NCBI GenBank assembly: GCA_023703675.1
Contig: CP097974.1
Coordinates: 147,288-211,287 of the forward strand
Length of the DNA: 64,000 bases
Direction of reading: 5' to 3'
DNA from: SAR86 cluster bacterium
GTDB taxonomy: Bacteria; Pseudomonadota; Gammaproteobacteria; Magnimaribacterales; AG-339-G14
Shown here piece after piece: positions 1 through 64,000 of this stretch. Positions within the stretch are counted from its first letter, which is position 1. Each line of letters opens with the position of its first letter. The notes under the pieces were generated by a model. It saw nothing but the letters and a program-made list of their open reading frames with translations. It was not told the DNA's origin and searched no databases. Made by a program: the position numbers and the translations under genes.

Positions 1-500
1 TCATTAAAAATACTGACTATTTTATTAGCCAACTCTTCATTAGACATTGAATCTGAAAAAAATTCCATTTTCGCTATCTTTTTATATTTATTAATTCTCT
101 TGTCATAAAGTTTTTGAAGAATTTCTTTTGGATTAGATGAATTAAGCAAAGGTCTTTTATCTGAACCTTTAGTGTTCTTGAATTGGCTATCAACTTTACT
201 GTTTAAAAAGATCACATATTTTTCGTTCTTAAGTATATTAAGATTCTCTTCACTTTCTACTATCCCCCCTCCTGTGGAAACAATACAATTTTTTAATTCT
301 AAAGATTTCTTTAAATACTCTGTCTCTATACTTCTGAAGTAAGCTTCACCATTAATTTCAAAGATTTTCTTTATAGACAAGTTAAAATCTTTTTCAATTT
401 CCTTGTCCAAGTCAAATAGATCTTTATTTAACTCAGAACTTAAAATTTTTCCTATTTTTGATTTACCAGATCCCATCGGGCCAATTAGAAATATTTTCAT
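1..500 (-). CDS. aroK: Shikimate kinase, C-terminus cut by window edge
   Basis: This gene phosphorylates shikimate to shikimate 3-phosphate with ATP in the cytoplasmic aromatic amino acid pathway. Reading from the ATG at 500, the protein begins MKIFLIGPMGSGKSKIGK, a P-loop typical of the family. It then shows the DLDKEIE shikimate-binding region, an FRSIE segment, the STGGGIV motif and the RPLL lid segment. About 166 residues are visible and the frame is still open at base 1, close to the usual length of about 170, so only the last few residues are missing. It is divergent from mrcA with 51 bases between the starts. Identification is firm; the end lies outside the window. Confidence 0.95.
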   Translation of the reverse strand, partial: MKIFLIGPMGSGKSKIGKILSSELNKDLFDLDKEIEKDFNLSIKKIFEINGEAYFRSIETEYLKKSLELKNCIVSTGGGIVESEENLNILKNEKYVIFLNSKVDSQFKNTKGSDKRPLLNSSNPKEILQKLYDKRINKYKKIAKMEFFSDSMSNEELANKIVSIFN

Positions 501-551
501 TAAGCGCTCTTAAATATTAAAATACATTTTATCTTATTGCAGTCTTAGACA

Positions 552-2927
552 ATGTTTTTCAATAAATATTTTTTTTCATTATTAATTATTTTTTTGCTAC
601 CAATTCAATTTGGTCTGGGCCTATTCATTTATTTATCGCACGATCTCCCTTCGACTGCAGACGTTAGGAAAGTCGAATTACAAATTCCTTTAAAAATATT
701 TACATCTGATGGAAAGCTAATTGGAGAATATGGAGAAATACATCGTACAAAATTATCTTTCGATCAAATACCTGAAAATATAGTCAACGCTTTTTTAGCG
801 GCAGAGGACAGCGACTTTTTTTCTCACAGCGGTGTGGATTTTCTTAGCTTGTTAAGAGCAACCTATCAATTTGTGAAAGAAGGAGAAATTATTAGCGGTG
901 GGGGAACCATTACTATGCAAGTAGCAAGAAACTATGTGCTTACAAAAGAACAGACCTTTGAAAGAAAGTTAAAGGAAATTTTTATGGCTTTTAAATTGGA
1001 CTTATCTTTTACAAAAGAAGAAATTTTTGAGCTCTACGTAAATCAAATATTTTTAGGAAACCGTGCCTACGGCATAGCAGCCGCTTCTGAAATTTACTAC
1101 GGCAAGGACCTTAGCGATTTGTCAATTGCACAATCAGCTATGATAGCCAGTCTTCCAAAAGCCCCGTCCAGAATTAACCCTATCGCAAATCCTGAAAGAG
1201 CTCTACTAAGAAGAAATTGGGTTTTAAGTAGAATGGAATCATTAGGGTTCATTCAAGAAAAAGTTTTTGAGGAAGCTTTTAATGAGCCGATTTCTGCATC
1301 GTTTTATGGAATAGGTTCTGAAGTTGAGGCAGATTATTTGTCTGAACAAATTAGAAGATACATGATTGAAAACTATGGGCTTTCATCATACAAGGAAGGA
1401 TACAAAGTTTATTCTACAATCAGCTCTTCGAAACAATCGGCCGCGGTAAATTCTCTACGCAGGGGTATTGAAGAATACGAATTCAGGCATGGGTTTAGGA
1501 AACCTAATAATTTTAAGGAACTTATTCCTAAAGAGTTCAATCAAAGAAGTGATCTCTTTTATAGAATTGGCTACGACCCAAGAAATTTTAAGGACTCCTT
1601 TGGCCTTAAAAAGGATCTTCTTAACCCTTTGGACGATTTGCTCGACTTTCTGTCAGATCAGCCAAGATTTAATTCATTTGATCCTGTTTTAATTCTGTCG
1701 GTTGATTCATCAAAAATTTCAGTACTAAAAAGGAATTCAGAAATTGAAACAATTTATCTGAATAATCTAAGTTCAAATATTAGACCTAGAATTGATGAGA
1801 ATAAAAAAGGTAAAAACTTGACGAGTTTCTCAAGTTTTTTTGAAACAGGAGACTTAATTTGGTTCAAAGAAATTTCGGAAAAGACATTTGAGTTAGCCAT
1901 GCATCCAGAGGTTCAAAGCGCACTTGTGAGCATCGATCCAAATTCCGGGAAAATTTTGGCTTTAGTTGGCGGTTATAATTTTGATTCAAGTAAATTTAAT
2001 AGAGCCTTTCAGGCAAAACCTCAACTTGGGTCAAATTTTAAACCTTTTTTATATGCAGCAGCTTTCGAGAATGGTTACAGCCCGGCGACAGTTATTAATG
2101 ATGCTCCAATAGTTTTTGAGGATCAAAATTTAGAAGAATTTTGGAGGCCCAAAAATGCGAGCGGGAAATTTTATGGACCCACTAGACTGAGAGAAGCGCT
2201 TTTGCAGTCAAGAAATGTGGTCTCAGTAAGGCTTCTCAATGACTTAGGAATTTCAAAAGCAAAAAACTATTTAACTAGGTTTGGTTTTGAAAGAGACAGT
2301 TTGCCTGAAGACCTATCAATGGCTCTAGGATCCTATGGAATAAGTCCTTACAAGAATGCCGAATTTTTTTCAATTTTTGCAAATGGTGGAAAAAAAATAA
2401 AACCCTTTTTTATTGAAAGAATAATTGATAAAAATGGAAAAGAATTAATTCTAGAAAATGAAGATGTTTCTAAAGCTTCTATTGCTAGATGGTATGGAAA
2501 ACAAATTCCTAAAGAAGAGACTTATGCAATCGATCCAAGAGTTTCTTTTTTAGTTAATGATATTCTTCGTGAAGCAACTCAAAGAGGTACTGGAAAAGCT
2601 ATCAAAAAACTAGAGAGGGATGACTTCGCAGGAAAAACAGGTACCACAAACGATTCTGAAAGTGCTTGGTTCACTGGGTTCAATAATAAGATTTTAACAA
2701 CTGTTTGGTTTGGATACGATCAGCCTCGATCTCTTGGAAGAAACGAATATGGCAGTACAACCGCTCTGCCAATTTGGCTTAACTTTATGGAGGAAATAAT
2801 TGATACGATTGAATACTCGATTCCATCTGTTCCTTCAAATTTAATTGCTAAAAAAATAAATCCTTCGACGGGCAAGGAAGCTAATTCTTTGGACGATAAT
2901 GCCAGATTCGAATATTTTTTCGATTAA
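552..2927 (+). CDS. mrcA: Penicillin-binding protein 1A (class A, bifunctional)
   Basis: This inner-membrane enzyme polymerises lipid II and cross-links peptidoglycan. An N-terminal membrane anchor (about residues 8-28) is followed by a GT51 glycosyltransferase domain with the catalytic AAEDSDFF segment, the GGGTITMQVARN motif and the FLGNRAYGI region. The transpeptidase domain has the SxxK serine near residue 494 (GSNFKPF), an SRN motif and KTGTT near residues 695-699. The length of 791 residues is usual for PBP1A. Between the catalytic domains lies an OB-like insert as in gammaproteobacterial PBP1A. Its stop overlaps the stop of the convergent slmA by four bases, with no terminator between them. 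Confidence 0.95.
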   Translation: MFFNKYFFSLLIIFLLPIQFGLGLFIYLSHDLPSTADVRKVELQIPLKIFTSDGKLIGEYGEIHRTKLSFDQIPENIVNAFLAAEDSDFFSHSGVDFLSLLRATYQFVKEGEIISGGGTITMQVARNYVLTKEQTFERKLKEIFMAFKLDLSFTKEEIFELYVNQIFLGNRAYGIAAASEIYYGKDLSDLSIAQSAMIASLPKAPSRINPIANPERALLRRNWVLSRMESLGFIQEKVFEEAFNEPISASFYGIGSEVEADYLSEQIRRYMIENYGLSSYKEGYKVYSTISSSKQSAAVNSLRRGIEEYEFRHGFRKPNNFKELIPKEFNQRSDLFYRIGYDPRNFKDSFGLKKDLLNPLDDLLDFLSDQPRFNSFDPVLILSVDSSKISVLKRNSEIETIYLNNLSSNIRPRIDENKKGKNLTSFSSFFETGDLIWFKEISEKTFELAMHPEVQSALVSIDPNSGKILALVGGYNFDSSKFNRAFQAKPQLGSNFKPFLYAAAFENGYSPATVINDAPIVFEDQNLEEFWRPKNASGKFYGPTRLREALLQSRNVVSVRLLNDLGISKAKNYLTRFGFERDSLPEDLSMALGSYGISPYKNAEFFSIFANGGKKIKPFFIERIIDKNGKELILENEDVSKASIARWYGKQIPKEETYAIDPRVSFLVNDILREATQRGTGKAIKKLERDDFAGKTGTTNDSESAWFTGFNNKILTTVWFGYDQPRSLGRNEYGSTTALPIWLNFMEEIIDTIEYSIPSVPSNLIAKKINPSTGKEANSLDDNARFEYFFD

Positions 2928-3508
2928 ACAAAAATAGAATCTTTAAGCAAGTTCCAGTGTGCTTGCCAGTCGGTAAGAGAATTTTTTTTAAAGTTGCTTC
3001 GAGTAAATGCTTGAATTTGCCCTTCCATGCAGGACATCAATAAATCAGCAGAACTAGAAGAATTAATTTTAAGTTTCTTTTTTGTTTCTCTTTCATAAGA
3101 TTGGAAAGATTGTTTTATTTCTACATTTAAACGTTCAAAAATTAGAGAAATTTTATCGTCTATTTTTGCTTCAGCCGCTGTAAGAGCTTGCTTGTTTAAA
3201 ATTTTTGCAAAACCTTTATTTGTTTCACAAAATGAAAGAATTAGAGAAACTATTAGACCAGGTACTTCTTCGGAGGGATGATTTGAACGGATGCTTTCTA
3301 TTCTTGGAAAAATATTGGATTCAAAAAAAATAACCATTTCTTCATAAATTTTTCTTTTGCTAGGGAAATGCCTGTAAATTGCAGCTTCTGTAATTTCAGT
3401 CCTTCTGGCTAATTCGGCAGTAGTGATTTTAACTGGTTCTTTTTCCTCGAGCATTCGGGCAAGAGTTTGCATGATTTGAGTTTTTCTGGAAACTTTATCT
3501 TCAGCCAT
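2924..3508 (-). CDS. slmA: TetR-family nucleoid occlusion factor SlmA
   Basis: SlmA binds specific DNA sites and blocks FtsZ assembly over the nucleoid. The 194-residue protein has an N-terminal TetR helix-turn-helix (ITTAELARRTEITEAAIYRHFPSKRKIYEEM) that resembles the E. coli SlmA segment [24 protein letters not shown]. Its C-terminal half is all-helical and ends in TDWQAHWNLL, comparable with the family's terminal DARWPLI. It lies directly after argB (stop of argB at 3509), an arrangement familiar from Pseudomonas-type genomes. The family assignment is secure. The SlmA assignment rests on length, the helix-turn-helix match and the neighbourhood. Confidence 0.85.
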   Translation of the reverse strand: MAEDKVSRKTQIMQTLARMLEEKEPVKITTAELARRTEITEAAIYRHFPSKRKIYEEMVIFFESNIFPRIESIRSNHPSEEVPGLIVSLILSFCETNKGFAKILNKQALTAAEAKIDDKISLIFERLNVEIKQSFQSYERETKKKLKINSSSSADLLMSCMEGQIQAFTRSNFKKNSLTDWQAHWNLLKDSIFV

Positions 3509-4369
3509 CTATCTATTTATTAAAGTGCCAACACCTTTCTGAGTTAATATCTCCAACAATACAGCATGAGGAACTCTCCCATCAACTATGTGCGCATAAT
3601 TTACCCCATTGTTTAATGCTTCTATTGCGGCTTTTAACTTTGGGACCATCCCTCCGCTAATTATTTTTTTATTTCTCAGCAATTTTTTTGATTCTTTTAA
3701 ACTTATTTCGGAAATTTTTTTACCATTTGAATTATTGATGCCATGGACATCAGTCAGAAGAATAATTTTTTCTGCTTTTATTGATGCGGCAACAAAGCAT
3801 GCAACGTCGTCTGCATTAATATTGAGCGGTGTTTTTTTTCTACTCCATCCTATAGGCGAAATTATTGGAATTTGTTTACTGGATAAGACTTCTAGGAGTT
3901 TGGATTTATCTATCTTCTTAACGCTTCCTACCTCGCCAAGTTTTTTATTTTTTTGTTTTTCTGCAGAAATAAAGTTTAATTTCTTACCAGCAAATGATTT
4001 TCCAAATCCTCCCCAAGAATCAATAAGATTCTTTATGTCCTTATTGATTTCATTATCTAAAGTAATTTGGATTATTTTTATCATTTCTTGAGAAGTAACT
4101 CTTAAGCCTTCATGGAATTCGTAATTAATTTTCTTATTTTTTAATGCCTTTCCTATTTGAGGTCCCCCTCCATGGACAATTACAGGATTAATGCCAACGG
4201 CTTTCATTAAAACTATATCTCTTGAAAAACTTTTTCTTAAAAAACTGTTTTGCATTGCGCTTCCACCATATTTGATCACAATATTTTTTCCAGAGAATTT
4301 TTGAATAAATGGTAAGGCCTCAGTCAGAACTTTAGATGTATTGATCGCGTTTTTTCTTAAAATACTCAT
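3509..4369 (-). CDS. argB: Acetylglutamate kinase
   Basis: ArgB phosphorylates N-acetyl-L-glutamate in the second step of arginine synthesis. Visible family motifs are VIKYGGSAM near the N-terminus, VIVHGGGPQIG, NINADDVACFVAASIKAEKIILLTDV and the C-terminal GGMVPKLKAAIEAL. The ATG at 4369 gives a protein starting MSILRKNAINTSKVL, which aligns with the start of pseudomonad ArgB. A GTG eight codons upstream (4393) would overlap algC by 17 bases, so I prefer the ATG. That gives 286 residues. The gene sits between algC upstream and slmA downstream, all in one orientation, and is probably cotranscribed with them. Confidence 0.95.
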   Translation of the reverse strand: MSILRKNAINTSKVLTEALPFIQKFSGKNIVIKYGGSAMQNSFLRKSFSRDIVLMKAVGINPVIVHGGGPQIGKALKNKKINYEFHEGLRVTSQEMIKIIQITLDNEINKDIKNLIDSWGGFGKSFAGKKLNFISAEKQKNKKLGEVGSVKKIDKSKLLEVLSSKQIPIISPIGWSRKKTPLNINADDVACFVAASIKAEKIILLTDVHGINNSNGKKISEISLKESKKLLRNKKIISGGMVPKLKAAIEALNNGVNYAHIVDGRVPHAVLLEILTQKGVGTLINR

Positions 4370-4376
4370 GTTTAAT

Positions 4377-5744
4377 TCAAAATTTAAGTCCACTATTGAT
4401 TTTGAACAACTCTTTTTGAAAAAGTTCTTTTATCGATTTTAGCTCCTTATTTGTCTCAGCTTCAAACCTAAGCACCAAGCTTGGAGTTGTGTTTGAAGCT
4501 CGTATTAATCCCCATGATCTAGGACCTTCAAGTCGCAAACCATCAATAGTAATTGCGTTGAATCCTTCGGGTTTAAAATTACTTTTTAATTCATTTATCA
4601 CTTCAAATTTATATTTGTCATCGGTAGAAATTTTAATTTCAGGAGTATTGAACATATTTGGAAATTCATTGAAAATTTCATGAGTTGTTTTCTGTTGATT
4701 AGATAGAATTTCTAAAAGTTTTAAGCCTGAAAAAATTCCATCATCAAAACCATACCAATCTTCATTATAAAAAATATGCCCACTCATTTCCCCTCCTAAA
4801 GCGGCATTATTTTTTTTTATTTCGGACTTAATAAAGGAGTGACCGGTTTTTGTCATGATTGGGACGCCTTTATGTTTCTCAATTGTTCGTTTGAGTTGAT
4901 TGGAACACTTAACGTCAAACACAATTTTTGATTCTTTATATTTTTCCAAGATATCTTTTGACATTAAAGAGAGATAGCGATCAGGGTAGATAATTTCACC
5001 ATCACTATCAACAACACCGAGTCTGTCACCATCTCCATCAAGAGCGATGCCAATATCTGCTTTATGCAATTTAACAGCTTTAATTAGGTCCGATAAATTT
5101 TCAGGGTCACTTGGATCGGGATGGTGATTGGGAAAACTTCCATCAACTTCACAAAATAATTCTATAAGTTCATCAGAAAATTTTTTAAATATAGTTGGAC
5201 CTAAAACTGATCCCGCCCCATTTCCGCAATCTAAAACTACTTTTAATTTTTTCCTTAAGATAATTTTTTCATTCAGCTCTTGGATGTATTTTTGATCGAA
5301 GGATTGATTCGATAATTTTCCTTTGCCCGTTAAAAAATTATCTTCTTCAATTCTTTTTTTTAACAAAAGAATTTCTTTCTCTTTGAGAGAGCTTCTATCC
5401 AAGACAATTTTAAACCCGTTATAGTTTTTAGGATTATGGCTTCCAGTTACCATGACACCATTTACGGTATTACCTTTAAAAGTTGCAAAATACAAAAGCG
5501 GGGTGTGAACCATTCCAATATCAATCACATTGCATCCTGTTTTTAAGATGCCTTGAATTAAATAATCGCTGATTTCTTTTCCTGAAAGTCTGCCATCTCT
5601 TCCGATATAGATATCTTTAGCATTTCTTCCTAATACTTCGCTTCCGATAGCTTTACCTATATTTTCAACAAGCTTTGGCGTCAATTCTTCATCGACGATA
5701 CCTCTAATATCATAAGCTCTAAATACTTCAGAATTCACTTTCAT
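4377..5744 (-). CDS. algC: Phosphomannomutase/phosphoglucomutase
   Basis: This enzyme interconverts hexose 1- and 6-phosphates to feed LPS and polysaccharide precursors. The 455-residue protein belongs to the alpha-D-phosphohexomutase family. The catalytic phosphoserine lies in TGSHNP (Ser102), the magnesium loop is DGDGDR, and the sugar-binding GEMSGHIFY loop and a C-terminal phosphate-binding RASNTTPSLVLRFE motif are present. A GGGAGA Shine-Dalgarno lies about 8 bases before the ATG. It is divergent from ilvE across 42 bases and leads into argB. Family members often act on both mannose and glucose phosphates, so substrate preference cannot be read from sequence alone. Confidence 0.92.
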   Translation of the reverse strand: MKVNSEVFRAYDIRGIVDEELTPKLVENIGKAIGSEVLGRNAKDIYIGRDGRLSGKEISDYLIQGILKTGCNVIDIGMVHTPLLYFATFKGNTVNGVMVTGSHNPKNYNGFKIVLDRSSLKEKEILLLKKRIEEDNFLTGKGKLSNQSFDQKYIQELNEKIILRKKLKVVLDCGNGAGSVLGPTIFKKFSDELIELFCEVDGSFPNHHPDPSDPENLSDLIKAVKLHKADIGIALDGDGDRLGVVDSDGEIIYPDRYLSLMSKDILEKYKESKIVFDVKCSNQLKRTIEKHKGVPIMTKTGHSFIKSEIKKNNAALGGEMSGHIFYNEDWYGFDDGIFSGLKLLEILSNQQKTTHEIFNEFPNMFNTPEIKISTDDKYKFEVINELKSNFKPEGFNAITIDGLRLEGPRSWGLIRASNTTPSLVLRFEAETNKELKSIKELFQKELFKINSGLKF

Positions 5745-5786
5745 ATAAGATTCTCCCGCTTATAATGATTCTCTTAAAAAAGATTT
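5745..5786. promoter_or_regulatory. Divergent algC/ilvE promoter region
   Basis: These 42 bases separate two divergent starts. A TATAAT hexamer at 5761-5766 faces ilvE with a CTTTCA candidate -35 at 5738-5743. The same AT-rich core read on the other strand gives TTATAA towards algC, followed by a GGGAGA ribosome binding site. The two promoters would overlap. Transcription start positions are inferred only. Confidence 0.5.
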
Positions 5787-6710
5787 ATGACTGATTTTGA
5801 AACTAAAGATGGATTCATATGGATGGATGGAGAATTTGTCGAATGGGCTGAAGCAAAAATACATGTTTTGACACATACTTTACATTATGGGCTTGGTGTT
5901 TTTGAAGGGGTAAGAGCTTATTTAACTGATGAAGGCACCAAAATATTCAGACTAGAAGACCATACCAACCGTTTATTTGAGTCTGCTCAAGCCGTTAACA
6001 TGCAAATTCCCTTCTCGAAGAGTGAAATAAATAATGCCCAAAAAGAAATTTTCATTAAGAATAATCTCAAAGAAGGATACATTCGTCCGATGTGTTTTTA
6101 TGGACCTCAAGGAATGGGCTTGAGAGCTGATAACTTGAAAACGCACTGCATCGTTGCTGCTTGGGAATGGCCAAGTTATATGTCTCCTGAGGCATTTGAA
6201 GAGGGTATAAAAATTAAAATTTCTTCTTTCAAAAGACAAACTAATAATCTTGTATCTAGATCAAAAGTAAATGGCAATTACGTTACATCAATTATGGCTT
6301 TACAGGAGGCTTTGCAAGAGGGTTATGACGAAGCTTTGCTTTTGGATGACGAAGGCAATATCTCTGAAGGATCTGGGGAAAACCTTTTCCTGATAAAAAA
6401 TGGTGAAGTTTTTACCCCAGATTTAGATGCATCACTAGATGGAATCACCCGAAAGAGTATTATCAGCCTAGCCGAAGAAGATGGACTGAAAGTAAATATA
6501 AAAAAAATCTCTTTGGGAGAAATTCTTCAAGCAGATGAACTATTTTTTACTGGAACAGCTGCTGAAGTGGTTCCAATAAAATCGGTTGACCAAAGTCTTA
6601 TCGCCGACGGTAAGAGAGGAAGAATTACCACTATTCTTCAACGAAAATATTTTGATCAAGTTCGCGGAAAAAGAACAACTTTTTCTGAATGGCTCACCCC
6701 AATAAGTTAA
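5787..6710 (+). CDS. ilvE: Branched-chain amino acid aminotransferase
   Basis: IlvE transfers the amino group between glutamate and the keto acids of leucine, isoleucine and valine using PLP. The 307-residue class IV aminotransferase shows HTLHYGLGVFEGVRAY near the N-terminus, the PLP lysine at Lys160 in SRSKVNGNYV, EALLLDDEGNISEGSGENLF, and LDGITRKSI. A TATAAT box at 5761-5766 is 20 bases upstream of the ATG in the short divergent gap with algC. The downstream glycosyltransferase starts 17 bases after the stop. Length and motifs match the family. Confidence 0.95.
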   Translation: MTDFETKDGFIWMDGEFVEWAEAKIHVLTHTLHYGLGVFEGVRAYLTDEGTKIFRLEDHTNRLFESAQAVNMQIPFSKSEINNAQKEIFIKNNLKEGYIRPMCFYGPQGMGLRADNLKTHCIVAAWEWPSYMSPEAFEEGIKIKISSFKRQTNNLVSRSKVNGNYVTSIMALQEALQEGYDEALLLDDEGNISEGSGENLFLIKNGEVFTPDLDASLDGITRKSIISLAEEDGLKVNIKKISLGEILQADELFFTGTAAEVVPIKSVDQSLIADGKRGRITTILQRKYFDQVRGKRTTFSEWLTPIS

Positions 6711-6727
6711 ATCCATAAATTATTTTA

Positions 6728-7963
6728 ATGTCTAATTTGAAAGTAGCTTTGCTTAGTTACAGAAGTAATCCTTTTTCTGGAGGACAAGGAATTTATGTCA
6801 AATATTTAAGCAGGTCCCTTGTAAAGCTTGGGCATGAGGTGACTGTATTTTCAGGCCCTCCTTATCCAGATTTAGATTCAAGAGTTAAGTTAGTAAAGGT
6901 GCCAAGCCTTGATTTATACAGTAAAAAAAATAAATTCTCAGAAGTCTCAATAAAAGAATTGAGAAATCTTCTTAATTTTTATGAATGGATCAGTATTAAC
7001 TCTGGAGGATTTTCTGAACCTTACACATTCGGAAAGAGAATAAAAAAACTTCTGAAGAATAAATTAAATGAATTTGATGTGATTCATGACAATCAAAGCT
7101 TATGTTACGAACTTTTATATTTTCAAAAAAAAATTCCTTTGGTCACGACTATTCACCATCCAATTTCTAAGGATCTTAAATATGAATTAAAAAGTATTAA
7201 ATCTATTTTCTTAAAACTTTTAAAAATTAGATGGCATTCATTTTTATGGATGCAGACTTTTGTTGCGAAACGCTTAAAGAATATTATTGCAGTTTCGTCT
7301 TCTTCAAAGAAAGATATACATGAAGATTTTAAGGTAGATTTGAATAGAATTTCGGTCATTCTTAATGGCATAGATAACGAAATTTTTTTTCCTCAAAACG
7401 ATAAGACTGTAACTAAGAGAATTGTTACGACAGCGAGTGCTGACGTTCCTTTAAAAGGTTTAGATTTTCTCTTGGATGCTTTTTCAAATTTATCTAAACA
7501 ATATTCAGATCTTGAGCTTCATGTTATTGGAGGTAAGAAAGAAGGCGGCCACACCCACAGGAAAATAATGGAATTAAATATAGAAAAAAAAGTTTTTTTT
7601 AATAATGATTTAACCTTTGATGAAGTAAGAGATGTCTATTGTTCTGCGGATTTAGTTGTCATTCCCTCTCTCTACGAAGGATTTGGATTTGCAGTAGGCG
7701 AAGCCATGGCATGTAATAAAGCAGTTGTTACAACAGATGGAGGAGCTATTCCTGAAGTAATTGGGGATTGTGGGATTGTCGTGAATACAGAAGATTCATT
7801 GCAACTAGAAGAAGGAATTAAAAAATTATTTAAAGATGAAGTGTTAAAATCTAAATTAGCAGACAAAGGTTACGAAAGGGCGGTTAGATTTCTAAATTGG
7901 GATATTGTTGCTTCCGAAGTTACTAAAGTGTACGAAGAGTCAATTAAATCTTTTAAAAAGTAA
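6728..7963 (+). CDS. GT4-family glycosyltransferase
   Basis: The 411-residue protein has the GT-B fold signature of GT4 glycosyltransferases. The N-terminal domain has a glycine-rich SGGQGIYVKYLSRSL acceptor-side loop. A VILNGIDNEIFFP linker leads to the C-terminal nucleotide-sugar domain, which has the EGFGFAVGEAMACNKAVVTTDGGAIPEV motif with the E-x7-E pair. No membrane segment is evident, so it is probably cytoplasmic or peripheral. The stop overlaps the next start (TAATG at 7961-7965), so it is translationally coupled to the methyltransferase that follows. Donor and acceptor are unknown. It may begin an accessory locus extending to about 11887. Confidence 0.85.
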   Translation: MSNLKVALLSYRSNPFSGGQGIYVKYLSRSLVKLGHEVTVFSGPPYPDLDSRVKLVKVPSLDLYSKKNKFSEVSIKELRNLLNFYEWISINSGGFSEPYTFGKRIKKLLKNKLNEFDVIHDNQSLCYELLYFQKKIPLVTTIHHPISKDLKYELKSIKSIFLKLLKIRWHSFLWMQTFVAKRLKNIIAVSSSSKKDIHEDFKVDLNRISVILNGIDNEIFFPQNDKTVTKRIVTTASADVPLKGLDFLLDAFSNLSKQYSDLELHVIGGKKEGGHTHRKIMELNIEKKVFFNNDLTFDEVRDVYCSADLVVIPSLYEGFGFAVGEAMACNKAVVTTDGGAIPEVIGDCGIVVNTEDSLQLEEGIKKLFKDEVLKSKLADKGYERAVRFLNWDIVASEVTKVYEESIKSFKK

Positions 7964-8673
7964 TGCAAACCATTCAATACAAAAATTTTATTTTTACACC
8001 AAATCAAAAGTTGCTTGATGTTGGGTGCGGTCAAGGTAGACATTCTTTCGGCGCCTATATGCATACAGACATAGAGGTGGTGGGAGTCGACATGGGTTTT
8101 CAGGATGTTTTAAAAGCGAAACAAAATTTTAACCAATTCAAGGAAAAAAATGATTCCAAGAGTTGTAATTTTTTTGTGACTAATGCTAAAAATTTGCCAT
8201 TTAAAAACAACGAATTTGACCACGTTGTTTGTTCAGAGGTTCTTGAACACATCATTGACTACGAAAGTGCTCTTAAAGAAATTAAGAGAGTTCTTAAACC
8301 CGGAGGAACATTTGCCTTGAGTGTTCCAAAATATTTTCCAGAATGGATTTGTTGGAAATTAAGTAAGGAATATCAAAATGAACCAGGCGGCCACGTAAGA
8401 ATTTTTAAATATAAAAAATTAAAAGAGGATGTTAAATCATTGGGTTTTGAATTTAAAAAAAGACATTGGGCTCATGCTTTGCACTCTCCGTACTGGTGGA
8501 TGCAATGTTTATTTTGGAACACCAAAGAAAAGTCTTTTTTGATAAAGTCTTATCATTCGTTTTTGGTTTGGGACATGACCAAAAATCCCTTGATAACAAA
8601 AATTTTGGAGTATTTTCTCCAACCTTTTATCGGCAAAAGCGTCGTAATGTATTTTGAAAATAAAGAGAATTAA
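7963..8673 (+). CDS. Class I SAM-dependent methyltransferase
   Basis: The 236-residue protein carries motif I LLDVGCGQGRHS, an acidic motif VVGVDMG, a NLPFKNNEFDHVVCSEVLEHI segment and LKPGGTFALSVP, which places it among Methyltransf_11-type enzymes. The C-terminal part is rich in Trp and Tyr (SPYWWMQCLFW), which could favour a hydrophobic substrate or membrane contact; that is inference. It overlaps the preceding glycosyltransferase by one base. The substrate is not recognisable. A glycolipid, isoprenoid or other lipid head group would suit the context. Confidence 0.85.
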   Translation: MQTIQYKNFIFTPNQKLLDVGCGQGRHSFGAYMHTDIEVVGVDMGFQDVLKAKQNFNQFKEKNDSKSCNFFVTNAKNLPFKNNEFDHVVCSEVLEHIIDYESALKEIKRVLKPGGTFALSVPKYFPEWICWKLSKEYQNEPGGHVRIFKYKKLKEDVKSLGFEFKKRHWAHALHSPYWWMQCLFWNTKEKSFLIKSYHSFLVWDMTKNPLITKILEYFLQPFIGKSVVMYFENKEN

Positions 8674-8674
8674 T

Positions 8675-9664
8675 TTGAAAGACAAGCAATCATTAACCTA
8701 TTTAGGTGAGTACATTGCAAAATGTCAAAATAGGCTCGGTGCAATAGCTTGGGAGCCTAACGGAAAAGTAGATCCCTGGGATCATGTTGAGTCTATAATG
8801 GCTTTAAATTTACTAGATTTCAAAGAAGAAGCTTTAAAAGGTTTCGATTGGCTTATATCTTCGCAAGAGCAAGATGGTTCTTGGTATTCAGAATATCAAG
8901 GCGAGAAAATAACAAATTTAAATAAAGAAACAAATTTTTGTGCTTATATTTCATCTGGAGCCCTTCATCACTTTTTAAATTTTAAAGAGCTAAGTTTTTT
9001 AGAAAAAATTTGGCCAACTCTAAAAAAATCAATTGAGTTCGTTATATCGGGTCAAACTGATGAAGGAGACATTTTGTGGGCAAAAGACGATAACGAAGAG
9101 TGGATGGATGATTCTTTGTTAACGGGTTGTGCTTCAATATTCAAAAGCTTAAATGATTTTAACAAGATTGCAAAAACTCTCGGCTATGAAGAATTTATCC
9201 TAAAAGAAGAAATAAAAAATTTAAAAGATTCAATTATTAACAAATCAGAAAGATTCGACAGAACTTGGGAGAGTAAGGCTCGTTATAGCATGGACTGGTA
9301 TTACCCTGTTCTTTGCGGCATACATAATAAACAAGACTCAAAAAAAATCATTAACGAAAGATGGGATGAATTTGTTGTGCCTGGTTTAGGGTGCAAATGT
9401 GTTTCTGAAGAACCTTGGGTAACGGTTGCAGAATCATGTGAGTTGATTTTGGCTTTAAATAAAATAGATGAAAAAAAAACGGCTTTAGAGATATTTGAAA
9501 ATATTTCTAAACTAATTGATCAAAAAGATAAACTTTTTTGGACAGGATATGTTTATAAAGATGACAAGTTTTGGCCAATCGAAAAGCCAAGTTGGACGGC
9601 AGCTGCAGTTGTGCTTGCAGCTAATTCACTTTTTGAATTCAATTCAACTTCAAATTTTTTTTAA
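8675..9664 (+). CDS. Alpha/alpha-toroid (prenyltransferase/squalene cyclase-like) protein
   Basis: This protein of about 329 residues is rich in helical repeats with aromatic and acidic signatures (DPWDHVESIMALNLL, FDWLISSQEQDGSWYSEY, SKARYSMDWYYPVL, PSWTAAAVVLAANSLF). They resemble the alpha/alpha barrels annotated as prenyltransferase or squalene-oxidase repeats. I do not see the DxDD protonation motif of type II terpene cyclases, so catalysis is uncertain. The TTG at 8675 is preferred because AAAGAGA lies six bases upstream. A TTG at 8654 would add seven residues and overlap the methyltransferase gene. It follows the methyltransferase directly and its 3' end overlaps the opposing gene by 15 bases. 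The function is unknown. Confidence 0.65.
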   Translation: MKDKQSLTYLGEYIAKCQNRLGAIAWEPNGKVDPWDHVESIMALNLLDFKEEALKGFDWLISSQEQDGSWYSEYQGEKITNLNKETNFCAYISSGALHHFLNFKELSFLEKIWPTLKKSIEFVISGQTDEGDILWAKDDNEEWMDDSLLTGCASIFKSLNDFNKIAKTLGYEEFILKEEIKNLKDSIINKSERFDRTWESKARYSMDWYYPVLCGIHNKQDSKKIINERWDEFVVPGLGCKCVSEEPWVTVAESCELILALNKIDEKKTALEIFENISKLIDQKDKLFWTGYVYKDDKFWPIEKPSWTAAAVVLAANSLFEFNSTSNFF

Positions 9665-10249
9665 GACCGCTAAACTTTTTGTAAGAGAAATCTCCTCAAA
9701 GTTTCCAGATTCTTTGGCTTTACAAAAAATTTCGTAGGGCGGCCTGCCTCCATCTTTTGGGTCTGGAAACACATCATGGATCAACAAAAATCCACTTTTC
9801 ATTATATGAGGAACCCAATTAGTGTAGTCTGCGTTAGCACTTTCTCTGCTGTGCCCACCGTCAATAAAGACCATTCCTAAGGGAATCTCCCAATTTTTAG
9901 AAATCTCTTTGGAGTCAGCAACTATTGGTAAAACAAAATTTGCTAAATTTGATTTTTTTAAATTTCTTATAAATTCTGGAAGACTATTAAAGCATGAGAT
10001 ATTTTGGTCAAAAAGGTCAGAATCATGGTATTCCTCTCCTAATTGATGTTCCTCAGAACCAGTATGATGATCGATGGTGAAGAGTACATTTTTATTTTTT
10101 TTACAAACACTGCCTATAATTAAAGCCGATTTCCCACAATAAGTTCCGATTTCAAGGCAAGGACCTAACTTCGAGCACTGTTTTGCAATTTTTGCTAATT
10201 CTTCACCTTCTGTGTTGTCAAGAAAACCTTTTACAGTGTTTAATGTCAT
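9650..10249 (-). CDS. Class I SAM methyltransferase (Methyltransf_24-like)
   Basis: The 199-residue protein has LEIGTYCGKSALIIGSV as motif I, a TIDHHTGSEEHQ acidic region and MVFIDGGHSRESANADYTNWVPHI. That combination is typical of the Methyltransf_24 / cephalosporin hydroxylase-like group. It lies on the strand opposite to its neighbours, with its 3' end overlapping the toroid gene and its start 27 bases from the divergent hydrolase. The substrate is unknown. Orientation suggests separate expression from the glycosyltransferase-methyltransferase-toroid trio, although the location suggests a related role. Confidence 0.75.
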   Translation of the reverse strand: MTLNTVKGFLDNTEGEELAKIAKQCSKLGPCLEIGTYCGKSALIIGSVCKKNKNVLFTIDHHTGSEEHQLGEEYHDSDLFDQNISCFNSLPEFIRNLKKSNLANFVLPIVADSKEISKNWEIPLGMVFIDGGHSRESANADYTNWVPHIMKSGFLLIHDVFPDPKDGGRPPYEIFCKAKESGNFEEISLTKSLAVLKKI

Positions 10250-10275
10250 TTCTAATCGATAATAGATTAATCTTT

Positions 10276-11154
10276 ATGAAATTTGAAGCCAGAAAAACTA
10301 TATCCTGTGAGGCGGGAGAATTTTCTTATTTAAAAAAAGAAGGCGAGAATGATCTGAATCCAATCATTTTTTTTCACGCTACAGGATTAAATCTGGAAAC
10401 TTATAATAATTTCTTCGAAGAGCTCTTCAATCAATTTGAAGGCAAAAGAACTTTAATTGCCTATGATCAAAGAGGTCACGGTAAATCTAAAGCAGAGGCT
10501 AATCCAAGTAAATTGTTCTCATGGGACCAATATGCAGACGACGCAGTTTTAATTTTGAAAGCATTAGAAATTAAAAAAGCTTCTTTTATAGGACATTCAA
10601 TGGGAGCAATTGTGGCTGCAGAGATTTGTAGAAGGAACATATTTGAAGTAGAAAATTTGGCTCTTATGGATCCAGTACTGCTTTATAACCCAAAAACTGC
10701 TTTTTTTTCCTCAATTCGTCAAAAATTTAATATGTGGAGATCACCAACAATAGCGCATTATGCAGCCAAAAGAAGAAGTGAATTTAAAAATCTCGAAGAA
10801 GCAAAAAGTCATTATGCTGGGAGGAGTATTTTTGCTTCCTGGCCAGAAACTTCAATTGAGGATTATTTGATAGGTGGTTTGGAAAATCATAACGATTCAA
10901 TGAAATTAAGTTGTGATCCGACTTGGGAAGCCAAGACTTTTGAAACAGTTTCATTGAACTCATACAGAACGCTAAAAAACATAAAAGTTCCTGTCTTGAT
11001 ACTTAAAGCTTCTATGAATTCAACGATTCCAAATGTTGGGTTAAATTATCTTGCTAAAAACGAGAAAATAAAACTATTTGAAGTCGAAGGTACACATTTT
11101 TTTCTAATAGAAAAACCTAAAGAAATTGTAAAAAAAATCCAACAATTTTTTTGA
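10276..11154 (+). CDS. Alpha/beta hydrolase
   Basis: The 292-residue protein has an alpha/beta hydrolase fold. IIFFHATGLNLETYNNF is the oxyanion region, LIAYDQRGHGKSKAE follows, GHSMGAIVAAE holds the nucleophilic serine, and EGTHFFLIEKP holds the catalytic histidine. The acidic residue normally expected near VPVLILKASMNSTIPN is less clear, since an Asn/Ser-rich loop stands where Asp is usual. The open frame extends upstream to 10183, but the ATG at 10276 starts MKFEARKTIS just before the first strand and avoids overlap with the divergent methyltransferase. The substrate is unknown. A GT-A-like gene follows after seven bases. Confidence 0.8.
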   Translation: MKFEARKTISCEAGEFSYLKKEGENDLNPIIFFHATGLNLETYNNFFEELFNQFEGKRTLIAYDQRGHGKSKAEANPSKLFSWDQYADDAVLILKALEIKKASFIGHSMGAIVAAEICRRNIFEVENLALMDPVLLYNPKTAFFSSIRQKFNMWRSPTIAHYAAKRRSEFKNLEEAKSHYAGRSIFASWPETSIEDYLIGGLENHNDSMKLSCDPTWEAKTFETVSLNSYRTLKNIKVPVLILKASMNSTIPNVGLNYLAKNEKIKLFEVEGTHFFLIEKPKEIVKKIQQFF

Positions 11155-11161
11155 GCGAAAA

Positions 11162-11887
11162 ATGGGAAACAAAGTCAATATTATTTGTATGAAATGGGGA
11201 GAAAAATACGATTCTTCTTATGTAAATATTTTGTACAACATGGTCGAGAGAAATTTAAATAGACCTTTTAGATTTGTTTGTTTTACCGATAATAAATCGG
11301 GCTTATCAAGTTCAATAGAATCTTTTGAATTACCTAGCTTAAATCTTCCAGAGGGTATTCCTGAAAGAGGTTGGATGAAACTCTCTACCTTTGCTTCAAA
11401 TCTTCATGATCTTTCAGGAAGTACTCTTTTTTTGGATTTGGATCTAGTCATCGTAGATAACATTGATGCTTTTTTCGATCACGCTGGTGATTTTTTAATC
11501 ATAAAAGACTTCAGGAAAAAAAATTTTATAGGCAACAGCTCGGTTTATAGATTTGAAATTGGAAAGTATTATGATGTTTTGGCACATTTCAGAGAAAACT
11601 TTGAAAAAATTAAGATATCGTTTAGAAATGAACAAGAATTTCTTTCTGATTATATGAAAAAGAATCATTCTTTAGAATATTGGCCGGAAGAATGGTGCAA
11701 AAGCTTTAAAAAAGATTGTGTAGAAAAAGGATTAAAACAATTTTTCAAGCCTCCAAAAATTCCTTCTTTGGCTAAAATAATTATTTTTCATGGCAAACCC
11801 AATCCTCCAGATGCAATAATTGGAAAAAGTGGAAAATGGTACAGAAAGGTACTGCCGACTCCTTGGATTAAAGAAAATTGGAAATAA
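11162..11887 (+). CDS. GT-A-like glycosyltransferase
   Basis: The 241-residue protein opens with NIICMKWGEKYDSSYVNILYNMVERNL, typical of small GT-A-fold transferases that read a hexose donor. It carries STLFLDLDLVIVDNID, whose DxD motif would bind the metal and nucleotide sugar. The later FIGNSSVYRFEIG, HFRENFEKIK and IIFHGKPNPPDAI segments match a family of uncharacterised bacterial glycosyltransferases. It starts seven bases after the hydrolase and ends four bases before panB, so it probably shares a transcript with both. The acceptor is not recognisable. Confidence 0.7.
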   Translation: MGNKVNIICMKWGEKYDSSYVNILYNMVERNLNRPFRFVCFTDNKSGLSSSIESFELPSLNLPEGIPERGWMKLSTFASNLHDLSGSTLFLDLDLVIVDNIDAFFDHAGDFLIIKDFRKKNFIGNSSVYRFEIGKYYDVLAHFRENFEKIKISFRNEQEFLSDYMKKNHSLEYWPEEWCKSFKKDCVEKGLKQFFKPPKIPSLAKIIIFHGKPNPPDAIIGKSGKWYRKVLPTPWIKENWK

Positions 11888-11891
11888 TAGA

Positions 11892-12704
11892 ATGTCATCG
11901 GATTCAATAAAACCTATTTCTTTACAAACCTTAAGAGATCTTAAAAGCTCAGGGAAAAAATTTGCTGCATTAACATCCTATGAATCTACCATGACCACTA
12001 TGATGTGTGAGGCTGGAGTGGATTTAATTTTAGTTGGTGACAGTCTCGGAATGGTAATTCAAGGCCATGACTCAACCGTTCCTGTTTCGATGGAAGACAT
12101 TCTTTATCATCTCAGATGCGTCAAAAATGGTAATTCTAACGCACACATAATGGCAGACATGCCTTTTATGAGTTATGCAACTGAACAGCTTGCTTACACG
12201 AATGCGACTCGACTCATGCAGGGCGGAGCAAACAGCATTAAAGTTGAAGGGGGGGAGGTGATACTTAAAATTACAGAACTATTGGCGAATAAAGGTATTC
12301 CTGTTTGTGCCCACCTAGGATTAACACCTCAGTCAATTAATAGAATTGGCGGTTATTTCGTTCAAGGCAGAGATCCTTCTTCTCATGATAAATTTATTGC
12401 CGAGGCTAAAGATTTAGAAAATGCGGGAGCAGAAATTATCCTTCTAGAATGTATACCAGTTGAGTTAACTGAGAAAATTGTTGATGCATTGTCTATTCCA
12501 ACAATAGGAATAGGGGCCGGATCCTTGACCGATGGCCAGATAATGGTGATACATGATTTACTCGGCATCACTTGTTTAGATACGCCGCCTAAATTTGTTA
12601 AAAACTTTTTGGAAAAAGGAGAAACAATTCAAAGCGCCATAAGGAAATATGTTCTTGAAGTAAAAAGTGGAGCTTATCCTTCAACTGAACATTGTTTTAA
12701 ATAG
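11892..12704 (+). CDS. panB: 3-methyl-2-oxobutanoate hydroxymethyltransferase
   Basis: PanB makes ketopantoate from 2-oxoisovalerate and methylene-tetrahydrofolate in pantothenate synthesis. Family motifs are ALTSYESTMTTMMCEAGVD, ILVGDSLGMVIQGHDSTVPV, the IKVEGGE and CAHLGLTPQSINRIGGYFVQG segments, and IGIGAGSLTDGQIMVIHDLLG. The frame is open upstream to 11820 in the 3' end of the previous gene. The ATG at 11892 (MSSDSIKPIS) gives the usual length of 270 residues. The stop overlaps the GTG start of panC by one base (TAGTG), which indicates translational coupling of the two pathway genes. Confidence 0.95.
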   Translation: MSSDSIKPISLQTLRDLKSSGKKFAALTSYESTMTTMMCEAGVDLILVGDSLGMVIQGHDSTVPVSMEDILYHLRCVKNGNSNAHIMADMPFMSYATEQLAYTNATRLMQGGANSIKVEGGEVILKITELLANKGIPVCAHLGLTPQSINRIGGYFVQGRDPSSHDKFIAEAKDLENAGAEIILLECIPVELTEKIVDALSIPTIGIGAGSLTDGQIMVIHDLLGITCLDTPPKFVKNFLEKGETIQSAIRKYVLEVKSGAYPSTEHCFK

Positions 12705-13558
12705 TGATCAAAGTTCAATCTTTAAATCAACTTTCAACAATTCCTTTTAAGAAACCTTATGCATTGATACCAACAATGGGAAACTTGCATGCGGGACATA
12801 TGAGCCTATTAAAGACTGCTTTAAAAAAAAACTACAATCCAGTAGTCTCAATATTTGTAAATCCGCTTCAATTTGGTCCCAACGAAGATTTAGATAAATA
12901 TCCAAGATCGTTGGAAAGAGATTTAGAAATTTTGGAAGAAAATAATTGTCATGGAGTTTTTATTCCTTCGCAAAGTGAAATTCTAAAAAATATAGAATCT
13001 CTTATCGCGCCAATTGCCGATAAGTTATGTGGCAAGTCAAGACCTGGACATTTTGATGGAGTCATTACAATTGTTAATAGACTTTTTGAGTTAACAAAAC
13101 CCGATGCTTGTGTTTTTGGTATGAAAGACTTTCAACAGCAATTAATTATCAAGCAGTTGATCAAGCAAAAAAAATATCAAATAAAATTTTTATTGTCTCC
13201 TACTGAAAGAGACGAAAATGGTTTAGCGCTCTCGTCTCGAAATAATTACCTCAGTGAAAATGAAAAAACCCACGCTTCTTTGATTTTTAAAATTTTGAAC
13301 AAGATAAAAAACGAGATTGAACTTAGCTATCAAAAAAATAAGAATTTATCGATAAGCTATTTTGATTTAATACAAAAAAAATTCCATAAGAAAATTGAAA
13401 AAGAAGGGTTTAAGATTGATTATCTCGATATTTTAGATTCCGAAACTCTTGAGGCAGTTAAACCGGACACCAAGTCTATTCTGATTGCAATTGCAGTTTT
13501 TTATAAAAAAGTAAGATTAATAGACAATTTGATTTTAGATTTAACTTCTTTTTCTTAG
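12704..13558 (+). CDS. panC: Pantothenate synthetase (pantoate-beta-alanine ligase)
   Basis: PanC joins pantoate and beta-alanine with ATP. The 284-residue protein has the adenylate-forming signature IPTMGNLHAGHMSLL with HxGH, FVNPLQFGPNEDLDKYPR, CGKSRPGHFDGVITIVNRLF, FGMKDFQQ and the SSRNNYLSENE loop. The start is a GTG at 12704 sharing a base with the panB stop. The 3' end overlaps the convergent acyltransferase gene by 18 bases. Together with panB this covers two dedicated steps; panE and panD are not in the window. Confidence 0.95.
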   Translation: MIKVQSLNQLSTIPFKKPYALIPTMGNLHAGHMSLLKTALKKNYNPVVSIFVNPLQFGPNEDLDKYPRSLERDLEILEENNCHGVFIPSQSEILKNIESLIAPIADKLCGKSRPGHFDGVITIVNRLFELTKPDACVFGMKDFQQQLIIKQLIKQKKYQIKFLLSPTERDENGLALSSRNNYLSENEKTHASLIFKILNKIKNEIELSYQKNKNLSISYFDLIQKKFHKKIEKEGFKIDYLDILDSETLEAVKPDTKSILIAIAVFYKKVRLIDNLILDLTSFS

Positions 13559-14434
13559 AAGATTTTCAGGATAAAAAGACTTTTCCCCTTCAGGTCTATT
13601 TTTAAATCTCCTATGAGACCATAAATAATTTTCAGGATTTTTTTTTATTTTTTCTTCAATCCTTAAATTTATTTCCCTTAAATCTTCTTCCATATTACGA
13701 CCCCTCAAAATTATCCTATCCAAATTAACTTTGTATTTTGAATTTCTTTTTTCCAGAGAGAATAAATACACATCGCAAGCAGCTTTTTTTGCCGCTATGT
13801 AGGGAAATTTTACTGTCAAAGCTTTGTGCCCAAAAAATTCAACGAAAATAGAGCTTTTATAACCATAATCTTGATCTGGAGCATATAAACATGCTTTACC
13901 TTTTTTTAGAAAATCTAGAAGATCTAAAATTTCATCTGGGTTAAAAATTCTCTCTGTAAACTTTTTTCGACTTGCCTTAAATAAATTATCAACAATTTTA
14001 TTACTCTGCGGCCGAGCCATTCCAGAGACAGGCATAAATAATGAGGCAATTCTTACCACTAAATCTAAGTTAGGAGTATGCATGAATAGAATTAATTTAC
14101 CTCTTGAAGGATCTTTGAGATCTGAAACTTTTTTTATTTCCTCAAAATTTATCAATAGTTCCTTGAGTTTTTTATCTGATGCCCAAAATGCATTCAAAAA
14201 ATCAAAAAGCGACTTTCCTAAAAGTAAAAAACTCTTTTTTAAAATAATATTTATTTCTTCGTCTTTTTTTTCAGGAAAGCATTTTTTTAAGTTCCATCTT
14301 GAAATTTCTCTTCTTTCTTCAAGAGTTTTAAAAAAAATATGCCCTAGAAAATTTCCCAAAGAATATTGGACGCTTCTGGGAAGCATATTTAATGTCTTCA
14401 ACAAAGCATATATAGAGAATTCCAATATTTTCAT
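13541..14434 (-). CDS. Lipid A acyltransferase (LpxL/HtrB family)
   Basis: This 297-residue membrane-associated enzyme belongs to the lysophospholipid/lipid A acyltransferase family that adds secondary acyl chains to Kdo-lipid A. An N-terminal hydrophobic helix is followed by the HTPNLD motif (HX4D catalytic dyad), SGMARPQSNKIVD, and the substrate-binding CLYAPDQDYGY segment. The C-terminal ENYLWSHRRFKNRPEGE is characteristic of the family. It faces away from waaA across a 74-base gap, so the Kdo transferase and a Kdo-dependent acyltransferase are neighbours. LpxL and LpxM cannot be told apart from sequence alone here. Confidence 0.85.
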   Translation of the reverse strand: MKILEFSIYALLKTLNMLPRSVQYSLGNFLGHIFFKTLEERREISRWNLKKCFPEKKDEEINIILKKSFLLLGKSLFDFLNAFWASDKKLKELLINFEEIKKVSDLKDPSRGKLILFMHTPNLDLVVRIASLFMPVSGMARPQSNKIVDNLFKASRKKFTERIFNPDEILDLLDFLKKGKACLYAPDQDYGYKSSIFVEFFGHKALTVKFPYIAAKKAACDVYLFSLEKRNSKYKVNLDRIILRGRNMEEDLREINLRIEEKIKKNPENYLWSHRRFKNRPEGEKSFYPENLLRKRS

Positions 14435-14470
14435 TAATTTATTTTAACTTACTCAAAATTGCTAATTAGA

Positions 14471-14508
14471 GTATTTTGAATATTTGCCTCTGATAAAATG
14501 CACATAGA
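14471..14508 (+). promoter_or_regulatory. Candidate waaA promoter with extended -10
   Basis: TAAAAT at 14494-14499 is preceded by TG at 14491-14492, which forms an extended -10 (TG-A-TAAAAT). No good -35 is visible. The box ends only nine bases before the ATG of waaA, so the predicted transcript would have a leader of about three bases. No Shine-Dalgarno is seen in that gap. Confidence 0.4.
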
Positions 14509-15747
14509 ATGCTTTTCTACAATCTTTTTTTATACATCCTTTTTCCTTTTGCGATTTTGAGATTATTTTCTAAAAAAGAATTTAATCTCTCAGAGTTGCC
14601 AAGAATAAAAGAAAGGTTGGGAAAAGTTAATCTTGAAAATAATTTCCAAGAAAAACCAATATGGATACACGCAGTCTCTGTTGGGGAAGTAAAAGTAGCT
14701 AGCCTATTGGTAAAAGAAATTAAAAAGCAGTATCCTGATATTAAAATCTTTCTAACTGTTTCGACCCTTACTGGATCACGACAGCTTCAGAAACTTTATG
14801 GCAATGATCTAGAACACCAATATCTTCCTTATGATTTGAATATCTTTGTAAAAAGATTTTTATTGAGCATAAAACCCAAATGTTTAATTTTAATAGAAAC
14901 TGAAATCTGGCCGAATTTAATAAATAATTGTGTCAAACAAAATATTCCTATCGCACTCCTTAATGGACGTTTGTCGGAGAAATCGTTAAAAAAATATCAG
15001 CGTTTTGAAACTTTTTTCAAAAAAATATTTTCACAACTAAGTTTGGTAGTATCACAAAGTCAAAAAGACTCAGACAATTTCGTTATTGCAGGGGTAATTC
15101 CACAAAAAGTCTTTTTTGATCATTCATTAAAATTTTCTGACTTAGTTTCTTCGAATGATTCAAAGGAAATAAACAAGGCCGACGACAAAAAAGGAAAAAA
15201 AATTATAGTTTGTGCAAGCACACATCCTAAAGAAGAGATTTTTCTAGTAAATGCGTATAAAAAACTTAACGATTCAAACTTTCACTTGGTCTTAATACCT
15301 AGGCATCCTCATAGAAGCGAAGAAGTGCGAAAAATTTTAGAGGATAATAAAGTTGCTTATGTGAAATTTTCTAATGTTTTGGATTTAAGTTATGAAATTA
15401 CCTTAGTTGATAAAATGGGTTTAATAGAATCTTTTTTTAAGATAGCTGACATTGCTTTCATCGGAGGGACTTTGATTCCTCATGGCGGACAAAATTTTCT
15501 AGAAGCTGTAAAACATGGATTGCCAATATATTCCGGTGCTAGCACTTACAATTTTTCAGGAATCGTTGAGGATTTGCAAAGACTAAAAATATTAAATATT
15601 ATAGAAAGTGAGTCTGATTTAGCATCTGCATGGGATAATTTTACTTACAATTCTGATTTAAAAAATCGGAGTAGCGATTATCTTTTGTCTAGACAAGGGT
15701 CAGTCGAAAGGTCAATAGAAAAGCTCTTACCATTCATAAAAGCTTGA
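14509..15747 (+). CDS. waaA: 3-deoxy-D-manno-octulosonic acid transferase
   Basis: WaaA transfers Kdo from CMP-Kdo to lipid IVA at the inner membrane. The 412-residue GT30 protein has an N-terminal membrane anchor (residues 1-20), LPRIKERLG, IWIHAVSVGEVKVA containing the conserved catalytic Glu region, ETEIWPNLI, LLNGRLSEKS and VIPQKVFFDHSLKF. In the C-terminal domain GGTLIPHGGQNFLEAVKHGLPIYSG marks the nucleotide-sugar site. It is followed 24 bases later by the PII gene. Length and motifs fit the family well. Confidence 0.93.
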   Translation: MLFYNLFLYILFPFAILRLFSKKEFNLSELPRIKERLGKVNLENNFQEKPIWIHAVSVGEVKVASLLVKEIKKQYPDIKIFLTVSTLTGSRQLQKLYGNDLEHQYLPYDLNIFVKRFLLSIKPKCLILIETEIWPNLINNCVKQNIPIALLNGRLSEKSLKKYQRFETFFKKIFSQLSLVVSQSQKDSDNFVIAGVIPQKVFFDHSLKFSDLVSSNDSKEINKADDKKGKKIIVCASTHPKEEIFLVNAYKKLNDSNFHLVLIPRHPHRSEEVRKILEDNKVAYVKFSNVLDLSYEITLVDKMGLIESFFKIADIAFIGGTLIPHGGQNFLEAVKHGLPIYSGASTYNFSGIVEDLQRLKILNIIESESDLASAWDNFTYNSDLKNRSSDYLLSRQGSVERSIEKLLPFIKA

Positions 15748-15771
15748 CGATTTTGGCAAGGGAGGATAGTT

Positions 15772-16110
15772 ATGAAATTTGTTACTGCGGTAATAAAGCC
15801 ACTCAAATTAGATGAAATTAGAAGCGCTTTAAACAAGTTGGAAGTAACTGGTTTGACGGTTTCTGATGTCAAAGGATTTGGTCGACAGAAAGGTACTACT
15901 GAACTCTATCGCGGCCACGAATATAAAACCGATTTTCTTCCTAAATTAAAAATCGAAGTTGCAATAAAAGACTCTCAAGTAGATGATGTTATTGATGCAA
16001 TTTCAAAGGTCGCAAATACTGGAAAGATAGGAGATGGGAAAATATTTGTTTACGACCTTGAAAAAGTAACAAGGATAAGAACTGGTGAAGTTGATGAAGA
16101 GGCAATATAA
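15772..16110 (+). CDS. glnB: Nitrogen regulatory protein P-II
   Basis: PII proteins are trimeric sensors of 2-oxoglutarate and ATP/ADP that control glutamine synthetase adenylylation and NtrB. The 112-residue protein has the full length of the family, the T-loop GRQKGTTELYRGHEYKTDF with the uridylylation tyrosine at Tyr51, and the TGKIGDGKIFVYDLEKVTRIRTGE signature. A strong AAGGGAGGA ribosome binding site lies just upstream. No amtB gene is adjacent, which favours GlnB over GlnK, although these paralogs are hard to separate. glnD and glnE are not in the window. Confidence 0.88.
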   Translation: MKFVTAVIKPLKLDEIRSALNKLEVTGLTVSDVKGFGRQKGTTELYRGHEYKTDFLPKLKIEVAIKDSQVDDVIDAISKVANTGKIGDGKIFVYDLEKVTRIRTGEVDEEAI

Positions 16111-16131
16111 GTAAAACTTTAAAGCTTTTAT

Positions 16132-17049
16132 TTGAACGAAGTGAAACCCATCATTGCCATATATGGGCCTACCCATACAGGAAAGACAAATCTAGCTTCC
16201 GAATTTTTTTCAAGACATCCATCCGAAATCATAAGTGTTGATTCGGTTCAAATTTATAGAGAAGCTGATATAGGAAGTAACAAACCGGACAATCTCTTTC
16301 TAAAAGAAAATCCTCATCATTTAATTAATATTTTAAATCCTGATGAAACTTTTTCTGTTGGAGATTTTAAGGAAAAAAGCTTAAAAATCCTCAAACAAAT
16401 AGACAGTCGGTCAAAATTTCCAATTTTAGTTGGAGGAACCATGATGTATTTTTACAGTTTGATTGAAGGCTTGGCAGAATTACCGGATCGAGACGAACTG
16501 ATAAGGGCAGAGTTAATCTGTGATATGGAAACGTTTGGTCTAGAAAGCCTTTATAAACGTTTAGAAATAATGGATTTTGAAGCTACGAAAAAGATCCATC
16601 CTAACGATACTCAAAGAATTATTAGAGCCTTAGAAGTTTGTTTAATTACAAATGAAAAATTCAGTGAGATAAGAAAAAAAAGTGTTAAAGAAAAAATCTT
16701 GGACAGAAAGATTTTAAGTTTTGCAATAATTCCAGAAAACAAAAAAGAATATAAGGCTCAATTGGAGCAAAGATTTGAAGTCATGTTAGAAAAAGGCTTG
16801 CTAGAGGAAGTAGAAAAAATCATTGATAAATATTCAAAGAATGTATCACTTTTAAAATCTGTTGGTTATAGAGAATGTCTAGATTATTTAGAAAAAAAAA
16901 TTAATAAGAAAGAACTAATCGAAAAGGCTGTTAATTCAACTTACAAACTTTCTAAGCGACAGATTACTTGGCTAAATAAATTTACCACAACAAAGGTATT
17001 TGAAAAAAATGAATCGAATAAAGTTATAAAGATTGAGTCTTTTATATGA
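16132..17049 (+). CDS. miaA: tRNA dimethylallyltransferase
   Basis: MiaA prenylates A37 of tRNAs reading UNN codons using dimethylallyl diphosphate. The 305-residue protein shows IYGPTHTGKTNLA (P-loop), ISVDSVQIYREADIGSNKP, PHHLINILNPDETFSVGDF, ILVGGTMMY and HPNDTQRIIRALEV. The annotated start is TTG at 16132; GTG at 16141 would give a protein beginning MKPIIAIYG and is an equal alternative. In most gammaproteobacteria hfq and hflX come next, but here hflK follows after 45 bases. The dimethylallyl donor comes from the same isoprenoid route as dxs and ispA later in the window. Confidence 0.93.
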   Translation: MNEVKPIIAIYGPTHTGKTNLASEFFSRHPSEIISVDSVQIYREADIGSNKPDNLFLKENPHHLINILNPDETFSVGDFKEKSLKILKQIDSRSKFPILVGGTMMYFYSLIEGLAELPDRDELIRAELICDMETFGLESLYKRLEIMDFEATKKIHPNDTQRIIRALEVCLITNEKFSEIRKKSVKEKILDRKILSFAIIPENKKEYKAQLEQRFEVMLEKGLLEEVEKIIDKYSKNVSLLKSVGYRECLDYLEKKINKKELIEKAVNSTYKLSKRQITWLNKFTTTKVFEKNESNKVIKIESFI

Positions 17050-17094
17050 ATTCAGTGTTTCTTTCTTTACAATCAACACTTAGAATACGCATCT

Positions 17095-18237
17095 ATGTCT
17101 TGGAACGATCAAAATAAAAATAATGGGTCAAGAGACCCATGGGGCAACAAAAATGATGCCCCAGATATTGATGAAGCTATAAAAAGATTCAAAGCTATCC
17201 TTGGCCCCATCTTTGGCGGTAGCTCAGGAGGCGGTGGAGGCAAAAAGTTTAGCTCGTCTAAATATATTTCATATTTTTTCACTGGACTAATCATTCTCTA
17301 TGGCGCCGCAGGTATTTATACTGTTGATGCTCAAGAGGAAGCAGTGATCTTAAGATTCGGTGAGTATACCAACACAAAAGGTCCTGGAATTCATTGGAAT
17401 CCTCCAATAATAGATTCTAGGCAGATTGTTAACACAGAAAAACTATTTACTCATACTACAAATTCTTCGATGTTGACCAAGGATGAGAATATCGTAAATG
17501 TTGAAGTCGCAGTGCAGTACAAGCGATCCAATCCTGTATTTTTTCTTTTAGAAGCATCTGGTCCTGAAGATAGTCTTTCTCAAGCCGCAGAATCTGCTTT
17601 AAGACACGTAGTAGGCAGTAATAGTATGGACAATGTTTTAACAACAGGTAGGGAGCAAATTGCCATTGATGTTAGAGGTCGCTTACAAGAGAGATTGAAC
17701 ACTTACCTTACTGGGATTGAAGTGGTGACAGTTACCATCAGAGAATCTAGGCCTCCCGAAGCAGTAAGAGCTGCATTTGATGATGTGGTTAAAGCTCGAG
17801 AAGATGAAGTAACTTTGAAAAACCAAGCAGAAACTTATGCCAATGAAATAGTTCCTATCGCAAGAGGTGCGGCTAAAAGAGCAATCCAGGACGCTGAAGG
17901 ATACAAAGCAAAAGTAATTGCGGAAGCAGAAGGAGAAGCGACTAGATTTGATCAGTTACTAGCCGAATATAAGAAGTCTCCAGACGTTACTCGTGAAAGA
18001 CTATATCTTGATGCCGTTCAATCTGTTATGTCAAATAGTACAAAAGTTATGATCGATGTTAAAAATGGTAACAACATTATGTATCTTCCTTTAGATCAAA
18101 TAGCTGCCGCATCATCTTTGAGACCCTCTCAAGACGATGGTGTTAATGGGTCTTCTGATAGCCTTAATCCAACTGGCATTCAAGATTTAACAGATAGGGT
18201 CATTGAAGAAATCAGAAAAAGACAGGAGAGGAGATAG
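17095..18237 (+). CDS. hflK: FtsH protease modulator HflK
   Basis: HflK is an inner-membrane SPFH-domain protein that forms a large complex with HflC around FtsH. The 380-residue protein starts with a Gly/Asn/Pro-rich cytoplasmic tail (NNGSRDPWGN, a GGSSGGGGGK stretch). One transmembrane helix follows at about residues 60-80 (YISYFFTGLIILYGAAGIY), then the SPFH core (VDAQEEAVILRFGEY) and a helical coiled region. A TAGAAT box ends nine bases before the ATG and no ribosome binding site is visible. hflC follows one base after the stop. Confidence 0.93.
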   Translation: MSWNDQNKNNGSRDPWGNKNDAPDIDEAIKRFKAILGPIFGGSSGGGGGKKFSSSKYISYFFTGLIILYGAAGIYTVDAQEEAVILRFGEYTNTKGPGIHWNPPIIDSRQIVNTEKLFTHTTNSSMLTKDENIVNVEVAVQYKRSNPVFFLLEASGPEDSLSQAAESALRHVVGSNSMDNVLTTGREQIAIDVRGRLQERLNTYLTGIEVVTVTIRESRPPEAVRAAFDDVVKAREDEVTLKNQAETYANEIVPIARGAAKRAIQDAEGYKAKVIAEAEGEATRFDQLLAEYKKSPDVTRERLYLDAVQSVMSNSTKVMIDVKNGNNIMYLPLDQIAAASSLRPSQDDGVNGSSDSLNPTGIQDLTDRVIEEIRKRQERR

Positions 18238-18238
18238 T

Positions 18239-19126
18239 ATGGGTACTTTTAGGTTAGGTGTTATCGGTCTAGTCCTCCTGTTAATAATAATTCTTGCTAA
18301 TAGTTTATATGTTGTCACCGATAGACAAACAGCAATTCTTTTAAGATTCGGTGAGATCGTAAATCCTAAAATTGAATCCGGTTTGCATTTCAAAGTTCCC
18401 ATTTTGCATACAGTTAGGAAATTTGATTCAAGAGTACTTACCTTAGATGCCGTGCCTCAGCCTTATTTTACTGCTGAGAAAAAACGTTTAATTGTGGATG
18501 CATTTGTGAAGTGGCGTATCACAGACAACGAACAGTTTTACATAACATCTTCTGGAGGTCAGCTGGGCGCCATGCGAACTTTATTGACGCAAAGGGTGGA
18601 TGAGGGTTTAAGGAACCAATTCGGGGTTCGAACTGTCCAAGACGTAATATCTGGTGAAAGAGATCAATTGATGCAAGTACTAACAGACGACTTGAACATT
18701 GTTGCTAACCAAGAACTTGGGATTGAAGTAATTGACGTGAGAGTAAAAAAAATTGAGTTACCAACTGAGGTAAATGATTCTGTATACAACAGAATGAGAA
18801 CGGAAAGAGAGAGACTTGCTCAAGAATTGAGAGCCGAAGGAAATGAAATTGCCGAAGAGATAAGAGCGAATGCTGACAAAGAAAGAACAGTAATTCTTGC
18901 CGAAGCATATAAATTGGCTGAAATCCTAAAAGGAGAAGGAGATGCTGAGGCGACTTCAGTTTACGCCAAAGCTTTTGACAAAGATCCTGAATTTTACGAA
19001 TTTACCAGAAGTTTGAATGCATATCAGTCAACCTTTCAAAACAAATCTGATGTCTTATTAATAGACCCAGAAAGCGACTTTTTTAAATACTTAGACAGTT
19101 CGACAGGATCTCGAGAACAGCAATAA
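18239..19126 (+). CDS. hflC: FtsH protease modulator HflC
   Basis: HflC is the partner of HflK. The ATG at 18239 gives 295 residues beginning MGTFRLGVIGLVLLLIIILANSLY, an N-terminal membrane anchor. The SPFH core DRQTAILLRFGEIVNPKIESGLHFKVP and the long helix RTERERLAQELRAEGNEIAEEIRANADKE follow. An in-frame ATG at 18203 lies inside hflK and would add 12 charged residues ahead of the anchor, so the later start is preferred; AGGAGAGG precedes it. The gene leads into hisZ after three bases. Confidence 0.93.
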   Translation: MGTFRLGVIGLVLLLIIILANSLYVVTDRQTAILLRFGEIVNPKIESGLHFKVPILHTVRKFDSRVLTLDAVPQPYFTAEKKRLIVDAFVKWRITDNEQFYITSSGGQLGAMRTLLTQRVDEGLRNQFGVRTVQDVISGERDQLMQVLTDDLNIVANQELGIEVIDVRVKKIELPTEVNDSVYNRMRTERERLAQELRAEGNEIAEEIRANADKERTVILAEAYKLAEILKGEGDAEATSVYAKAFDKDPEFYEFTRSLNAYQSTFQNKSDVLLIDPESDFFKYLDSSTGSREQQ

Positions 19127-19129
19127 AAA

Positions 19130-20080
19130 ATGCCTATCAAATCTTCATATCTGCCCGATGGAGTAGAAGATATAACTGCGGTTGACGCTAAAAACTTAGA
19201 ATCTACTAAGCGTGCTTTAATTGATTTTTATGAATCTGAAGGGTTTCAATTAACTTACCCATCCTTAGTTGAATTTGCTGACGCAATTGGTGGAGACGAA
19301 AACCAAACTTTAAAAGACTCTGCTTTCAGTTTTAATGATGATCTTTCAACAAAAGAATTGGCTATTCGTCCAGATATATCTCAACAGATTGCAAGGATAG
19401 ATCAGGCGGAAGCAACTGAGGAGGAAAGAAGATATTGTTACGCCGGTGAAGTTTTGAAAAAAAGAAAAGACTCTTTCAGTAGGTCAAGAATAACTATTAA
19501 ATCAGGGGTTGAAATCTTCGGTGGGAAAGATAATCGATTTGAAATCTTAAAGCTTCTTTCCAAAAGCATGGAGATTACAAAAATCGAAGATCTGACTTTG
19601 TCTTTTGGAAAAACAGAAGTTTTTGATTCATTTATAGGCACTTGTGCTTTGTCTTATAAAGAAGCTAATGAATTAAACAATATTATCTCTACGAAATCTG
19701 AGTCAGACTTAACCGATTGGGTAAAAGATAAAGAAATTGAAGAAGAAGTTAAAGATAAATTAATTAAATTAATGAATTGTAAGGGCGATCTATCAGTACT
19801 CTCCGATTTGGAGGCCTTAGAGGTTGGAAAAGATTTATTAAAAGATATTGAATCGATTTGGAACTTTGTGGAAAAAGAAACTCTTTTTGAACCGCATATC
19901 GATATGACAGATTTTCCTGGATTTAATTATCATTCAGGGTTAGTTTTTTCAGTTCATTCTAAGAATTTTGGATTTTCTATAGCTAACGGTGGGCAATACA
20001 AAATCAATTCAGGCGCAACAAATAGATCAGCAATAGGTTTTGATAAAGACTTGTTTGCTATCACGAAAATTAATTCATAA
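19130..20080 (+). CDS. hisZ: ATP phosphoribosyltransferase regulatory subunit, shortened
   Basis: HisZ is a class II histidyl-tRNA synthetase paralog that activates short-form HisG in histidine synthesis. Recognisable parts are YLPDGVEDITAVDAK at the N-terminus, ELAIRPDISQQIARID (motif 2 region), RRYCYAGEVLKKR, and a C-terminal FNYHSGLVFSVHSKNFG..IANGGQYK segment. At 316 residues it is much shorter than the roughly 390 usual for HisZ. Both ends are present, so the loss is internal, in the middle of the domain. Position between hflC and purA is the standard gammaproteobacterial one. hisG is not in the window. Confidence 0.88.
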   Translation: MPIKSSYLPDGVEDITAVDAKNLESTKRALIDFYESEGFQLTYPSLVEFADAIGGDENQTLKDSAFSFNDDLSTKELAIRPDISQQIARIDQAEATEEERRYCYAGEVLKKRKDSFSRSRITIKSGVEIFGGKDNRFEILKLLSKSMEITKIEDLTLSFGKTEVFDSFIGTCALSYKEANELNNIISTKSESDLTDWVKDKEIEEEVKDKLIKLMNCKGDLSVLSDLEALEVGKDLLKDIESIWNFVEKETLFEPHIDMTDFPGFNYHSGLVFSVHSKNFGFSIANGGQYKINSGATNRSAIGFDKDLFAITKINS

Positions 20081-20083
20081 TTT

Positions 20084-21367
20084 ATGAAGGGTAATTTTGC
20101 GGTACTAGGACTTCAATGGGGGGATGAAGGCAAGGGAAAAATTGTAAACTTTTTGTCAGACCGAGCCAACGCAGCTTGCAGGTATCAAGGCGGGCACAAC
20201 GCTGGTCATACTCTCATCATTGATGGAAAAAAAATTGTTTTGCACTTGCTTCCTTCCTCAATTTGTCATGAAAACGCGTTATCTTTGATTGGAAAGGGAG
20301 TAGTGATTTCATGCGATGCACTTTTTGAAGAAATGAAACAAATAGAACCGGTGGCTAAAAATATTTCGCAAAAATTAAAGATAAGCCCTGCTTGTAGTTT
20401 GATTCAGCCGTATCATATTTTAGTTGATCAGCTCAAAGAAAAATCAAATAGCTTCAACACCATTGGCACAACTTTGAGGGGCATAGGGCCAACTTATGAA
20501 GATAAAGTAGCAAGGCGTGCTATAAGAATTATCGATACTTTGTCTGAGAAAAAATTATCAGAAAAGTTAGAAGAAAATATATCTTATTATGATTTCTGGC
20601 TTGAAAAATATTTTGGACATTCGAAACTAGATTTTCAAGCTATCAAGGACGAAAATTTAAAAAATGGCGAAAAACTAAAACCAATGCTTGCAGATGTTTC
20701 AGCCGAGATAAGAAAACTAAACAGTGAAAATAAAAGGGTGCTTTTTGAAGGTGCCCAAGGCGCATTATTAGATGTTGATCAAGGGACTTATCCTTATGTG
20801 ACATCGAGCAATTGCTCTCCAGCAGGAATTGCTTCCGGTGCAGGAATTGGCCCGCATGACATCGATTACATCTTAGGAGTAGTCAAGGCTTATGTTACAC
20901 GAGTTGGAGAAGGGCCCATGCCAACCGAAATTGATGACTCGATAGGTGATAAAATTGCCATAAAAGGAGGCGAGGTTGGTGCAACAACTGGAAGGCCGAG
21001 AAGGTGTGGATGGTTTGATGCAGTTTCAGTAAAAAGGGTTATCGAGTCTAACAGTGTTTCGGCTTTGTGCTTAACAAAAATGGACGTTCTAGATTTTTTA
21101 GATGAGATCAAAATTTGCGTAGATTACAGATTCACTGACGATGCTGAAATTTTTTCTGAATGTATGGATCTCGAAACTGCTCAACCTGAATACATAACTT
21201 GCAAAGGTTGGAAGCAATCAATTAAGGGAATAAATAAAATAGAAGAGTTGCCTAGAGAGGCGATAGATTTTTACAGAAAAATTGAACAGCTTTGCGGAAT
21301 TTCTGTGGACGTTATTTCGACTGCCCCCGACGATGCAGGAACAATAATGCTTAATCAAAGCATTTAA
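20084..21367 (+). CDS. purA: Adenylosuccinate synthetase
   Basis: PurA converts IMP and aspartate to adenylosuccinate with GTP. The 427-residue protein has GLQWGDEGKGK (P-loop) near the N-terminus, GGHNAGHTLI, TTLRGIGPTYEDKVARRAIRI, FEGAQGALLDVDQGTYPYVTSSNCSPAG, and TTGRPRRCGWFDAV. Length and motifs are canonical. It is the last gene of the hflK-hflC-hisZ-purA run, three bases after hisZ. Its stop overlaps that of the convergent nusB within the sequence TTAA. Confidence 0.96.
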   Translation: MKGNFAVLGLQWGDEGKGKIVNFLSDRANAACRYQGGHNAGHTLIIDGKKIVLHLLPSSICHENALSLIGKGVVISCDALFEEMKQIEPVAKNISQKLKISPACSLIQPYHILVDQLKEKSNSFNTIGTTLRGIGPTYEDKVARRAIRIIDTLSEKKLSEKLEENISYYDFWLEKYFGHSKLDFQAIKDENLKNGEKLKPMLADVSAEIRKLNSENKRVLFEGAQGALLDVDQGTYPYVTSSNCSPAGIASGAGIGPHDIDYILGVVKAYVTRVGEGPMPTEIDDSIGDKIAIKGGEVGATTGRPRRCGWFDAVSVKRVIESNSVSALCLTKMDVLDFLDEIKICVDYRFTDDAEIFSECMDLETAQPEYITCKGWKQSIKGINKIEELPREAIDFYRKIEQLCGISVDVISTAPDDAGTIMLNQSI

Positions 21368-21765
21368 CTTTTGTAATTATCCAAAACGGCGTTTACGAAT
21401 TTATAACTAGAGTCCTGTCCATACTTTTTCGCTAACCTAATTCCTTCGTTTAAAGAGATTGATCGATCAATTTTTTTTTGCATCATCTCATAAATTATCG
21501 ATCTTAAAATTGATATTTCTATTTGTCCTATGTCTTTGAAATTTAATCTTGAATTAGTTTCGATTACCTTATCTATTATTTTTTTATTTTTTTTAATTCC
21601 TTTTAAAAATTCATTAAGCTCCGATAAGTTAAACTTTTTATTTCTTTCTTTGAGCTGTTTTAAAATTTCAGTATTCGAATCACCACTTATTTCTTGCTGG
21701 TAAAGGGCTTGTAAAATTAATTCTCTTTTTTTGGAGGGAGAAGGAAAAATTTTTTTTTCAGGCAT
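21364..21765 (-). CDS. nusB: Transcription antitermination factor NusB
   Basis: NusB binds boxA RNA with S10 (NusE) in rRNA antitermination complexes. The 133-residue all-helical protein has SKKRELILQALYQQEISG at the N-terminus, IDKVIETNSRLNFKDIGQIEISILRSIIYEM, and the C-terminal SLNEGIRLAKKYGQDSSYKFVNAVLDNY signature. It overlaps ribH by eight bases and ends the minus-strand riboflavin run. In most relatives thiL and pgpA come next, but here the strand ends against purA. Confidence 0.93.
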   Translation of the reverse strand: MPEKKIFPSPSKKRELILQALYQQEISGDSNTEILKQLKERNKKFNLSELNEFLKGIKKNKKIIDKVIETNSRLNFKDIGQIEISILRSIIYEMMQKKIDRSISLNEGIRLAKKYGQDSSYKFVNAVLDNYKS

Positions 21766-22201
21766 CTATTTCATTTAACAAATAAAGCGCGCTTTCGGCA
21801 AGTTCTGATCCTTTTGTTTTAGCCCTCTCAATTGCTTGTTCTCCATTATTTGTGGTTAAGATGCCAAAAATAACTGGCTTTTTGAACTTAATCCCTAAAT
21901 TTATTATTTGATCACTTACCGATTGAGCAATGATGTCAAAGTGAGGAGTTTCACCTTTAATTATTGCTCCAAGAGTAATGGCGGCATCGAAACTTTCTAA
22001 TTTTTCACTTACCATGAAAGGGATTTCAAAAGCACCTGGTACAGTAAAAGTTGAAAAATTTACTTTATGGTTGTTTAGAACCTTTAAACAATCTTCAACC
22101 ATGGGCTCAATTATTTCATCGTTCCACTTAGTTTGTACGACCAATATTTTTTTATTCGAGAAATCTGCGTTGTCTAAATTTAGTTTTATACTTTTTTTCA
22201 T
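21758..22201 (-). CDS. ribH: 6,7-dimethyl-8-ribityllumazine synthase
   Basis: RibH condenses the pyrimidinedione product of RibD with dihydroxybutanone phosphate. The 147-residue protein has VPGAFEIPFMVSEKL, the catalytic loop LGAIIKGETPHFDIIAQSVS, and KPVIFGILTTNNGEQAIERA, all usual for lumazine synthase. It starts four bases inside the end of ribBA and overlaps nusB, which is consistent with one transcript for the riboflavin genes and nusB. Confidence 0.94.
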   Translation of the reverse strand: MKKSIKLNLDNADFSNKKILVVQTKWNDEIIEPMVEDCLKVLNNHKVNFSTFTVPGAFEIPFMVSEKLESFDAAITLGAIIKGETPHFDIIAQSVSDQIINLGIKFKKPVIFGILTTNNGEQAIERAKTKGSELAESALYLLNEIDA

Positions 22202-23286
22202 TTTTGAATATATTTCACAACTTCTAATCCAAATCCTGAAATTGAAGGATACCTTGTCTTGGAGCCCATAAGAGTAATCTTTTCAACGCCTAAGTCTCGC
22301 AAAATTTGTGAACCCGCTCCAATTCTTCTTACATCAATTCCTCCAGGAATAGATTGTTTGTAAGATTTTTTTAAGTCTTGAATTTCCTCTTCTTTATCTT
22401 TTCCACCATCAATTAAGATAATCAAACCCGAGCCACTCTTATTAATTTTGTTCATTGCTTCATCAAGCGACCACCTTGATCCATACTCCTCTACTTGCAG
22501 CATGTCGTGTAAATAATTTGTTTGCTGCACTCTAACTAAAGTTGGCTTTGATTTAAGTATTTTTCCCTTCTTAAGAACCAAGTGAGTTTCGTCTGTTATG
22601 GCGTCTTTATAAGAAATTAGGGTGAACTTTCCATGTTTTGTGTTGACAAATTTTTGACTGAGTTTTTCTACAGTTTTTTCATTCATTATTCTGTAGTTAA
22701 TCAAGTCAGCAATAGTTCCTATTTTTAAATCGTACTTTTTACTAAAATCCATTAAATCTTTTTTTCGTGCCATCGTCCCATCTTCATTCATAACTTCAAC
22801 GATGACTGCAGCAGGATTCAAACCTGCTAATCTGCACAAATCAGTGCTTCCTTCGGTATGACCCGCTCTGGAAAGAACTCCTCCATTAATAGCCTTTACT
22901 GGAAATATATGACCTGGAGATACTATTTCACTAGCCTTTGCATTTGCTTTAGACGCTACCTTTATAGTCCTCGCTCGATCCGCAGCAGAAATTCCTGTGC
23001 TGATGCCTGTGGCAGCTTCAATTGATACAGTGAAGCCTGTGCCATGGCCACTTTTATTATCACTTACCATTTGATTCAGATTTAATTTTTTACACTTTTC
23101 TTCACTAAGCGCTAGGCAAATTAAACCTCTGGCATTTTTTGCCATGAAATTTATTTTTTCAGACGTAACTTTTTCACCAGCTAAAATGATGTCGCCTTCA
23201 TTCTCTCTGTCTTCGTCGTCCATAAGAAGTACCATTTTGCCTTTTTTTATATCGGCAATTAATTCTTCAGTTTTATTCAATCCCAT
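22198..23286 (-). CDS. ribBA: 3,4-dihydroxy-2-butanone-4-phosphate synthase with degenerate GTP cyclohydrolase II domain
   Basis: The N-terminal domain (about residues 1-200) makes dihydroxybutanone phosphate from ribulose 5-phosphate. It has [50 protein letters not shown] and [16 protein letters not shown]. The C-terminal domain is homologous to GTP cyclohydrolase II and keeps [14 protein letters not shown], but it lacks the zinc-binding cysteines expected as C-x10-C-x-C after the LVRV strand. It is therefore unlikely to hydrolyse GTP, a state also known from other gammaproteobacterial RibB/A proteins. A separate ribA and a riboflavin synthase gene must lie elsewhere. It overlaps ribD by ten bases. 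Confidence 0.93.
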
Positions 23287-24386
23287 TTTTGTTTTTTTCT
23301 ATAAATTAATTTTTTATCAATTCCAATTTTTGTTGATTCAATGATTTTGTATTTTTTTGATTTTAAAGGGTTTAATGAAGACGGTCCTTCAAAAAAAGAA
23401 TCAGCGGTATTTGATAGTATCTTTGGCGCAATGTAAACAATAAACTCGTCTATTAAATCTGCTTTGATAAATGAAGTTAGAAGCTTTGGTCCTGCTTCTA
23501 TCAATATTTCTTTGTAACCCATTTTTTCAATCTTGTTTAAGAACGAAACTAAATTTAATTTTGATCCTGATTTATTTAGAACCTTCACTTCAGTATTTGT
23601 TAGCTGATTTATATTGGGAAGATTTTTTTTACGCGAAGCAAATACAATTTTTTGAACCTTATCTTTGAAAAATTTTAAATTTTTTAAATCTTTAAGCGAG
23701 TTTCCAATCACGGCCTTGTCGGGCTGTTTGAAACTTTTGTGCTTTGTAATCTTTCGGTCTCTCACATTAAGCGAAGGATCGTCCTTTAGTAAAGTACCAG
23801 TGCCGGTAACAATTAAGTCAGAAATTGCTCTGTAGTGATGAGCGTCCTTTCTACTTGCTTTTGAAGTAATCCACTTATTTTTATTATTTTTAAACGAGAT
23901 TTTCCCATCTTTAGACATAGCAATTTTCGCTCTAATATAAGGACCTTTTAAGTTAACTTTCTTCAGGAAGCCTTGATTTGTCTTTAAATCATTAAGATTT
24001 AATTCTTTAACTTTTAGACCTGCTTTTTTTAATTCTTTAATACCATTTTGAGATTTATCCTTGTCACCAATGACAACCTCTTTAAAAGAGTATTTTTTAA
24101 GCTCATCAACACAAGGCGGTGTTTTTCCATATGTGCTGCAAGGTTCCAATGAAACATAAATGGAGCTATTGGAAAGAGCATCTTCATAAGATTTAGGATA
24201 TCTTCTTTTAACTGAGTTAATGGCGTTTACTTCTGCATGATGGCCACCATATTTTTCGTACCAACCCTGACCAATTATTTTGCCTTTTTTAACTATTACA
24301 CATCCAACGTTTACTCCGGGCTTGGTAGTGTATTGACCACGTTTAGCCAAGTCATAGGCTAAAGACATGAACTTTTTTTCAGTCAT
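23277..24386 (-). CDS. ribD: Riboflavin-specific deaminase/reductase
   Basis: RibD deaminates the pyrimidine product of GTP cyclohydrolase II and reduces its ribose. The N-terminal deaminase domain has the zinc site HHAEVNAI and [21 protein letters not shown]. The C-terminal reductase domain carries [17 protein letters not shown], a [20 protein letters not shown] segment and [14 protein letters not shown]. The ATG at 24386 ([17 protein letters not shown]) gives 369 residues, the usual size. A TTG at 24419 is inside nrdR and is rejected. It overlaps the nrdR stop by eight bases. Confidence 0.94.
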
Positions 24387-24831
24387 TTGAAAGTTTTTTA
24401 ACTTCCTCGCTAAATTCAAGTGGGTCTTGGAAGCTGCGATAAACCGAGGCGAACCTTACGAATGCAACTTCGTCGATTTTCCTTAAAAATTTCATTACCG
24501 TTTCTCCAATTTGTTTTGAAGGAATCTCTCTTTCTCCAAGCGAGCGGATGTCTTTTTTAATATCCTCTATTAATTTTAAAAACTCTTCTTGGCTGACTGG
24601 TCTTTTTTCAAGCGATCTAGCAATTCCTTCTTTTAGTTTAGTTTCGTCAAAAGGTACTCTAGATTTGTCTTGTTTAATGATTTTTGGCATGACTAGTTCA
24701 GCCAATTCGTATGTGGTCCAGCGTTCCTGACAGCGAAGACATTCTCTGCGACGACGAATCTCATTGCCGTCGGCTACCAGCCGTGAGTCGATTACCTTAC
24801 TTTCTTCAAAGGTGCAAAATGGGCAATGCAT
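24379..24831 (-). CDS. nrdR: Transcriptional repressor NrdR
   Basis: NrdR senses ATP/dATP and represses ribonucleotide reductase genes. The 150-residue protein has the N-terminal zinc ribbon [19 protein letters not shown] with two CxxC pairs, RRRREC at the ribbon end, and an ATP-cone domain from [33 protein letters not shown]. It starts four bases after glyA and runs into ribD, as in Pseudomonas-type genomes. No nrd gene or NrdR box was recognised in the window. Confidence 0.95.
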
Positions 24832-24834
24832 GAT

Positions 24835-26088
24835 TTATCTTGAATATACGGGGAACTGAGTACAGAGATTCCTAACTTCATCTTTGGTCTGATCAATTAA
24901 TTTTTTACTATCTACATCATTAATAATATCAGCGATCCAACTGGCAATCATGTCCATTTCATTTTCTTTAAAACCTCTTCGTGTAACTGCTGGAGTTCCA
25001 ATTCTTATTCCTGAAGTCACGAAAGGGGACTGAGGATCATTGGGCACTGAGTTTTTATTTACTGTGATGTGAGCAGAACCTAGAGCAGCGTCCAAAGTTT
25101 TACCAGTTAGATTGTTTTTAACTAGGTTCACTAAAAACATGTGATTTGAAGTTCCATTTGAAACAATGTCGATATCTCTCTCCATTAAAGAAGCACTAAG
25201 TTTCTTCGCGTTTGCAAGAATTTGCTTTTGATAATCTAAAAATTCTGGTTCCATTGCTTCTTTAAAGCAAACTGCTTTGGCAGCAATTATATGCATTAAC
25301 GGACCACCTTGAGATCCTGGGAAAAGGGCCGAATTAAGTTTTTTGTGAAGCTCTTCATTTTCTTTGGCCAAGATTAGACCGCCTCTGGGACCAATTAAAG
25401 TTTTGTGAGTTGTTGTAGTTACTACATCGGCATAGGGAACAGGACTTGGATAAAGTCCAGCTGCTACTAAGCCAGAAACGTGCGAAATATCTGCTAGTAA
25501 ATAAGCGTCAATTGAATCAGCGATTTCTCTAAATTTAGCAAAATCTAATACCCCTGAAAAAGCAGAAAAACCACAGATTATTAATTTGGGTTTGTGTTCG
25601 TCTGCAAGACGTTGCACTTCTTCGTAATCAATATCACCGGTCTCATCGATGCCGTAACTATAAGATTCATAAATTTTTCCAGAAAAATTTACTTTTGAAC
25701 CGTGCGTGAGATGTCCTCCGTGATCTAAACTCATGCCAAGAATCTTGTCTCCAGCATTAAGCAAAGCTAAAAATACGGCTGCATTAGCGCTGGCACCGGA
25801 ATGCGGTTGAACGTTAGCAAAATCTGCTTTGAAAAGTTTTTTTGCTCGATCAATGGCAAGTTGTTCCGCGACGTCAACAAATTCGCAGCCACCATAATAT
25901 CTTTTACCTGGGTAGCCTTCGGCATACTTATTGGTCAGTATTGAACCTTGAGCCTCTAAAATTCTAGGCGATGCGTAGTTTTCAGAGGCAATGAGCTCTA
26001 TATGCTCTTCTTGTCTTTTCTTTTCGCCTTCAAAAGCCTCCCACAGCTCAGAATCGAAACTTTCAATGGTAAAATTGTTTCCGTACAT
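24835..26088 (-). CDS. glyA: Serine hydroxymethyltransferase
   Basis: GlyA interconverts serine and glycine with tetrahydrofolate and PLP. The 417-residue protein shows [80 protein letters not shown], the PLP lysine in [14 protein letters not shown], and [17 protein letters not shown]. The minus-strand upstream region has AGGAGG 12 bases before the ATG, with TATAAT embedded between them. An internal promoter is therefore possible between nth and glyA, whose genes are only 31 bases apart. Confidence 0.96.
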
Positions 26089-26119
26089 TAGAAAATTATA
26101 CCTCCTAGCAAGGGTATTT

Positions 26120-26773
26120 CTATGCTTTATTGGTTATAACCTTACTTCTTCTTCTTGGATAAATTGCTTTGCAAATCTTGCATTCCAAACCAAAACATTC
26201 CCTAGCCGAACAGAATTCTCTACCGTAAAAAATTATTTGTAAATGAAGCTTTCCCCAACTGTCTTCAGGAAAAAGTAATTTCAAGTCTTTTTCAGTTTCT
26301 TGAACATTTTTCCCCTTTGAAAGACCCCATCTCTGAGCCAATCTATGAATATGGGTATCGACAGCAAAACTTGGATGGCCAAAAGCTTGGTTGACAACAA
26401 CCGAAGCGGTTTTATGACCAACGCCAGCCAAAGTTTCAAGTGTTTCAATATCTCTTGGAATCCTTGAATTAAACTTATCGCAAAGAATTTTGGAAGTTTT
26501 TAAGATAGCTTTAGTTTTTTTCGGTGCTAATCCGCAAGATTTAATAATATTGTAAATTCTTTTTTCGCCCAGTTTGAGCATGTCTTTAGGATTTCTCGCC
26601 AATTTGAATAAATCTTTGGTTACGATATTTACGCGGTCATCGGTGCATTGAGCGCTTAATAAAACTGCAATTAAAAGAGTATAACTGTTTACAAATTTTA
26701 AGGGCGGCTTTGGATTTGGGTAGAGTTTGTCTAGCTCTTTTTGAATGTAGATTGCTCGCTCTTTTTTAGTCAT
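26120..26773 (-). CDS. nth: Endonuclease III with unusual iron-sulfur cysteine spacing
   Basis: Endonuclease III removes oxidised pyrimidines and cleaves AP sites. The 217-residue protein has the helix-hairpin-helix [15 protein letters not shown] with the catalytic lysine, and [15 protein letters not shown] with the catalytic aspartate. The C-terminal cysteines are at 188, 193, 198 and 201 ([15 protein letters not shown]). That spacing is C-x4-C-x4-C-x2-C instead of the E. coli-type C-x6-C-x2-C-x5-C. Variants with a terminal CxIC are known to me from Nth proteins of other phyla, so an atypical or transferred nth is possible. It is the first gene of the minus-strand run towards nusB. Confidence 0.9.
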
Positions 26774-26816
26774 TAATACTATTTTTTTGTTGCTACGAAA
26801 GACATTTTATGTAAAA

Positions 26817-26846
26817 TTGCATTGAGTTTAGGGAAAAACTTATACT
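26817..26846 (+). promoter_or_regulatory. Candidate promoter of first TonB-dependent receptor
   Basis: TTGCAT at 26817-26822 and TATACT at 26841-26846 are separated by 18 bases and resemble a sigma-70 promoter. The transcript would have a leader of about 80 bases ending in AAGGAGG at 26922-26928, six bases before the TTG start. A ten-base palindrome ACGAATTCGT at 26863-26872 lies early in that leader. The TTGACA at 26848-26853 has no convincing -10 partner. Confidence 0.45.
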
Positions 26847-26934
26847 TTTGACAGAATTTAGGACGAATTCGTTTCAATAGCTCTCATCAGTTCATTTTCT
26901 CTTCACTTTAAACAAATCACTAAGGAGGGAGATT

Positions 26935-29904
26935 TTGAATACCTACGTAAAATATTTTTTTATAGGCATAAGTTTATTAATGCTTAATACATTTGCGTTC
27001 GCGCAAACCGTTGAAGAAGTAACAGTTACTGCTGCAAGAAAAACTCAATCAGTACAAGATGTTGCAATTTCTGTTCAAGCACTGGATGGCGATGATCTAA
27101 GAGAGCAACACATCACAACTGCTGACGATTTAGCTGAAAGACTACCGGGTTATGGTTATTCCCAAGCAATTGGTTCAACAATCGCAACTAAAGTTAGAGG
27201 TCTTTTGATTCCTACTATTGGTGCAGCTCAGGTTGCTGCTGTTCAATACAATATAAATGGTCACACTCAGGCTGCTACAAGTTTAGCTGAAGCAGGATTT
27301 CTTGACTTGGAAAGACTTGAGGTCTTGGAAGGTCCTCAAGGAACTTTATATGGAAGAAACACTACAACCGGTCTTGTCAATGCCATCACAAATAAACCTG
27401 GAGCCCCTGAATATTTAGATTTGTCTTTTGGACCAGATGGACTTACAAATTTTGCTGGAGCCTATAACTTTGCTCTAAGTGATGCCGCGTCAGCAAGAAT
27501 TGCATTTAAAAAATACGACAAAGACGGCACTATCTACAATACTGTAACTGCGAACGATGTTGATTCTAGAGACTCTTATGCCTTAAGACTTACAATGGAT
27601 TACGAACTAGAAGACGATAGCACTTTTAGGGTTATGTATGCTAGAAATCAAATAAATGATTCGAGACAAAATCTAGGTGCTCCAGCTTGTAAAAGGGATG
27701 AGTTTTTTGGTTGCTCGCCATTTCCTGGGAATCCTTACGACAATATAAATAAACCCGTTCATCCAGTTGGACTAGTTAATAATACTTTCAACACTCTAAT
27801 GTTGATTGCACCTGGTATTGACACTTACGCTGAAGCAGCGGCTTCAGCAATTCAAAGCATTGATACGATTCAAAAAACTCGTGATCCTTCGCAAAACATT
27901 AATCATGAGCAAGGTCAAATGGAATACTTTAGAGATCTGGAAGTCGATGATGGTGCTTTAACGTTAAATTTAAAAGCTACTTATCAAGACACAACACAAG
28001 CAATGTATAGCGATAATGATCACTCTCATTCAATTGGCAGTACTGGGTTAATAGGTAATGCTTTGATTCCTCAAGGCTCGCTTGCTATCGCTTCGCTTCC
28101 CACGGTTTGCTATGGAACACTTACCAACGTAGTAAGAGACGAATCTTTCGAATGTAGTTTTCCTAATTTTCACAGTGAACAATACGAATTAAATCTTGTT
28201 TCAGATTTTGACGGCAGACATAACTTTGTTTTTGGTGCCTACAACTTCCAGTCTGTTTCTTTCAACCCTTATTGGATTCAGACCATCGGTTACCTAGCGA
28301 TGAATGACTTTGGAAATCACCCAATGTCAGGTTTATTTGGCGGTCTCCTTGACGGCTATGGCGGACAAGCTTTTGCAAAAGCGCTTGGCGGTACTATGGC
28401 TAGCTCTCCTATTCAAGCAGGACTAGCAAGTCTTGGAGCAACCCCAACGACGACGCAAGTGGCGACTTTCTTAACAACAAATGCTGCGCCTCAAATTCAG
28501 CTTTTGTGTACGGCAGCGGCAGGCGAAAATTCAACTCTTAGCGCGAAAGAAAACAACACATGTATCAAAGATATGCCTGCAGAAGCTGGCGGATTAATCA
28601 ACGACCAAAGAACGCACCGTGATACGATGTCAATCTTTGGTGAATATTATTTAGACGTCTCAGAAAATCTCAAACTTACTTTTGGAGTAAGATACAACGA
28701 CGACAGATATTGGACGCAATCCATGCAAGGTTTGTCAGATGGGGCTTATTCTGGAGAGGGCACAGCTGTCGCAGCTGCTTGTAACGCTGCAGACTACGAG
28801 GCTTGTTATCAAGCGGGAGCTTCAGTAACTACTGACAAACAAGAAGAAGACATGTACAAGTTTGTGACCCAGTACTTCTACGATCAAGGTCAAGTTTATG
28901 CCTCTTATACTACTGGTAATCGTCCAGGAGGAGCTAACCCTGATACAACTAAGTATGCAGGCTCGGAGTCAACTCAAATTGAAATTGGAACCAAAAATAT
29001 TCTCCTCGATGGAGCCATGCGTTTGAATTTGACTGCGTTTTCTATGGAAATGGAAAACGGTCAGTTCTCTCAAATTCGACAAAGTTCCGCTTATACTGAA
29101 CTTCATGACTTCACTCACGAAGGAGTGTCACTGAATGTTCAAGCTTATGTGACTCCTACTACAGTTGTATCTTTGGGAGCTTTATACCTTGACAGTACTA
29201 TGGACACAGTGGCTCCAACAACTGAGAACACATACGCAGTAGTTGCTTTAGGAGGAATCATTAAACAAGGTTCTCAATCAATCGATCCACACAATCCAAC
29301 TCAAGCGACAAGTTTTACTAACTTAGCTACTAACACCGCTTTAGCTGCTGCATATCAGCAAGCTGGACTTTCTGCTGCTGCTGCTTCAGCCGCTGCTGAT
29401 GGTATTGACGATGCTTGTGATGCAATCTTTGGTGCGGCACTTTGTGGTCAGTCAACTTATTCGATGGATAACAAAGGCAATGTCTTAATGAATCCGCAAG
29501 GATTGGCTTTCCCTATATGTTCAGGTTGTAGTGAATTCAAAGAAGTTGGTGGCAACCAAGTACCATTTGCTGCTGAATTAGAGTCTAATGTTGCTTTGAC
29601 CCAACTTTACTCAGGTTTTGGCGGTTCGGGAGCTGTATCTTTGATGTACTCTTTCAAAGATGAACATTACAGTGATTGGTATAATGCCGAAAAGCATAAG
29701 GTTCCTGCAGCAGAATTTTGGAACTTAACTGCTTCTTATTCTCCAGACAATGCTGATTGGTACCTTAATCTTTGGGCCAATAATCTTAGAGATAAAAGAC
29801 AAATTACTTCTTTGCAAGGAACAAGTAACTTGCAAGGACAAAATATATTTACGACTTTCTCTGAAGGCATGCGAGCTGGATTAGATTTTGGTTACAATTT
29901 CTAA
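26935..29904 (+). CDS. TonB-dependent outer membrane receptor, first copy
   Basis: This 989-residue protein is an outer membrane active-transport channel energised by TonB-ExbBD. It has a signal peptide (cleavage probably after AFAQ, about residue 24) and a TonB box-like EEVTVTAARK. The plug domain runs from QSVQDVAISVQALDG to about residue 150 (LEVLEGPQGTLYGRNTTTGLVN). A beta-barrel ending in FGYNF has the terminal aromatic residue needed for barrel assembly. Loops contain repeated cysteine pairs (ACKRDEFFGC, ACNAADYEAC) and an alanine-rich insertion near residues 800-830. The start is TTG with a very strong Shine-Dalgarno. It is clearly homologous to the next gene. The substrate is unknown, since no siderophore, cobalamin or glycan genes are adjacent. 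Confidence 0.9.
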   Translation: MNTYVKYFFIGISLLMLNTFAFAQTVEEVTVTAARKTQSVQDVAISVQALDGDDLREQHITTADDLAERLPGYGYSQAIGSTIATKVRGLLIPTIGAAQVAAVQYNINGHTQAATSLAEAGFLDLERLEVLEGPQGTLYGRNTTTGLVNAITNKPGAPEYLDLSFGPDGLTNFAGAYNFALSDAASARIAFKKYDKDGTIYNTVTANDVDSRDSYALRLTMDYELEDDSTFRVMYARNQINDSRQNLGAPACKRDEFFGCSPFPGNPYDNINKPVHPVGLVNNTFNTLMLIAPGIDTYAEAAASAIQSIDTIQKTRDPSQNINHEQGQMEYFRDLEVDDGALTLNLKATYQDTTQAMYSDNDHSHSIGSTGLIGNALIPQGSLAIASLPTVCYGTLTNVVRDESFECSFPNFHSEQYELNLVSDFDGRHNFVFGAYNFQSVSFNPYWIQTIGYLAMNDFGNHPMSGLFGGLLDGYGGQAFAKALGGTMASSPIQAGLASLGATPTTTQVATFLTTNAAPQIQLLCTAAAGENSTLSAKENNTCIKDMPAEAGGLINDQRTHRDTMSIFGEYYLDVSENLKLTFGVRYNDDRYWTQSMQGLSDGAYSGEGTAVAAACNAADYEACYQAGASVTTDKQEEDMYKFVTQYFYDQGQVYASYTTGNRPGGANPDTTKYAGSESTQIEIGTKNILLDGAMRLNLTAFSMEMENGQFSQIRQSSAYTELHDFTHEGVSLNVQAYVTPTTVVSLGALYLDSTMDTVAPTTENTYAVVALGGIIKQGSQSIDPHNPTQATSFTNLATNTALAAAYQQAGLSAAAASAAADGIDDACDAIFGAALCGQSTYSMDNKGNVLMNPQGLAFPICSGCSEFKEVGGNQVPFAAELESNVALTQLYSGFGGSGAVSLMYSFKDEHYSDWYNAEKHKVPAAEFWNLTASYSPDNADWYLNLWANNLRDKRQITSLQGTSNLQGQNIFTTFSEGMRAGLDFGYNF

Positions 29905-29917
29905 TTAGTTAACTAGC

Positions 29918-29949
29918 AAAAAAAACCCCGCAAAAGCGGGGTTTTTTTT
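29918..29949. terminator. Rho-independent terminator after first receptor
   Basis: A CCCCGC / GCGGGG stem (29926-29931 with 29936-29941) closes an AAAA loop. It is flanked by eight A on the left and eight T on the right, so it could work in both directions. Together with the preceding coding end it is almost identical to the terminator after the second receptor. Confidence 0.93.
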
Positions 29950-29973
29950 ATGGTTTTTATCGCTTAAGAAAGC

Positions 29974-30002
29974 TTGTCATCCAAAATTAGCTGGGGTAAT
30001 AT
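29974..30002 (+). promoter_or_regulatory. Candidate promoter of second TonB-dependent receptor
   Basis: TTGTCA at 29974-29979 and TATAAT-like TAATAT at 29997-30002 are separated by exactly 17 bases, a strong sigma-70 match. The predicted start near 30009 gives a leader of about 115 bases before the GTG start. It sits just after the terminator of the first receptor, so the two receptors should be expressed independently. Confidence 0.6.
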
Positions 30003-30005
30003 CGC

Positions 30006-30125
30006 ATTCAGGGGAGAAACCTTACCCGTCACGGACTGACGATTCTCAATTAGAAAGCTCAACGGAATGAGATACAAATTTGTATTTCTCCTGAATTAAT
30101 TATTGAGCTCAAGAGGGAGGAGTCA
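30006..30125 (+). promoter_or_regulatory. Candidate structured regulatory leader of second receptor mRNA
   Basis: Bases 30006-30019 are complementary to 30085-30096 (12 pairs with a two-base bulge), which forms a closing helix. Inside are CGTCA-CGGAC-TGACG (30028-30042 approx.), TTCT-CAATT-AGAA, CTCA-ACGGAA-TGAG, and the palindrome ATACAAATTTGTAT (30072-30085). CTCCT at 30088-30092 in the closing helix is also complementary to AGGAG at 30118-30122, the ribosome binding site. GCTCAA at 30057-30062 can pair with TTGAGC at 30103-30108. These mutually exclusive pairings look like a translational switch. No known riboswitch consensus was recognised. Confidence 0.45.
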
Positions 30126-33059
30126 GTGAAAAAATTTATTAAATATACAGTCTTAGGCGCAGCTTTAGCTTTGCTTAACACTTTTGCCTATGCGCAAACG
30201 GTTGAGGAAGTTACTGTTACCGCAGCGAGAAAAGAACAATCGGTTCAAGACGTTGCGATTTCAGTGCAAGCTATTTCTAGCGAAGACTTAACAGAACAAC
30301 ACATCGAATCAGCTGATGATTTGGCCGAAACCATACCTGGTTTTGGGTACGCTCAAGCCATCGGTAGTGGGGTTGGCCTAAGAATTAGGGGGTTAATCTT
30401 TGAAACCATTGGTGCGGCACAAACGCAACCAGGTGTAACCGCTTTTAACGGCCACACCGTTGGTAACCGAACTTGGGGTTCTATGGGTTTTTTAGATGCC
30501 GAGCGAATTGAGGTACTTGAAGGTCCTCAAGGTACTTTGTATGGAAGAAACAGTACCACTGGAGTTGTCAATTTCATTTCTAATACTCCAGGCGCTGATC
30601 AATACCTAAACTTAACTGCTGGACAAGATGGTCTTGGACAATTCAGTTTTGCTAGAGATTTTGATTTCGAGGGTGGCTCCCTTCGATTTGCTGGTGCTAA
30701 GTATGACAAAGACGGAGTCATCTATAACTCCGGAACCTTAAACGATATTGACAGCAGAGATTCATTTCAAGCCAGAGTAACTGGTGAATTTGAAATGGAC
30801 GAACAAAATACACTTACTTTTGTTTATGAGAGATCAAACATAAACGATTCTCGTCAAAACGTGGGCACATCAGCTTGTAAACGATCTGATTTTTTTGGTT
30901 GCGATCCTACAGTCACAGACATAACGCCCTACCTCAACCAGCCTGTCAATACTAGAGGAAGTGTATCTAATACGTTTAATATATTGACCAACGTTAATGC
31001 CTCGAATGCAGACTTTTTTGCTGCGACTGCGGCTAGCGCAGTGGCAGATATTGATGTCGTCAATAAAGACACAGATCCTTTAAGAATTGAAACTCAAGAG
31101 ATGTTTCAGCTCACCAACGTCATGGAACTTGATGATTACACTGTGACTTTTAGAGGAACTTATACTGATTCTAGATATCAAATGTTCGATGACAACGATC
31201 ACGGAAACGCAACCGGAGCTTTAAATGGAACTCTGATGCCTACAATGGTGATCCCAGCTTTAAGAACGCTTTGTAAAGGGACTCTTACCAATGTGACCAC
31301 CGATCAGGCATTTGAATGTACCGATGCAAATTTCCACGACGAACAATATGAAGTCAACATAGTTTCAGACCTAAGCGGTCCACACAATTTTACTGCCGGA
31401 GCTTATGTCTACCAGAGCTCAGCTCATAACCCTTACACGATTCAAACTACTTCATATCTATTATTGAATGACTTTGATCAGCATCCATATGCTGCTTTGT
31501 TTGGCGGAGCTTTAAATGACTACGGTGGGCAAAATTTTTACACTTCTTTTGTAACACAGCTAGCTGCAAATGGTGCTGACATCGCAACAGCCGCTGGTAC
31601 CAGCACGGCTGCCCTAGTAGGCCTTCTTTCTACAACAGTTGCAACTGCAATAATAAATGGTTGTTCAGGAAGCGCAGCAAACAATAGTTCTTGTAAGAAA
31701 AGCATGCCAGCAGAAGCTGGAGGTCTAATTAACGACCAAAGAACTCAAAGATATGGTTCTGCGCTTTACGGTGAGTACTATTTCCAAGCGACTGATAATA
31801 TTAAGCTTACTTTGGGTGCAAGATACATGGACGACCGTTACACTACTCAATCGATGCAAGGATTGTCTGATGGAGCTTATTCAAGTTTTGGTGAAACCGC
31901 TGCAGTTGCAGCTTGTAACTCAGATAACTATGAACTATGTTATCAAGCTGGATCAAACATCACTGCCGATAAAAATGAAGTGGCTACTTACCTAGCTGGT
32001 GTGCAGTACGATTACGATCAAGGAATGGTTTACCTCTCAGCTAAGACTGGTAACCGTCCTGGCGGAGCCAACCCTGATACTACTAAATACGGCGAATCAA
32101 AGTCCACGCAATATGAAATTGGAACGAAAAACGTTCTCTTTGGTGGAGCGATGCGTCTGAATGCAACTTACTTCACTCAAGAAGTTGAGGACGCGCACTG
32201 GTCAGTTATTCGAGTAAGTTCTGCTTACACTAACTTGCACAGCATGACTCACGAAGGTTTCCAAGTGAACATGCAAGCTTTCGTAACACCGTCGACAATT
32301 CTTTCAGTAAGCGCATTAGCTACTGATAGTACTTTCGACACAGAAGACGGTGCATTAGTGGCATCTACTGAAGTTGGCGTGCTTTACAAAGGTTCAACAA
32401 CTGTAGATCCGCACAACCCAACGCAAGCGACTTCATTCACTGAAATTGCAGTAGCTGATTTAATATCTGGAACTCCTGCGCAACAGGGCGTCTATGCACT
32501 AGTAAATGGTGCTTGTGGAGTATCGGCAGTTGCTGCTTTTTGTCCTTTTGTAACTCATTATGCCGTTGATGAAAATGGAAACTATTTCATCAACCCACAA
32601 GGATTGGTCGCGGGTACTATAAATGTTCCTGCCTCGATTGCAGCTGGAGCAGCTTCAGATCCTACAAAAATGGTACCAGTACAAAACGTTATGAAACAAA
32701 TAGGTGGAAACAAAGTGCCTGGATCGGCAGATTTAGAGACCAATATAGTGCTAACTCAGCTTTACCAAGGCATGGGTGGTTCTGGAACGATCAATCTGTC
32801 TTATCGTTACACGGATTCTACTGAAGGTGACATTTGGAACAACTCTAGACACAGAACTCCTGCTTCAGAGTTTTTTAACTTCAACGCAACGTATGAGCCA
32901 GACAACGCTGACTGGTACGTTAACTTGTGGGCAAGAAATCTCATGGATAAAAGACAGCAAACTTCAAGACAAAGAACTAGTACTCTTCAAGGAGGTAACC
33001 CATTTGTTACTTTCTCTCAAGGCATGAGACTTGGGTTAGATTTTGGTTACAATTTCTAA
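30126..33059 (+). CDS. TonB-dependent outer membrane receptor, second copy
   Basis: The 977-residue protein is a paralog of the preceding receptor. It shares the signal peptide type (ending AYAQ), the EEVTVTAARK box, a plug with QSVQDVAISVQ and EVLEGPQGTLYGRNSTTGVVN, the loop cysteine pairs (ACKRSDFFGC, ACNSDNYELC), the KSMPAEAGGLINDQRT segment, and the C-terminal FGYNF. Identity is moderate across most of the length, but the last few codons and the following terminator match the first copy almost base for base. The start is GTG after a GGGAGGAG ribosome binding site. Codons are visibly richer in G and C than in the housekeeping genes around it, consistent with high expression. The substrate is unknown. 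Confidence 0.9.
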   Translation: MKKFIKYTVLGAALALLNTFAYAQTVEEVTVTAARKEQSVQDVAISVQAISSEDLTEQHIESADDLAETIPGFGYAQAIGSGVGLRIRGLIFETIGAAQTQPGVTAFNGHTVGNRTWGSMGFLDAERIEVLEGPQGTLYGRNSTTGVVNFISNTPGADQYLNLTAGQDGLGQFSFARDFDFEGGSLRFAGAKYDKDGVIYNSGTLNDIDSRDSFQARVTGEFEMDEQNTLTFVYERSNINDSRQNVGTSACKRSDFFGCDPTVTDITPYLNQPVNTRGSVSNTFNILTNVNASNADFFAATAASAVADIDVVNKDTDPLRIETQEMFQLTNVMELDDYTVTFRGTYTDSRYQMFDDNDHGNATGALNGTLMPTMVIPALRTLCKGTLTNVTTDQAFECTDANFHDEQYEVNIVSDLSGPHNFTAGAYVYQSSAHNPYTIQTTSYLLLNDFDQHPYAALFGGALNDYGGQNFYTSFVTQLAANGADIATAAGTSTAALVGLLSTTVATAIINGCSGSAANNSSCKKSMPAEAGGLINDQRTQRYGSALYGEYYFQATDNIKLTLGARYMDDRYTTQSMQGLSDGAYSSFGETAAVAACNSDNYELCYQAGSNITADKNEVATYLAGVQYDYDQGMVYLSAKTGNRPGGANPDTTKYGESKSTQYEIGTKNVLFGGAMRLNATYFTQEVEDAHWSVIRVSSAYTNLHSMTHEGFQVNMQAFVTPSTILSVSALATDSTFDTEDGALVASTEVGVLYKGSTTVDPHNPTQATSFTEIAVADLISGTPAQQGVYALVNGACGVSAVAAFCPFVTHYAVDENGNYFINPQGLVAGTINVPASIAAGAASDPTKMVPVQNVMKQIGGNKVPGSADLETNIVLTQLYQGMGGSGTINLSYRYTDSTEGDIWNNSRHRTPASEFFNFNATYEPDNADWYVNLWARNLMDKRQQTSRQRTSTLQGGNPFVTFSQGMRLGLDFGYNF

Positions 33060-33072
33060 TTAGTTAACTAGC

Positions 33073-33102
33073 AAAAAAAACCCCGCGAAAGCGGGGTTTT
33101 TT
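33073..33102. terminator. Rho-independent terminator after second receptor
   Basis: CCCCGC (33081-33086) pairs with GCGGGG (33091-33096) around a GAAA tetraloop, with eight A before and six T after. It differs from the first receptor's terminator by one loop base (GAAA instead of AAAA) and a shorter T-tract. Confidence 0.93.
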
Positions 33103-33137
33103 GCAATCAGAGCATGGTATAACAAGAGTAATTTAAT

Positions 33138-33166
33138 TATAATCATCAGTTCGAAATACTCGAATT
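33138..33166 (+). promoter_or_regulatory. Candidate thiolase promoter and inverted repeat
   Basis: TATAAT at 33138-33143 could be a -10 box, with only a weak -35. Just downstream, AGTTCGA (33048+100 to 33154) and TCGAATT (33160-33166) form an inverted repeat with a five-base spacer. It could be an operator or a leader hairpin. A clear AGGAG ribosome binding site precedes the thiolase ATG. Confidence 0.35.
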
Positions 33167-33180
33167 AATTAGGAGACATT

Positions 33181-34374
33181 ATGAGAAATGTAGTAATAGT
33201 TGACAGCGTTAGGACTGGACTAGCAAAATCATTTAGGGGAGGTTTCAATCAAACCAGAGCGGACAACATGACCGCTCATTTAGTTGATGCTTTATTAGAG
33301 AGAAATCCAGGATTAGATCCTGCTGCGGTCGAGGACATGATTCTAGGCTGTGGAGCGCCTGAGGGAGCTCAAGGACACAACATTGCCAGAAACGTGGCAG
33401 TGTTATCAAAACTTCCAATTGAAGTTGGTGGCACAACTGTCAACAGGTACTGTTCATCGGGTCTGCAAACTGTGGCAATGGCTGCAACTCAGGTTCAAAG
33501 TGGATTCAGTGATTGTATTATGGCCGGTGGAGTAGAGTCGATTTCTACAACCCAAGGGAACACAAACATGCATATGTATGTCAACGATACTCTTGCTGCT
33601 GATGTGCCAGGAATTTACCATGCAATGGGTCAAACGGCGGAGTGTGTCGCTAAGCGATACAGCGTCTCTAGAGAAGCTCAAGATGAGTATGCACTATCCA
33701 GTCAACAAAGAACTGCTGCTGCCCAAGAAGCAGGCTTATACGATGACGAAATCATTCCGATGGATACTGTAATGAAGTTAGTAAACAAAGAAACTGGAGC
33801 GGAAAAAGAGGTTGAGGTTACCGTAGACAGAGACGACTGCAATCGTCCTGAGACTACTCTTGAAGGATTGTCTTCTTTAAAACCTGTATTCGATCCTGAA
33901 GGTGGGTCAGTAACGGCTGGAAATTCTTCTCAGCTATCTGATGGCGCTTCTGTGACTTTGGTTATGAGTGAGGAAAAAGCTCTAGAAATGGGTCTTACGC
34001 CAAAATTATATTTCAGAGGATTTACAGTAGTAGGCTGTCAACCAGATGAGATGGGAATAGGACCAGTTTATTCAATTCCTAAATTATTGAAATCAGCTGG
34101 CTTAAAAATTGAAGATATTGATCTTTGGGAACTTAATGAGGCTTTCGCTTCTCAAGTTGTCTACATAAGAGATACTCTTGGATTGCCAACTGACAAACTT
34201 AACGTCAACGGTGGTTCCATATCAATTGGGCATCCTTTTGGTATGACTGGTTCAAGACAAGTTGGCCACGTTGCTAGAGAGCTCAATCGTAGAGACGGCA
34301 AATACGGCATAGTCACTATGTGTGTTGGCGGTGGCATGGGTGCTACTGGTCTCTTTGAGGCATATCAATCTTAA
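33181..34374 (+). CDS. Acetyl-CoA acetyltransferase / acyl-CoA thiolase
   Basis: The 397-residue protein is a thiolase, which cleaves or forms 3-ketoacyl-CoA. The nucleophilic cysteine lies in NRYCSSGLQTV, GGVESIS follows, WELNEAFASQ contains the active-site Asn-Glu region, GGSISIGHPFGMTGSR holds the catalytic histidine, and the second cysteine is in CVGGGMGATGLFE. Length and motifs fit FadA/AtoB-type enzymes. Whether it works in beta-oxidation or in biosynthesis cannot be told, since no hydratase/dehydrogenase partner is adjacent. It has its own ribosome binding site and lies between the receptor terminator and thiL. Confidence 0.9.
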   Translation: MRNVVIVDSVRTGLAKSFRGGFNQTRADNMTAHLVDALLERNPGLDPAAVEDMILGCGAPEGAQGHNIARNVAVLSKLPIEVGGTTVNRYCSSGLQTVAMAATQVQSGFSDCIMAGGVESISTTQGNTNMHMYVNDTLAADVPGIYHAMGQTAECVAKRYSVSREAQDEYALSSQQRTAAAQEAGLYDDEIIPMDTVMKLVNKETGAEKEVEVTVDRDDCNRPETTLEGLSSLKPVFDPEGGSVTAGNSSQLSDGASVTLVMSEEKALEMGLTPKLYFRGFTVVGCQPDEMGIGPVYSIPKLLKSAGLKIEDIDLWELNEAFASQVVYIRDTLGLPTDKLNVNGGSISIGHPFGMTGSRQVGHVARELNRRDGKYGIVTMCVGGGMGATGLFEAYQS

Positions 34375-34398
34375 TTTAAAGTTCATCCGTTTCTTTGC

Positions 34399-35343
34399 AT
34401 GAAAGATTCGGATGAATTTAGTTTTTTAAAAGAAACATTTAAATCCTTGGGGAGTCAATATTTTGACACCTCAGGGATAATAATTGGGCCGGGCGATGAT
34501 GCTGGTTTGGTCGAAAATAACAAAGAAACTATTTACTCTGTGGATGCCTCTGTTTCAGGTATTCACTTTCCAGAAAATCTTTCTCCAGACCTAATAGCAT
34601 ACAGATCCGTAAGCACTGCAGCTAGTGACATTGCAGCATGTGGCGGCAACTTAAAATGGATTTTAGTGTCTTTAACTGTTAACAAAAAAGATTTAAGTTG
34701 GATGAGAAGTTTTGTTAGGGGATTAAAAAATTTTTCCGACGATTACTCTTGTCCCGTTTTGGGCGGCGATCTAACTAAGGGAGCTCAAGAAAATATTTCT
34801 GTTGCAGCTTGCGGTGAACTGAACAAAGAAAATTTTTTAAGAAGAGGCGGTGCAAAAGAAGGAGATTTAATCTTTCTAACTGGGACATTAGGCCAGGCTA
34901 AAAAAGGTTTGGAACTCATTAAAGAAAATATGGCTCAAATAGATCTTACTTCAAATTTTGTAAAAAAATTTTTGAGCCCTAAGTTGAATTTTGAGTTTGC
35001 TGCCGAACTTTCTTATATTGCCAATAGTTGCATTGATGTTTCTGACGGTTTGATATCAGACCTAGGACATATACTCGAAGCAAGCAAGGTAGGGGGTGAA
35101 ATAAATGTTGAAAAGATCTCACTTGTAGGTGAAGTTGAAGACGCGCTAACTTGGGGCGATGACTATGAGCTTCTCATGACAATTTCTCCTGATAAAAAGA
35201 CAAGTCTATTGGAAATTTCTGAAAGATATGATGTCGAGATATCGGAAATAGGTAAAATTACTGGAGAACCTGATTTAAAAGTTATTGAAAGAGGTAGCTT
35301 AGTAAGCTTTTCAAAATCTGGATACAATCATTTTAATGAGTAA
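34399..35343 (+). CDS. thiL: Thiamine-monophosphate kinase
   Basis: ThiL phosphorylates thiamine monophosphate to the diphosphate cofactor. The 314-residue protein shows IIGPGDDAGLV at the N-terminus, VDASVSGIHFP, AYRSVSTAASDIAACGG, PVLGGDLTKG and CIDVSDGLISDLGHI, matching the AIR synthase-like fold. Its stop overlaps the pgpA start by eight bases. In related genomes thiL directly follows nusB, but here nusB is about 13 kb away on the other strand. Confidence 0.92.
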   Translation: MKDSDEFSFLKETFKSLGSQYFDTSGIIIGPGDDAGLVENNKETIYSVDASVSGIHFPENLSPDLIAYRSVSTAASDIAACGGNLKWILVSLTVNKKDLSWMRSFVRGLKNFSDDYSCPVLGGDLTKGAQENISVAACGELNKENFLRRGGAKEGDLIFLTGTLGQAKKGLELIKENMAQIDLTSNFVKKFLSPKLNFEFAAELSYIANSCIDVSDGLISDLGHILEASKVGGEINVEKISLVGEVEDALTWGDDYELLMTISPDKKTSLLEISERYDVEISEIGKITGEPDLKVIERGSLVSFSKSGYNHFNE

Positions 35344-35845
35344 AAACTTTTCAATCTTTTCTTCTCCCTTTGCATTCATAGCTACTTTATTTGGTATAGG
35401 CAAACTACCTATTGCCCCTGGAACTTGGGGGTCAATTTTTGGTCTTCTGACTTACCTTTATTTCACAATTTATTTTTCCTTGAGTTTATTGGCAGTAACA
35501 GTCATTACATTGTTTATTGCTTTGTTTTCAGTTTGGGTTTGTGAAAGAGCTACATTTTATCTTTCAAGAGAAGAGAAAGATCAAAAATCTATTGTGTTAG
35601 ACGAATTTGCTGGAATATGGATAGCTTGTTGTCCAGCAGCGACTATTTTAATGGTTCAAGAAGTTATCATTTATTCTCTAATAGCTTTTCTTTTTTTTCG
35701 CTTATTTGATATTTGGAAACCTTATCCAATCAATGTCATGGACAAAAAATTAAAAAATGGTTTTGGAATAGTTTTCGATGATCTTTTAGCGGGTCTATAC
35801 GCTGCTACTTCATCGAGTTTAGTTTTTTATTTATTTGTCCAATAA
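35336..35845 (+). CDS. pgpA: Phosphatidylglycerophosphatase A
   Basis: PgpA dephosphorylates phosphatidylglycerol phosphate in the inner membrane. The 169-residue protein has several membrane segments (for example YLYFTIYFSLSLLAVTVITL and IYSLIAFLFFRLFDIW). It carries the family motifs FGIGKLPIAPGTWGS, IVLDEFAGIW and GFGIVFDDLLAGLYAA, whose acidic residues bind magnesium. It overlaps thiL upstream. Its last 41 bases overlap the convergent dxs gene, a large overlap with no room for a terminator. Confidence 0.92.
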   Translation: MSKNFSIFSSPFAFIATLFGIGKLPIAPGTWGSIFGLLTYLYFTIYFSLSLLAVTVITLFIALFSVWVCERATFYLSREEKDQKSIVLDEFAGIWIACCPAATILMVQEVIIYSLIAFLFFRLFDIWKPYPINVMDKKLKNGFGIVFDDLLAGLYAATSSSLVFYLFVQ

Positions 35846-37682
35846 TATTTTCTTTACTGAGTCCCGCTTCTTTTCTCTGATCAAGGGGAGAACCAACCTT
35901 TGGAAAATGATCAGGAATTCCAATGTTTAAAACATCAGTAGAAAGAAAATTTTGATTTAAAACTTCATTAACCGCAGATCCAGCACCACCAGCGATGACG
36001 TTTTCTTCAAGAGTGACCAATAACTTATTTGATTGCGCGAGTTTTAATAATAAAGATTCGTCTATGGGTTTAACAAATCTCATATCGATCAAACTATAAT
36101 TCAATTCATCTGAAATTTCTTCAGCAATTGGGAGAAGCGAGCCAAAAGAAAGAAGCACTACATCGCTTTCTATTTCTTTAACAACTTTTGCTTTTCCTAT
36201 TTCAATTTTTTCATCAGAGTGAGAGATTTCACTTCCCGGTCCAGAGCCCCTGGGGTATCTTACTGCTACCGGAGTTTTTAAATCATATCCAGTATTTAAC
36301 ATTAACCACAATTCATTCTCATCAGAAGGAGTCATTAAAGTTAAATTAGGCACACATCTTAGAAAGGACAGATCAAATATACCAGCATGTGTTGCACCGT
36401 CCTCGCCAACAAAGCCGGCTCTATCTATGGCTAACATAACATCTAAATTTTGGATTGCGACATCGTGAATTAGTTGATCGTAAGCCCTTTGTAAAAAAGT
36501 CGAATAAATTGCTAATACTGGTTTTTTGCCTGAACACGCCAAACCTGCAGCGAAAGTCATGCTGTGTTGCTCTGCAATTGCAACGTCGTAAAACTGATCT
36601 GGAAATGCTTTTGAAAAGTTTACAAGCCCTGAGCCTTCAGTCATTGCCGGTGTAATTGCAATTAAATTATTATCTTCCTCTGCTTTTTTGCAGGCCCATT
36701 CTCCAAAAATATCTGAATATTTAGGTTTTTTATTCATGGTTAATTCAGAAGGTCCGGGCATTTTTGAAATTGCGTGAAATCCAATTTGATCCTTTTCTGC
36801 TGGTAAATATCCCTTTCCCTTAGTAGTTATGACATGCAAGAATTTAGGACCTTTTAAATTATTCAAGTTTTTTAAAGTATCTATTAATAGGTTTAAATCA
36901 TGACCATCAATTGGCCCGATGTAATGAAAGCCAAGCTCTTCAAATATTACTCCAGGAGTGAACATGCCTTTAAGCGAAATCTCAGCTTTGCTAGCAAATC
37001 TTTTAGCAGAAGGTATAAATCTTAAGACTTTTTTTCCACCTTCTCTAATTTGTGTGTACCACCTACTGGACCAAATTTTGTTAAGATAATTTGAGACACC
37101 ACCAATATTATTGGAAATAGACATGTTGTTATCGTTAAGAACAACCAATAAATCATCTTCTAACGAGCCAGCATGTGCCAATGCTTCAAATGCCATGCCC
37201 CCTGTAATTGCCCCATCACCTATGACTGCAACTTGTTTGGATTTTGAAGATTCTTCTCCAATGGCCATTCCAAGCATTGCGCTGATGGAAGTGCTTGAAT
37301 GCCCTACACCAAAGGCATCATGACTGCTTTCGTCTCTGGAAGGAAAGGGATGAAGGCCATTATTTTTTCTGATGTTTTTCAAGTCTTTTTTTCTTCCCGT
37401 TAAAATTTTGTGGGGATAAGACTGATGGCCCACGTCCCAAACAATTTTATCCTCTGGTGAATTAAAGACATGATGAAGGGCCACAGTAAGCTCTACAACT
37501 CCTAAGCCTGCTCCAAAATGACCTCCAGAAACTCCAACCGAGTACAACAGGAACTCTCTCACTTGATCCGCGACAATATTTAGGTCTTTTTTTGAAAGTT
37601 TTTTAAGATCTTCTGGTAATTGCAACCCGTTTAGTAAATCGGTAGACGGTTCTGAGGTTGGAATCTCATTAAATGTTTTCAT
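35805..37682 (-). CDS. dxs: 1-deoxy-D-xylulose-5-phosphate synthase
   Basis: Dxs condenses pyruvate and glyceraldehyde 3-phosphate with thiamine diphosphate, the first step of the MEP isoprenoid pathway. The 625-residue protein has SVGVSGGHFGAGLGVVELTVALH, WDVGHQSYPHKILTGR, VIGDGAITGGMAFEAL (thiamine motif with LNDNNMSIS), PIDGHD, the transketolase pyrimidine domain with AIAEQHSMTFAAGLA and AIDRAGFVGEDGATHAG, and a C-terminal TLEENVIAGGAGSAV. It follows ispA after a stop-start junction without a gap. Its cofactor is the product of the convergent thiL. Confidence 0.96.
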   Translation of the reverse strand: MKTFNEIPTSEPSTDLLNGLQLPEDLKKLSKKDLNIVADQVREFLLYSVGVSGGHFGAGLGVVELTVALHHVFNSPEDKIVWDVGHQSYPHKILTGRKKDLKNIRKNNGLHPFPSRDESSHDAFGVGHSSTSISAMLGMAIGEESSKSKQVAVIGDGAITGGMAFEALAHAGSLEDDLLVVLNDNNMSISNNIGGVSNYLNKIWSSRWYTQIREGGKKVLRFIPSAKRFASKAEISLKGMFTPGVIFEELGFHYIGPIDGHDLNLLIDTLKNLNNLKGPKFLHVITTKGKGYLPAEKDQIGFHAISKMPGPSELTMNKKPKYSDIFGEWACKKAEEDNNLIAITPAMTEGSGLVNFSKAFPDQFYDVAIAEQHSMTFAAGLACSGKKPVLAIYSTFLQRAYDQLIHDVAIQNLDVMLAIDRAGFVGEDGATHAGIFDLSFLRCVPNLTLMTPSDENELWLMLNTGYDLKTPVAVRYPRGSGPGSEISHSDEKIEIGKAKVVKEIESDVVLLSFGSLLPIAEEISDELNYSLIDMRFVKPIDESLLLKLAQSNKLLVTLEENVIAGGAGSAVNEVLNQNFLSTDVLNIGIPDHFPKVGSPLDQRKEAGLSKENIIGQINKKLNSMK

Positions 37683-38579
37683 CTAAGCATCTCTTTCTAT
37701 TATCATCTTACAAAGATCTTCAAGTCTTTTTGTTTCATACGGTAGAGAAATTAAGATATCGATTGCTTCTTTGGAAAGTTTTTCTGCTTTTAATTGCGAT
37801 TTTGTTATTCCAAGCAATGAAGCATATGTGGATTTATTTTTTTCTTTATCTGAGCCCACGGGCTTTCCTATTTCTCGTTCATTACCAATGACATCTAAAA
37901 TATCGTCTCTAATTTGAAAAGCTAAACCAAATTTTTCTGAAAACTCAACTAATTTGCTAACTTCTTCTTCTTTAATTTCTTTTTTTAATAAACAAACCGA
38001 AAGGATGCATGCTTCGATTAATTTTCCAGTTTTTAAAAAATGAATTCTGTCCAATTCATCTTCGTTGAGATTTTTGCTTTCCGATTTTATGTCTAAATTT
38101 TGACCTTCTACCATTCCTTTCGGCCCGCAAGCTTTCGCAAAGATATTAATAATTTCACTTTTAGTTGAATCGTTGAGATTGTCATCTTGAATTGAGGTTA
38201 GTATTTCGAGGGATAGGGGTTGAATTGCATCTCCAGCTAAAATTGCAGTCGCCTCGTCAAATTTCTTATGACAACTTAGCTGTCCTCTCCTGAAGTCATC
38301 ATCGTCCATAGCAGGTAAATCATCATGTATCAAAGAGTAACAATGAATCAACTCTCCAGCAGCAGCCATAAGGTCTATAGTTTTATTACAAACATCTACT
38401 TTCAAAGCATCTGCCATTAAAAGCATTAGCTGGGGCCTCAACCGTTTACCACCATTCATTACTGAATAATGAATTGCTTTGGTTATTTCAGAAAAGTTTT
38501 CCTCAGGCAGAGACTCTAAAAGAGCTTCGTTGATTCTAGAAAGATTATGTTCTAGAAAAGAATTCTCATTATTCATCAT
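37683..38579 (-). CDS. ispA: Farnesyl/geranyl diphosphate synthase
   Basis: IspA builds geranyl and farnesyl diphosphate from isopentenyl and dimethylallyl diphosphate. The 298-residue protein has the first aspartate-rich motif in HDDLPAMDDDDFRRGQ, NGGKRLRPQLMLLMA upstream of it, a GQNLDIKSE segment, and the second motif in FQIRDDILDVIG. Two adjacent ATGs at 38579 and 38576 are possible starts. The gene overlaps xseB by about ten bases and runs directly into dxs, the standard order in this class. Confidence 0.95.
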   Translation of the reverse strand: MMNNENSFLEHNLSRINEALLESLPEENFSEITKAIHYSVMNGGKRLRPQLMLLMADALKVDVCNKTIDLMAAAGELIHCYSLIHDDLPAMDDDDFRRGQLSCHKKFDEATAILAGDAIQPLSLEILTSIQDDNLNDSTKSEIINIFAKACGPKGMVEGQNLDIKSESKNLNEDELDRIHFLKTGKLIEACILSVCLLKKEIKEEEVSKLVEFSEKFGLAFQIRDDILDVIGNEREIGKPVGSDKEKNKSTYASLLGITKSQLKAEKLSKEAIDILISLPYETKRLEDLCKMIIERDA

Positions 38580-38805
38580 CGAAAGCTTCTAAGTCTATCG
38601 ACCCATCTTTACTTTCGACAAGTTTTTGAATTTTTATTTCAGCTTTTGAAAGTAGATTTTGACAATGCTTCGTAAGCTTTACTCCTTCTTCAAAGGTTTT
38701 AATTGATTCTTCAAGAGGCAACTCTCCATTTTCTAAATCAGAAACTATTTTCTCCAATTTTTTTAAAGAAGTTTCGAAATCTTTGTTGTTTTCCTGCTTA
38801 CTCAT
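38569..38805 (-). CDS. xseB: Exodeoxyribonuclease VII small subunit
   Basis: XseB is the small subunit of exonuclease VII, several copies of which bind one XseA. The 78-residue protein consists of two helices with the family pattern FETSLKKLEKIVSDLENGELPLEESIKTFEEGVKLTKHCQNLLSKAEIKIQKL. It overlaps the upstream RND transporter gene by eight bases and ispA by about ten, so it is embedded in a longer minus-strand operon. xseA is not in the window. Confidence 0.92.
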   Translation of the reverse strand: MSKQENNKDFETSLKKLEKIVSDLENGELPLEESIKTFEEGVKLTKHCQNLLSKAEIKIQKLVESKDGSIDLEAFDDE

Positions 38806-41800
38806 TTGTCAAAGAATTTGATTTTACAGATTTAATTTTCACAAAGAAATCTTTTATTTGTTCAGGTAACATCAACCAACAAGGGGTAAGTATCAAAGTT
38901 AAAAAAGCTGAGAAGGTTAATCCCCAAACCACAGCAAAAGACATAGGATTCCACCATTCAGCTACTCTACCACCAACCTCTATATCTCTAGCAAGCAAAT
39001 CGACACCGAATCCAGATGCTAAAGGGAGCAAACCGATAACGGTCGTCGAAGTTGTTAAGATTATTGGTCTCAATCTTTGTGAGGCGGTTTTGATTATTAC
39101 TTCCTTCAGAGAAATATTTTCATTTTCTCTTCTTAATCTGTTGTAAGTATCAACTAAGACAATATTATTATTTACAACGATTCCAGCTAAGGCAATTATT
39201 CCGAGGTTAGTAAAAAGGAAGCTCATGGGAGTTTGAGTAATCGTTAATCCCAAATAAACCCCAGCTGTAGATAAGAAAATTGCTGAGATTACTATCCAAA
39301 CTTGATAAAAACTATTGAGCTGAATTGTCAAAAGAATAGCCATCAAGAAAACTCCCACAGCAGCTGCTCCTTGCATAAAAGCTGCGTTTTTGTCTGTTTC
39401 CTCTTGCTCCCCTCCAAAAACAAATTCTAAATCATTGTATTCTTTTGTATCTTCTATCCATTGATTGAGTAGGGGAATTACATCTTGTGTAAGAGCGCCT
39501 GGGGCATATTCCGCAGCAACCGTAAAAGCTCTTTCACCTGCAACCCTCCTTATGTAGGGCACTTCATATTCCGGCTCATAGGAAACAAAGCTGCTTAAAG
39601 GTACAGAGCCAAAGTTTGTCAAGACATTTAAATTCTCAAACATATCCAATCTTCTTTCTTCCTTAGGAAATCTGATCCTGATATCTAACTCGTCATCCAC
39701 ATCATTTGGTCGATACTCTCCAACCTTTACTCCATTAGTCATAAATTGAATCGCAGCACCTATGTCAGAAGTCTCAACTCCAAATTGCGAGGCTTTCTCT
39801 TTATCAATTTTTATCTTCCATTTGAGTTGCTTGGTTGGAATGGTGGTGTAAGTATTGATAACCCCAGGAATATCATTTTTCATGTAATTTGCTAATGCTT
39901 CTGTGGCTTCGTAAACCATTTCGTAATCACTTCCAAAAACATCTATTTCTATTGGCGAACCTACAGGCGGGCCGTTATTTCGTTCTCTAATGGTTAAATT
40001 TAAACCAGGAATATTTTTTAATTTATCTTTAAGTTCATTTAAAACATCAAATCCTGATTGAAGGTGAAGATCTTTGTCAAAAGGCATTTCTAGAAAGATC
40101 GCTCCAATTCTGTCTGAATTTCCTCTCTGCCTTGGATCTTCTGTACTCGCTTGCTGCATGCTAACGGTTTCTGGACCGGGAACGGTCAAAACTATATTTT
40201 GAATTTCTTTCAAGAAGTTAAATTTTTCTTCAACGTTTAGATTTCCCCTGCCTTCAACCTCAACAATGATAGTGTCTGGATCTTCTTCAACAAAAAAATT
40301 TCCTCCAGGACCATGCTGAAAAAATAGGATATAGATGGTGATAACTAAGAGAAAAATGAAAGTTATCATCTTCAAAGGGAAATCTAAAATTCTATCCAAA
40401 AATCTTGCATATTCTCCAGTAAAACCTTTTAGTGATTTAGGATCCCCTGTCTCTAAAACAATAGAATTCTGAATAGATTGTTCATTTCTATTACCAAGAT
40501 TACCAAATATGGATCCAATAGCTGGGGTGAATATTAAGGCATAAAGTATAGAACCGCTCAAAACTGCTACAAGAGTAATTATCATCGGTTTCATGAACTG
40601 TCCGGATATACCGTCCCAAAATAGCAAAGGGAAAAAAATTGCTAAAGTAGTCATAATTGAAACAACAACTGGCCAAAACATCCTAGTTGCAGCAATTCTA
40701 TAAGCTTCTTTTTTATCAAAGCCCTCACTCATTTTTCTGTCTGCATATTCAACAACTACAACCGCTCCATCGATCAACATACCTAAAGATATTAAAATCC
40801 CGAAACAAACCATAAAATTGAAGGTATAACCAATAGGGGATAAGAATAAACAGGCAAAAAGAATGCAAGTAGGTATTGATAATCCGACTAATATCGAAGA
40901 CCTTACTCCCATTGCAGCAACGACTAGGGTCATAACTAATACAAGAGCAGTCATTATGTTTCCTAGTAGCTCCGATACTAACTCAACTGACATGTCAGTT
41001 CTGTCCTCAGTTATTACTATTTCCATTCCATCTGGAAGAAATTTTTTTGCTTCATCAACTATAACGTTCACTTTTTGAGCGACTACTACTTCACGAGCGT
41101 CACTTTTTTTGAAAACCGTTACAGAAACAGCTCTCTCACCATTTACATTAGCAATCGATTTTTTGTCTTTAAATGTTCTTTTGAGTTTAACTAGATCTTC
41201 AAGCGAGACCACCGCATTATTATTTTCTATTACTGGTATATTTCCAACATCTTCCATAGTCTCAAATACCGAAGGCACTGATACGTAAAACTCTCCGGTA
41301 CTAGAAACGATTTTCCCTGCAGGAATTGCTTTGTTGTTTTGAGAAATAGCGTTGTAAAGAGCAAATGGCGAAACTCTGTAGCTATCTAATTTAGTTTTAT
41401 TTATTTCTGCTTCCAACACCTCATCTGGAATTCCATTGATATTTACTTCAAGAATTCCGGGTAATTTTTCAATTTCGTCTTGTAATTTTTTCGCAATGTT
41501 TAGAAGCTCTCTATCCGTAGCACTTTTGGAAACAATGTTTACATTCATCACTGGAAATTCATCAAGTGTAAACTGAATCACTTGTGGTTGATCAGCATCT
41601 TGCGGGAGCTCAGGCATTACCTCATCTACAGCATCTTTAACATTTTGAAGTGATTTATCAACAGGATAAGAATCAGGGAATTCAAGGATTATGTAAGACA
41701 TACTTTCCCTACTATAAGATTCAATTTTCACTAACTCATCAACAGTTTTTAGCTTACTCTCAAGTGGTTTAGCGATTAATCTTTCTGAGTCTTCAGGAGA

Positions 41801-41965
41801 AACACCATCATAAAAAGTACTTACAAAAACGTATGGGATATTTATATCGGCATAAGCAGAAGCGGGAATTTGGGACAATGACGCTGTTCCGCTGGCAATT
41901 ATGAAAGCTAGAATAGTAAAGGTAGATCTATACCTTTCTAAAAAAAAATTAATTAGTCCTTTCAT
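38798..41965 (-). CDS. RND-family efflux transporter permease
   Basis: The 1055-residue inner-membrane protein has the layout of HAE1/AcrB-like pumps. There is one N-terminal helix (STFTILAFIIASGTASLSQIP), a large periplasmic domain, helices 2-6 with GMLIDGAVVVVEYADR carrying the proton-relay acidic residue region, a second periplasmic domain (GSPIEIDVFGSDYEMVYEA), and a second helix bundle with GIVVNNNIVLVDTYNR. It depends on the membrane-fusion protein encoded upstream, whose stop region it overlaps by 17 bases. No outer membrane factor gene is adjacent. The substrate is unknown. The stop overlaps xseB. Confidence 0.9.
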   Translation of the reverse strand: MKGLINFFLERYRSTFTILAFIIASGTASLSQIPASAYADINIPYVFVSTFYDGVSPEDSERLIAKPLESKLKTVDELVKIESYSRESMSYIILEFPDSYPVDKSLQNVKDAVDEVMPELPQDADQPQVIQFTLDEFPVMNVNIVSKSATDRELLNIAKKLQDEIEKLPGILEVNINGIPDEVLEAEINKTKLDSYRVSPFALYNAISQNNKAIPAGKIVSSTGEFYVSVPSVFETMEDVGNIPVIENNNAVVSLEDLVKLKRTFKDKKSIANVNGERAVSVTVFKKSDAREVVVAQKVNVIVDEAKKFLPDGMEIVITEDRTDMSVELVSELLGNIMTALVLVMTLVVAAMGVRSSILVGLSIPTCILFACLFLSPIGYTFNFMVCFGILISLGMLIDGAVVVVEYADRKMSEGFDKKEAYRIAATRMFWPVVVSIMTTLAIFFPLLFWDGISGQFMKPMIITLVAVLSGSILYALIFTPAIGSIFGNLGNRNEQSIQNSIVLETGDPKSLKGFTGEYARFLDRILDFPLKMITFIFLLVITIYILFFQHGPGGNFFVEEDPDTIIVEVEGRGNLNVEEKFNFLKEIQNIVLTVPGPETVSMQQASTEDPRQRGNSDRIGAIFLEMPFDKDLHLQSGFDVLNELKDKLKNIPGLNLTIRERNNGPPVGSPIEIDVFGSDYEMVYEATEALANYMKNDIPGVINTYTTIPTKQLKWKIKIDKEKASQFGVETSDIGAAIQFMTNGVKVGEYRPNDVDDELDIRIRFPKEERRLDMFENLNVLTNFGSVPLSSFVSYEPEYEVPYIRRVAGERAFTVAAEYAPGALTQDVIPLLNQWIEDTKEYNDLEFVFGGEQEETDKNAAFMQGAAAVGVFLMAILLTIQLNSFYQVWIVISAIFLSTAGVYLGLTITQTPMSFLFTNLGIIALAGIVVNNNIVLVDTYNRLRRENENISLKEVIIKTASQRLRPIILTTSTTVIGLLPLASGFGVDLLARDIEVGGRVAEWWNPMSFAVVWGLTFSAFLTLILTPCWLMLPEQIKDFFVKIKSVKSNSLTNE

Positions 41966-43019
41966 TAGGATTCAATCTTTGATCAAAAGCAAATTTTACT
42001 TTTTCACCTTCATTAACGTAGTCTTGCCCTACAGTAATAATCCTAGAAGAGGAGGGTAATCCTGAAACCCATACTCCACTGTTTGTATCTTGAATCAAGC
42101 CAATTTCTTTAAATTCTACCGTACCTTGATTTGAGATCAGCCTTACACCCAGATTTCCCTGATCGTCTAATCTTAATATAGAAAGAGGAATCAAATTAGC
42201 CATCTGTTCTTTTGCAGAAACGTAAATTTTTGCTGAAGCTCCATCCTTAATGAGGCTATTAGTATTTTCAACTTTTACCTCTACTCTAAAGGTATGAGTA
42301 TAAGGATTTGCTGAGGCTGCAATAAAAGAAATTTCACCGTTAAATGTATTTCCATCTAAGGTTTCAATTAAAGCTTTTGAGCCTTTAGAAATGTTTATAA
42401 GATCGGATTCAGAAATTTCCCCAACTAAAATCATTGGGTCTAAATCTAAAAGCGTGGCGCAAGTACTTCCTCTAGATAAGAAATCTCCTTCATCTATTGA
42501 AATCCTATCAACGATCCCGTCAAATGGGGCCTTGATGGAGGCATTATCTAATTCAAGTTTTGCTCTTTCAAAATTTGATTTAATATTTTGTAATTGATTT
42601 GATGAATATAATCCTTCATCGAATAGTTTTTTCGCCGATTTAAATTCCAACTCAGCCTTTTTGAAAAAAGACTCTTTCTCAGCTACAAATAAAGAACATA
42701 TAATTTCTCCTTTTTCAACGAATGCTCCCTGTTCTACTGGAAGAGAAACTACACGTCCGGAAGTCTCTGATTTAAGATCAACTTTTTTATCTGCTTCTGC
42801 AAAGCCTTTGATTAGTATTTTTTCGTTATAAGGCACGGAAATCTGATCCATAACTCTCACAACTAATTCTTCTTTTTGAACTTTTTCAAGATTAATCGCA
42901 GGAGAATAAAAATAGCCTGAAATCATCCAAATGATTGCGAATGATATAAACATTGCTGACCACTCGATGTTTGATCGAGAGGTGAGAAAGTCTTTAAACT
43001 TTAAAAAATTTAGTTTCAT
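41949..43019 (-). CDS. RND efflux membrane-fusion (periplasmic adaptor) protein
   Basis: The 356-residue protein has an N-terminal membrane anchor (MFISFAIIWMISGYFY, about residues 23-38) and a lipoyl-like half (GRVVSLPVEQGAFVEKGEIICSL). A short coiled-coil hairpin (AELEFKSAKKLFDEGLYSSNQLQNIKSNFERAKLELDNA) leads to the second lipoyl half (IKAPFDGIVDRISIDEGDFLSRGS) and beta-barrel domains. It bridges the RND permease and an outer membrane channel. The ATG at 43019 lies nine bases after a TATTAT box and lacks a ribosome binding site. An ATG at 42953 is an alternative start just before the anchor. Confidence 0.88.
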   Translation of the reverse strand: MKLNFLKFKDFLTSRSNIEWSAMFISFAIIWMISGYFYSPAINLEKVQKEELVVRVMDQISVPYNEKILIKGFAEADKKVDLKSETSGRVVSLPVEQGAFVEKGEIICSLFVAEKESFFKKAELEFKSAKKLFDEGLYSSNQLQNIKSNFERAKLELDNASIKAPFDGIVDRISIDEGDFLSRGSTCATLLDLDPMILVGEISESDLINISKGSKALIETLDGNTFNGEISFIAASANPYTHTFRVEVKVENTNSLIKDGASAKIYVSAKEQMANLIPLSILRLDDQGNLGVRLISNQGTVEFKEIGLIQDTNSGVWVSGLPSSSRIITVGQDYVNEGEKVKFAFDQRLNPNERTN

Positions 43020-43028
43020 GAACTGCGT

Positions 43029-43078
43029 ATAATAGTTATAAAGTTTACACTGTCAACTTAAAAGTTTACAGTGTTAAC
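43029..43078 (-). promoter_or_regulatory. Promoter with two phased palindromic operators for efflux operon
   Basis: On the minus strand TTGACA (43051-43056) and TATTAT (43029-43034) are 16 bases apart, a strong sigma-70 promoter. Two 15-base pseudo-palindromes of the form GTTnACAnTGTnAAC lie at 43043-43057 and 43064-43078. They begin exactly 21 bases apart, two DNA turns. The first covers the -35. This is the architecture of a TetR-type operator pair. No regulator gene is adjacent. Confidence 0.7.
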
Positions 43079-43119
43079 ATTCTATATTTAACTTGAAGCT
43101 GAGTTCAAGGAACTAAATT

Positions 43120-43725
43120 TTAATTAATAAGCTTATTCTTAAGATCTTGGATCTTTTTCAATTGAGATTTTTTATCTACCTTAATTCTCTGAGTCTTTGG
43201 CAATTCGGGAAACTTAGGTTTTGAAAACTCTTTACCTTCAAGATATTCGTTAACCAACAGATCATAATTTAACTTAAATTCTGTAAATGTCTCTTTCTCT
43301 GCTTGAGTCCATAAATAGTCCCATCCTGTTTTAGATCCAATGTAAAAAATAATTGGATGAGACCAAGTAAACTTTTCAAAGTTGTTTCGAGAAAGGCAAG
43401 CTTCTTTATAAGCATAATTAACGTTTGGGATTCCATTACTCTTTAATTTGCTTTCAATACAAGAATTAATTACTTTTGAAAGAGTTGGAAGAAAATCTGA
43501 AGTTGTCATTAACTTGCCTACACTTTCAAATACAATTTTCTCATCAAATCTCTGTAATTGAGTCAACCAAAGTTGCTTGGCAAGATTTAAACTATTTTTG
43601 TCTGGATAAGCTTTATGAAATTGGTTGTGATAGGTAACTTCCAGTTGGGTAAAGATCAAATTTATGAGTTCTATTCTGTTATTTGGAATTTTAATTTTCG
43701 ATGTCAACTGCCCATTCCTTATCAT
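43120..43725 (-). CDS. Lambda P-like replicative helicase loader
   Basis: The 201-residue protein resembles phage lambda replication protein P. INLIFTQLEVTYHNQF corresponds to INGVFSQLLATFPASL. A FLPTLSKVINSCIES segment matches FLPSPGQFVAWCREE. IPNVNYAYKEAC matches LPNVSELVDMVYEYC. A Trp-rich FTWSHPIIFYIGSKTGWDYL is followed by LLVNEYLEGKEFSKPKFPELP, comparable to the P C-terminus. P proteins deliver DnaB to replication origins. It overlaps the upstream DnaT-like gene by 35 bases. I infer a host role in loading DnaB. A phage remnant is possible, but no other phage gene is near. Confidence 0.7.
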   Translation of the reverse strand: MIRNGQLTSKIKIPNNRIELINLIFTQLEVTYHNQFHKAYPDKNSLNLAKQLWLTQLQRFDEKIVFESVGKLMTTSDFLPTLSKVINSCIESKLKSNGIPNVNYAYKEACLSRNNFEKFTWSHPIIFYIGSKTGWDYLWTQAEKETFTEFKLNYDLLVNEYLEGKEFSKPKFPELPKTQRIKVDKKSQLKKIQDLKNKLIN

Positions 43726-44647
43726 TTAGCCTAGATATGATACCAGAGGCATTAGGATTTTTTTTGTACCATTTAAACTTTACATGTTGGATAAATTTCG
43801 AGTTCCAAGAGGTCATTATTTCTTTTGAATCGATCCAAAAGATTCTAAATTCAGCAAGTTGTTTCTTAGCAAATTCTTTTTTTATTCTCGAGAGTTTTAA
43901 AACATCGTAACAACTTTCATCTGGCTCCCAATCATCAGTCATTAATTGCGGTTTATTTTTATCATTTATTTTATGTGTAAATTTTGCCCACTCTTTTCTT
44001 ACGTGACTTACAAAGAGGGTATTCCAAGAATCTGATTTGAAATTTTTCTCTCTCCAATAAAGTATAAATTCTGGTATTGAATTATTAATAAATTCCTCAG
44101 AAACTCCTGAGGATTTTAAAATGCTTAATGCATCAACGTTTGGATTCCAGGTTTTTTCGATAGTTACCTTCTTATTTGGTAAATATGTTGTCCTATTCAA
44201 TTTATTTTGTTCCACAATCAAAAACTTTAAAATGTCGTCTCTAACAAGACTTTCTTTTCTGTTTGAAGAAATTTTCTTCTTTATTTTTTCTAAATTATCT
44301 TTAACTGTCCTTTTTTTGACTCCTAACTGTTTTGCTTGGAAGATAATTTCTCTAAGAAAGGATGATTGATGATTTTTTTTTAAAAAAGATCGACTGATAG
44401 ATCTTGTTTTTATTATCTTTAACGAATAATAGTCTCTACTTTTTTCAATTAAATTTAACTTTTCAAGCTTATCAAGTGCACTGATAATTTTTTTTTCACT
44501 AAGAAAAGTAGAATTTTTTTTTAATTGTTTAAAAGAAACTTTTTTGACGTCACTTGATTTAATTTGCTCAAAAATTATTGCTTCCTCTAAGCCAATTGTT
44601 TCTGCTATTTCTTTTGAAAAAGATTGATGGCTTGGGAAGTCTCCCAT
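43691..44647 (-). CDS. DnaT-like primosomal protein with two DnaT DNA-binding domains
   Basis: The 318-residue protein begins with a winged-helix-like region (SFSKEIAETIGLEEAIIFEQI), seen in replication proteins of phages and hosts. It then carries two copies of the DnaT DNA-binding domain, at about residues 167-222 (WNPNVDALSILKSSGV..FILYWREKNF..WNTLFVSHVRKEW) and 240-294 (WEPDESCYDVLKLSRI..WNSKFIQHVKFKW). DnaT works with PriA/PriB and the helicase loader in restart and loading. Its start is coupled to the stop of the DAHP synthase gene (TGATG), and the P-like loader overlaps its end. A primosome role is inferred from domains and neighbours. Confidence 0.72.
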   Translation of the reverse strand: MGDFPSHQSFSKEIAETIGLEEAIIFEQIKSSDVKKVSFKQLKKNSTFLSEKKIISALDKLEKLNLIEKSRDYYSLKIIKTRSISRSFLKKNHQSSFLREIIFQAKQLGVKKRTVKDNLEKIKKKISSNRKESLVRDDILKFLIVEQNKLNRTTYLPNKKVTIEKTWNPNVDALSILKSSGVSEEFINNSIPEFILYWREKNFKSDSWNTLFVSHVRKEWAKFTHKINDKNKPQLMTDDWEPDESCYDVLKLSRIKKEFAKKQLAEFRIFWIDSKEIMTSWNSKFIQHVKFKWYKKNPNASGIISRLNDKEWAVDIEN

Positions 44648-45717
44648 CAGGCAGATTTATGCAATTTTTTTCTCTTATTTTCTATGGCAGTAGATAATTG
44701 ATTAATCATTATTTCAGTATCGTTCCAGCCAACACAAGCATCAGTGATGCTCTGACCATATTTAATTTCTTCGAGGGGCCCAATTTTTTGGTTTCCTTCT
44801 TCTAAGTGACTTTCAATCATTACTCCAAAAATTCTATTTTCACCAGATGATATTTGATCGGATATGTCTTTATTCACAATCAGTTGTCTCTTAAATTGCT
44901 TTTTACTATTTCCGTGACTCATATCAATCATTATATTTTTTGATTTTTTTGCAGCTTCTAATTCTTTGGAGGTAGATTCTACAAAAGAAGATTCATAGTT
45001 TGTATCAGAACCCCCTCTTAAAATTACGTGACAGTCTTCATTTCCAGATGAATTAAATATGGCTGATTTTCCTTCTTTTGTTATGGACAAAAAGATATGT
45101 GAATTGGAAGCCGAGCCAATTGCATCAATAGCAACTTGAATAGAACCATTTGTTGAATTTTTAAAACCAACAGGACAGGATAGTCCAGAAGCCAATTCTC
45201 TGTGAATTTGACTTTCAGTTGTTCTTGCTCCAATGGCTCCCCACGATATTAAATCAGCTAAATACTGAGGTGTAATCATATCTAAAAATTCCGTTCCAGC
45301 AGGCAAACCAAGATTATTAATGTCAAGAAGAACTTTTCTAGCTTTTCTTAAACCCGAATTCACATCGTAACTATTGTCTAAATTTGGATCATTAATTAAT
45401 CCCTTCCAACCAATTGTGGTTCTTGGTTTCTCAAAATAAACCCTCATTACAATTTTTAATTGATCGGAATGTTTTGTCTCTAAGGATTTTAATCTTTTAG
45501 CATACTCCAAAGCAGATTCAGGATCATGAATTGAACAAGGTCCGACAACAACAACTAATCTATCGTCTCTACCGTGGAGGATATCCGATATTTCTTTTCT
45601 TGATTTAAAAACTAGTTCAGATGAATCAGCAGAGATAGGTAATTCTGTGATTATTTCGTTTGGAGGTGAGACCTCCATTAAACCAGTTATTCTGGTATTA
45701 TCTGTTAAATATTGCAT
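44647..45717 (-). CDS. aroG: 3-deoxy-7-phosphoheptulonate (DAHP) synthase
   Basis: This enzyme condenses phosphoenolpyruvate and erythrose 4-phosphate in the first step of aromatic synthesis. The 356-residue type I protein closely follows AroG of E. coli. VVVGPCSIHDPESALEYA, MRVYFEKPRTTIGWKGLINDP, AGTEFLDMITPQYLADLISWGAIGARTTESQ, LSCPVGFKNSTNGS, and VMIESHLEEGNQ are visible. Which aromatic end product inhibits it cannot be told. The stop is coupled to the DnaT-like gene. It is divergent from nadE over 58 bases. Confidence 0.94.
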   Translation of the reverse strand: MQYLTDNTRITGLMEVSPPNEIITELPISADSSELVFKSRKEISDILHGRDDRLVVVVGPCSIHDPESALEYAKRLKSLETKHSDQLKIVMRVYFEKPRTTIGWKGLINDPNLDNSYDVNSGLRKARKVLLDINNLGLPAGTEFLDMITPQYLADLISWGAIGARTTESQIHRELASGLSCPVGFKNSTNGSIQVAIDAIGSASNSHIFLSITKEGKSAIFNSSGNEDCHVILRGGSDTNYESSFVESTSKELEAAKKSKNIMIDMSHGNSKKQFKRQLIVNKDISDQISSGENRIFGVMIESHLEEGNQKIGPLEEIKYGQSITDACVGWNDTEIMINQLSTAIENKRKKLHKSA

Positions 45718-45775
45718 TGCTCAGGACTCAGATTGTAAACATTTTCGTTTTAATTAAAAGCTTTATTAACCATTT

Positions 45776-47383
45776 ATGATCAAGATAAAGGCAGTACAAG
45801 AAAACCCTAAAGTTGGTGACATTAAAGGCAATACTGCTTTGATTGAGAAATATCTCGCTTCCGCGGATAAAGAAAAAATTGATCTATTAATCTTCAGTGA
45901 GATGTTTCTTTCTGGCTATCCTCCCGAAGACTTAGTTATGCGAGACGATTTTTTAGACGAAATAACAAAATCTATTGAGTATCTTACTAATTTAACGAAA
46001 AAAACTTCTCTGGTTTTTGGAGCCCCAGTAAAAAAAGACGGTTTTTTGTACAATGCCGCAATTTGTGCATCAGAAGGTAATTTGCTTGAGACCTATTTCA
46101 AGCAAATTCTTCCAAATTACAAAGAATTTGATGAAAAAAGATACTTTGAAAAAGGTAACAAGAATAAAATCTTCAAAATTAAAGATATCCCTATAGGATT
46201 ATCAATTTGCGAAGACATCTGGTCTGAAACATTCGTAAATAATTTAGTTGATGAGGGGGCTGAAATAATTTTAAATTTGAGCGCCTCTCCCTTCACCATA
46301 TCAAAAAAAGAAACCAGAAAGAAAATGTTATCTAGCTATTATGAAAAATATCAGCGTCCAATTGTTTATGTGAATCAAACAGGTGGTCAGGACGAATTGG
46401 TTTTTGATGGATCATCTTTAATCTTAGGTTCTTCGAAAAAAAGCCTAATTGAATTAAAAAGTTTCGAAATAGATTCTTTAAATTTTGAATACAGAGATTC
46501 AAAAATTAATTTTTTAGATTCCTGCCCTTCAAATGATAAGAATCACCTAAAAGATATATATGAAGCTTTGGTTTTGGGAACAAAAGATTATGTTGAAAAA
46601 AATAATTTTAAAGGGGTATTAATTGGCTCTTCTGGGGGGATAGACTCGGCTCTAACAGCTGCAATAGCCCATGACGCTTTGGGGAAGGGAAGAGTAAAAA
46701 CAATTATGATGCCTTTTGATTTCACCGCAGACATAAGCATCGAAGATGCAGGATTGTTGGCCAAAAATTTAGGAATCGATCATTCAGAAATATCTATAAA
46801 AGAAATGTTTAAATCCTTTAGCTTGGCTTTAAAAGATTCTTTTGAAGGAATGGGAATTGATAAAACAGAAGAAAATCTTCAATCAAGATGTAGAGGAGTG
46901 ACGTTGATGGCACTTTCCAATAAATTAGGATTTTTGGTTTTGACTACCGGAAATAAAAGTGAGGCTGCAGTAGGTTATTCCACTCTCTATGGCGACACGG
47001 CAGGAGGTTTCTCTGTTTTAAAAGATGTCAGTAAAACTTTAGTATATGAATTGGCTAATTATAGAAATTCCTTAAGTGTTGTAATTCCAAGAAGAATCAT
47101 TGATCGGCCACCTTCAGCGGAATTAGCTCCAGATCAAAAAGATACTGATTCGCTTCCTGATTATGATCGTTTAGACCCCATCATAGAAATGTATGTAGAA
47201 GATGATAAAAGTATTCATGAGATTATCCATGCAGGTTTTGATGAGAAAGAAGTTAGAAGAATTGTGGCTTTGATTGATTTTAATGAGTACAAAAGAAGGC
47301 AAGCTCCGCTGGGTATAAAAATCTCTGATAGGAATTTTGGTAAAGATAGAAGATATCCAATCACAAATTCTTGGAAACCCTAA
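45776..47383 (+). CDS. nadE: Glutamine-dependent NAD+ synthetase
   Basis: NadE amidates nicotinic acid adenine dinucleotide to NAD+. The 535-residue protein combines an N-terminal nitrilase-type glutaminase (LIFSEMFLSGYPPEDLV, FGAPVKKDG, LPNYKEFDEKRYF, IGLSICEDIWSE with the catalytic cysteine) with a C-terminal synthetase having the P-loop SSGGIDSALTAAIA, LTTGNKSEAAVGYSTLYGDTAGGFSVLKDV and RPPSAELAPDQKDTDSLPDYD. Domain order and length are normal for the glutamine-using form. It stands alone between the aroG promoter and the scpA promoter region. Confidence 0.95.
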   Translation: MIKIKAVQENPKVGDIKGNTALIEKYLASADKEKIDLLIFSEMFLSGYPPEDLVMRDDFLDEITKSIEYLTNLTKKTSLVFGAPVKKDGFLYNAAICASEGNLLETYFKQILPNYKEFDEKRYFEKGNKNKIFKIKDIPIGLSICEDIWSETFVNNLVDEGAEIILNLSASPFTISKKETRKKMLSSYYEKYQRPIVYVNQTGGQDELVFDGSSLILGSSKKSLIELKSFEIDSLNFEYRDSKINFLDSCPSNDKNHLKDIYEALVLGTKDYVEKNNFKGVLIGSSGGIDSALTAAIAHDALGKGRVKTIMMPFDFTADISIEDAGLLAKNLGIDHSEISIKEMFKSFSLALKDSFEGMGIDKTEENLQSRCRGVTLMALSNKLGFLVLTTGNKSEAAVGYSTLYGDTAGGFSVLKDVSKTLVYELANYRNSLSVVIPRRIIDRPPSAELAPDQKDTDSLPDYDRLDPIIEMYVEDDKSIHEIIHAGFDEKEVRRIVALIDFNEYKRRQAPLGIKISDRNFGKDRRYPITNSWKP

Positions 47384-47409
47384 ATCTAGTAGTCTAAATA
47401 CGAAAAAAA

Positions 47410-47448
47410 CACTATATAGTGGGAATATAAGCTTAAAAAGCTTATAAT
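47410..47448 (+). promoter_or_regulatory. Two palindromes and -10 box in front of scpA
   Basis: CACTATATAGTG (47410-47421) is a perfect 12-base palindrome. TATAAGCTT-AAA-AAGCTTATA (47426-47446) is a perfect inverted repeat of nine-base arms. TATAAT at 47443-47448 overlaps the right arm and ends ten bases before the scpA ATG. The dyads could be operator sites on the scpA promoter or hairpins at the end of the nadE transcript. Confidence 0.45.
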
Positions 47449-47458
47449 CTAACTATTA

Positions 47459-48274
47459 ATGGATAATTCAGCTGAATTAAAACCATCTCAACAAGAATTT
47501 AATCTCGCAGTATTAAACGGCGAAGAAGTTTCTTTCCCTACTGACGATCTTTACATACCGCCAAATGCTTTAAAAATTTTTTTGGAATCGTTTGAAGGTC
47601 CATTAGATCTTCTTCTCTACTTTATCAGAAAGCAAAACTTAGACATTCTTGAAATCAATGTTTTAGAGATCACAAATCAATACGTTGCTTACATAGATCT
47701 GATGGAAAAAATCCAATTTGATTTAGCTGGCGAATACTTGGTAATGGCAGCTTATTTGACAGAAATAAAATCTAGGATGATGTTGCCGAAGGAATCAGAT
47801 TCTGAAGAAGAAGAAAACGATCCAAGATCTGAATTGATTAGAAGACTACAAGAATATGAAAGATATAAGACCGTTTCAAAAAGGATTGATTCTATCCCAA
47901 GAGTTGGAAGAGACTTTTTTGTTGCTTCTTCTGGGCTACCTGAGTTTGAATCCAGTCAAAAGCTACCTGAAGTCGACTTAAATCAATTGTCCCAAATATT
48001 TTCAGAATTACTTCAAAGACAAAAGCTCTCTGCAAGTCATATTATAGAATTTGAAAAACTATCAACAAGAGAAAAGATGTCAAAAATACTAGATTTATTG
48101 ATCAAAGAGAAAAACATTGAATTCCACAAGCTCTGTGAAATCAAAGAGGGCAGAATAGGAATCATTGTTAATTTCTTGGCTTTGTTGGAATTGGTTAAAG
48201 ACTCTTTGATAAAAATAGTTCAGTCAAAAGATTTTGGAATTATTAACTTATCTACTAAGGATGAGGTGCATTAA
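47459..48274 (+). CDS. scpA: Segregation and condensation protein A
   Basis: ScpA is the kleisin subunit bridging SMC ATPase heads in chromosome condensation. The 271-residue protein has the N-terminal signature FEGPLDLLLYFIRKQNLDILEINVLEITNQYVAYIDLM and a LAGEYLVMAAYLTEIKSRMMLP helix. An acidic linker (SDSEEEENDPRSELIRRLQEYERYK) leads to a C-terminal winged-helix region. No ribosome binding site is seen and a TATAAT box is ten bases upstream of the ATG. It is followed without a gap by scpB. Confidence 0.94.
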   Translation: MDNSAELKPSQQEFNLAVLNGEEVSFPTDDLYIPPNALKIFLESFEGPLDLLLYFIRKQNLDILEINVLEITNQYVAYIDLMEKIQFDLAGEYLVMAAYLTEIKSRMMLPKESDSEEEENDPRSELIRRLQEYERYKTVSKRIDSIPRVGRDFFVASSGLPEFESSQKLPEVDLNQLSQIFSELLQRQKLSASHIIEFEKLSTREKMSKILDLLIKEKNIEFHKLCEIKEGRIGIIVNFLALLELVKDSLIKIVQSKDFGIINLSTKDEVH

Positions 48275-48841
48275 GTGTCCAGTTTAGAAAACATAATTGA
48301 GTCTCTTTATTTTTCTGCTTCAAGACCTATTAGTGAAAGTGAAATTGTTAAAATATTAAATGATTCAAATTATGATTTGAAAGCAGTAAAAAATGCAATT
48401 TCCATTTTGGAGAAAAAATATCAAGAAAGTAGTTTTGAATTAGTGAAAGTTGCTAGCGGACATCGATTTAGGATTAAACAGGAATATTCTCCTTGGATAT
48501 CAAAGCTATGGTCTGAAAAGCCTCAAAAATATTCAAGAGCTTTGCTGGAAACATTGTCTTTAATTGCTTATAAACAACCTATAACCCGTGGAGAAATTGA
48601 ACAAGTTCGTGGAGTATCAGTTAGTAGCCAGATTATTAGAACTCTGTTGGATAGATCTTGGATTAAAGTAGTTGGACATAGAGATGTTCCTGGAAGACCA
48701 GCCTTATTAGCAACTACCAAAGAATTTCTGGATGATTTAAATATTTCAAAATTATCTGAATTACCTGAACTTCCTGAATTAGGTAGCATTCCCTCCGAGG
48801 TTCAGATTCCTCTTTTAGATGAAGCTCAAGAAAGCGCTTAA
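48275..48841 (+). CDS. scpB: Segregation and condensation protein B
   Basis: ScpB is the winged-helix partner of ScpA in the SMC-ScpAB complex. The 188-residue protein has ENIIESLYFSASRPISESEIVKIL, the FELVKVASGHRFRIKQEYSPWI segment, and the signature RALLETLSLIAYKQPITRGEIEQVRGVSVSSQIIRTLLDRSWIKVVGHRDVPGRPALLATT. The start is a GTG immediately after the scpA stop. rluB follows after ten bases, a common order (scpA-scpB-rluB). Reliance on SMC-ScpAB, not MukBEF, is suggested by its presence. Confidence 0.94.
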   Translation: MSSLENIIESLYFSASRPISESEIVKILNDSNYDLKAVKNAISILEKKYQESSFELVKVASGHRFRIKQEYSPWISKLWSEKPQKYSRALLETLSLIAYKQPITRGEIEQVRGVSVSSQIIRTLLDRSWIKVVGHRDVPGRPALLATTKEFLDDLNISKLSELPELPELGSIPSEVQIPLLDEAQESA

Positions 48842-48851
48842 TTTACATTAG

Positions 48852-49574
48852 ATGTTTATAAGATTGCAGAAAGCAATTGCTGATACAGGTTATTGCTCAA
48901 GACGTAAAGCCGAGGAATTAATCTTTGAAGGCAGAGTTTATATTAATGAAAAAAAAGCATCTATTGGTGACAAGATATCTGAGAGCGACCAAATTTTTAT
49001 CGACGGAAAAAAATTAAAAAGAGTAGAAGCTAATTCGACTAAGATTCTAATCTACAACAAACCAATTGGTGAGGAGTGTACTAATCCAGATGGTAAGAAG
49101 AAAACGGTTTTTGACAACCTTCCAAAGCTAGAATCTGGCCGATGGATTTCTTTAGGTAGATTGGATATTAACACCACAGGTTTATTATTATTTTGTAATA
49201 ATGGCTCTCTCGCAAATCAGATAATTCATCCAAGTAATAACTTAGATCGTGAATATTTGGCAAGAATTAGAGGAAAGCCTACTGAAAAAGACTTAAAAAA
49301 ATTATTAACAGGGATTTCTATTGATGGAAATAAAATTAAATTTACAGATCTTGTAAAAGGAAGAGAAACAACCTCACATAGTTGGTTCGCAATGGTTATA
49401 AAAGAAGGAAAAAATAGAGCTGTAAGAAAACTATGGAATAGTTTAGGTTTTGAGGTCTCTAGATTAAAACGAGTAAGATTAGGACCTATTTTTTTGTCGG
49501 CAAGACTTAAACTTGGAGAATACGAATATTTGGACGAAAAAGAAATTAAAAAATTAACTCAAAATTTTCAATAA
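48852..49574 (+). CDS. rluB: 23S rRNA pseudouridine synthase RluB-like
   Basis: The 240-residue protein has an N-terminal S4 RNA-binding domain (RLQKAIADTGYCSRRKAEELIFEGRVYINEKKA). The catalytic domain of the RsuA/RluB/RluE/RluF family follows, with GRLDINTTGLLLFCNNGSLANQIIHPSN containing the catalytic aspartate and KEGKNRAVRKLWNSLGFEVSRLKRVRLGPI. The S4 domain and the location after scpB favour RluB over RluE. Its end overlaps the convergent HAD gene by 21 bases. Confidence 0.85.
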   Translation: MFIRLQKAIADTGYCSRRKAEELIFEGRVYINEKKASIGDKISESDQIFIDGKKLKRVEANSTKILIYNKPIGEECTNPDGKKKTVFDNLPKLESGRWISLGRLDINTTGLLLFCNNGSLANQIIHPSNNLDREYLARIRGKPTEKDLKKLLTGISIDGNKIKFTDLVKGRETTSHSWFAMVIKEGKNRAVRKLWNSLGFEVSRLKRVRLGPIFLSARLKLGEYEYLDEKEIKKLTQNFQ

Positions 49575-50219
49575 ATCTGCTGGTGATTCTAAGATTATTT
49601 GTAAGTTTTCAGTTTTAATAGAATTTTTTTCTCCATAACCATATCCAGCATAGGCAAAATTTGTTTTGGCATTAACTGAGGCTTCGGAATCTCGCCAATT
49701 ATCTCCTACATAAATTGATTGTTCAGCAGTAAACCCTCCATGCTCTATGGCTTTATTTAATGAGGAAGGGTCAGGCTTTCTTTTGTCAAAAACATCTTGG
49801 GGACAGATTAGAATTTCTGTTCTTTTATGCCAATCAAATTTTTCAAATATCTTCTCGGCGAGGTATTTAGGTTTATTGGTGACTACGCCCCATATGATTC
49901 CTTTTTCTTCTATTTTTTCTAACATTTTGTTAATTTCGCCGAAGAGAGAGCTATCAAGATAAAATTTGGCATATTCATTGAGTAATTCATTTCTATACAT
50001 TTCAAATTCTTCTTCATTTTCGTGCACTCCAAAAGCAAGCTTCACAAGTGCTCCAACTCCGTCAGAAACAAGATTTCTTATTTTTTCGAAGGAGATTTCT
50101 TTATTAAGTCGATTTAAGGTTAAATTATTTAGTGACTTAGAAAATTCCGGAGCTGTATCTAGAAGCGTTCCGTCGAGATCAAAAAAAATTTGCTTATAGT
50201 TCTTATCTTTTTTTAGCAT
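49554..50219 (-). CDS. HAD-family phosphatase, phosphoglycolate phosphatase/MupP-like
   Basis: The 221-residue protein is a HAD hydrolase. Motif I is FFDLDGTLLDTAPEF, motif II VVTNKPKYLAEKI, motif III the lysine in KRKPDPSSLNKAI, and motif IV YVGDNWRDSEAS. It has a four-helix cap domain as in Gph. In Pseudomonas a homolog in the same place beside ubiG is MupP, an N-acetylmuramic acid 6-phosphate phosphatase in cell-wall recycling, so that role is a real alternative to phosphoglycolate phosphatase. Its start overlaps the end of ubiG by 17 bases. Confidence 0.85.
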   Translation of the reverse strand: MLKKDKNYKQIFFDLDGTLLDTAPEFSKSLNNLTLNRLNKEISFEKIRNLVSDGVGALVKLAFGVHENEEEFEMYRNELLNEYAKFYLDSSLFGEINKMLEKIEEKGIIWGVVTNKPKYLAEKIFEKFDWHKRTEILICPQDVFDKRKPDPSSLNKAIEHGGFTAEQSIYVGDNWRDSEASVNAKTNFAYAGYGYGEKNSIKTENLQIILESPADLLKILS

Positions 50220-50898
50220 GGATTAGATAATTAACATCTACATTTTTACCAAGCCAGTAATTCTTTGTAATAGGGTTATAACTCATTCCTTTGACTTCAC
50301 AAACCTCTAAAGAATTATCTCTCATCATAGATGAAAGTTCCGAGGGTTTGATGAACTTCTTGTATTCATGAGTACCTTTAGGCAATAAATTTAATACATA
50401 TTCGGCTCCAACGATTGCAAACAAAAAAGACTTAGGGTTTCTGTTGATTGTTGAGAAAACTATGGTCCCTCCGGATTTACATAAATCGGAACAGGTTTTT
50501 ACAAGTTTTGCTGGCTCAGGAACATGCTCAATTGCTTCTAAGCAGGTGACTAGGTCATAGGAGTTTTTTTGATTCGGTAACAAATCTTCGGCTTCACAAT
50601 TCAAATAATTAATTTCAAATTCTTTTTTTTCAGCATGTTTTTTTGCGGTATGAATTGCTACCTCAGATATATCTACTCCAGTTACATTAGCACCTTTACG
50701 ATGTAAAGATTCCGTAAGAAGTCCTCCCCCGCAAGCTACATCAAGAGCTTTAATACCCTGCAATTCAATTTTCTCTGATATGTAATTTGATCTGAGTGGA
50801 TTGATAACGTGAAGTGGGGCAAATTTTCCATCAGGATCCCACCACTCTTCTGCTATCTTGTTAAATTTTTCTTTTTCTGAAGGATCAATATTCATCAT
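50203..50898 (-). CDS. ubiG: Ubiquinone biosynthesis O-methyltransferase UbiG
   Basis: UbiG performs the two O-methylations in ubiquinone synthesis. The 231-residue protein shows FNKIAEEWWDPDGKFAPLHVINPLR, the signature N-terminus of UbiG, then motif I ALDVACGGGLLTESLHRKGANVTGVDISE, YDLVTCLEAIEHVPEPAKLV, and the membrane-binding FSTINRNPKSFLFAIVGAEYVLNLLPKGTH segment. Two adjacent ATGs at 50898 and 50895 are possible starts. It is divergent from pntAA over 59 bases and overlaps the downstream HAD gene. Confidence 0.95.
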   Translation of the reverse strand: MMNIDPSEKEKFNKIAEEWWDPDGKFAPLHVINPLRSNYISEKIELQGIKALDVACGGGLLTESLHRKGANVTGVDISEVAIHTAKKHAEKKEFEINYLNCEAEDLLPNQKNSYDLVTCLEAIEHVPEPAKLVKTCSDLCKSGGTIVFSTINRNPKSFLFAIVGAEYVLNLLPKGTHEYKKFIKPSELSSMMRDNSLEVCEVKGMSYNPITKNYWLGKNVDVNYLIHAKKR

Positions 50899-50957
50899 TA
50901 ATTAAGATTTGGAGAATCTTTTTATTATGTTTAAATTTGTGAAATACTTATTATCAC

Positions 50958-52085
50958 ATGAACATCTTTTTTCCCAAAGAGCATATTAATGAAGCAAGAT
51001 TTTCCTTAACCGGTGAAACTGCTGAGAAATTTTTAAAAAAAAATATAGATCTATACGTTGAAGAAACAGTTCAATTTCAAGACGCTCTTTTAAAGAATTT
51101 AATAGAAACTGCAAAGGTAAAGACTATCTCTAGGCAGCAGGGATTAAGCTCGGCGGATATTATTTGTAGTCTTAACAAATTAAGTATAGAAGACATTTCT
51201 CATATTAAACAAGATACTTTAGTTGTAAGTTTTTTAGATCCATTCAATGAAGTTGAATTGATTTCTGAGCTAAAAAATAAATCTATTTCATCGATAAGTA
51301 TGGAACTTGTTCCTAGAACAACTAGAGCACAAAAAATGGATGCTTTAAGTTCCCAAGCAAATTTAGCAGGGTATTCAGCTGTAATAATTGCTTCCAATTA
51401 TCTTGAAAAAGCTCTTCCAATGATGATGACTGCTGCTGGAACCATATCGCCTTCAAAAGTTTTTGTAGTTGGTGTTGGAGTAGCAGGACTTCAAGCTATT
51501 GCTACAGCTAAAAGATTAGGAGCGAGAGTTGAAGCTTTTGACACTAGGGAAGAAGTCGAAGATCAAGTAAAATCTTTAGGCGCGAGATTTGTAAAAATTG
51601 ACTTGGGTGAAACAGAGCAAACATCCCAAGGTTATGCCAAGGCTTTAACGGCAGATCAAATTAAAAAACAACAAGAGGGTATGAAAAAGGTTTGCTCCAG
51701 TTCGGATATTGTAATAACTACCGCACAAGTTTTTGGCAGACCAGCCCCAAAAATTATTACAGCAGAAATGGTTGAGGCTATGCAGCCTGGAAGTGTTGTC
51801 GTGGATATGGCGGTCTCTTCTGGAGGAAATGTCGAAGGTTCTAAAAAAGGAGAGATAGTAGACATTAATGGCATCAAGATCATTGGAAACATAAATCTAC
51901 CCGGAGAAGTTCCAACTCATGCAAGCCAAGTTTATGCCAATAATATTTTTAATTTAATTGATGAGTTTTATGACGAAGAAATTGCTTCATTCAGCTACAA
52001 TTTAAGTGACGAAATTCTTACAAATTGCATTGTTACTCATAAAGGTGAATTCATAAATAAAAGTGTTAAAGAAAGGAATAATTGA
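50958..52085 (+). CDS. pntAA: NAD(P) transhydrogenase subunit alpha part 1
   Basis: This is the soluble NAD(H)-binding domain I of the proton-translocating transhydrogenase. The 375-residue protein has MELVPRTTRAQKMDALSSQANLAGYSAV, the dinucleotide-binding VFVVGVGVAGLQAIATAKRLGARVEAFDTREEVEDQVKSLGARFV, and GSVVVDMAVSSGGNVEGSKKGE. It ends where two-subunit alpha chains would continue into membrane helices, so the alpha subunit is split. A TATTAT box ends three bases before the ATG. Its stop overlaps the next start (TGATG). Confidence 0.94.
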   Translation: MNIFFPKEHINEARFSLTGETAEKFLKKNIDLYVEETVQFQDALLKNLIETAKVKTISRQQGLSSADIICSLNKLSIEDISHIKQDTLVVSFLDPFNEVELISELKNKSISSISMELVPRTTRAQKMDALSSQANLAGYSAVIIASNYLEKALPMMMTAAGTISPSKVFVVGVGVAGLQAIATAKRLGARVEAFDTREEVEDQVKSLGARFVKIDLGETEQTSQGYAKALTADQIKKQQEGMKKVCSSSDIVITTAQVFGRPAPKIITAEMVEAMQPGSVVVDMAVSSGGNVEGSKKGEIVDINGIKIIGNINLPGEVPTHASQVYANNIFNLIDEFYDEEIASFSYNLSDEILTNCIVTHKGEFINKSVKERNN

Positions 52086-52366
52086 TGGATAGCTTGTTTG
52101 TAATGTTAATTTTTGTTTTGGTTCTTGCGATCTTTTTAGGATTTGAATTGATTAATAAAGTTCCATCGACTCTTCACACCCCTTTGATGTCAGGAGCAAA
52201 TGCAATCTCCGGAATAACTATTGTTGGTGCGCTCCTCTCCTCAGGTTCAGATGGAGGTGTTTGGACCACTTTTCTAGGAACTGCAGCTGTATTTTTTGCA
52301 ACAGTAAACGTTGTTGGGGGTTATTTGGTAACAAATAGAATGCTTAGGATGTTTAAGAAAAAGTGA
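52085..52366 (+). CDS. pntAB: NAD(P) transhydrogenase subunit alpha part 2
   Basis: This small membrane subunit supplies part of the proton channel. The 93-residue protein has three predicted helices (LFVMLIFVLVLAIFLGFELI, HTPLMSGANAISGITIVGALLSS, TFLGTAAVFFATVNVVGGYLVTNRML) with the family signature VPSTLHTPLMSGANAISGI. The ATG at 52085 shares a base with the pntAA stop; a TTG three bases earlier is unnecessary. Its stop overlaps the pntB start. Confidence 0.94.
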   Translation: MDSLFVMLIFVLVLAIFLGFELINKVPSTLHTPLMSGANAISGITIVGALLSSGSDGGVWTTFLGTAAVFFATVNVVGGYLVTNRMLRMFKKK

Positions 52367-53766
52367 TGGATATTTTTCAATCAGAAATCTTTGCAAACAT
52401 GTCATATATCGTAGCCTCCATGTTATTCATTTTTGGTCTCAAGCAATTGGGCTCTCCAGAAACTGCTCAAAGAGGAAACTTAATATCCGCGTCGGGTATG
52501 TTTCTCGCTGTTCTAGTTACTCTTATAAATAGTCAAATTATTTCTTATGAATGGTTAGCTGCTGGATTAATTTTGGGAGTCATTGTGGGCGCATCTGCAG
52601 CCTCACTTGTGAAAATGACTTCTATGCCAGAGCTGGTTGCACTTTTTAACGGTTTTGGGGGTATAGCAAGTCTATTGGTGGGCTCTGCAGAATATCTTGG
52701 GTCAAACAGCTTAGGTCTAATTTCATTAACAGCAATATTTTTAACCTTAATTATTGGCGGAGTAACTTTTTCTGGAAGCATTGTAGCCTACGGAAAATTG
52801 TCTGAAATCCTGCCTGGCAGACAAATAACTTTTTTAGGTCAGCGAATTGTATTGATTATCATTTTCCTTTTTTCACTAATCCTTGGATCTCAATTAATTT
52901 TTGGATTTGAATTATTTCAAGTTTGGAGTCCAATATATTCTTTTTCATTTCTCATATTATTCGCCTTGATTATTGGTTTATTGATTACTCTCCCAATAGG
53001 TGGAGCCGATATGCCTGTCATCATTGCTTTATTAAATAGTTATTCTGGATTGGCAGCTTCAGCAGCTGGGTTTGTGATAAATAATAACGTCTTGATAGTT
53101 GCCGGAGCTTTAGTCGGAGCTAGTGGATTAATTCTTACAAATATTATGTGTAAGGCAATGAATAGATCTTTGGCTAATGTAGTTTTTGGCAGCATTGGCT
53201 CTGCTTCATCTGGAGTTAGGAGCGATGAGGATGTGGGTGAAGTTAAGCCTATAAACGTCTCTGATGCTTATCTTATATTAGAAGCAGCTAATTCAGTTTT
53301 GGTAGTTCCAGGTTACGGAATGGCAGTTTCACAAGCGCAACATGCCGTTCGTGAGTTAGGTGAATTGCTAGAAGATAATGGATGTGAAGTAAATTATGCA
53401 ATCCATCCAGTTGCTGGAAGGATGCCAGGACACATGAACGTATTATTAGCTGAAGCAAACGTATCTTATGATCAACTGCAAGAACCTGAAGACGTTAATC
53501 CAGTAATGGATACGGTAGACGTTTGTATTGTTATTGGAGCTAATGATGTCGTGAACCCCGACGCTAAAGATAATGAAGGAAGCCCTATTTATGGAATGCC
53601 AATAATAGAGGCTGATAGAAGTAAGACAGTTTTCATTTTAAAAAGATCGATGGCATCTGGATTCGCTGGCATCGATAACCCTCTATTTGGCAAAGAAAAT
53701 TCAAGAATGTTGTTTGGCGATGCTAAAGAATCTATATCTAGTTTAGTGGCCGAATTTAAGTCTTAA
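52366..53766 (+). CDS. pntB: NAD(P) transhydrogenase subunit beta
   Basis: PntB carries membrane helices and the NADP(H)-binding domain III. The 466-residue protein has many transmembrane segments in its first 270 residues and signatures MTSMPELVALFNGFGGIASLLVG, IGGADMPVIIALLNSYSGLAASAAGF, VPGYGMAVSQAQHAVRELGELL, HPVAGRMPGHMNVLLAEANVSYD, and IGANDVVNPDAKDNEGSPIYGMPI. The three genes overlap at each junction and form one operon that regenerates NADPH from the proton gradient. The ATG at 52366 is chosen over GTG at 52363. Confidence 0.95.
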   Translation: MDIFQSEIFANMSYIVASMLFIFGLKQLGSPETAQRGNLISASGMFLAVLVTLINSQIISYEWLAAGLILGVIVGASAASLVKMTSMPELVALFNGFGGIASLLVGSAEYLGSNSLGLISLTAIFLTLIIGGVTFSGSIVAYGKLSEILPGRQITFLGQRIVLIIIFLFSLILGSQLIFGFELFQVWSPIYSFSFLILFALIIGLLITLPIGGADMPVIIALLNSYSGLAASAAGFVINNNVLIVAGALVGASGLILTNIMCKAMNRSLANVVFGSIGSASSGVRSDEDVGEVKPINVSDAYLILEAANSVLVVPGYGMAVSQAQHAVRELGELLEDNGCEVNYAIHPVAGRMPGHMNVLLAEANVSYDQLQEPEDVNPVMDTVDVCIVIGANDVVNPDAKDNEGSPIYGMPIIEADRSKTVFILKRSMASGFAGIDNPLFGKENSRMLFGDAKESISSLVAEFKS

Positions 53767-53801
53767 AACACTGAAAAATAAGCCTTTTCTAGCCTTCAAA
53801 A

Positions 53802-53810
53802 TGCTATAAT
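53802..53810 (+). promoter_or_regulatory. Extended -10 promoter of gyrA
   Basis: TGCTATAAT is a perfect extended -10 element; no good -35 is visible. The predicted start near 53817 gives a leader of about 58 bases containing the hairpin at 53820-53858. The AT-rich spacer fits the supercoiling-sensitive promoters known for gyrase genes, but that is inference. Confidence 0.55.
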
Positions 53811-53819
53811 TTCTTACTG

Positions 53820-53861
53820 AAAAATAAGTTTTTTGACGCCAAAAACTAACTTATTTTTTTT
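53820..53861 (+). terminator. AT-rich terminator-like hairpin in pntB-gyrA gap
   Basis: An 11-base stem (53820-53830 with 53848-53858) encloses a loop that can itself pair TTTT with AAAA, and a T-run follows. It could end pntB transcripts. Because it lies downstream of the extended -10, it could also attenuate gyrA transcription. The stem is weak, being nearly all A-T pairs. Confidence 0.45.
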
Positions 53862-53874
53862 CTTATTTTAAGCA

Positions 53875-56400
53875 ATGGACGATATAGCAAAGGAAATTAT
53901 CCCAATAAATATTTCAGAGGAAATGAAAGCCTCCTACATGGATTATGCTATGAGCGTCATTGTGGGAAGAGCTCTTCCGGATGCAAGAGATGGGCTTAAA
54001 CCAGTTCACAGAAGAACTCTTTTTGCTATGGATATTCTGAATAATGACTGGAATAGAGCTCATAAAAAGTCAGCTCGAATAGTTGGAGACGTTATAGGTA
54101 AGTATCACCCACATGGCGATTCAGCTGTGTATGAAACTATTGTCAGAATGGCACAAGATTTTGCTCTGAGATATCCATTAATCGATGGTCAAGGTAACTT
54201 CGGTTCAATGGATGGAGATGGTGCGGCAGCAATGCGTTACACAGAAATAAGGATGTCAAAAATTTCCAGAGAGTTAATGGCCGATCTAAACAAAGAAACA
54301 GTGAACTTTGTCGAAAATTATGACGGAACGGAATTCATACCTGAAGTATTACCAACTAAGATTCCTAATTTACTAATCAATGGATCTTCTGGAATAGCAG
54401 TCGGAATGGCAACTAACATGTTGCCACATAATCTTACAGAGTCAATAAATGCTGCTATTGCAATTTTAGAATCACCGAAAATAAGTACAGAGGATATTTT
54501 GAAAATTATCCCTGCACCAGACTTTCCTACCGGAGGAATTATAAATGGCACACAAGGAGTCGAAGAAGCAGCAAAAACGGGCCGAGGAAAAGTAATTTTA
54601 AGAGCTAAGACTGACATAGAAACTGATAGTAAAGACAGGTCAAAAATTATAGTTACTGAAATTCCTTATCAAATCAATAAAGCGCGTTTAGTGGAAAAAA
54701 TAGCACAACTTGCAAGGGACAAGAGAGTTGACGGGCTTTCTGAGATAAGAGACGAATCAGACAAAGACGGAGTAAGAATTGTAATTGAGTTAAAAAGTGG
54801 AACCAATCCAGAGGTAATGCTTAATAACCTTTTTGCTTTGACTCCATTAGAAAGCTCTTATGGAATAAACAATGTTGCTTTAGTAAACAACGTCCCGAAA
54901 GTTTTAAATTTAAAAGAAATATTAGAAATTTTTATTGCTCATAGACGAGAGGTTGTCACAAGGAGAACTATATTTGATTTAAACAAAGCCAAAGATAGAG
55001 GTCACATTTTAGAAGGTCTCACAGTTGCTTTGGCTAATATAGATCAAATAATTAGTTTAATAAGAAATTCAAAAGATCCTGCTATTGCAAAGCAAAAGCT
55101 GCTTTCAAAGAAATGGAAAGCAGGCATGGTAAGTAAACTCATTAAGAATTCAGGCTCTATTTCCACAAAACCAGAAAATCTCGGAAAAGAATTTGGACTG
55201 TCAGGATCCTCTTATAAGTTATCAGAAATTCAAGCTCAAGCAATCTTAGACTTAAGATTGCAAAGACTTACAGGTTTGGAACAAGACAATTTAGTTGCAG
55301 AATATGAAGAAATTCTAGGCGAAATTAATAATTTACAAGCCATCCTTGAAGATCCAGATAAATTAAAAAAAGTAATTAAAGATGAACTTGAGTATATAAA
55401 AGAAGAGTATGGAGACGAGAGGAAAACTCCCATAGAAGAAAGACTAGATCTTACAAATGAAGATTTGATTAAACCAGAAGATATGGTTGTAACAATCTCT
55501 AGGTTGGGATATGCGAAAACGCAACCCCTAGAAGTTTATCAATCTCAAAGAAGAGGCGGGGTTGGAAAAACCGCAGCTTCGGTTAAAGAAGAAGACTTTG
55601 TAGAACAATTAATAGTTGCCAATACTCATCACACACTATTATGTTTTTCTAATTTAGGAAAAGTTTATTGGTTGAAAGTTTATGAAATTCCTCAAGCATC
55701 CAGAATTGCAAAAGGAAGACCGCTAGTAAATTTAATTCAACTTGATGCGAATGAGAGGATTACAAGCCTACTGAATATTGAATCTTTTGATAATGCAGGT
55801 TATGTCTTTATGGCTACCGCAAATGGTATTGTTAAAAAGACTCCCCTAGAGGATTTTAGACTGCCGCGGAAAAATGGAAAAAGAGCAATTAAATTGGATA
55901 CTAGCGATGAATTGGTTGGAACAAAAATTACAGATGGGCAGGAACAAATTATGCTTATTAGCGACGCCGGAAAAGCAGTATTCTTTGATGAAAAAGATGC
56001 AAGGCCATTGGGAAGAGATACTCGAGGAGTCAAAGGAATTGAGTTAGAGGATAGGCAAAAGGTTATATCATTAATGGTTCCTAGTCCTGACGATGAAATT
56101 CTTACAGTTTCTGAAAATGGCTTTGGAAAAAAATCAAAAATTAATGATTTTAGAAAAACAAAGAGAGGAGCAAAGGGAGTCATCGCAATGCAACTTTCAG
56201 ATAGAAATGGTAAGTTAATTTCAGCTGTTCAAGTTGTAGAAGAAGACGAAGTTATATTAATTACGGATAAGGGAACTTTAGTTAGAACCAAAGTTTCTGA
56301 AATAAGTACTTTTGGAAGAAATACTCAAGGCGTTAGAGTAATAAAATTGAAGGAAAACGAAAAACTAAATAAGTTGGCCTTGGCTTTAGAAGGAGACTAA
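53875..56400 (+). CDS. gyrA: DNA gyrase subunit A
   Basis: GyrA is the DNA-breaking subunit of gyrase and introduces negative supercoils with GyrB. The 841-residue protein has the catalytic tyrosine at Tyr122 in [11 protein letters not shown]. The quinolone-determining region reads [17 protein letters not shown] with Ser83 and Glu87; glutamate at 87 is a natural variant of aspartate. The C-terminal beta-pinwheel contains the GyrA-box-like QRRGGVGK. A predicted extended -10 promoter lies about 65 bases upstream. serC starts three bases after its stop, so the downstream aromatic genes may be read from the same promoter. Confidence 0.97.
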
Positions 56401-56402
56401 AA

Positions 56403-57488
56403 ATGAGGAATTACAATTTCTGTGCGGGACCCTCAGCCTTGCCCACTGAAGTTTTAGAAGAATTAAAAGAAGAAATTTTAGATTGGAAAAACCATGGTCT
56501 TTCAGTAATGGAGATGAGTCACAGGAGTAAAGAAGTTGTAGAAATAGCAGAAACTGCGAAACAAGATTTTATTGAATTAATGGATATAAATTCCGATTAC
56601 GAAGTTTTATTCATTCAAGGAGGAGCTTCACTTCAATTTTCTATGGTTCCGATGAATTTATTGTCATGTTCAAAAACTGAAGCCTTAAGCAACTATTTAA
56701 ACGTGGGACAATGGTCCATTAAGGCAATAAAAGAGGCAAAAAAATATGGGAATCTAAAAATTTCTGCTTCTTCTGAAGAAGTTTCTTTCAAAAAATATCC
56801 TAAACCTGAAGAGTGGAAAATAGACGCAGAGGCTTCTTATCTTCATTTAGTAATGAATGAAACGATTGATGGCGCTTGTCTTAGAAACCATGAAAACTTA
56901 CCTCAGATTGACTTAGTTGCTGATTGTTCTTCTTGTATTTTATCTGAACCAATTGACGTATCGAAATTTGCTTTAATTTACGCTGGTGCGCAGAAAAATA
57001 TTGGTCCAGCTGGATTGGCAATTGTAGTTATCAGAAAAGATCTCCTTAGAGAAAGAAATGATTTACCAGCCATGATGAGTTACAAAACTTACGCGGATTC
57101 GGATTCAATGTATAACACGCCTCCAACCTTTGCATGGTATTTGTCAGGTAAGGTTTTCAGTTGGTTGAAAAACAGGGGCGGCTTGGAGAACCAAAAGAGA
57201 ATAAATGAATCTAAAGCAAATAAACTTTACGCATTCATTGACTCAAGTGATTTCTTTAAAAACGATGTCGATATTGAATCAAGGTCGATAATGAACGTTC
57301 CATTTCTAATGAGCGATGAGTCTCTGAATAAAAAATTCTTAATTGAATCAAAGGCAGCAGGCCTCTTAAACCTCGGTGGTCATCGCTCTGTAGGTGGCAT
57401 GAGAGCAAGTATATACAATGCGGTTCCTGAAGAGGGAGTAGACGCTCTTGTGAGTTTTATGAAAGATTTTGAAAAACAAAATGGCTAA
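56403..57488 (+). CDS. serC: Phosphoserine aminotransferase
   Basis: SerC makes phosphoserine for serine synthesis and acts in pyridoxal phosphate synthesis. The 361-residue class V aminotransferase has NFCAGPSALPTEVLEE, the SVMEMSHRSKEV and LFIQGGASLQFSMVPMN segments, ADCSSCILSEPIDVSKF, the PLP lysine in YAGAQKNIGPAGLA, and GGMRASIYNAVPEEGV. It overlaps pheA by eight bases, the usual Pseudomonas-type order after gyrA. Confidence 0.95.
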   Translation: MRNYNFCAGPSALPTEVLEELKEEILDWKNHGLSVMEMSHRSKEVVEIAETAKQDFIELMDINSDYEVLFIQGGASLQFSMVPMNLLSCSKTEALSNYLNVGQWSIKAIKEAKKYGNLKISASSEEVSFKKYPKPEEWKIDAEASYLHLVMNETIDGACLRNHENLPQIDLVADCSSCILSEPIDVSKFALIYAGAQKNIGPAGLAIVVIRKDLLRERNDLPAMMSYKTYADSDSMYNTPPTFAWYLSGKVFSWLKNRGGLENQKRINESKANKLYAFIDSSDFFKNDVDIESRSIMNVPFLMSDESLNKKFLIESKAAGLLNLGGHRSVGGMRASIYNAVPEEGVDALVSFMKDFEKQNG

Positions 57489-58557
57489 TAAAGATACTTT
57501 AAAAGATATAAGAAATAAAATTGATCAATTGGATTTATCTATCCTTAAATTTCTAAGTCAAAGGGTAGAATTAGTTATAAAAGCAGGAAAAATAAAAAAA
57601 TTTTCGAAAGATACTTCTTTTTATAAACCTGAAAGAGAAGCTCAAATTTTAAGAACAATTATTTCGAATAATAAAAGTTCTCTCAGCAAGGAAAGCTTAG
57701 AAATAATTTATAAAGAGATAATCTCAGCCTGTTTCGTAAGAGAAAAGGAAATAGAAGTTTATTTTCTCGGTCCCAGAGGAACTTATTCTGAATTAGCATG
57801 TAAAAAAAATTTTGGCAGCTCTGTTAACTCTACTGCTTGCAAAACAATTTCTGATGTTTTTGAGGCTATTAGTGACGATAATTCATACGGAATCGTGCCA
57901 TTAGAAAATTCCACCGAAGGCGCTGTAAATTCAACCTTGGATGCTTTGCAAAATACCAATTTAAAAATTTGTGGAGAGTTGGAAATGCCTATAAGGCATT
58001 CTTTATTAGCCAAACAAGAAGAGATTGAAAAAATAAAAAATATTTATGGTCATCAACAGTCCCTTGCACAATGTAAAAATAAAATTCAAAACCTGTTGCC
58101 AAAAGCTAAACTAATTCCTGTTGAGAGTAGCGGTTTAGCTTTAAACAAAGCAAGCAGTGGAAACTTTAACGCCTGCATCGCCCATCAATCTTTTGCAACT
58201 GATAATAATTTAGTAATTTGTAAAAAAAATATCGAGGATAAAACAAACAACACTACAAGGTTTATTATTTTAGGCTTGAGTTCACCCTTAAAGAGCGGTC
58301 TCGATAAGACTTCAATAATAATTTCTTTAGAAAATAAACCTGGTTCCCTTTCGAAGATATTAAAAATTTTTGAATCCTCAAGTGTGAATCTTAGTTACAT
58401 TCAATCCAGACCATCTAAAATTGATAAATGGAGTTATTCCTTCTTCTTGGATTTTGAAGGGCACTCGGAAACAAAAAAAATTAGCTTGCTAATGAATAGA
58501 TTAGAAAGTAAATCACTTAATCTTAAATTGTTGGGTTCTTACCCAAAAGCTCTTTAA
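57481..58557 (+). CDS. pheA: Bifunctional chorismate mutase/prephenate dehydratase
   Basis: PheA converts chorismate to phenylpyruvate. The 358-residue protein has an N-terminal AroQ-type mutase (IRNKIDQLDLSILKFLSQRVELVIKAGKIKK). A dehydratase domain follows (FLGPRGTYSELACKKNFG, GIVPLENSTEGAVNSTLDAL, NNTTRFIILG). A C-terminal ACT regulatory domain (TSIIISLENKPGSLSKILKIFESSSVNLSYIQSRPS) probably senses phenylalanine. The ATG at 57481 begins MANKDTLKDI; an in-frame ATG at 57469 is further inside serC. The stop overlaps hisC by one base. Confidence 0.95.
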   Translation: MANKDTLKDIRNKIDQLDLSILKFLSQRVELVIKAGKIKKFSKDTSFYKPEREAQILRTIISNNKSSLSKESLEIIYKEIISACFVREKEIEVYFLGPRGTYSELACKKNFGSSVNSTACKTISDVFEAISDDNSYGIVPLENSTEGAVNSTLDALQNTNLKICGELEMPIRHSLLAKQEEIEKIKNIYGHQQSLAQCKNKIQNLLPKAKLIPVESSGLALNKASSGNFNACIAHQSFATDNNLVICKKNIEDKTNNTTRFIILGLSSPLKSGLDKTSIIISLENKPGSLSKILKIFESSSVNLSYIQSRPSKIDKWSYSFFLDFEGHSETKKISLLMNRLESKSLNLKLLGSYPKAL

Positions 58558-59666
58558 TGTCTCAATCGCTAAAAGACAGTGTGAACAAGGGGGTTTTAGA
58601 ATTAAAACCCTATGAGCCTGGCAAACCCATTGAGGAAACTCAAAAGGAAGTAGGTTTAGATAACATCATAAAGTTGGCTAGTAATGAAAATCCACTGGGC
58701 ATAAGTCCAAAAGCTTTGAAAGCAATCTCATCTGCAACAGATTTGAATAGATATCCAGATGGAAATGCAACTCAATTCAAAGAAAAAGTTGCATCAGAAT
58801 ACAATGTTAAACCTTCCATGGTAACCGTTGGCAATGGTTCAAACGACATTATTGAATTTATTGCTAAATGTTTTTTGAGCTTTGGCGATACAGCAATTTT
58901 TTCTCAGCACGGATTTGCCATTTACCCTCTTGCTATTAAAGCCAGTGGAGCAGAACCAATAAAAGTAGAAGCTAAAAATTGGGGTCATGATTTAGATGGA
59001 ATTGCTGATTCAGTAAAAGAAAATACTAAAGCAATTTTTTTAGCAACTCCGAATAATCCTACGGGTACAGTTTTATCGGTAAATGAATTAAAAACTTTTT
59101 TGGAAAAGATTCCATCAAATATCATAGTTTTGGTTGACCAAGCTTATTTTGAATACATTGAAGATGAGCAGTACAAAGTTCCCTTTGAGTTGATTAATGA
59201 ATTCTCAAACCTAGTGATCTCAAGAAGTTTTTCCAAAGCTCATGGCTTAGCAGCTTTTAGGTTAGGGTTTTCTATAAGTTCTGAGGAGATAGCTGATTTT
59301 TTAAATCGGGTTAGACAGCCCTTCAATGCGAATAGTCTTGCTCTGATAGCAGGAGTCGAAGCTCTAAATGATAAAAAACATATCTCTGAATCTGTAGACA
59401 TTAACAAAAAAGGTTTGGCTCTTGCCGAAGAGTTTTTTGAAAAATTAGGTTTTGATTTCATTAAATCTTATGGAAACTTTATTAGCTTTGATTCAAAGAT
59501 GGATTCAGATAAAAGTTTTGAATATTTTTTGAGTAAAGGAATAATTTTAAGATCTTTAAAAGTTTATGAAATGCCTAATCACTTGAGAGTTTCCATTGGA
59601 ACGGAAAATGAAATGCAACAATTTTTTTCGACTTTAGAAGATTATGCAAAATTCTTATCAAAATAA
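58557..59666 (+). CDS. hisC: Histidinol-phosphate / aromatic aminotransferase
   Basis: The 369-residue class II aminotransferase shows IKLASNENPLGISPKALKAI, a RYPDGNATQFKEKVA segment, VTVGNGSNDIIEFIAKCFL, ATPNNPTGTVLS, VDQAYFEYIEDEQY and the PLP lysine in SRSFSKAHGLAAFRLGF. It lies among pheA, tyrA and aroA. In Pseudomonas the homolog here (HisC2) is thought to serve aromatic amino acid transamination, so it could act on phenylpyruvate and hydroxyphenylpyruvate besides histidinol phosphate. Confidence 0.92.
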   Translation: MSQSLKDSVNKGVLELKPYEPGKPIEETQKEVGLDNIIKLASNENPLGISPKALKAISSATDLNRYPDGNATQFKEKVASEYNVKPSMVTVGNGSNDIIEFIAKCFLSFGDTAIFSQHGFAIYPLAIKASGAEPIKVEAKNWGHDLDGIADSVKENTKAIFLATPNNPTGTVLSVNELKTFLEKIPSNIIVLVDQAYFEYIEDEQYKVPFELINEFSNLVISRSFSKAHGLAAFRLGFSISSEEIADFLNRVRQPFNANSLALIAGVEALNDKKHISESVDINKKGLALAEEFFEKLGFDFIKSYGNFISFDSKMDSDKSFEYFLSKGIILRSLKVYEMPNHLRVSIGTENEMQQFFSTLEDYAKFLSK

Positions 59667-59670
59667 AACA

Positions 59671-60495
59671 ATGCAATTTGGCATCGTTGGGTTAGGGTTG
59701 ATTGGTGGATCAGTAGCCAAAGCACTAAAGGCAAGAAACTTCGAAGTTTTTGCAGAAGATCTTAATAGGAATTATTTAGAAGCTGCCACTAAAGAGGGAT
59801 TAATTTCAGGTTCTTTAAATGAAATCGATCAAGAAAAAGAGTTTATTTTGATCATTTGTGTGCCGGTCTCAGCATACGCCGACATTTTTTCGCATCACAA
59901 AGATTTAATGACTAAGGCGCAATTAGTTACAGATTGTGCGAGCGTAAAAAATACTTTGAGCGATGAACTAAATAGTCACCCCTCACTTCAAAAAAATTAT
60001 GTTTTCTCTCATCCTATGGCAGGATCTGAAAGAAGTGGTTTTTTTCATTCGGATAAAGATTTATTCAAAGATAGAGTTTGTATATTATCTAAAAAAGACC
60101 TAACTGAAAAAAAATCGTTAGACTTATGCGAAAATCTTTGGCGAGACTTAGGGTCAAAAATAAAATTTTTAGATCTAAAAGACCACGATAAAATTTTAGC
60201 ATCAACGAGTCATTTACCTCATTTCATAGCATTTTCCTTAGTTAAATCTCTTTCAAATTTAGATTCAGATAAAATTTATTCTGGAGGAGGTCTTAAAGAT
60301 TTCACGAGAATAGCGGCAAGTGATGTGAAAATGTGGAAAGATATTTTTTCTCATAATAAAGATGAAATTTTAAAAGCCATCGAAGATTTTACACAGTCAG
60401 TTAATCTTTTTAGAACCCAAATACAGCAAGATGATTTAGACAAGATTGAAAAATTTATTGAAGAAGCGAAAGCTTTTAAAGAGCATAAATTGTAA
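59671..60495 (+). CDS. tyrA: Prephenate/arogenate dehydrogenase
   Basis: TyrA oxidatively decarboxylates prephenate or arogenate in tyrosine synthesis. The ATG at 59671 gives 274 residues beginning MQFGIVGLGLIGGSVAKALK, the NAD(P)-binding glycine loop. The catalytic region shows VTDCASVKNTL, YVFSHPMAGSERSGFFHSDKDLF and STSHLPHFIAFSLV. An ATG at 59644 within hisC is in frame but adds nine atypical residues. In many pseudomonads tyrA is fused to aroA; here they are separate genes with adjoining stop and start. No mutase or ACT domain is present. Confidence 0.93.
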   Translation: MQFGIVGLGLIGGSVAKALKARNFEVFAEDLNRNYLEAATKEGLISGSLNEIDQEKEFILIICVPVSAYADIFSHHKDLMTKAQLVTDCASVKNTLSDELNSHPSLQKNYVFSHPMAGSERSGFFHSDKDLFKDRVCILSKKDLTEKKSLDLCENLWRDLGSKIKFLDLKDHDKILASTSHLPHFIAFSLVKSLSNLDSDKIYSGGGLKDFTRIAASDVKMWKDIFSHNKDEILKAIEDFTQSVNLFRTQIQQDDLDKIEKFIEEAKAFKEHKL

Positions 60496-61809
60496 ATGAA
60501 GAGATCCATTATCTCAGAACCAAGTTCTCTCAAAGGACAAATTGAAATTCCTGGAGATAAGTCTGTATCCCATAGAGCTTTAATTTGTGGTGCTCTTGCC
60601 AGCTCTCCAACAAAAATAAGTAATCTCCAAAGAAGTGAAGATGTCTTAAATACTTTTAAAGTAATTAAAAATTTAGGTATAGACACAGAGCAAAAAGATT
60701 TAACTATCCGGCTTTATGGTAAAGGTCTACGAGGACTTTCAAAGCCAAGCAATGAACTATATTTTGGTAACTCAGGAACCGGAATTAGATTAATGACTGG
60801 TGCATTATCAGGTCAAAATTTTGATAGCATTCTTCAAGGAGATAGTTCCTTAACTAAAAGGCCCATGAAAAGGATTTCGGAACCTTTAGAAGAAATGGGG
60901 GCTTGTATAAATCTAAGTTCTGAATTTACTCCACCAATTGAAATAATTGGCAATAAGAATCTTTCTGCAATCTCTTACGACATGCCAATCCCGAGCGCTC
61001 AAGTAAAGTCGGCTATACTTTTTGCAGCATTATTTTCCGAAGGAAAAACAAAAGTGAGAGAATCGCTCGTATCAAGAAATCATACCGAATTAATGTTCCA
61101 ACAATTTGGCATAAATTTAAAAACGATTAATTCTGAAATAACTCTTTCTGGGCAAGAAGAATTTGAGGGCAAAGACATTAATGTCCCTGGAGATTTTTCA
61201 TCAGCTGCCTTCATGATTGTGGGTGCATTAATTACACCTGATTCTTCTATTTTGATTAAAGATGTTGGTTTAAATTCAACTAGAATAGCTCTTTTGGAGG
61301 TTTTAAATTCCATGGAGGCGGATATAAAAATTGAAAATATAAGAAAATTTGGAAGCGAAGAGGTTGGAGACTTAAGAGTTTCTTCTTCGCAATTAAAACC
61401 TTGCAAAGTAGGGGCTTCTCTTATTCCCAATCTAATCGATGAGTTACCAATTTTATTTATAGCTTCATTATTTGCTACGGGAGATTCTGAATTTTTTGGA
61501 ATTGAAGAATTACGCCACAAAGAAAGTGATAGATTATTGGCCATGCAAAGCGGTCTTAAAAATATTGAAATAGAGACAATTTATAATAGTGGAAAGTTAA
61601 CAATTGAAGGCAAAGGCAGTGATTATTTAATCGATTCGGGAACTGTAGATTCTTTTGAAGATCATAGAATTGCTATGGCTTTCATTATTGCTGGATTAAG
61701 ATCAAAAAAAAATTTGGTGGTTAAAAATACAAATTGTATAAAAACCTCGTTTCCAGAGTTTTCCTATTTACTTGATTCTCTCGGAGCAAAAATTGATGAA
61801 ATTCAATAA
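60496..61809 (+). CDS. aroA: 3-phosphoshikimate 1-carboxyvinyltransferase (EPSP synthase)
   Basis: AroA joins shikimate 3-phosphate and phosphoenolpyruvate. The 437-residue protein has IEIPGDKSVSHRALICGALA, YFGNSGTGIRLMTGALSG, DSSLTKRPMKRI, MPIPSAQVKSAILFAALF, VPGDFSSAAFMIVGALI and EELRHKESDRLLAM. The active-site GNSGTGIRLMTG loop has Gly at the position usually Gly/Ala in EPSP synthases. It follows tyrA directly and overlaps the cmk start by 14 bases. Confidence 0.95.
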   Translation: MKRSIISEPSSLKGQIEIPGDKSVSHRALICGALASSPTKISNLQRSEDVLNTFKVIKNLGIDTEQKDLTIRLYGKGLRGLSKPSNELYFGNSGTGIRLMTGALSGQNFDSILQGDSSLTKRPMKRISEPLEEMGACINLSSEFTPPIEIIGNKNLSAISYDMPIPSAQVKSAILFAALFSEGKTKVRESLVSRNHTELMFQQFGINLKTINSEITLSGQEEFEGKDINVPGDFSSAAFMIVGALITPDSSILIKDVGLNSTRIALLEVLNSMEADIKIENIRKFGSEEVGDLRVSSSQLKPCKVGASLIPNLIDELPILFIASLFATGDSEFFGIEELRHKESDRLLAMQSGLKNIEIETIYNSGKLTIEGKGSDYLIDSGTVDSFEDHRIAMAFIIAGLRSKKNLVVKNTNCIKTSFPEFSYLLDSLGAKIDEIQ

Positions 61810-62464
61810 TCTCATAACGATTGATGGGCTCAGTGGAGCTGGGAAGGGGACTTTGGCGCTTAATCTTGCGCATGAATTCAATTATGAAATTTTAGACAGC
61901 GGAGCGCTTTACAGGCTGGTTGGATTGGTATCTCAAAGAATGGACTCTAAAGATCCAGAGATAATCGAAAAGGAAATTGGTTCAAAAAAAATAGCTATGA
62001 ATTTAAATCTAAAACTAATGGAGACAGAAATTTTTTTTGGAAATGAAAATGTAACAAAATTACTCAAATCAGATGAAATTGCTAATGAGGCTTCGAATTT
62101 TGCATCTGATAAAAAAATTAGAGAAATATTAAAAAATTATCAAAAAAATTTTTATGATCCAGAATTAGGTCTAGTCGCAGATGGAAGAGACATGGGAACA
62201 GTTATTTTTCCTGAGGCTAAGTGGAAGTTTTTTCTCATTGCATCAATTGAAGAGAGGGCAAAAAGAAGGGAAGAGCAGTTGAAAGATATTGGTTTGGAAG
62301 TTAATATTGCCAACCTTATAGATAGCATCATGGCTAGAGATAGCAGAGACGCCAATAGAGATGTTTCTCCTGCAGTCCCAGCTGAAGATGCCATCACAAT
62401 AGATTCTAGCAATTTAAGTATTGATGAATTAAAGAAAAAAATATTGGGAATAGTAAAAACTTAA
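61796..62464 (+). CDS. cmk: Cytidylate kinase
   Basis: Cmk phosphorylates CMP and dCMP. From the ATG at 61796 it has 222 residues with the P-loop TIDGLSGAGKGTLALNLA, LDSGALYRLVGL, VADGRDMGTVIFPEAKWKFFLIASIEERAKRR and RDSRDANRDVSPAVPAEDAITIDSSNLSIDEL. An open frame from 61772 begins inside aroA and is rejected as start. The stop overlaps the rpsA ATG (TAATG), the usual cmk-rpsA order. Confidence 0.95.
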   Translation: MKFNNLITIDGLSGAGKGTLALNLAHEFNYEILDSGALYRLVGLVSQRMDSKDPEIIEKEIGSKKIAMNLNLKLMETEIFFGNENVTKLLKSDEIANEASNFASDKKIREILKNYQKNFYDPELGLVADGRDMGTVIFPEAKWKFFLIASIEERAKRREEQLKDIGLEVNIANLIDSIMARDSRDANRDVSPAVPAEDAITIDSSNLSIDELKKKILGIVKT

Positions 62465-64000
62465 TGGAAACAACCTTTGCAAAACTTCTAGATGAAAATC
62501 TTGATACGTTAAATTTTGAAATTGGAAAACTTATAACAGGAGTCGTAGTTGATCTTACTGATGACTGGGTTGTAATTCATGTAGGCTTAAAATCTGAACC
62601 AATAATTGCTCGAAATGAATTTCTTGCTGATGAAGCAGAAAAAAAACTTGAAATTGGAGACGAAGTAAAAGTTACTTTAGAGGCTATTGAAGATGGTCAT
62701 GGCTCTACTAGAGTTTCAAGATTAAGAGCGATGCATGACGAAAGCTGGGGAAAGTTAGAAGAATCTTTGTCGACTGGATCTATTGTTAAGGGGTACATCA
62801 CCGGAAAAGTAAGAGGCGGCATGACAGTAGACGTTGGCGGTGTTAGAGGCTTCTTGCCTGGTTCATTAGTAGATACTAGACCTCTAGAAAATTTTGATCA
62901 TCTTGAAAAGTCCTTTCAAGAATTCAAAGTCATTAAGCTTGATAAAGAAAAAAGTAACGTTGTGCTCTCGAGAAAAGCAGTTCAAGAAGACATCAATTCA
63001 GAAGAAAGAGAAAAGATTTTTGCAACCATTCAAGAGGGTTCTCAAGTAAGTGGCACAGTGAAAAATTTGACTGACTATGGTGCTTTTATTGATTTGGGCG
63101 GAATTGATGGTCTTCTTCACATTACTGATATCACTTGGAAAAGAATAAATCATCCTTCAGAAGTACTTTCAGTTGGAGAAGAAATAGAACTCAAAGTTAC
63201 TAAGTTCGATAGGGAAAAATCAAGGATATCTTTGGGCATGAAACAACTTTCTCAAGATCCTTGGGAAAATATTAAAGATATTTATCCTATTAATTCAGTC
63301 AATAAAGCAAAAGTAACAAGTCTGACAGATTATGGATTTTTTGCCGAATTAGATTCTAACACCGAAGGTTTAGTGCACGTTTCTGAGATCGACTGGACAA
63401 ATAAGAATATTCACCCGTCAAAAGTTGTTTCCGTCGGAGATGAAGTAAATCTAATGGTTTTGGAAATAGACATTGAAAAAAGAAGAATTTCATTGGGAAT
63501 GAAACAGTGTGTCGAGAACCCCTGGTTAAAATTTGCCGAAGGTCATAGCCTTGGCGATAAGGTAAAAGGTGAAGTAAGCTCGCTTACAGATTTTGGAATG
63601 TTTGTTAGTCTTGAAGAAGGAATCGACGGATTGATTCATCTTTCGGATTTATCTTGGACCGAGAATGAACAAGAAGCTTCAAAAAATTACACCAAGGGAC
63701 AATCTGTTGAGGCAATCATTCTAGCAATGGATGCCCATAAAGAAAGAATATCTTTAGGCATTAAACAACTCACCGAAGATTTTTTTGAAAGCTTTGCCAA
63801 CGAAAACCCAAAGGGATCTCAAGTTGAAGCCAAAGTAGAATCTATTGCCGACGATACAGTTAATTTGATGGTAAATGATAAAATCCTTGCTAAGTTAAAA
63901 CTGAGAGAGTTGAAAGACAGTGAGCCAAAAGCTGGAGACATAATTACAGCACAGATTACCTCAATTGATAAAAAAGAACGTTTTTTGAATCTTTCCATTA
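62464..64000 (+). CDS. rpsA: 30S ribosomal protein S1, 3' end beyond window
   Basis: S1 binds mRNA and helps initiation, especially on leaders with weak ribosome binding sites. The visible 512 residues begin METTFAKLLDENLDTLNFEIGKLITG and contain serial S1 domains. The first two are divergent. Typical repeats follow, such as GTVKNLTDYGAFIDLGGIDGLLHITDITW and KGEVSSLTDFGMFVSLEEGIDGLIHLSDLSW, each ending in ISLGMKQ or ISLGIKQ. A degenerate sixth domain is running at the window edge, so about 40 residues are probably missing. It is translationally coupled to cmk. Confidence 0.96.
   Translation, partial: METTFAKLLDENLDTLNFEIGKLITGVVVDLTDDWVVIHVGLKSEPIIARNEFLADEAEKKLEIGDEVKVTLEAIEDGHGSTRVSRLRAMHDESWGKLEESLSTGSIVKGYITGKVRGGMTVDVGGVRGFLPGSLVDTRPLENFDHLEKSFQEFKVIKLDKEKSNVVLSRKAVQEDINSEEREKIFATIQEGSQVSGTVKNLTDYGAFIDLGGIDGLLHITDITWKRINHPSEVLSVGEEIELKVTKFDREKSRISLGMKQLSQDPWENIKDIYPINSVNKAKVTSLTDYGFFAELDSNTEGLVHVSEIDWTNKNIHPSKVVSVGDEVNLMVLEIDIEKRRISLGMKQCVENPWLKFAEGHSLGDKVKGEVSSLTDFGMFVSLEEGIDGLIHLSDLSWTENEQEASKNYTKGQSVEAIILAMDAHKERISLGIKQLTEDFFESFANENPKGSQVEAKVESIADDTVNLMVNDKILAKLKLRELKDSEPKAGDIITAQITSIDKKERFLNLSI

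Follow-up and report, generated by a model that had tools for sequence, protein, structure and literature searches.

The described systems closest to the leader analyzed here are targets of CsrA (Rsm). In the CsrA-repressed glgC leader of E. coli, a GGA in an upstream hairpin loop and a GGA in the Shine-Dalgarno sequence lie at a bridgeable distance (PMC7652899), and one CsrA dimer bridges sites 10–63 bases apart (PMC7652899). The ANGGAN hexaloop is a high-affinity CsrA/RsmE site (PMC7652899), carried on a short stem in the Pseudomonas RsmE-hcnA Shine-Dalgarno stem-loop (2JPP; PMC7652899). In the E. coli ymdA leader, the position of the CsrA sites allows binding to undo a fold that conceals the Shine-Dalgarno sequence, and activation by CsrA was demonstrated (PMC7492729). 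A link between Csr and TonB-dependent receptors (TBDRs), as proposed below for SAR86, appears in the consulted portions of two accounts of marine gammaproteobacteria: expression of several TBDR genes rose when csrA was mutated in Vibrio alginolyticus (PMC12298160), and for Pseudoalteromonas it was tentatively suggested that Csr acts on TBDRs (PMC9927453). These organisms are not SAR86, and no conserved leader RNA is described in those portions (PMC12298160, PMC9927453). Our literature search found no paper joining SAR86, CsrA, and TonB-dependent receptor, and no CsrA binding or expression data for SAR86.

Few uncultured heterotrophs of the surface ocean are as abundant as the SAR86 bacteria, whose uptake of organic matter is thought to proceed largely via TBDRs. 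The regulation of uptake in streamlined genomes like theirs is poorly known. The window, a 64,000-nucleotide stretch of DNA, comes from a SAR86 gammaproteobacterium with a 1.19-Mb genome in a single contig, and it contains two TBDR genes in tandem with a promoter between them:

26935–29904, plus strand: first TBDR of the tandem pair, 989 aa, with a Pfam Plug domain.
29974–30002, plus strand: sigma-70-type promoter TTGTCA-17-TAATAT, from a consensus scan, with the −10 box conserved in relatives.
30126–33059, plus strand: second TBDR, 977 aa, with a GTG start and Pfam Plug and TonB_dep_Rec_b-barrel domains.

The promoter boxes (TTGTCA at 29974–29979 and TAATAT at 29997–30002, with a 17-base spacer) were located where a first-pass annotation had placed them, as were the other elements that it named, namely the strands 30006–30019 and 30085–30096, CTCCT (30088–30092), AGGAG (30118–30122), GCTCAA (30057–30062), and TTGAGC (30103–30108). 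The consensus scan yielded 2 promoter-like matches in the region versus 0.7 in shuffles, and the distance from the −10 box to the conserved element AGGGGAGA was kept among relatives. We infer that the transcript of the second receptor starts at about 30009–30011. Since an intrinsic terminator (29918–29949) and the promoter both sit between the two genes, the second receptor is probably transcribed separately, behind a leader of some 115 bases. This terminator was the only terminator-like site and precedes the promoter, and terminator attenuation was rejected. A leader peptide was also rejected: a frame of 10 codons begins with the ATG at 30067, but in the relatives L003 and L005 it ends within a few codons, indicating that no leader peptide is conserved.

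Two GGA hairpin loops in this leader, on which the first-pass annotation had not remarked, were its informative part. The hairpins of the two receptor leaders are as follows:

26823–26842, plus strand: UGAGUUU-AGGGAA-AAACUUA in the first receptor's leader, an ANGGAN hexaloop.
26854–26870, plus strand: GAAUU-UAGGACG-AAUUC in the first receptor's leader, covarying among relatives.
30027–30041, plus strand: hairpin A, CGUCA-CGGAC-UGACG, with GGA in the loop, covarying; putative CsrA site 1.
30058–30071, plus strand: hairpin B, CUCA-ACGGAA-UGAG, an ANGGAN hexaloop, covarying; putative CsrA site 2.
30072–30085, plus strand: hairpin C, AUACAAAUUUGUAU, with a pair probability of 0.97–1.0 in every fold tried.
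30107–30123, plus strand: possible ribosome-site hairpin, GCUC-AAGAGGGAG-GAGU, weak in the focal leader; putative CsrA site 3.

Like the glgC leader, the leader of the second receptor combines upstream GGA hairpin loops with GGAs at the Shine-Dalgarno sequence (30116–30118 and 30119–30121, 49 bases past the GGA of hairpin B), and the spacings of 28 and 49 bases between sites are inside the range bridgeable by one CsrA dimer. Unlike glgC, it precedes a different class of gene, has two or more GGA hairpins upstream, has a predicted alternative fold with long-range pairing, and is a putative CsrA binder. Its hexaloop on a short stem resembles that of RsmE-hcnA and is found at hairpin B, whereas in the related loci L057, L060, L034, and L035 an ANGGAN hairpin sits directly on the Shine-Dalgarno sequence. 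Its putative sites are also so placed that, as in ymdA, binding would undo a fold concealing the Shine-Dalgarno sequence; activation, demonstrated for ymdA, is one of two possible signs in the focal leader. The leader of the first receptor (26823–26934) is of a different conserved type, whose ANGGAN hairpin lies close to the putative start of the transcript; for the hairpin at 26854–26870, three of the six pairs had changes on both sides in 3 relatives.

A DNA search detected the second receptor's leader within the genus, and a sequence-only model of 28 leaders located it in 28 of the 40 genomes of the focal family f1, with 1–3 copies each. Outside f1, the same model gave no convincing homologue among 163 other genomes of the order, where there were a few weak matches (E 0.003–0.008). 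All copies whose downstream gene was inspected were located before TBDR genes, and the TBDR of L005 was clearly different. The blocks shared by the relatives are the −10 box, the 5′ AGGGGAGA, a UUUCUC/UUCUUC strand, CUCA, and the Shine-Dalgarno sequence GGGAGGAG or GGGGAGGA. Other TBDR leaders of f1 also carried ANGGAN hexaloops: ACAGUUA-AGGGAG-UAACUGU together with a Shine-Dalgarno hairpin AUUUCUU-AAGGAG-AAGAAAU in one, and UACUC-AGGGAG-GAGUA over the Shine-Dalgarno sequence and UUUAAGA-AGGGAG-UCUUAAA in further ones. UACUC-AGGGAG-GAGUA is also the form of the ribosome-site hairpin in relatives.

Two side observations concern these leaders. L034 and L035, which precede TBDRs of genus g3, belong to another, unrelated leader type, in which one ANGGAN hairpin lies upstream and a second, AUUUCUU-AAGGAG-AAGAAAU, directly on the Shine-Dalgarno sequence, the cleanest layout for CsrA repression that we saw. 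In genus g4 (L036–L049), a nearly invariant hairpin, CUCAUU-AGGG-GAGGA-UUCU-AAUGAG, contains the start codon, and both sides of an upstream stem change together (AAGCGAA/UUCGCUU, AAGUGAAA/UUUCACUU).

MAFFT alignment with RNAalifold across genera misaligned hairpin A and yielded few supported pairs; therefore, we aligned each hairpin as segments of equal length, on the assumption of homologous stems. In hairpin A, all five pairs had changes on both sides, and its score was 0.957 versus 0.319 in shuffles (0 of 500 as good); the counterpart in g3 is GAAGC-AGGAC-GCUUC. Its loop is a pentaloop and not the canonical hexaloop, which counts against CsrA. For hairpin B, 94% of cells were paired, two pairs were changed on both sides, and 1 of 500 shuffles scored as well; CUCA-AGGGAA-UGAG and UUCA-AAGGAC-UGAA are among its forms elsewhere. 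Hairpin C showed partial covariation by RNAalifold. The GGA loops vary or are lost in some orthologues (A in L006 and L058, A and B in L055 and L031, and also in L062), and the g4 leaders retain GGAs solely at the 5′ end and the Shine-Dalgarno sequence. Such absences count against CsrA; together with the conservation of the purine-rich 5′ strand and the ribosome site, they would suit a leader acted on in trans by a small RNA or by a GGA-hairpin-recognizing protein other than CsrA. We consider this very unlikely, because a base-pairing target would not be expected to show covarying stems around a short loop that stays constant, and the co-occurrence of csrA, described below, points to CsrA itself.

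The leader at 30010–30125 is a conserved structured RNA. Its predicted folding energy was −33.4 kcal/mol versus −25.5 ± 3.2 kcal/mol in shuffles (z −2.46; 5 of 200 as good), so that the thermodynamic fold called for by the first-pass annotation was indeed more stable than shuffles. The long-range pairings are as follows:

30010–30019, plus strand: 5′ strand of the closing helix P1, AGGGGAGAAA.
30043–30047, plus strand: anti-Shine-Dalgarno UUCUC, partner of 30115–30119 in the minimum-energy fold.
30057–30062, plus strand: 5′ strand of helix D, GCUCAA, mutually exclusive with hairpin B.
30085–30092, plus strand: 3′ strand of P1, UUUCUCCU.
30103–30108, plus strand: 3′ strand of helix D, UUGAGC.

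Two competing folds, about 3 kcal/mol apart, were predicted for the focal RNA. In the minimum-energy fold (−33.4 kcal/mol), 30035–30040 pairs with 30122–30127 on the start-codon side, 30043–30047 with the Shine-Dalgarno sequence at 30115–30119, and GCUCAA with UUGAGC; P1 and hairpins A and B are absent. When both GGA triplets were held unpaired, the best fold (−30.5 kcal/mol) contained P1, hairpins A, B, and C, and the ribosome-site hairpin. P1 also appeared when only the 5′ part of the leader was folded. The ribosome site is partly hidden in both folds, which blurs the predicted sign of regulation and counts against CsrA.

The pairings were examined by a swap test, in which the own arms of each leader were compared with arms exchanged between relatives in 2000 permutations. 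Permutations as good numbered 0 for hairpin A, 0 for P1, 3 for the anti-Shine-Dalgarno pairing (the segment following hairpin A with the Shine-Dalgarno sequence), 19 for helix D, and 41 for hairpin B, figures that are inflated by the relatedness of the leaders. The support for P1 stands on this test, since plain shuffles gave the helix little backing (mean z −0.70, with most p values above 0.1). The first-pass annotation had drawn P1 as a helix of 12 pairs; the helix itself covaries, but it is missing from the minimum-energy fold, and its length is nearer 8 pairs, because relatives align from AGGGGAGA at about 30010 and 30006–30009 are thus probably upstream of the transcript. The GCTCAA/TTGAGC pairing from the same source was borne out as helix D, whereas the switch pairing that it drew between CTCCT and the ribosome site found no covariation support (1760 of 2000). 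Its broader view, a cis-regulatory RNA whose alternative pairings extend to the ribosome site, is supported, and the compensatory changes that it had asked for were found in homologous leaders (hairpins, P1, and helix D).

The same annotation had raised a small-molecule translational riboswitch for the cargo of the receptor, in which a ligand in the P1-closed domain would decide the pairing of the ribosome site. P1, helix D, and the anti-Shine-Dalgarno covary and include mutually exclusive pairings, as a riboswitch would have, and P1 and the anti-Shine-Dalgarno pairing might coexist as a pseudoknot. Against it, no ligand core is conserved: the interior of the leader differs from genus to genus in both sequence and length, and most of it is absent from L027. 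An Rfam search of the window and ten related loci gave no match, in keeping with the annotation, which had recognized no core of the cobalamin, TPP, SAM, glycine, THF, or fluoride riboswitches. The leader was seen only before TBDRs of one family, and a riboswitch leaves unexplained the GGA loops that recur in unrelated TBDR leaders and track csrA. We therefore regard the riboswitch as improbable, and the evidence favors control by the CsrA protein over a small-molecule riboswitch.

The hairpins that would be read by CsrA are rare. ANGGAN hexaloop hairpins were found in 8 of 649 leaders genome-wide, both tandem receptors included, in a control based on simple ORF calling on the genome in which some gene starts may be misplaced. 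GGA hairpins as such were not enriched over the leaders of this genome generally, and the signal was confined to a few genes. Representative TBDR leaders contained 22 GGA hairpins versus 6.8 ± 2.4 in shuffles (0 of 1000), a count that includes related leaders and thus overstates independence. Among TBDR leaders outside the set from which the idea was formed, those of SAR86 family f3 had 4 ANGGAN hairpins in 27 leaders versus 0.34 expected, and there were none in 26 TBDR leaders of family f2 or in 44 from outside SAR86. After removal of near-duplicates, 7 of 18, 4 of 22, and 0 of 17 leaders of f1, f3, and f2 carried the motif, with 3.61, 2.14, and 0.82 GGAs per leader, respectively; Fisher's test on leaders between families gave p = 0.024, the leader sets being related. 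The f2 TBDR leaders have a GGGGG-type Shine-Dalgarno sequence and are poor in GGA. Outside the receptors, the Shine-Dalgarno sequence lies in an AAGGAG hexaloop hairpin at a divergent gene pair (G000 C1:653516, minus strand, and 653649, plus strand) and at an aminotransferase-like gene (C1:663856, minus strand), and these leaders are possible further Csr targets.

A csrA gene with a well-conserved RNA-binding region is present in the focal genome. csrA was found in 34 of 40 f1 genomes (13 of 13 good ones) and 29 of 35 f3 genomes, and no match was found in 98 sampled f2 genomes (among G040–G146), 19 good ones included. The motif and csrA therefore go together across the three SAR86 families, although one loss probably accounts for the whole difference; this, the relatedness of the leader sets, and a Fisher p of only 0.024 count against the CsrA reading. 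A simpler role, that of an ompA-like 5′ stabilizer or translation enhancer that tucks the 5′ end into P1 or a small hairpin against RNase and regulates nothing, would agree with the conserved purine-rich 5′ end, paired in most predicted folds, and with the likely high expression of the receptors. Such a role requires neither GGA in the loops, nor loss of the hairpins where csrA is missing, nor a covarying anti-Shine-Dalgarno, and we rate it as no more probable than the riboswitch.

A whole-genome scan for clustered GGA hairpins detected no convincing CsrB-like multi-GGA antagonist RNA, a further point against CsrA. The sole non-coding cluster of four GGA hairpins (C1:536292–536408) was rejected as a CsrB-like sponge: it overlaps a tRNA cluster, and one other genome has a match. 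At L133:16330–16471 (G000 C1:536330–536471), an atypical gene resembling tRNA-Arg(ACG) scored only 39.8 bits against the tRNA model; it is preceded by a hairpin AGAGGAA-ACGGAG-UUCCUCU and has a match in only one other genome of the family.

On the basis of the rare motif, the GGA hairpins in TBDR leaders, the covarying stems, and the co-occurrence of csrA, we propose with a probability of about 0.7 that the leader is a CsrA (Rsm) target. It shows the features of a CsrA-controlled leader: GGA in a short hairpin loop, a second site near the Shine-Dalgarno sequence within 10–63 bases, stems that covary around a kept loop (with L055, L031, L062, L006, and L058 as exceptions), and a csrA gene in the same genomes. 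CsrA dimers would dock on hairpins A and B as well as on GGA within the Shine-Dalgarno region (30114–30122) and thereby set translation of the receptor. The likeliest outcome would be repression, with CsrA, as in glgC, forming a bridge between an upstream hairpin and the ribosome site; it is our first choice because the Shine-Dalgarno sequence also lies in a GGA context. Docking may also select the fold. The CsrA-free RNA would pair the Shine-Dalgarno sequence and start codon with 30035–30047 and form helix D, and CsrA binding would favor the competent fold with P1 and hairpins A, B, and C. The sign could be the opposite if, as in ymdA, CsrA activates by opening up the fold adopted in its absence; we infer odds of about two to one for repression, with activation at about 1 in 3. 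From the predicted folds, a CsrA-operated translational switch via two competing folds is plausible.

A wider proposal is tentative, and we hold it to be doubtful: the SAR86 TBDR mRNAs may make up a Csr regulon of their own, in which the ligand of a two-state switch would be CsrA (A and B being present in one covarying fold only), the CsrA level, and carbon status through it, would set receptor synthesis, and one family would have dropped csrA together with the sites. If CsrA control is true, an apparent orphan riboswitch becomes a protein-controlled leader, and Csr control of receptors, which a sister family would lack along with csrA, becomes a testable regulatory difference between SAR86 lineages.
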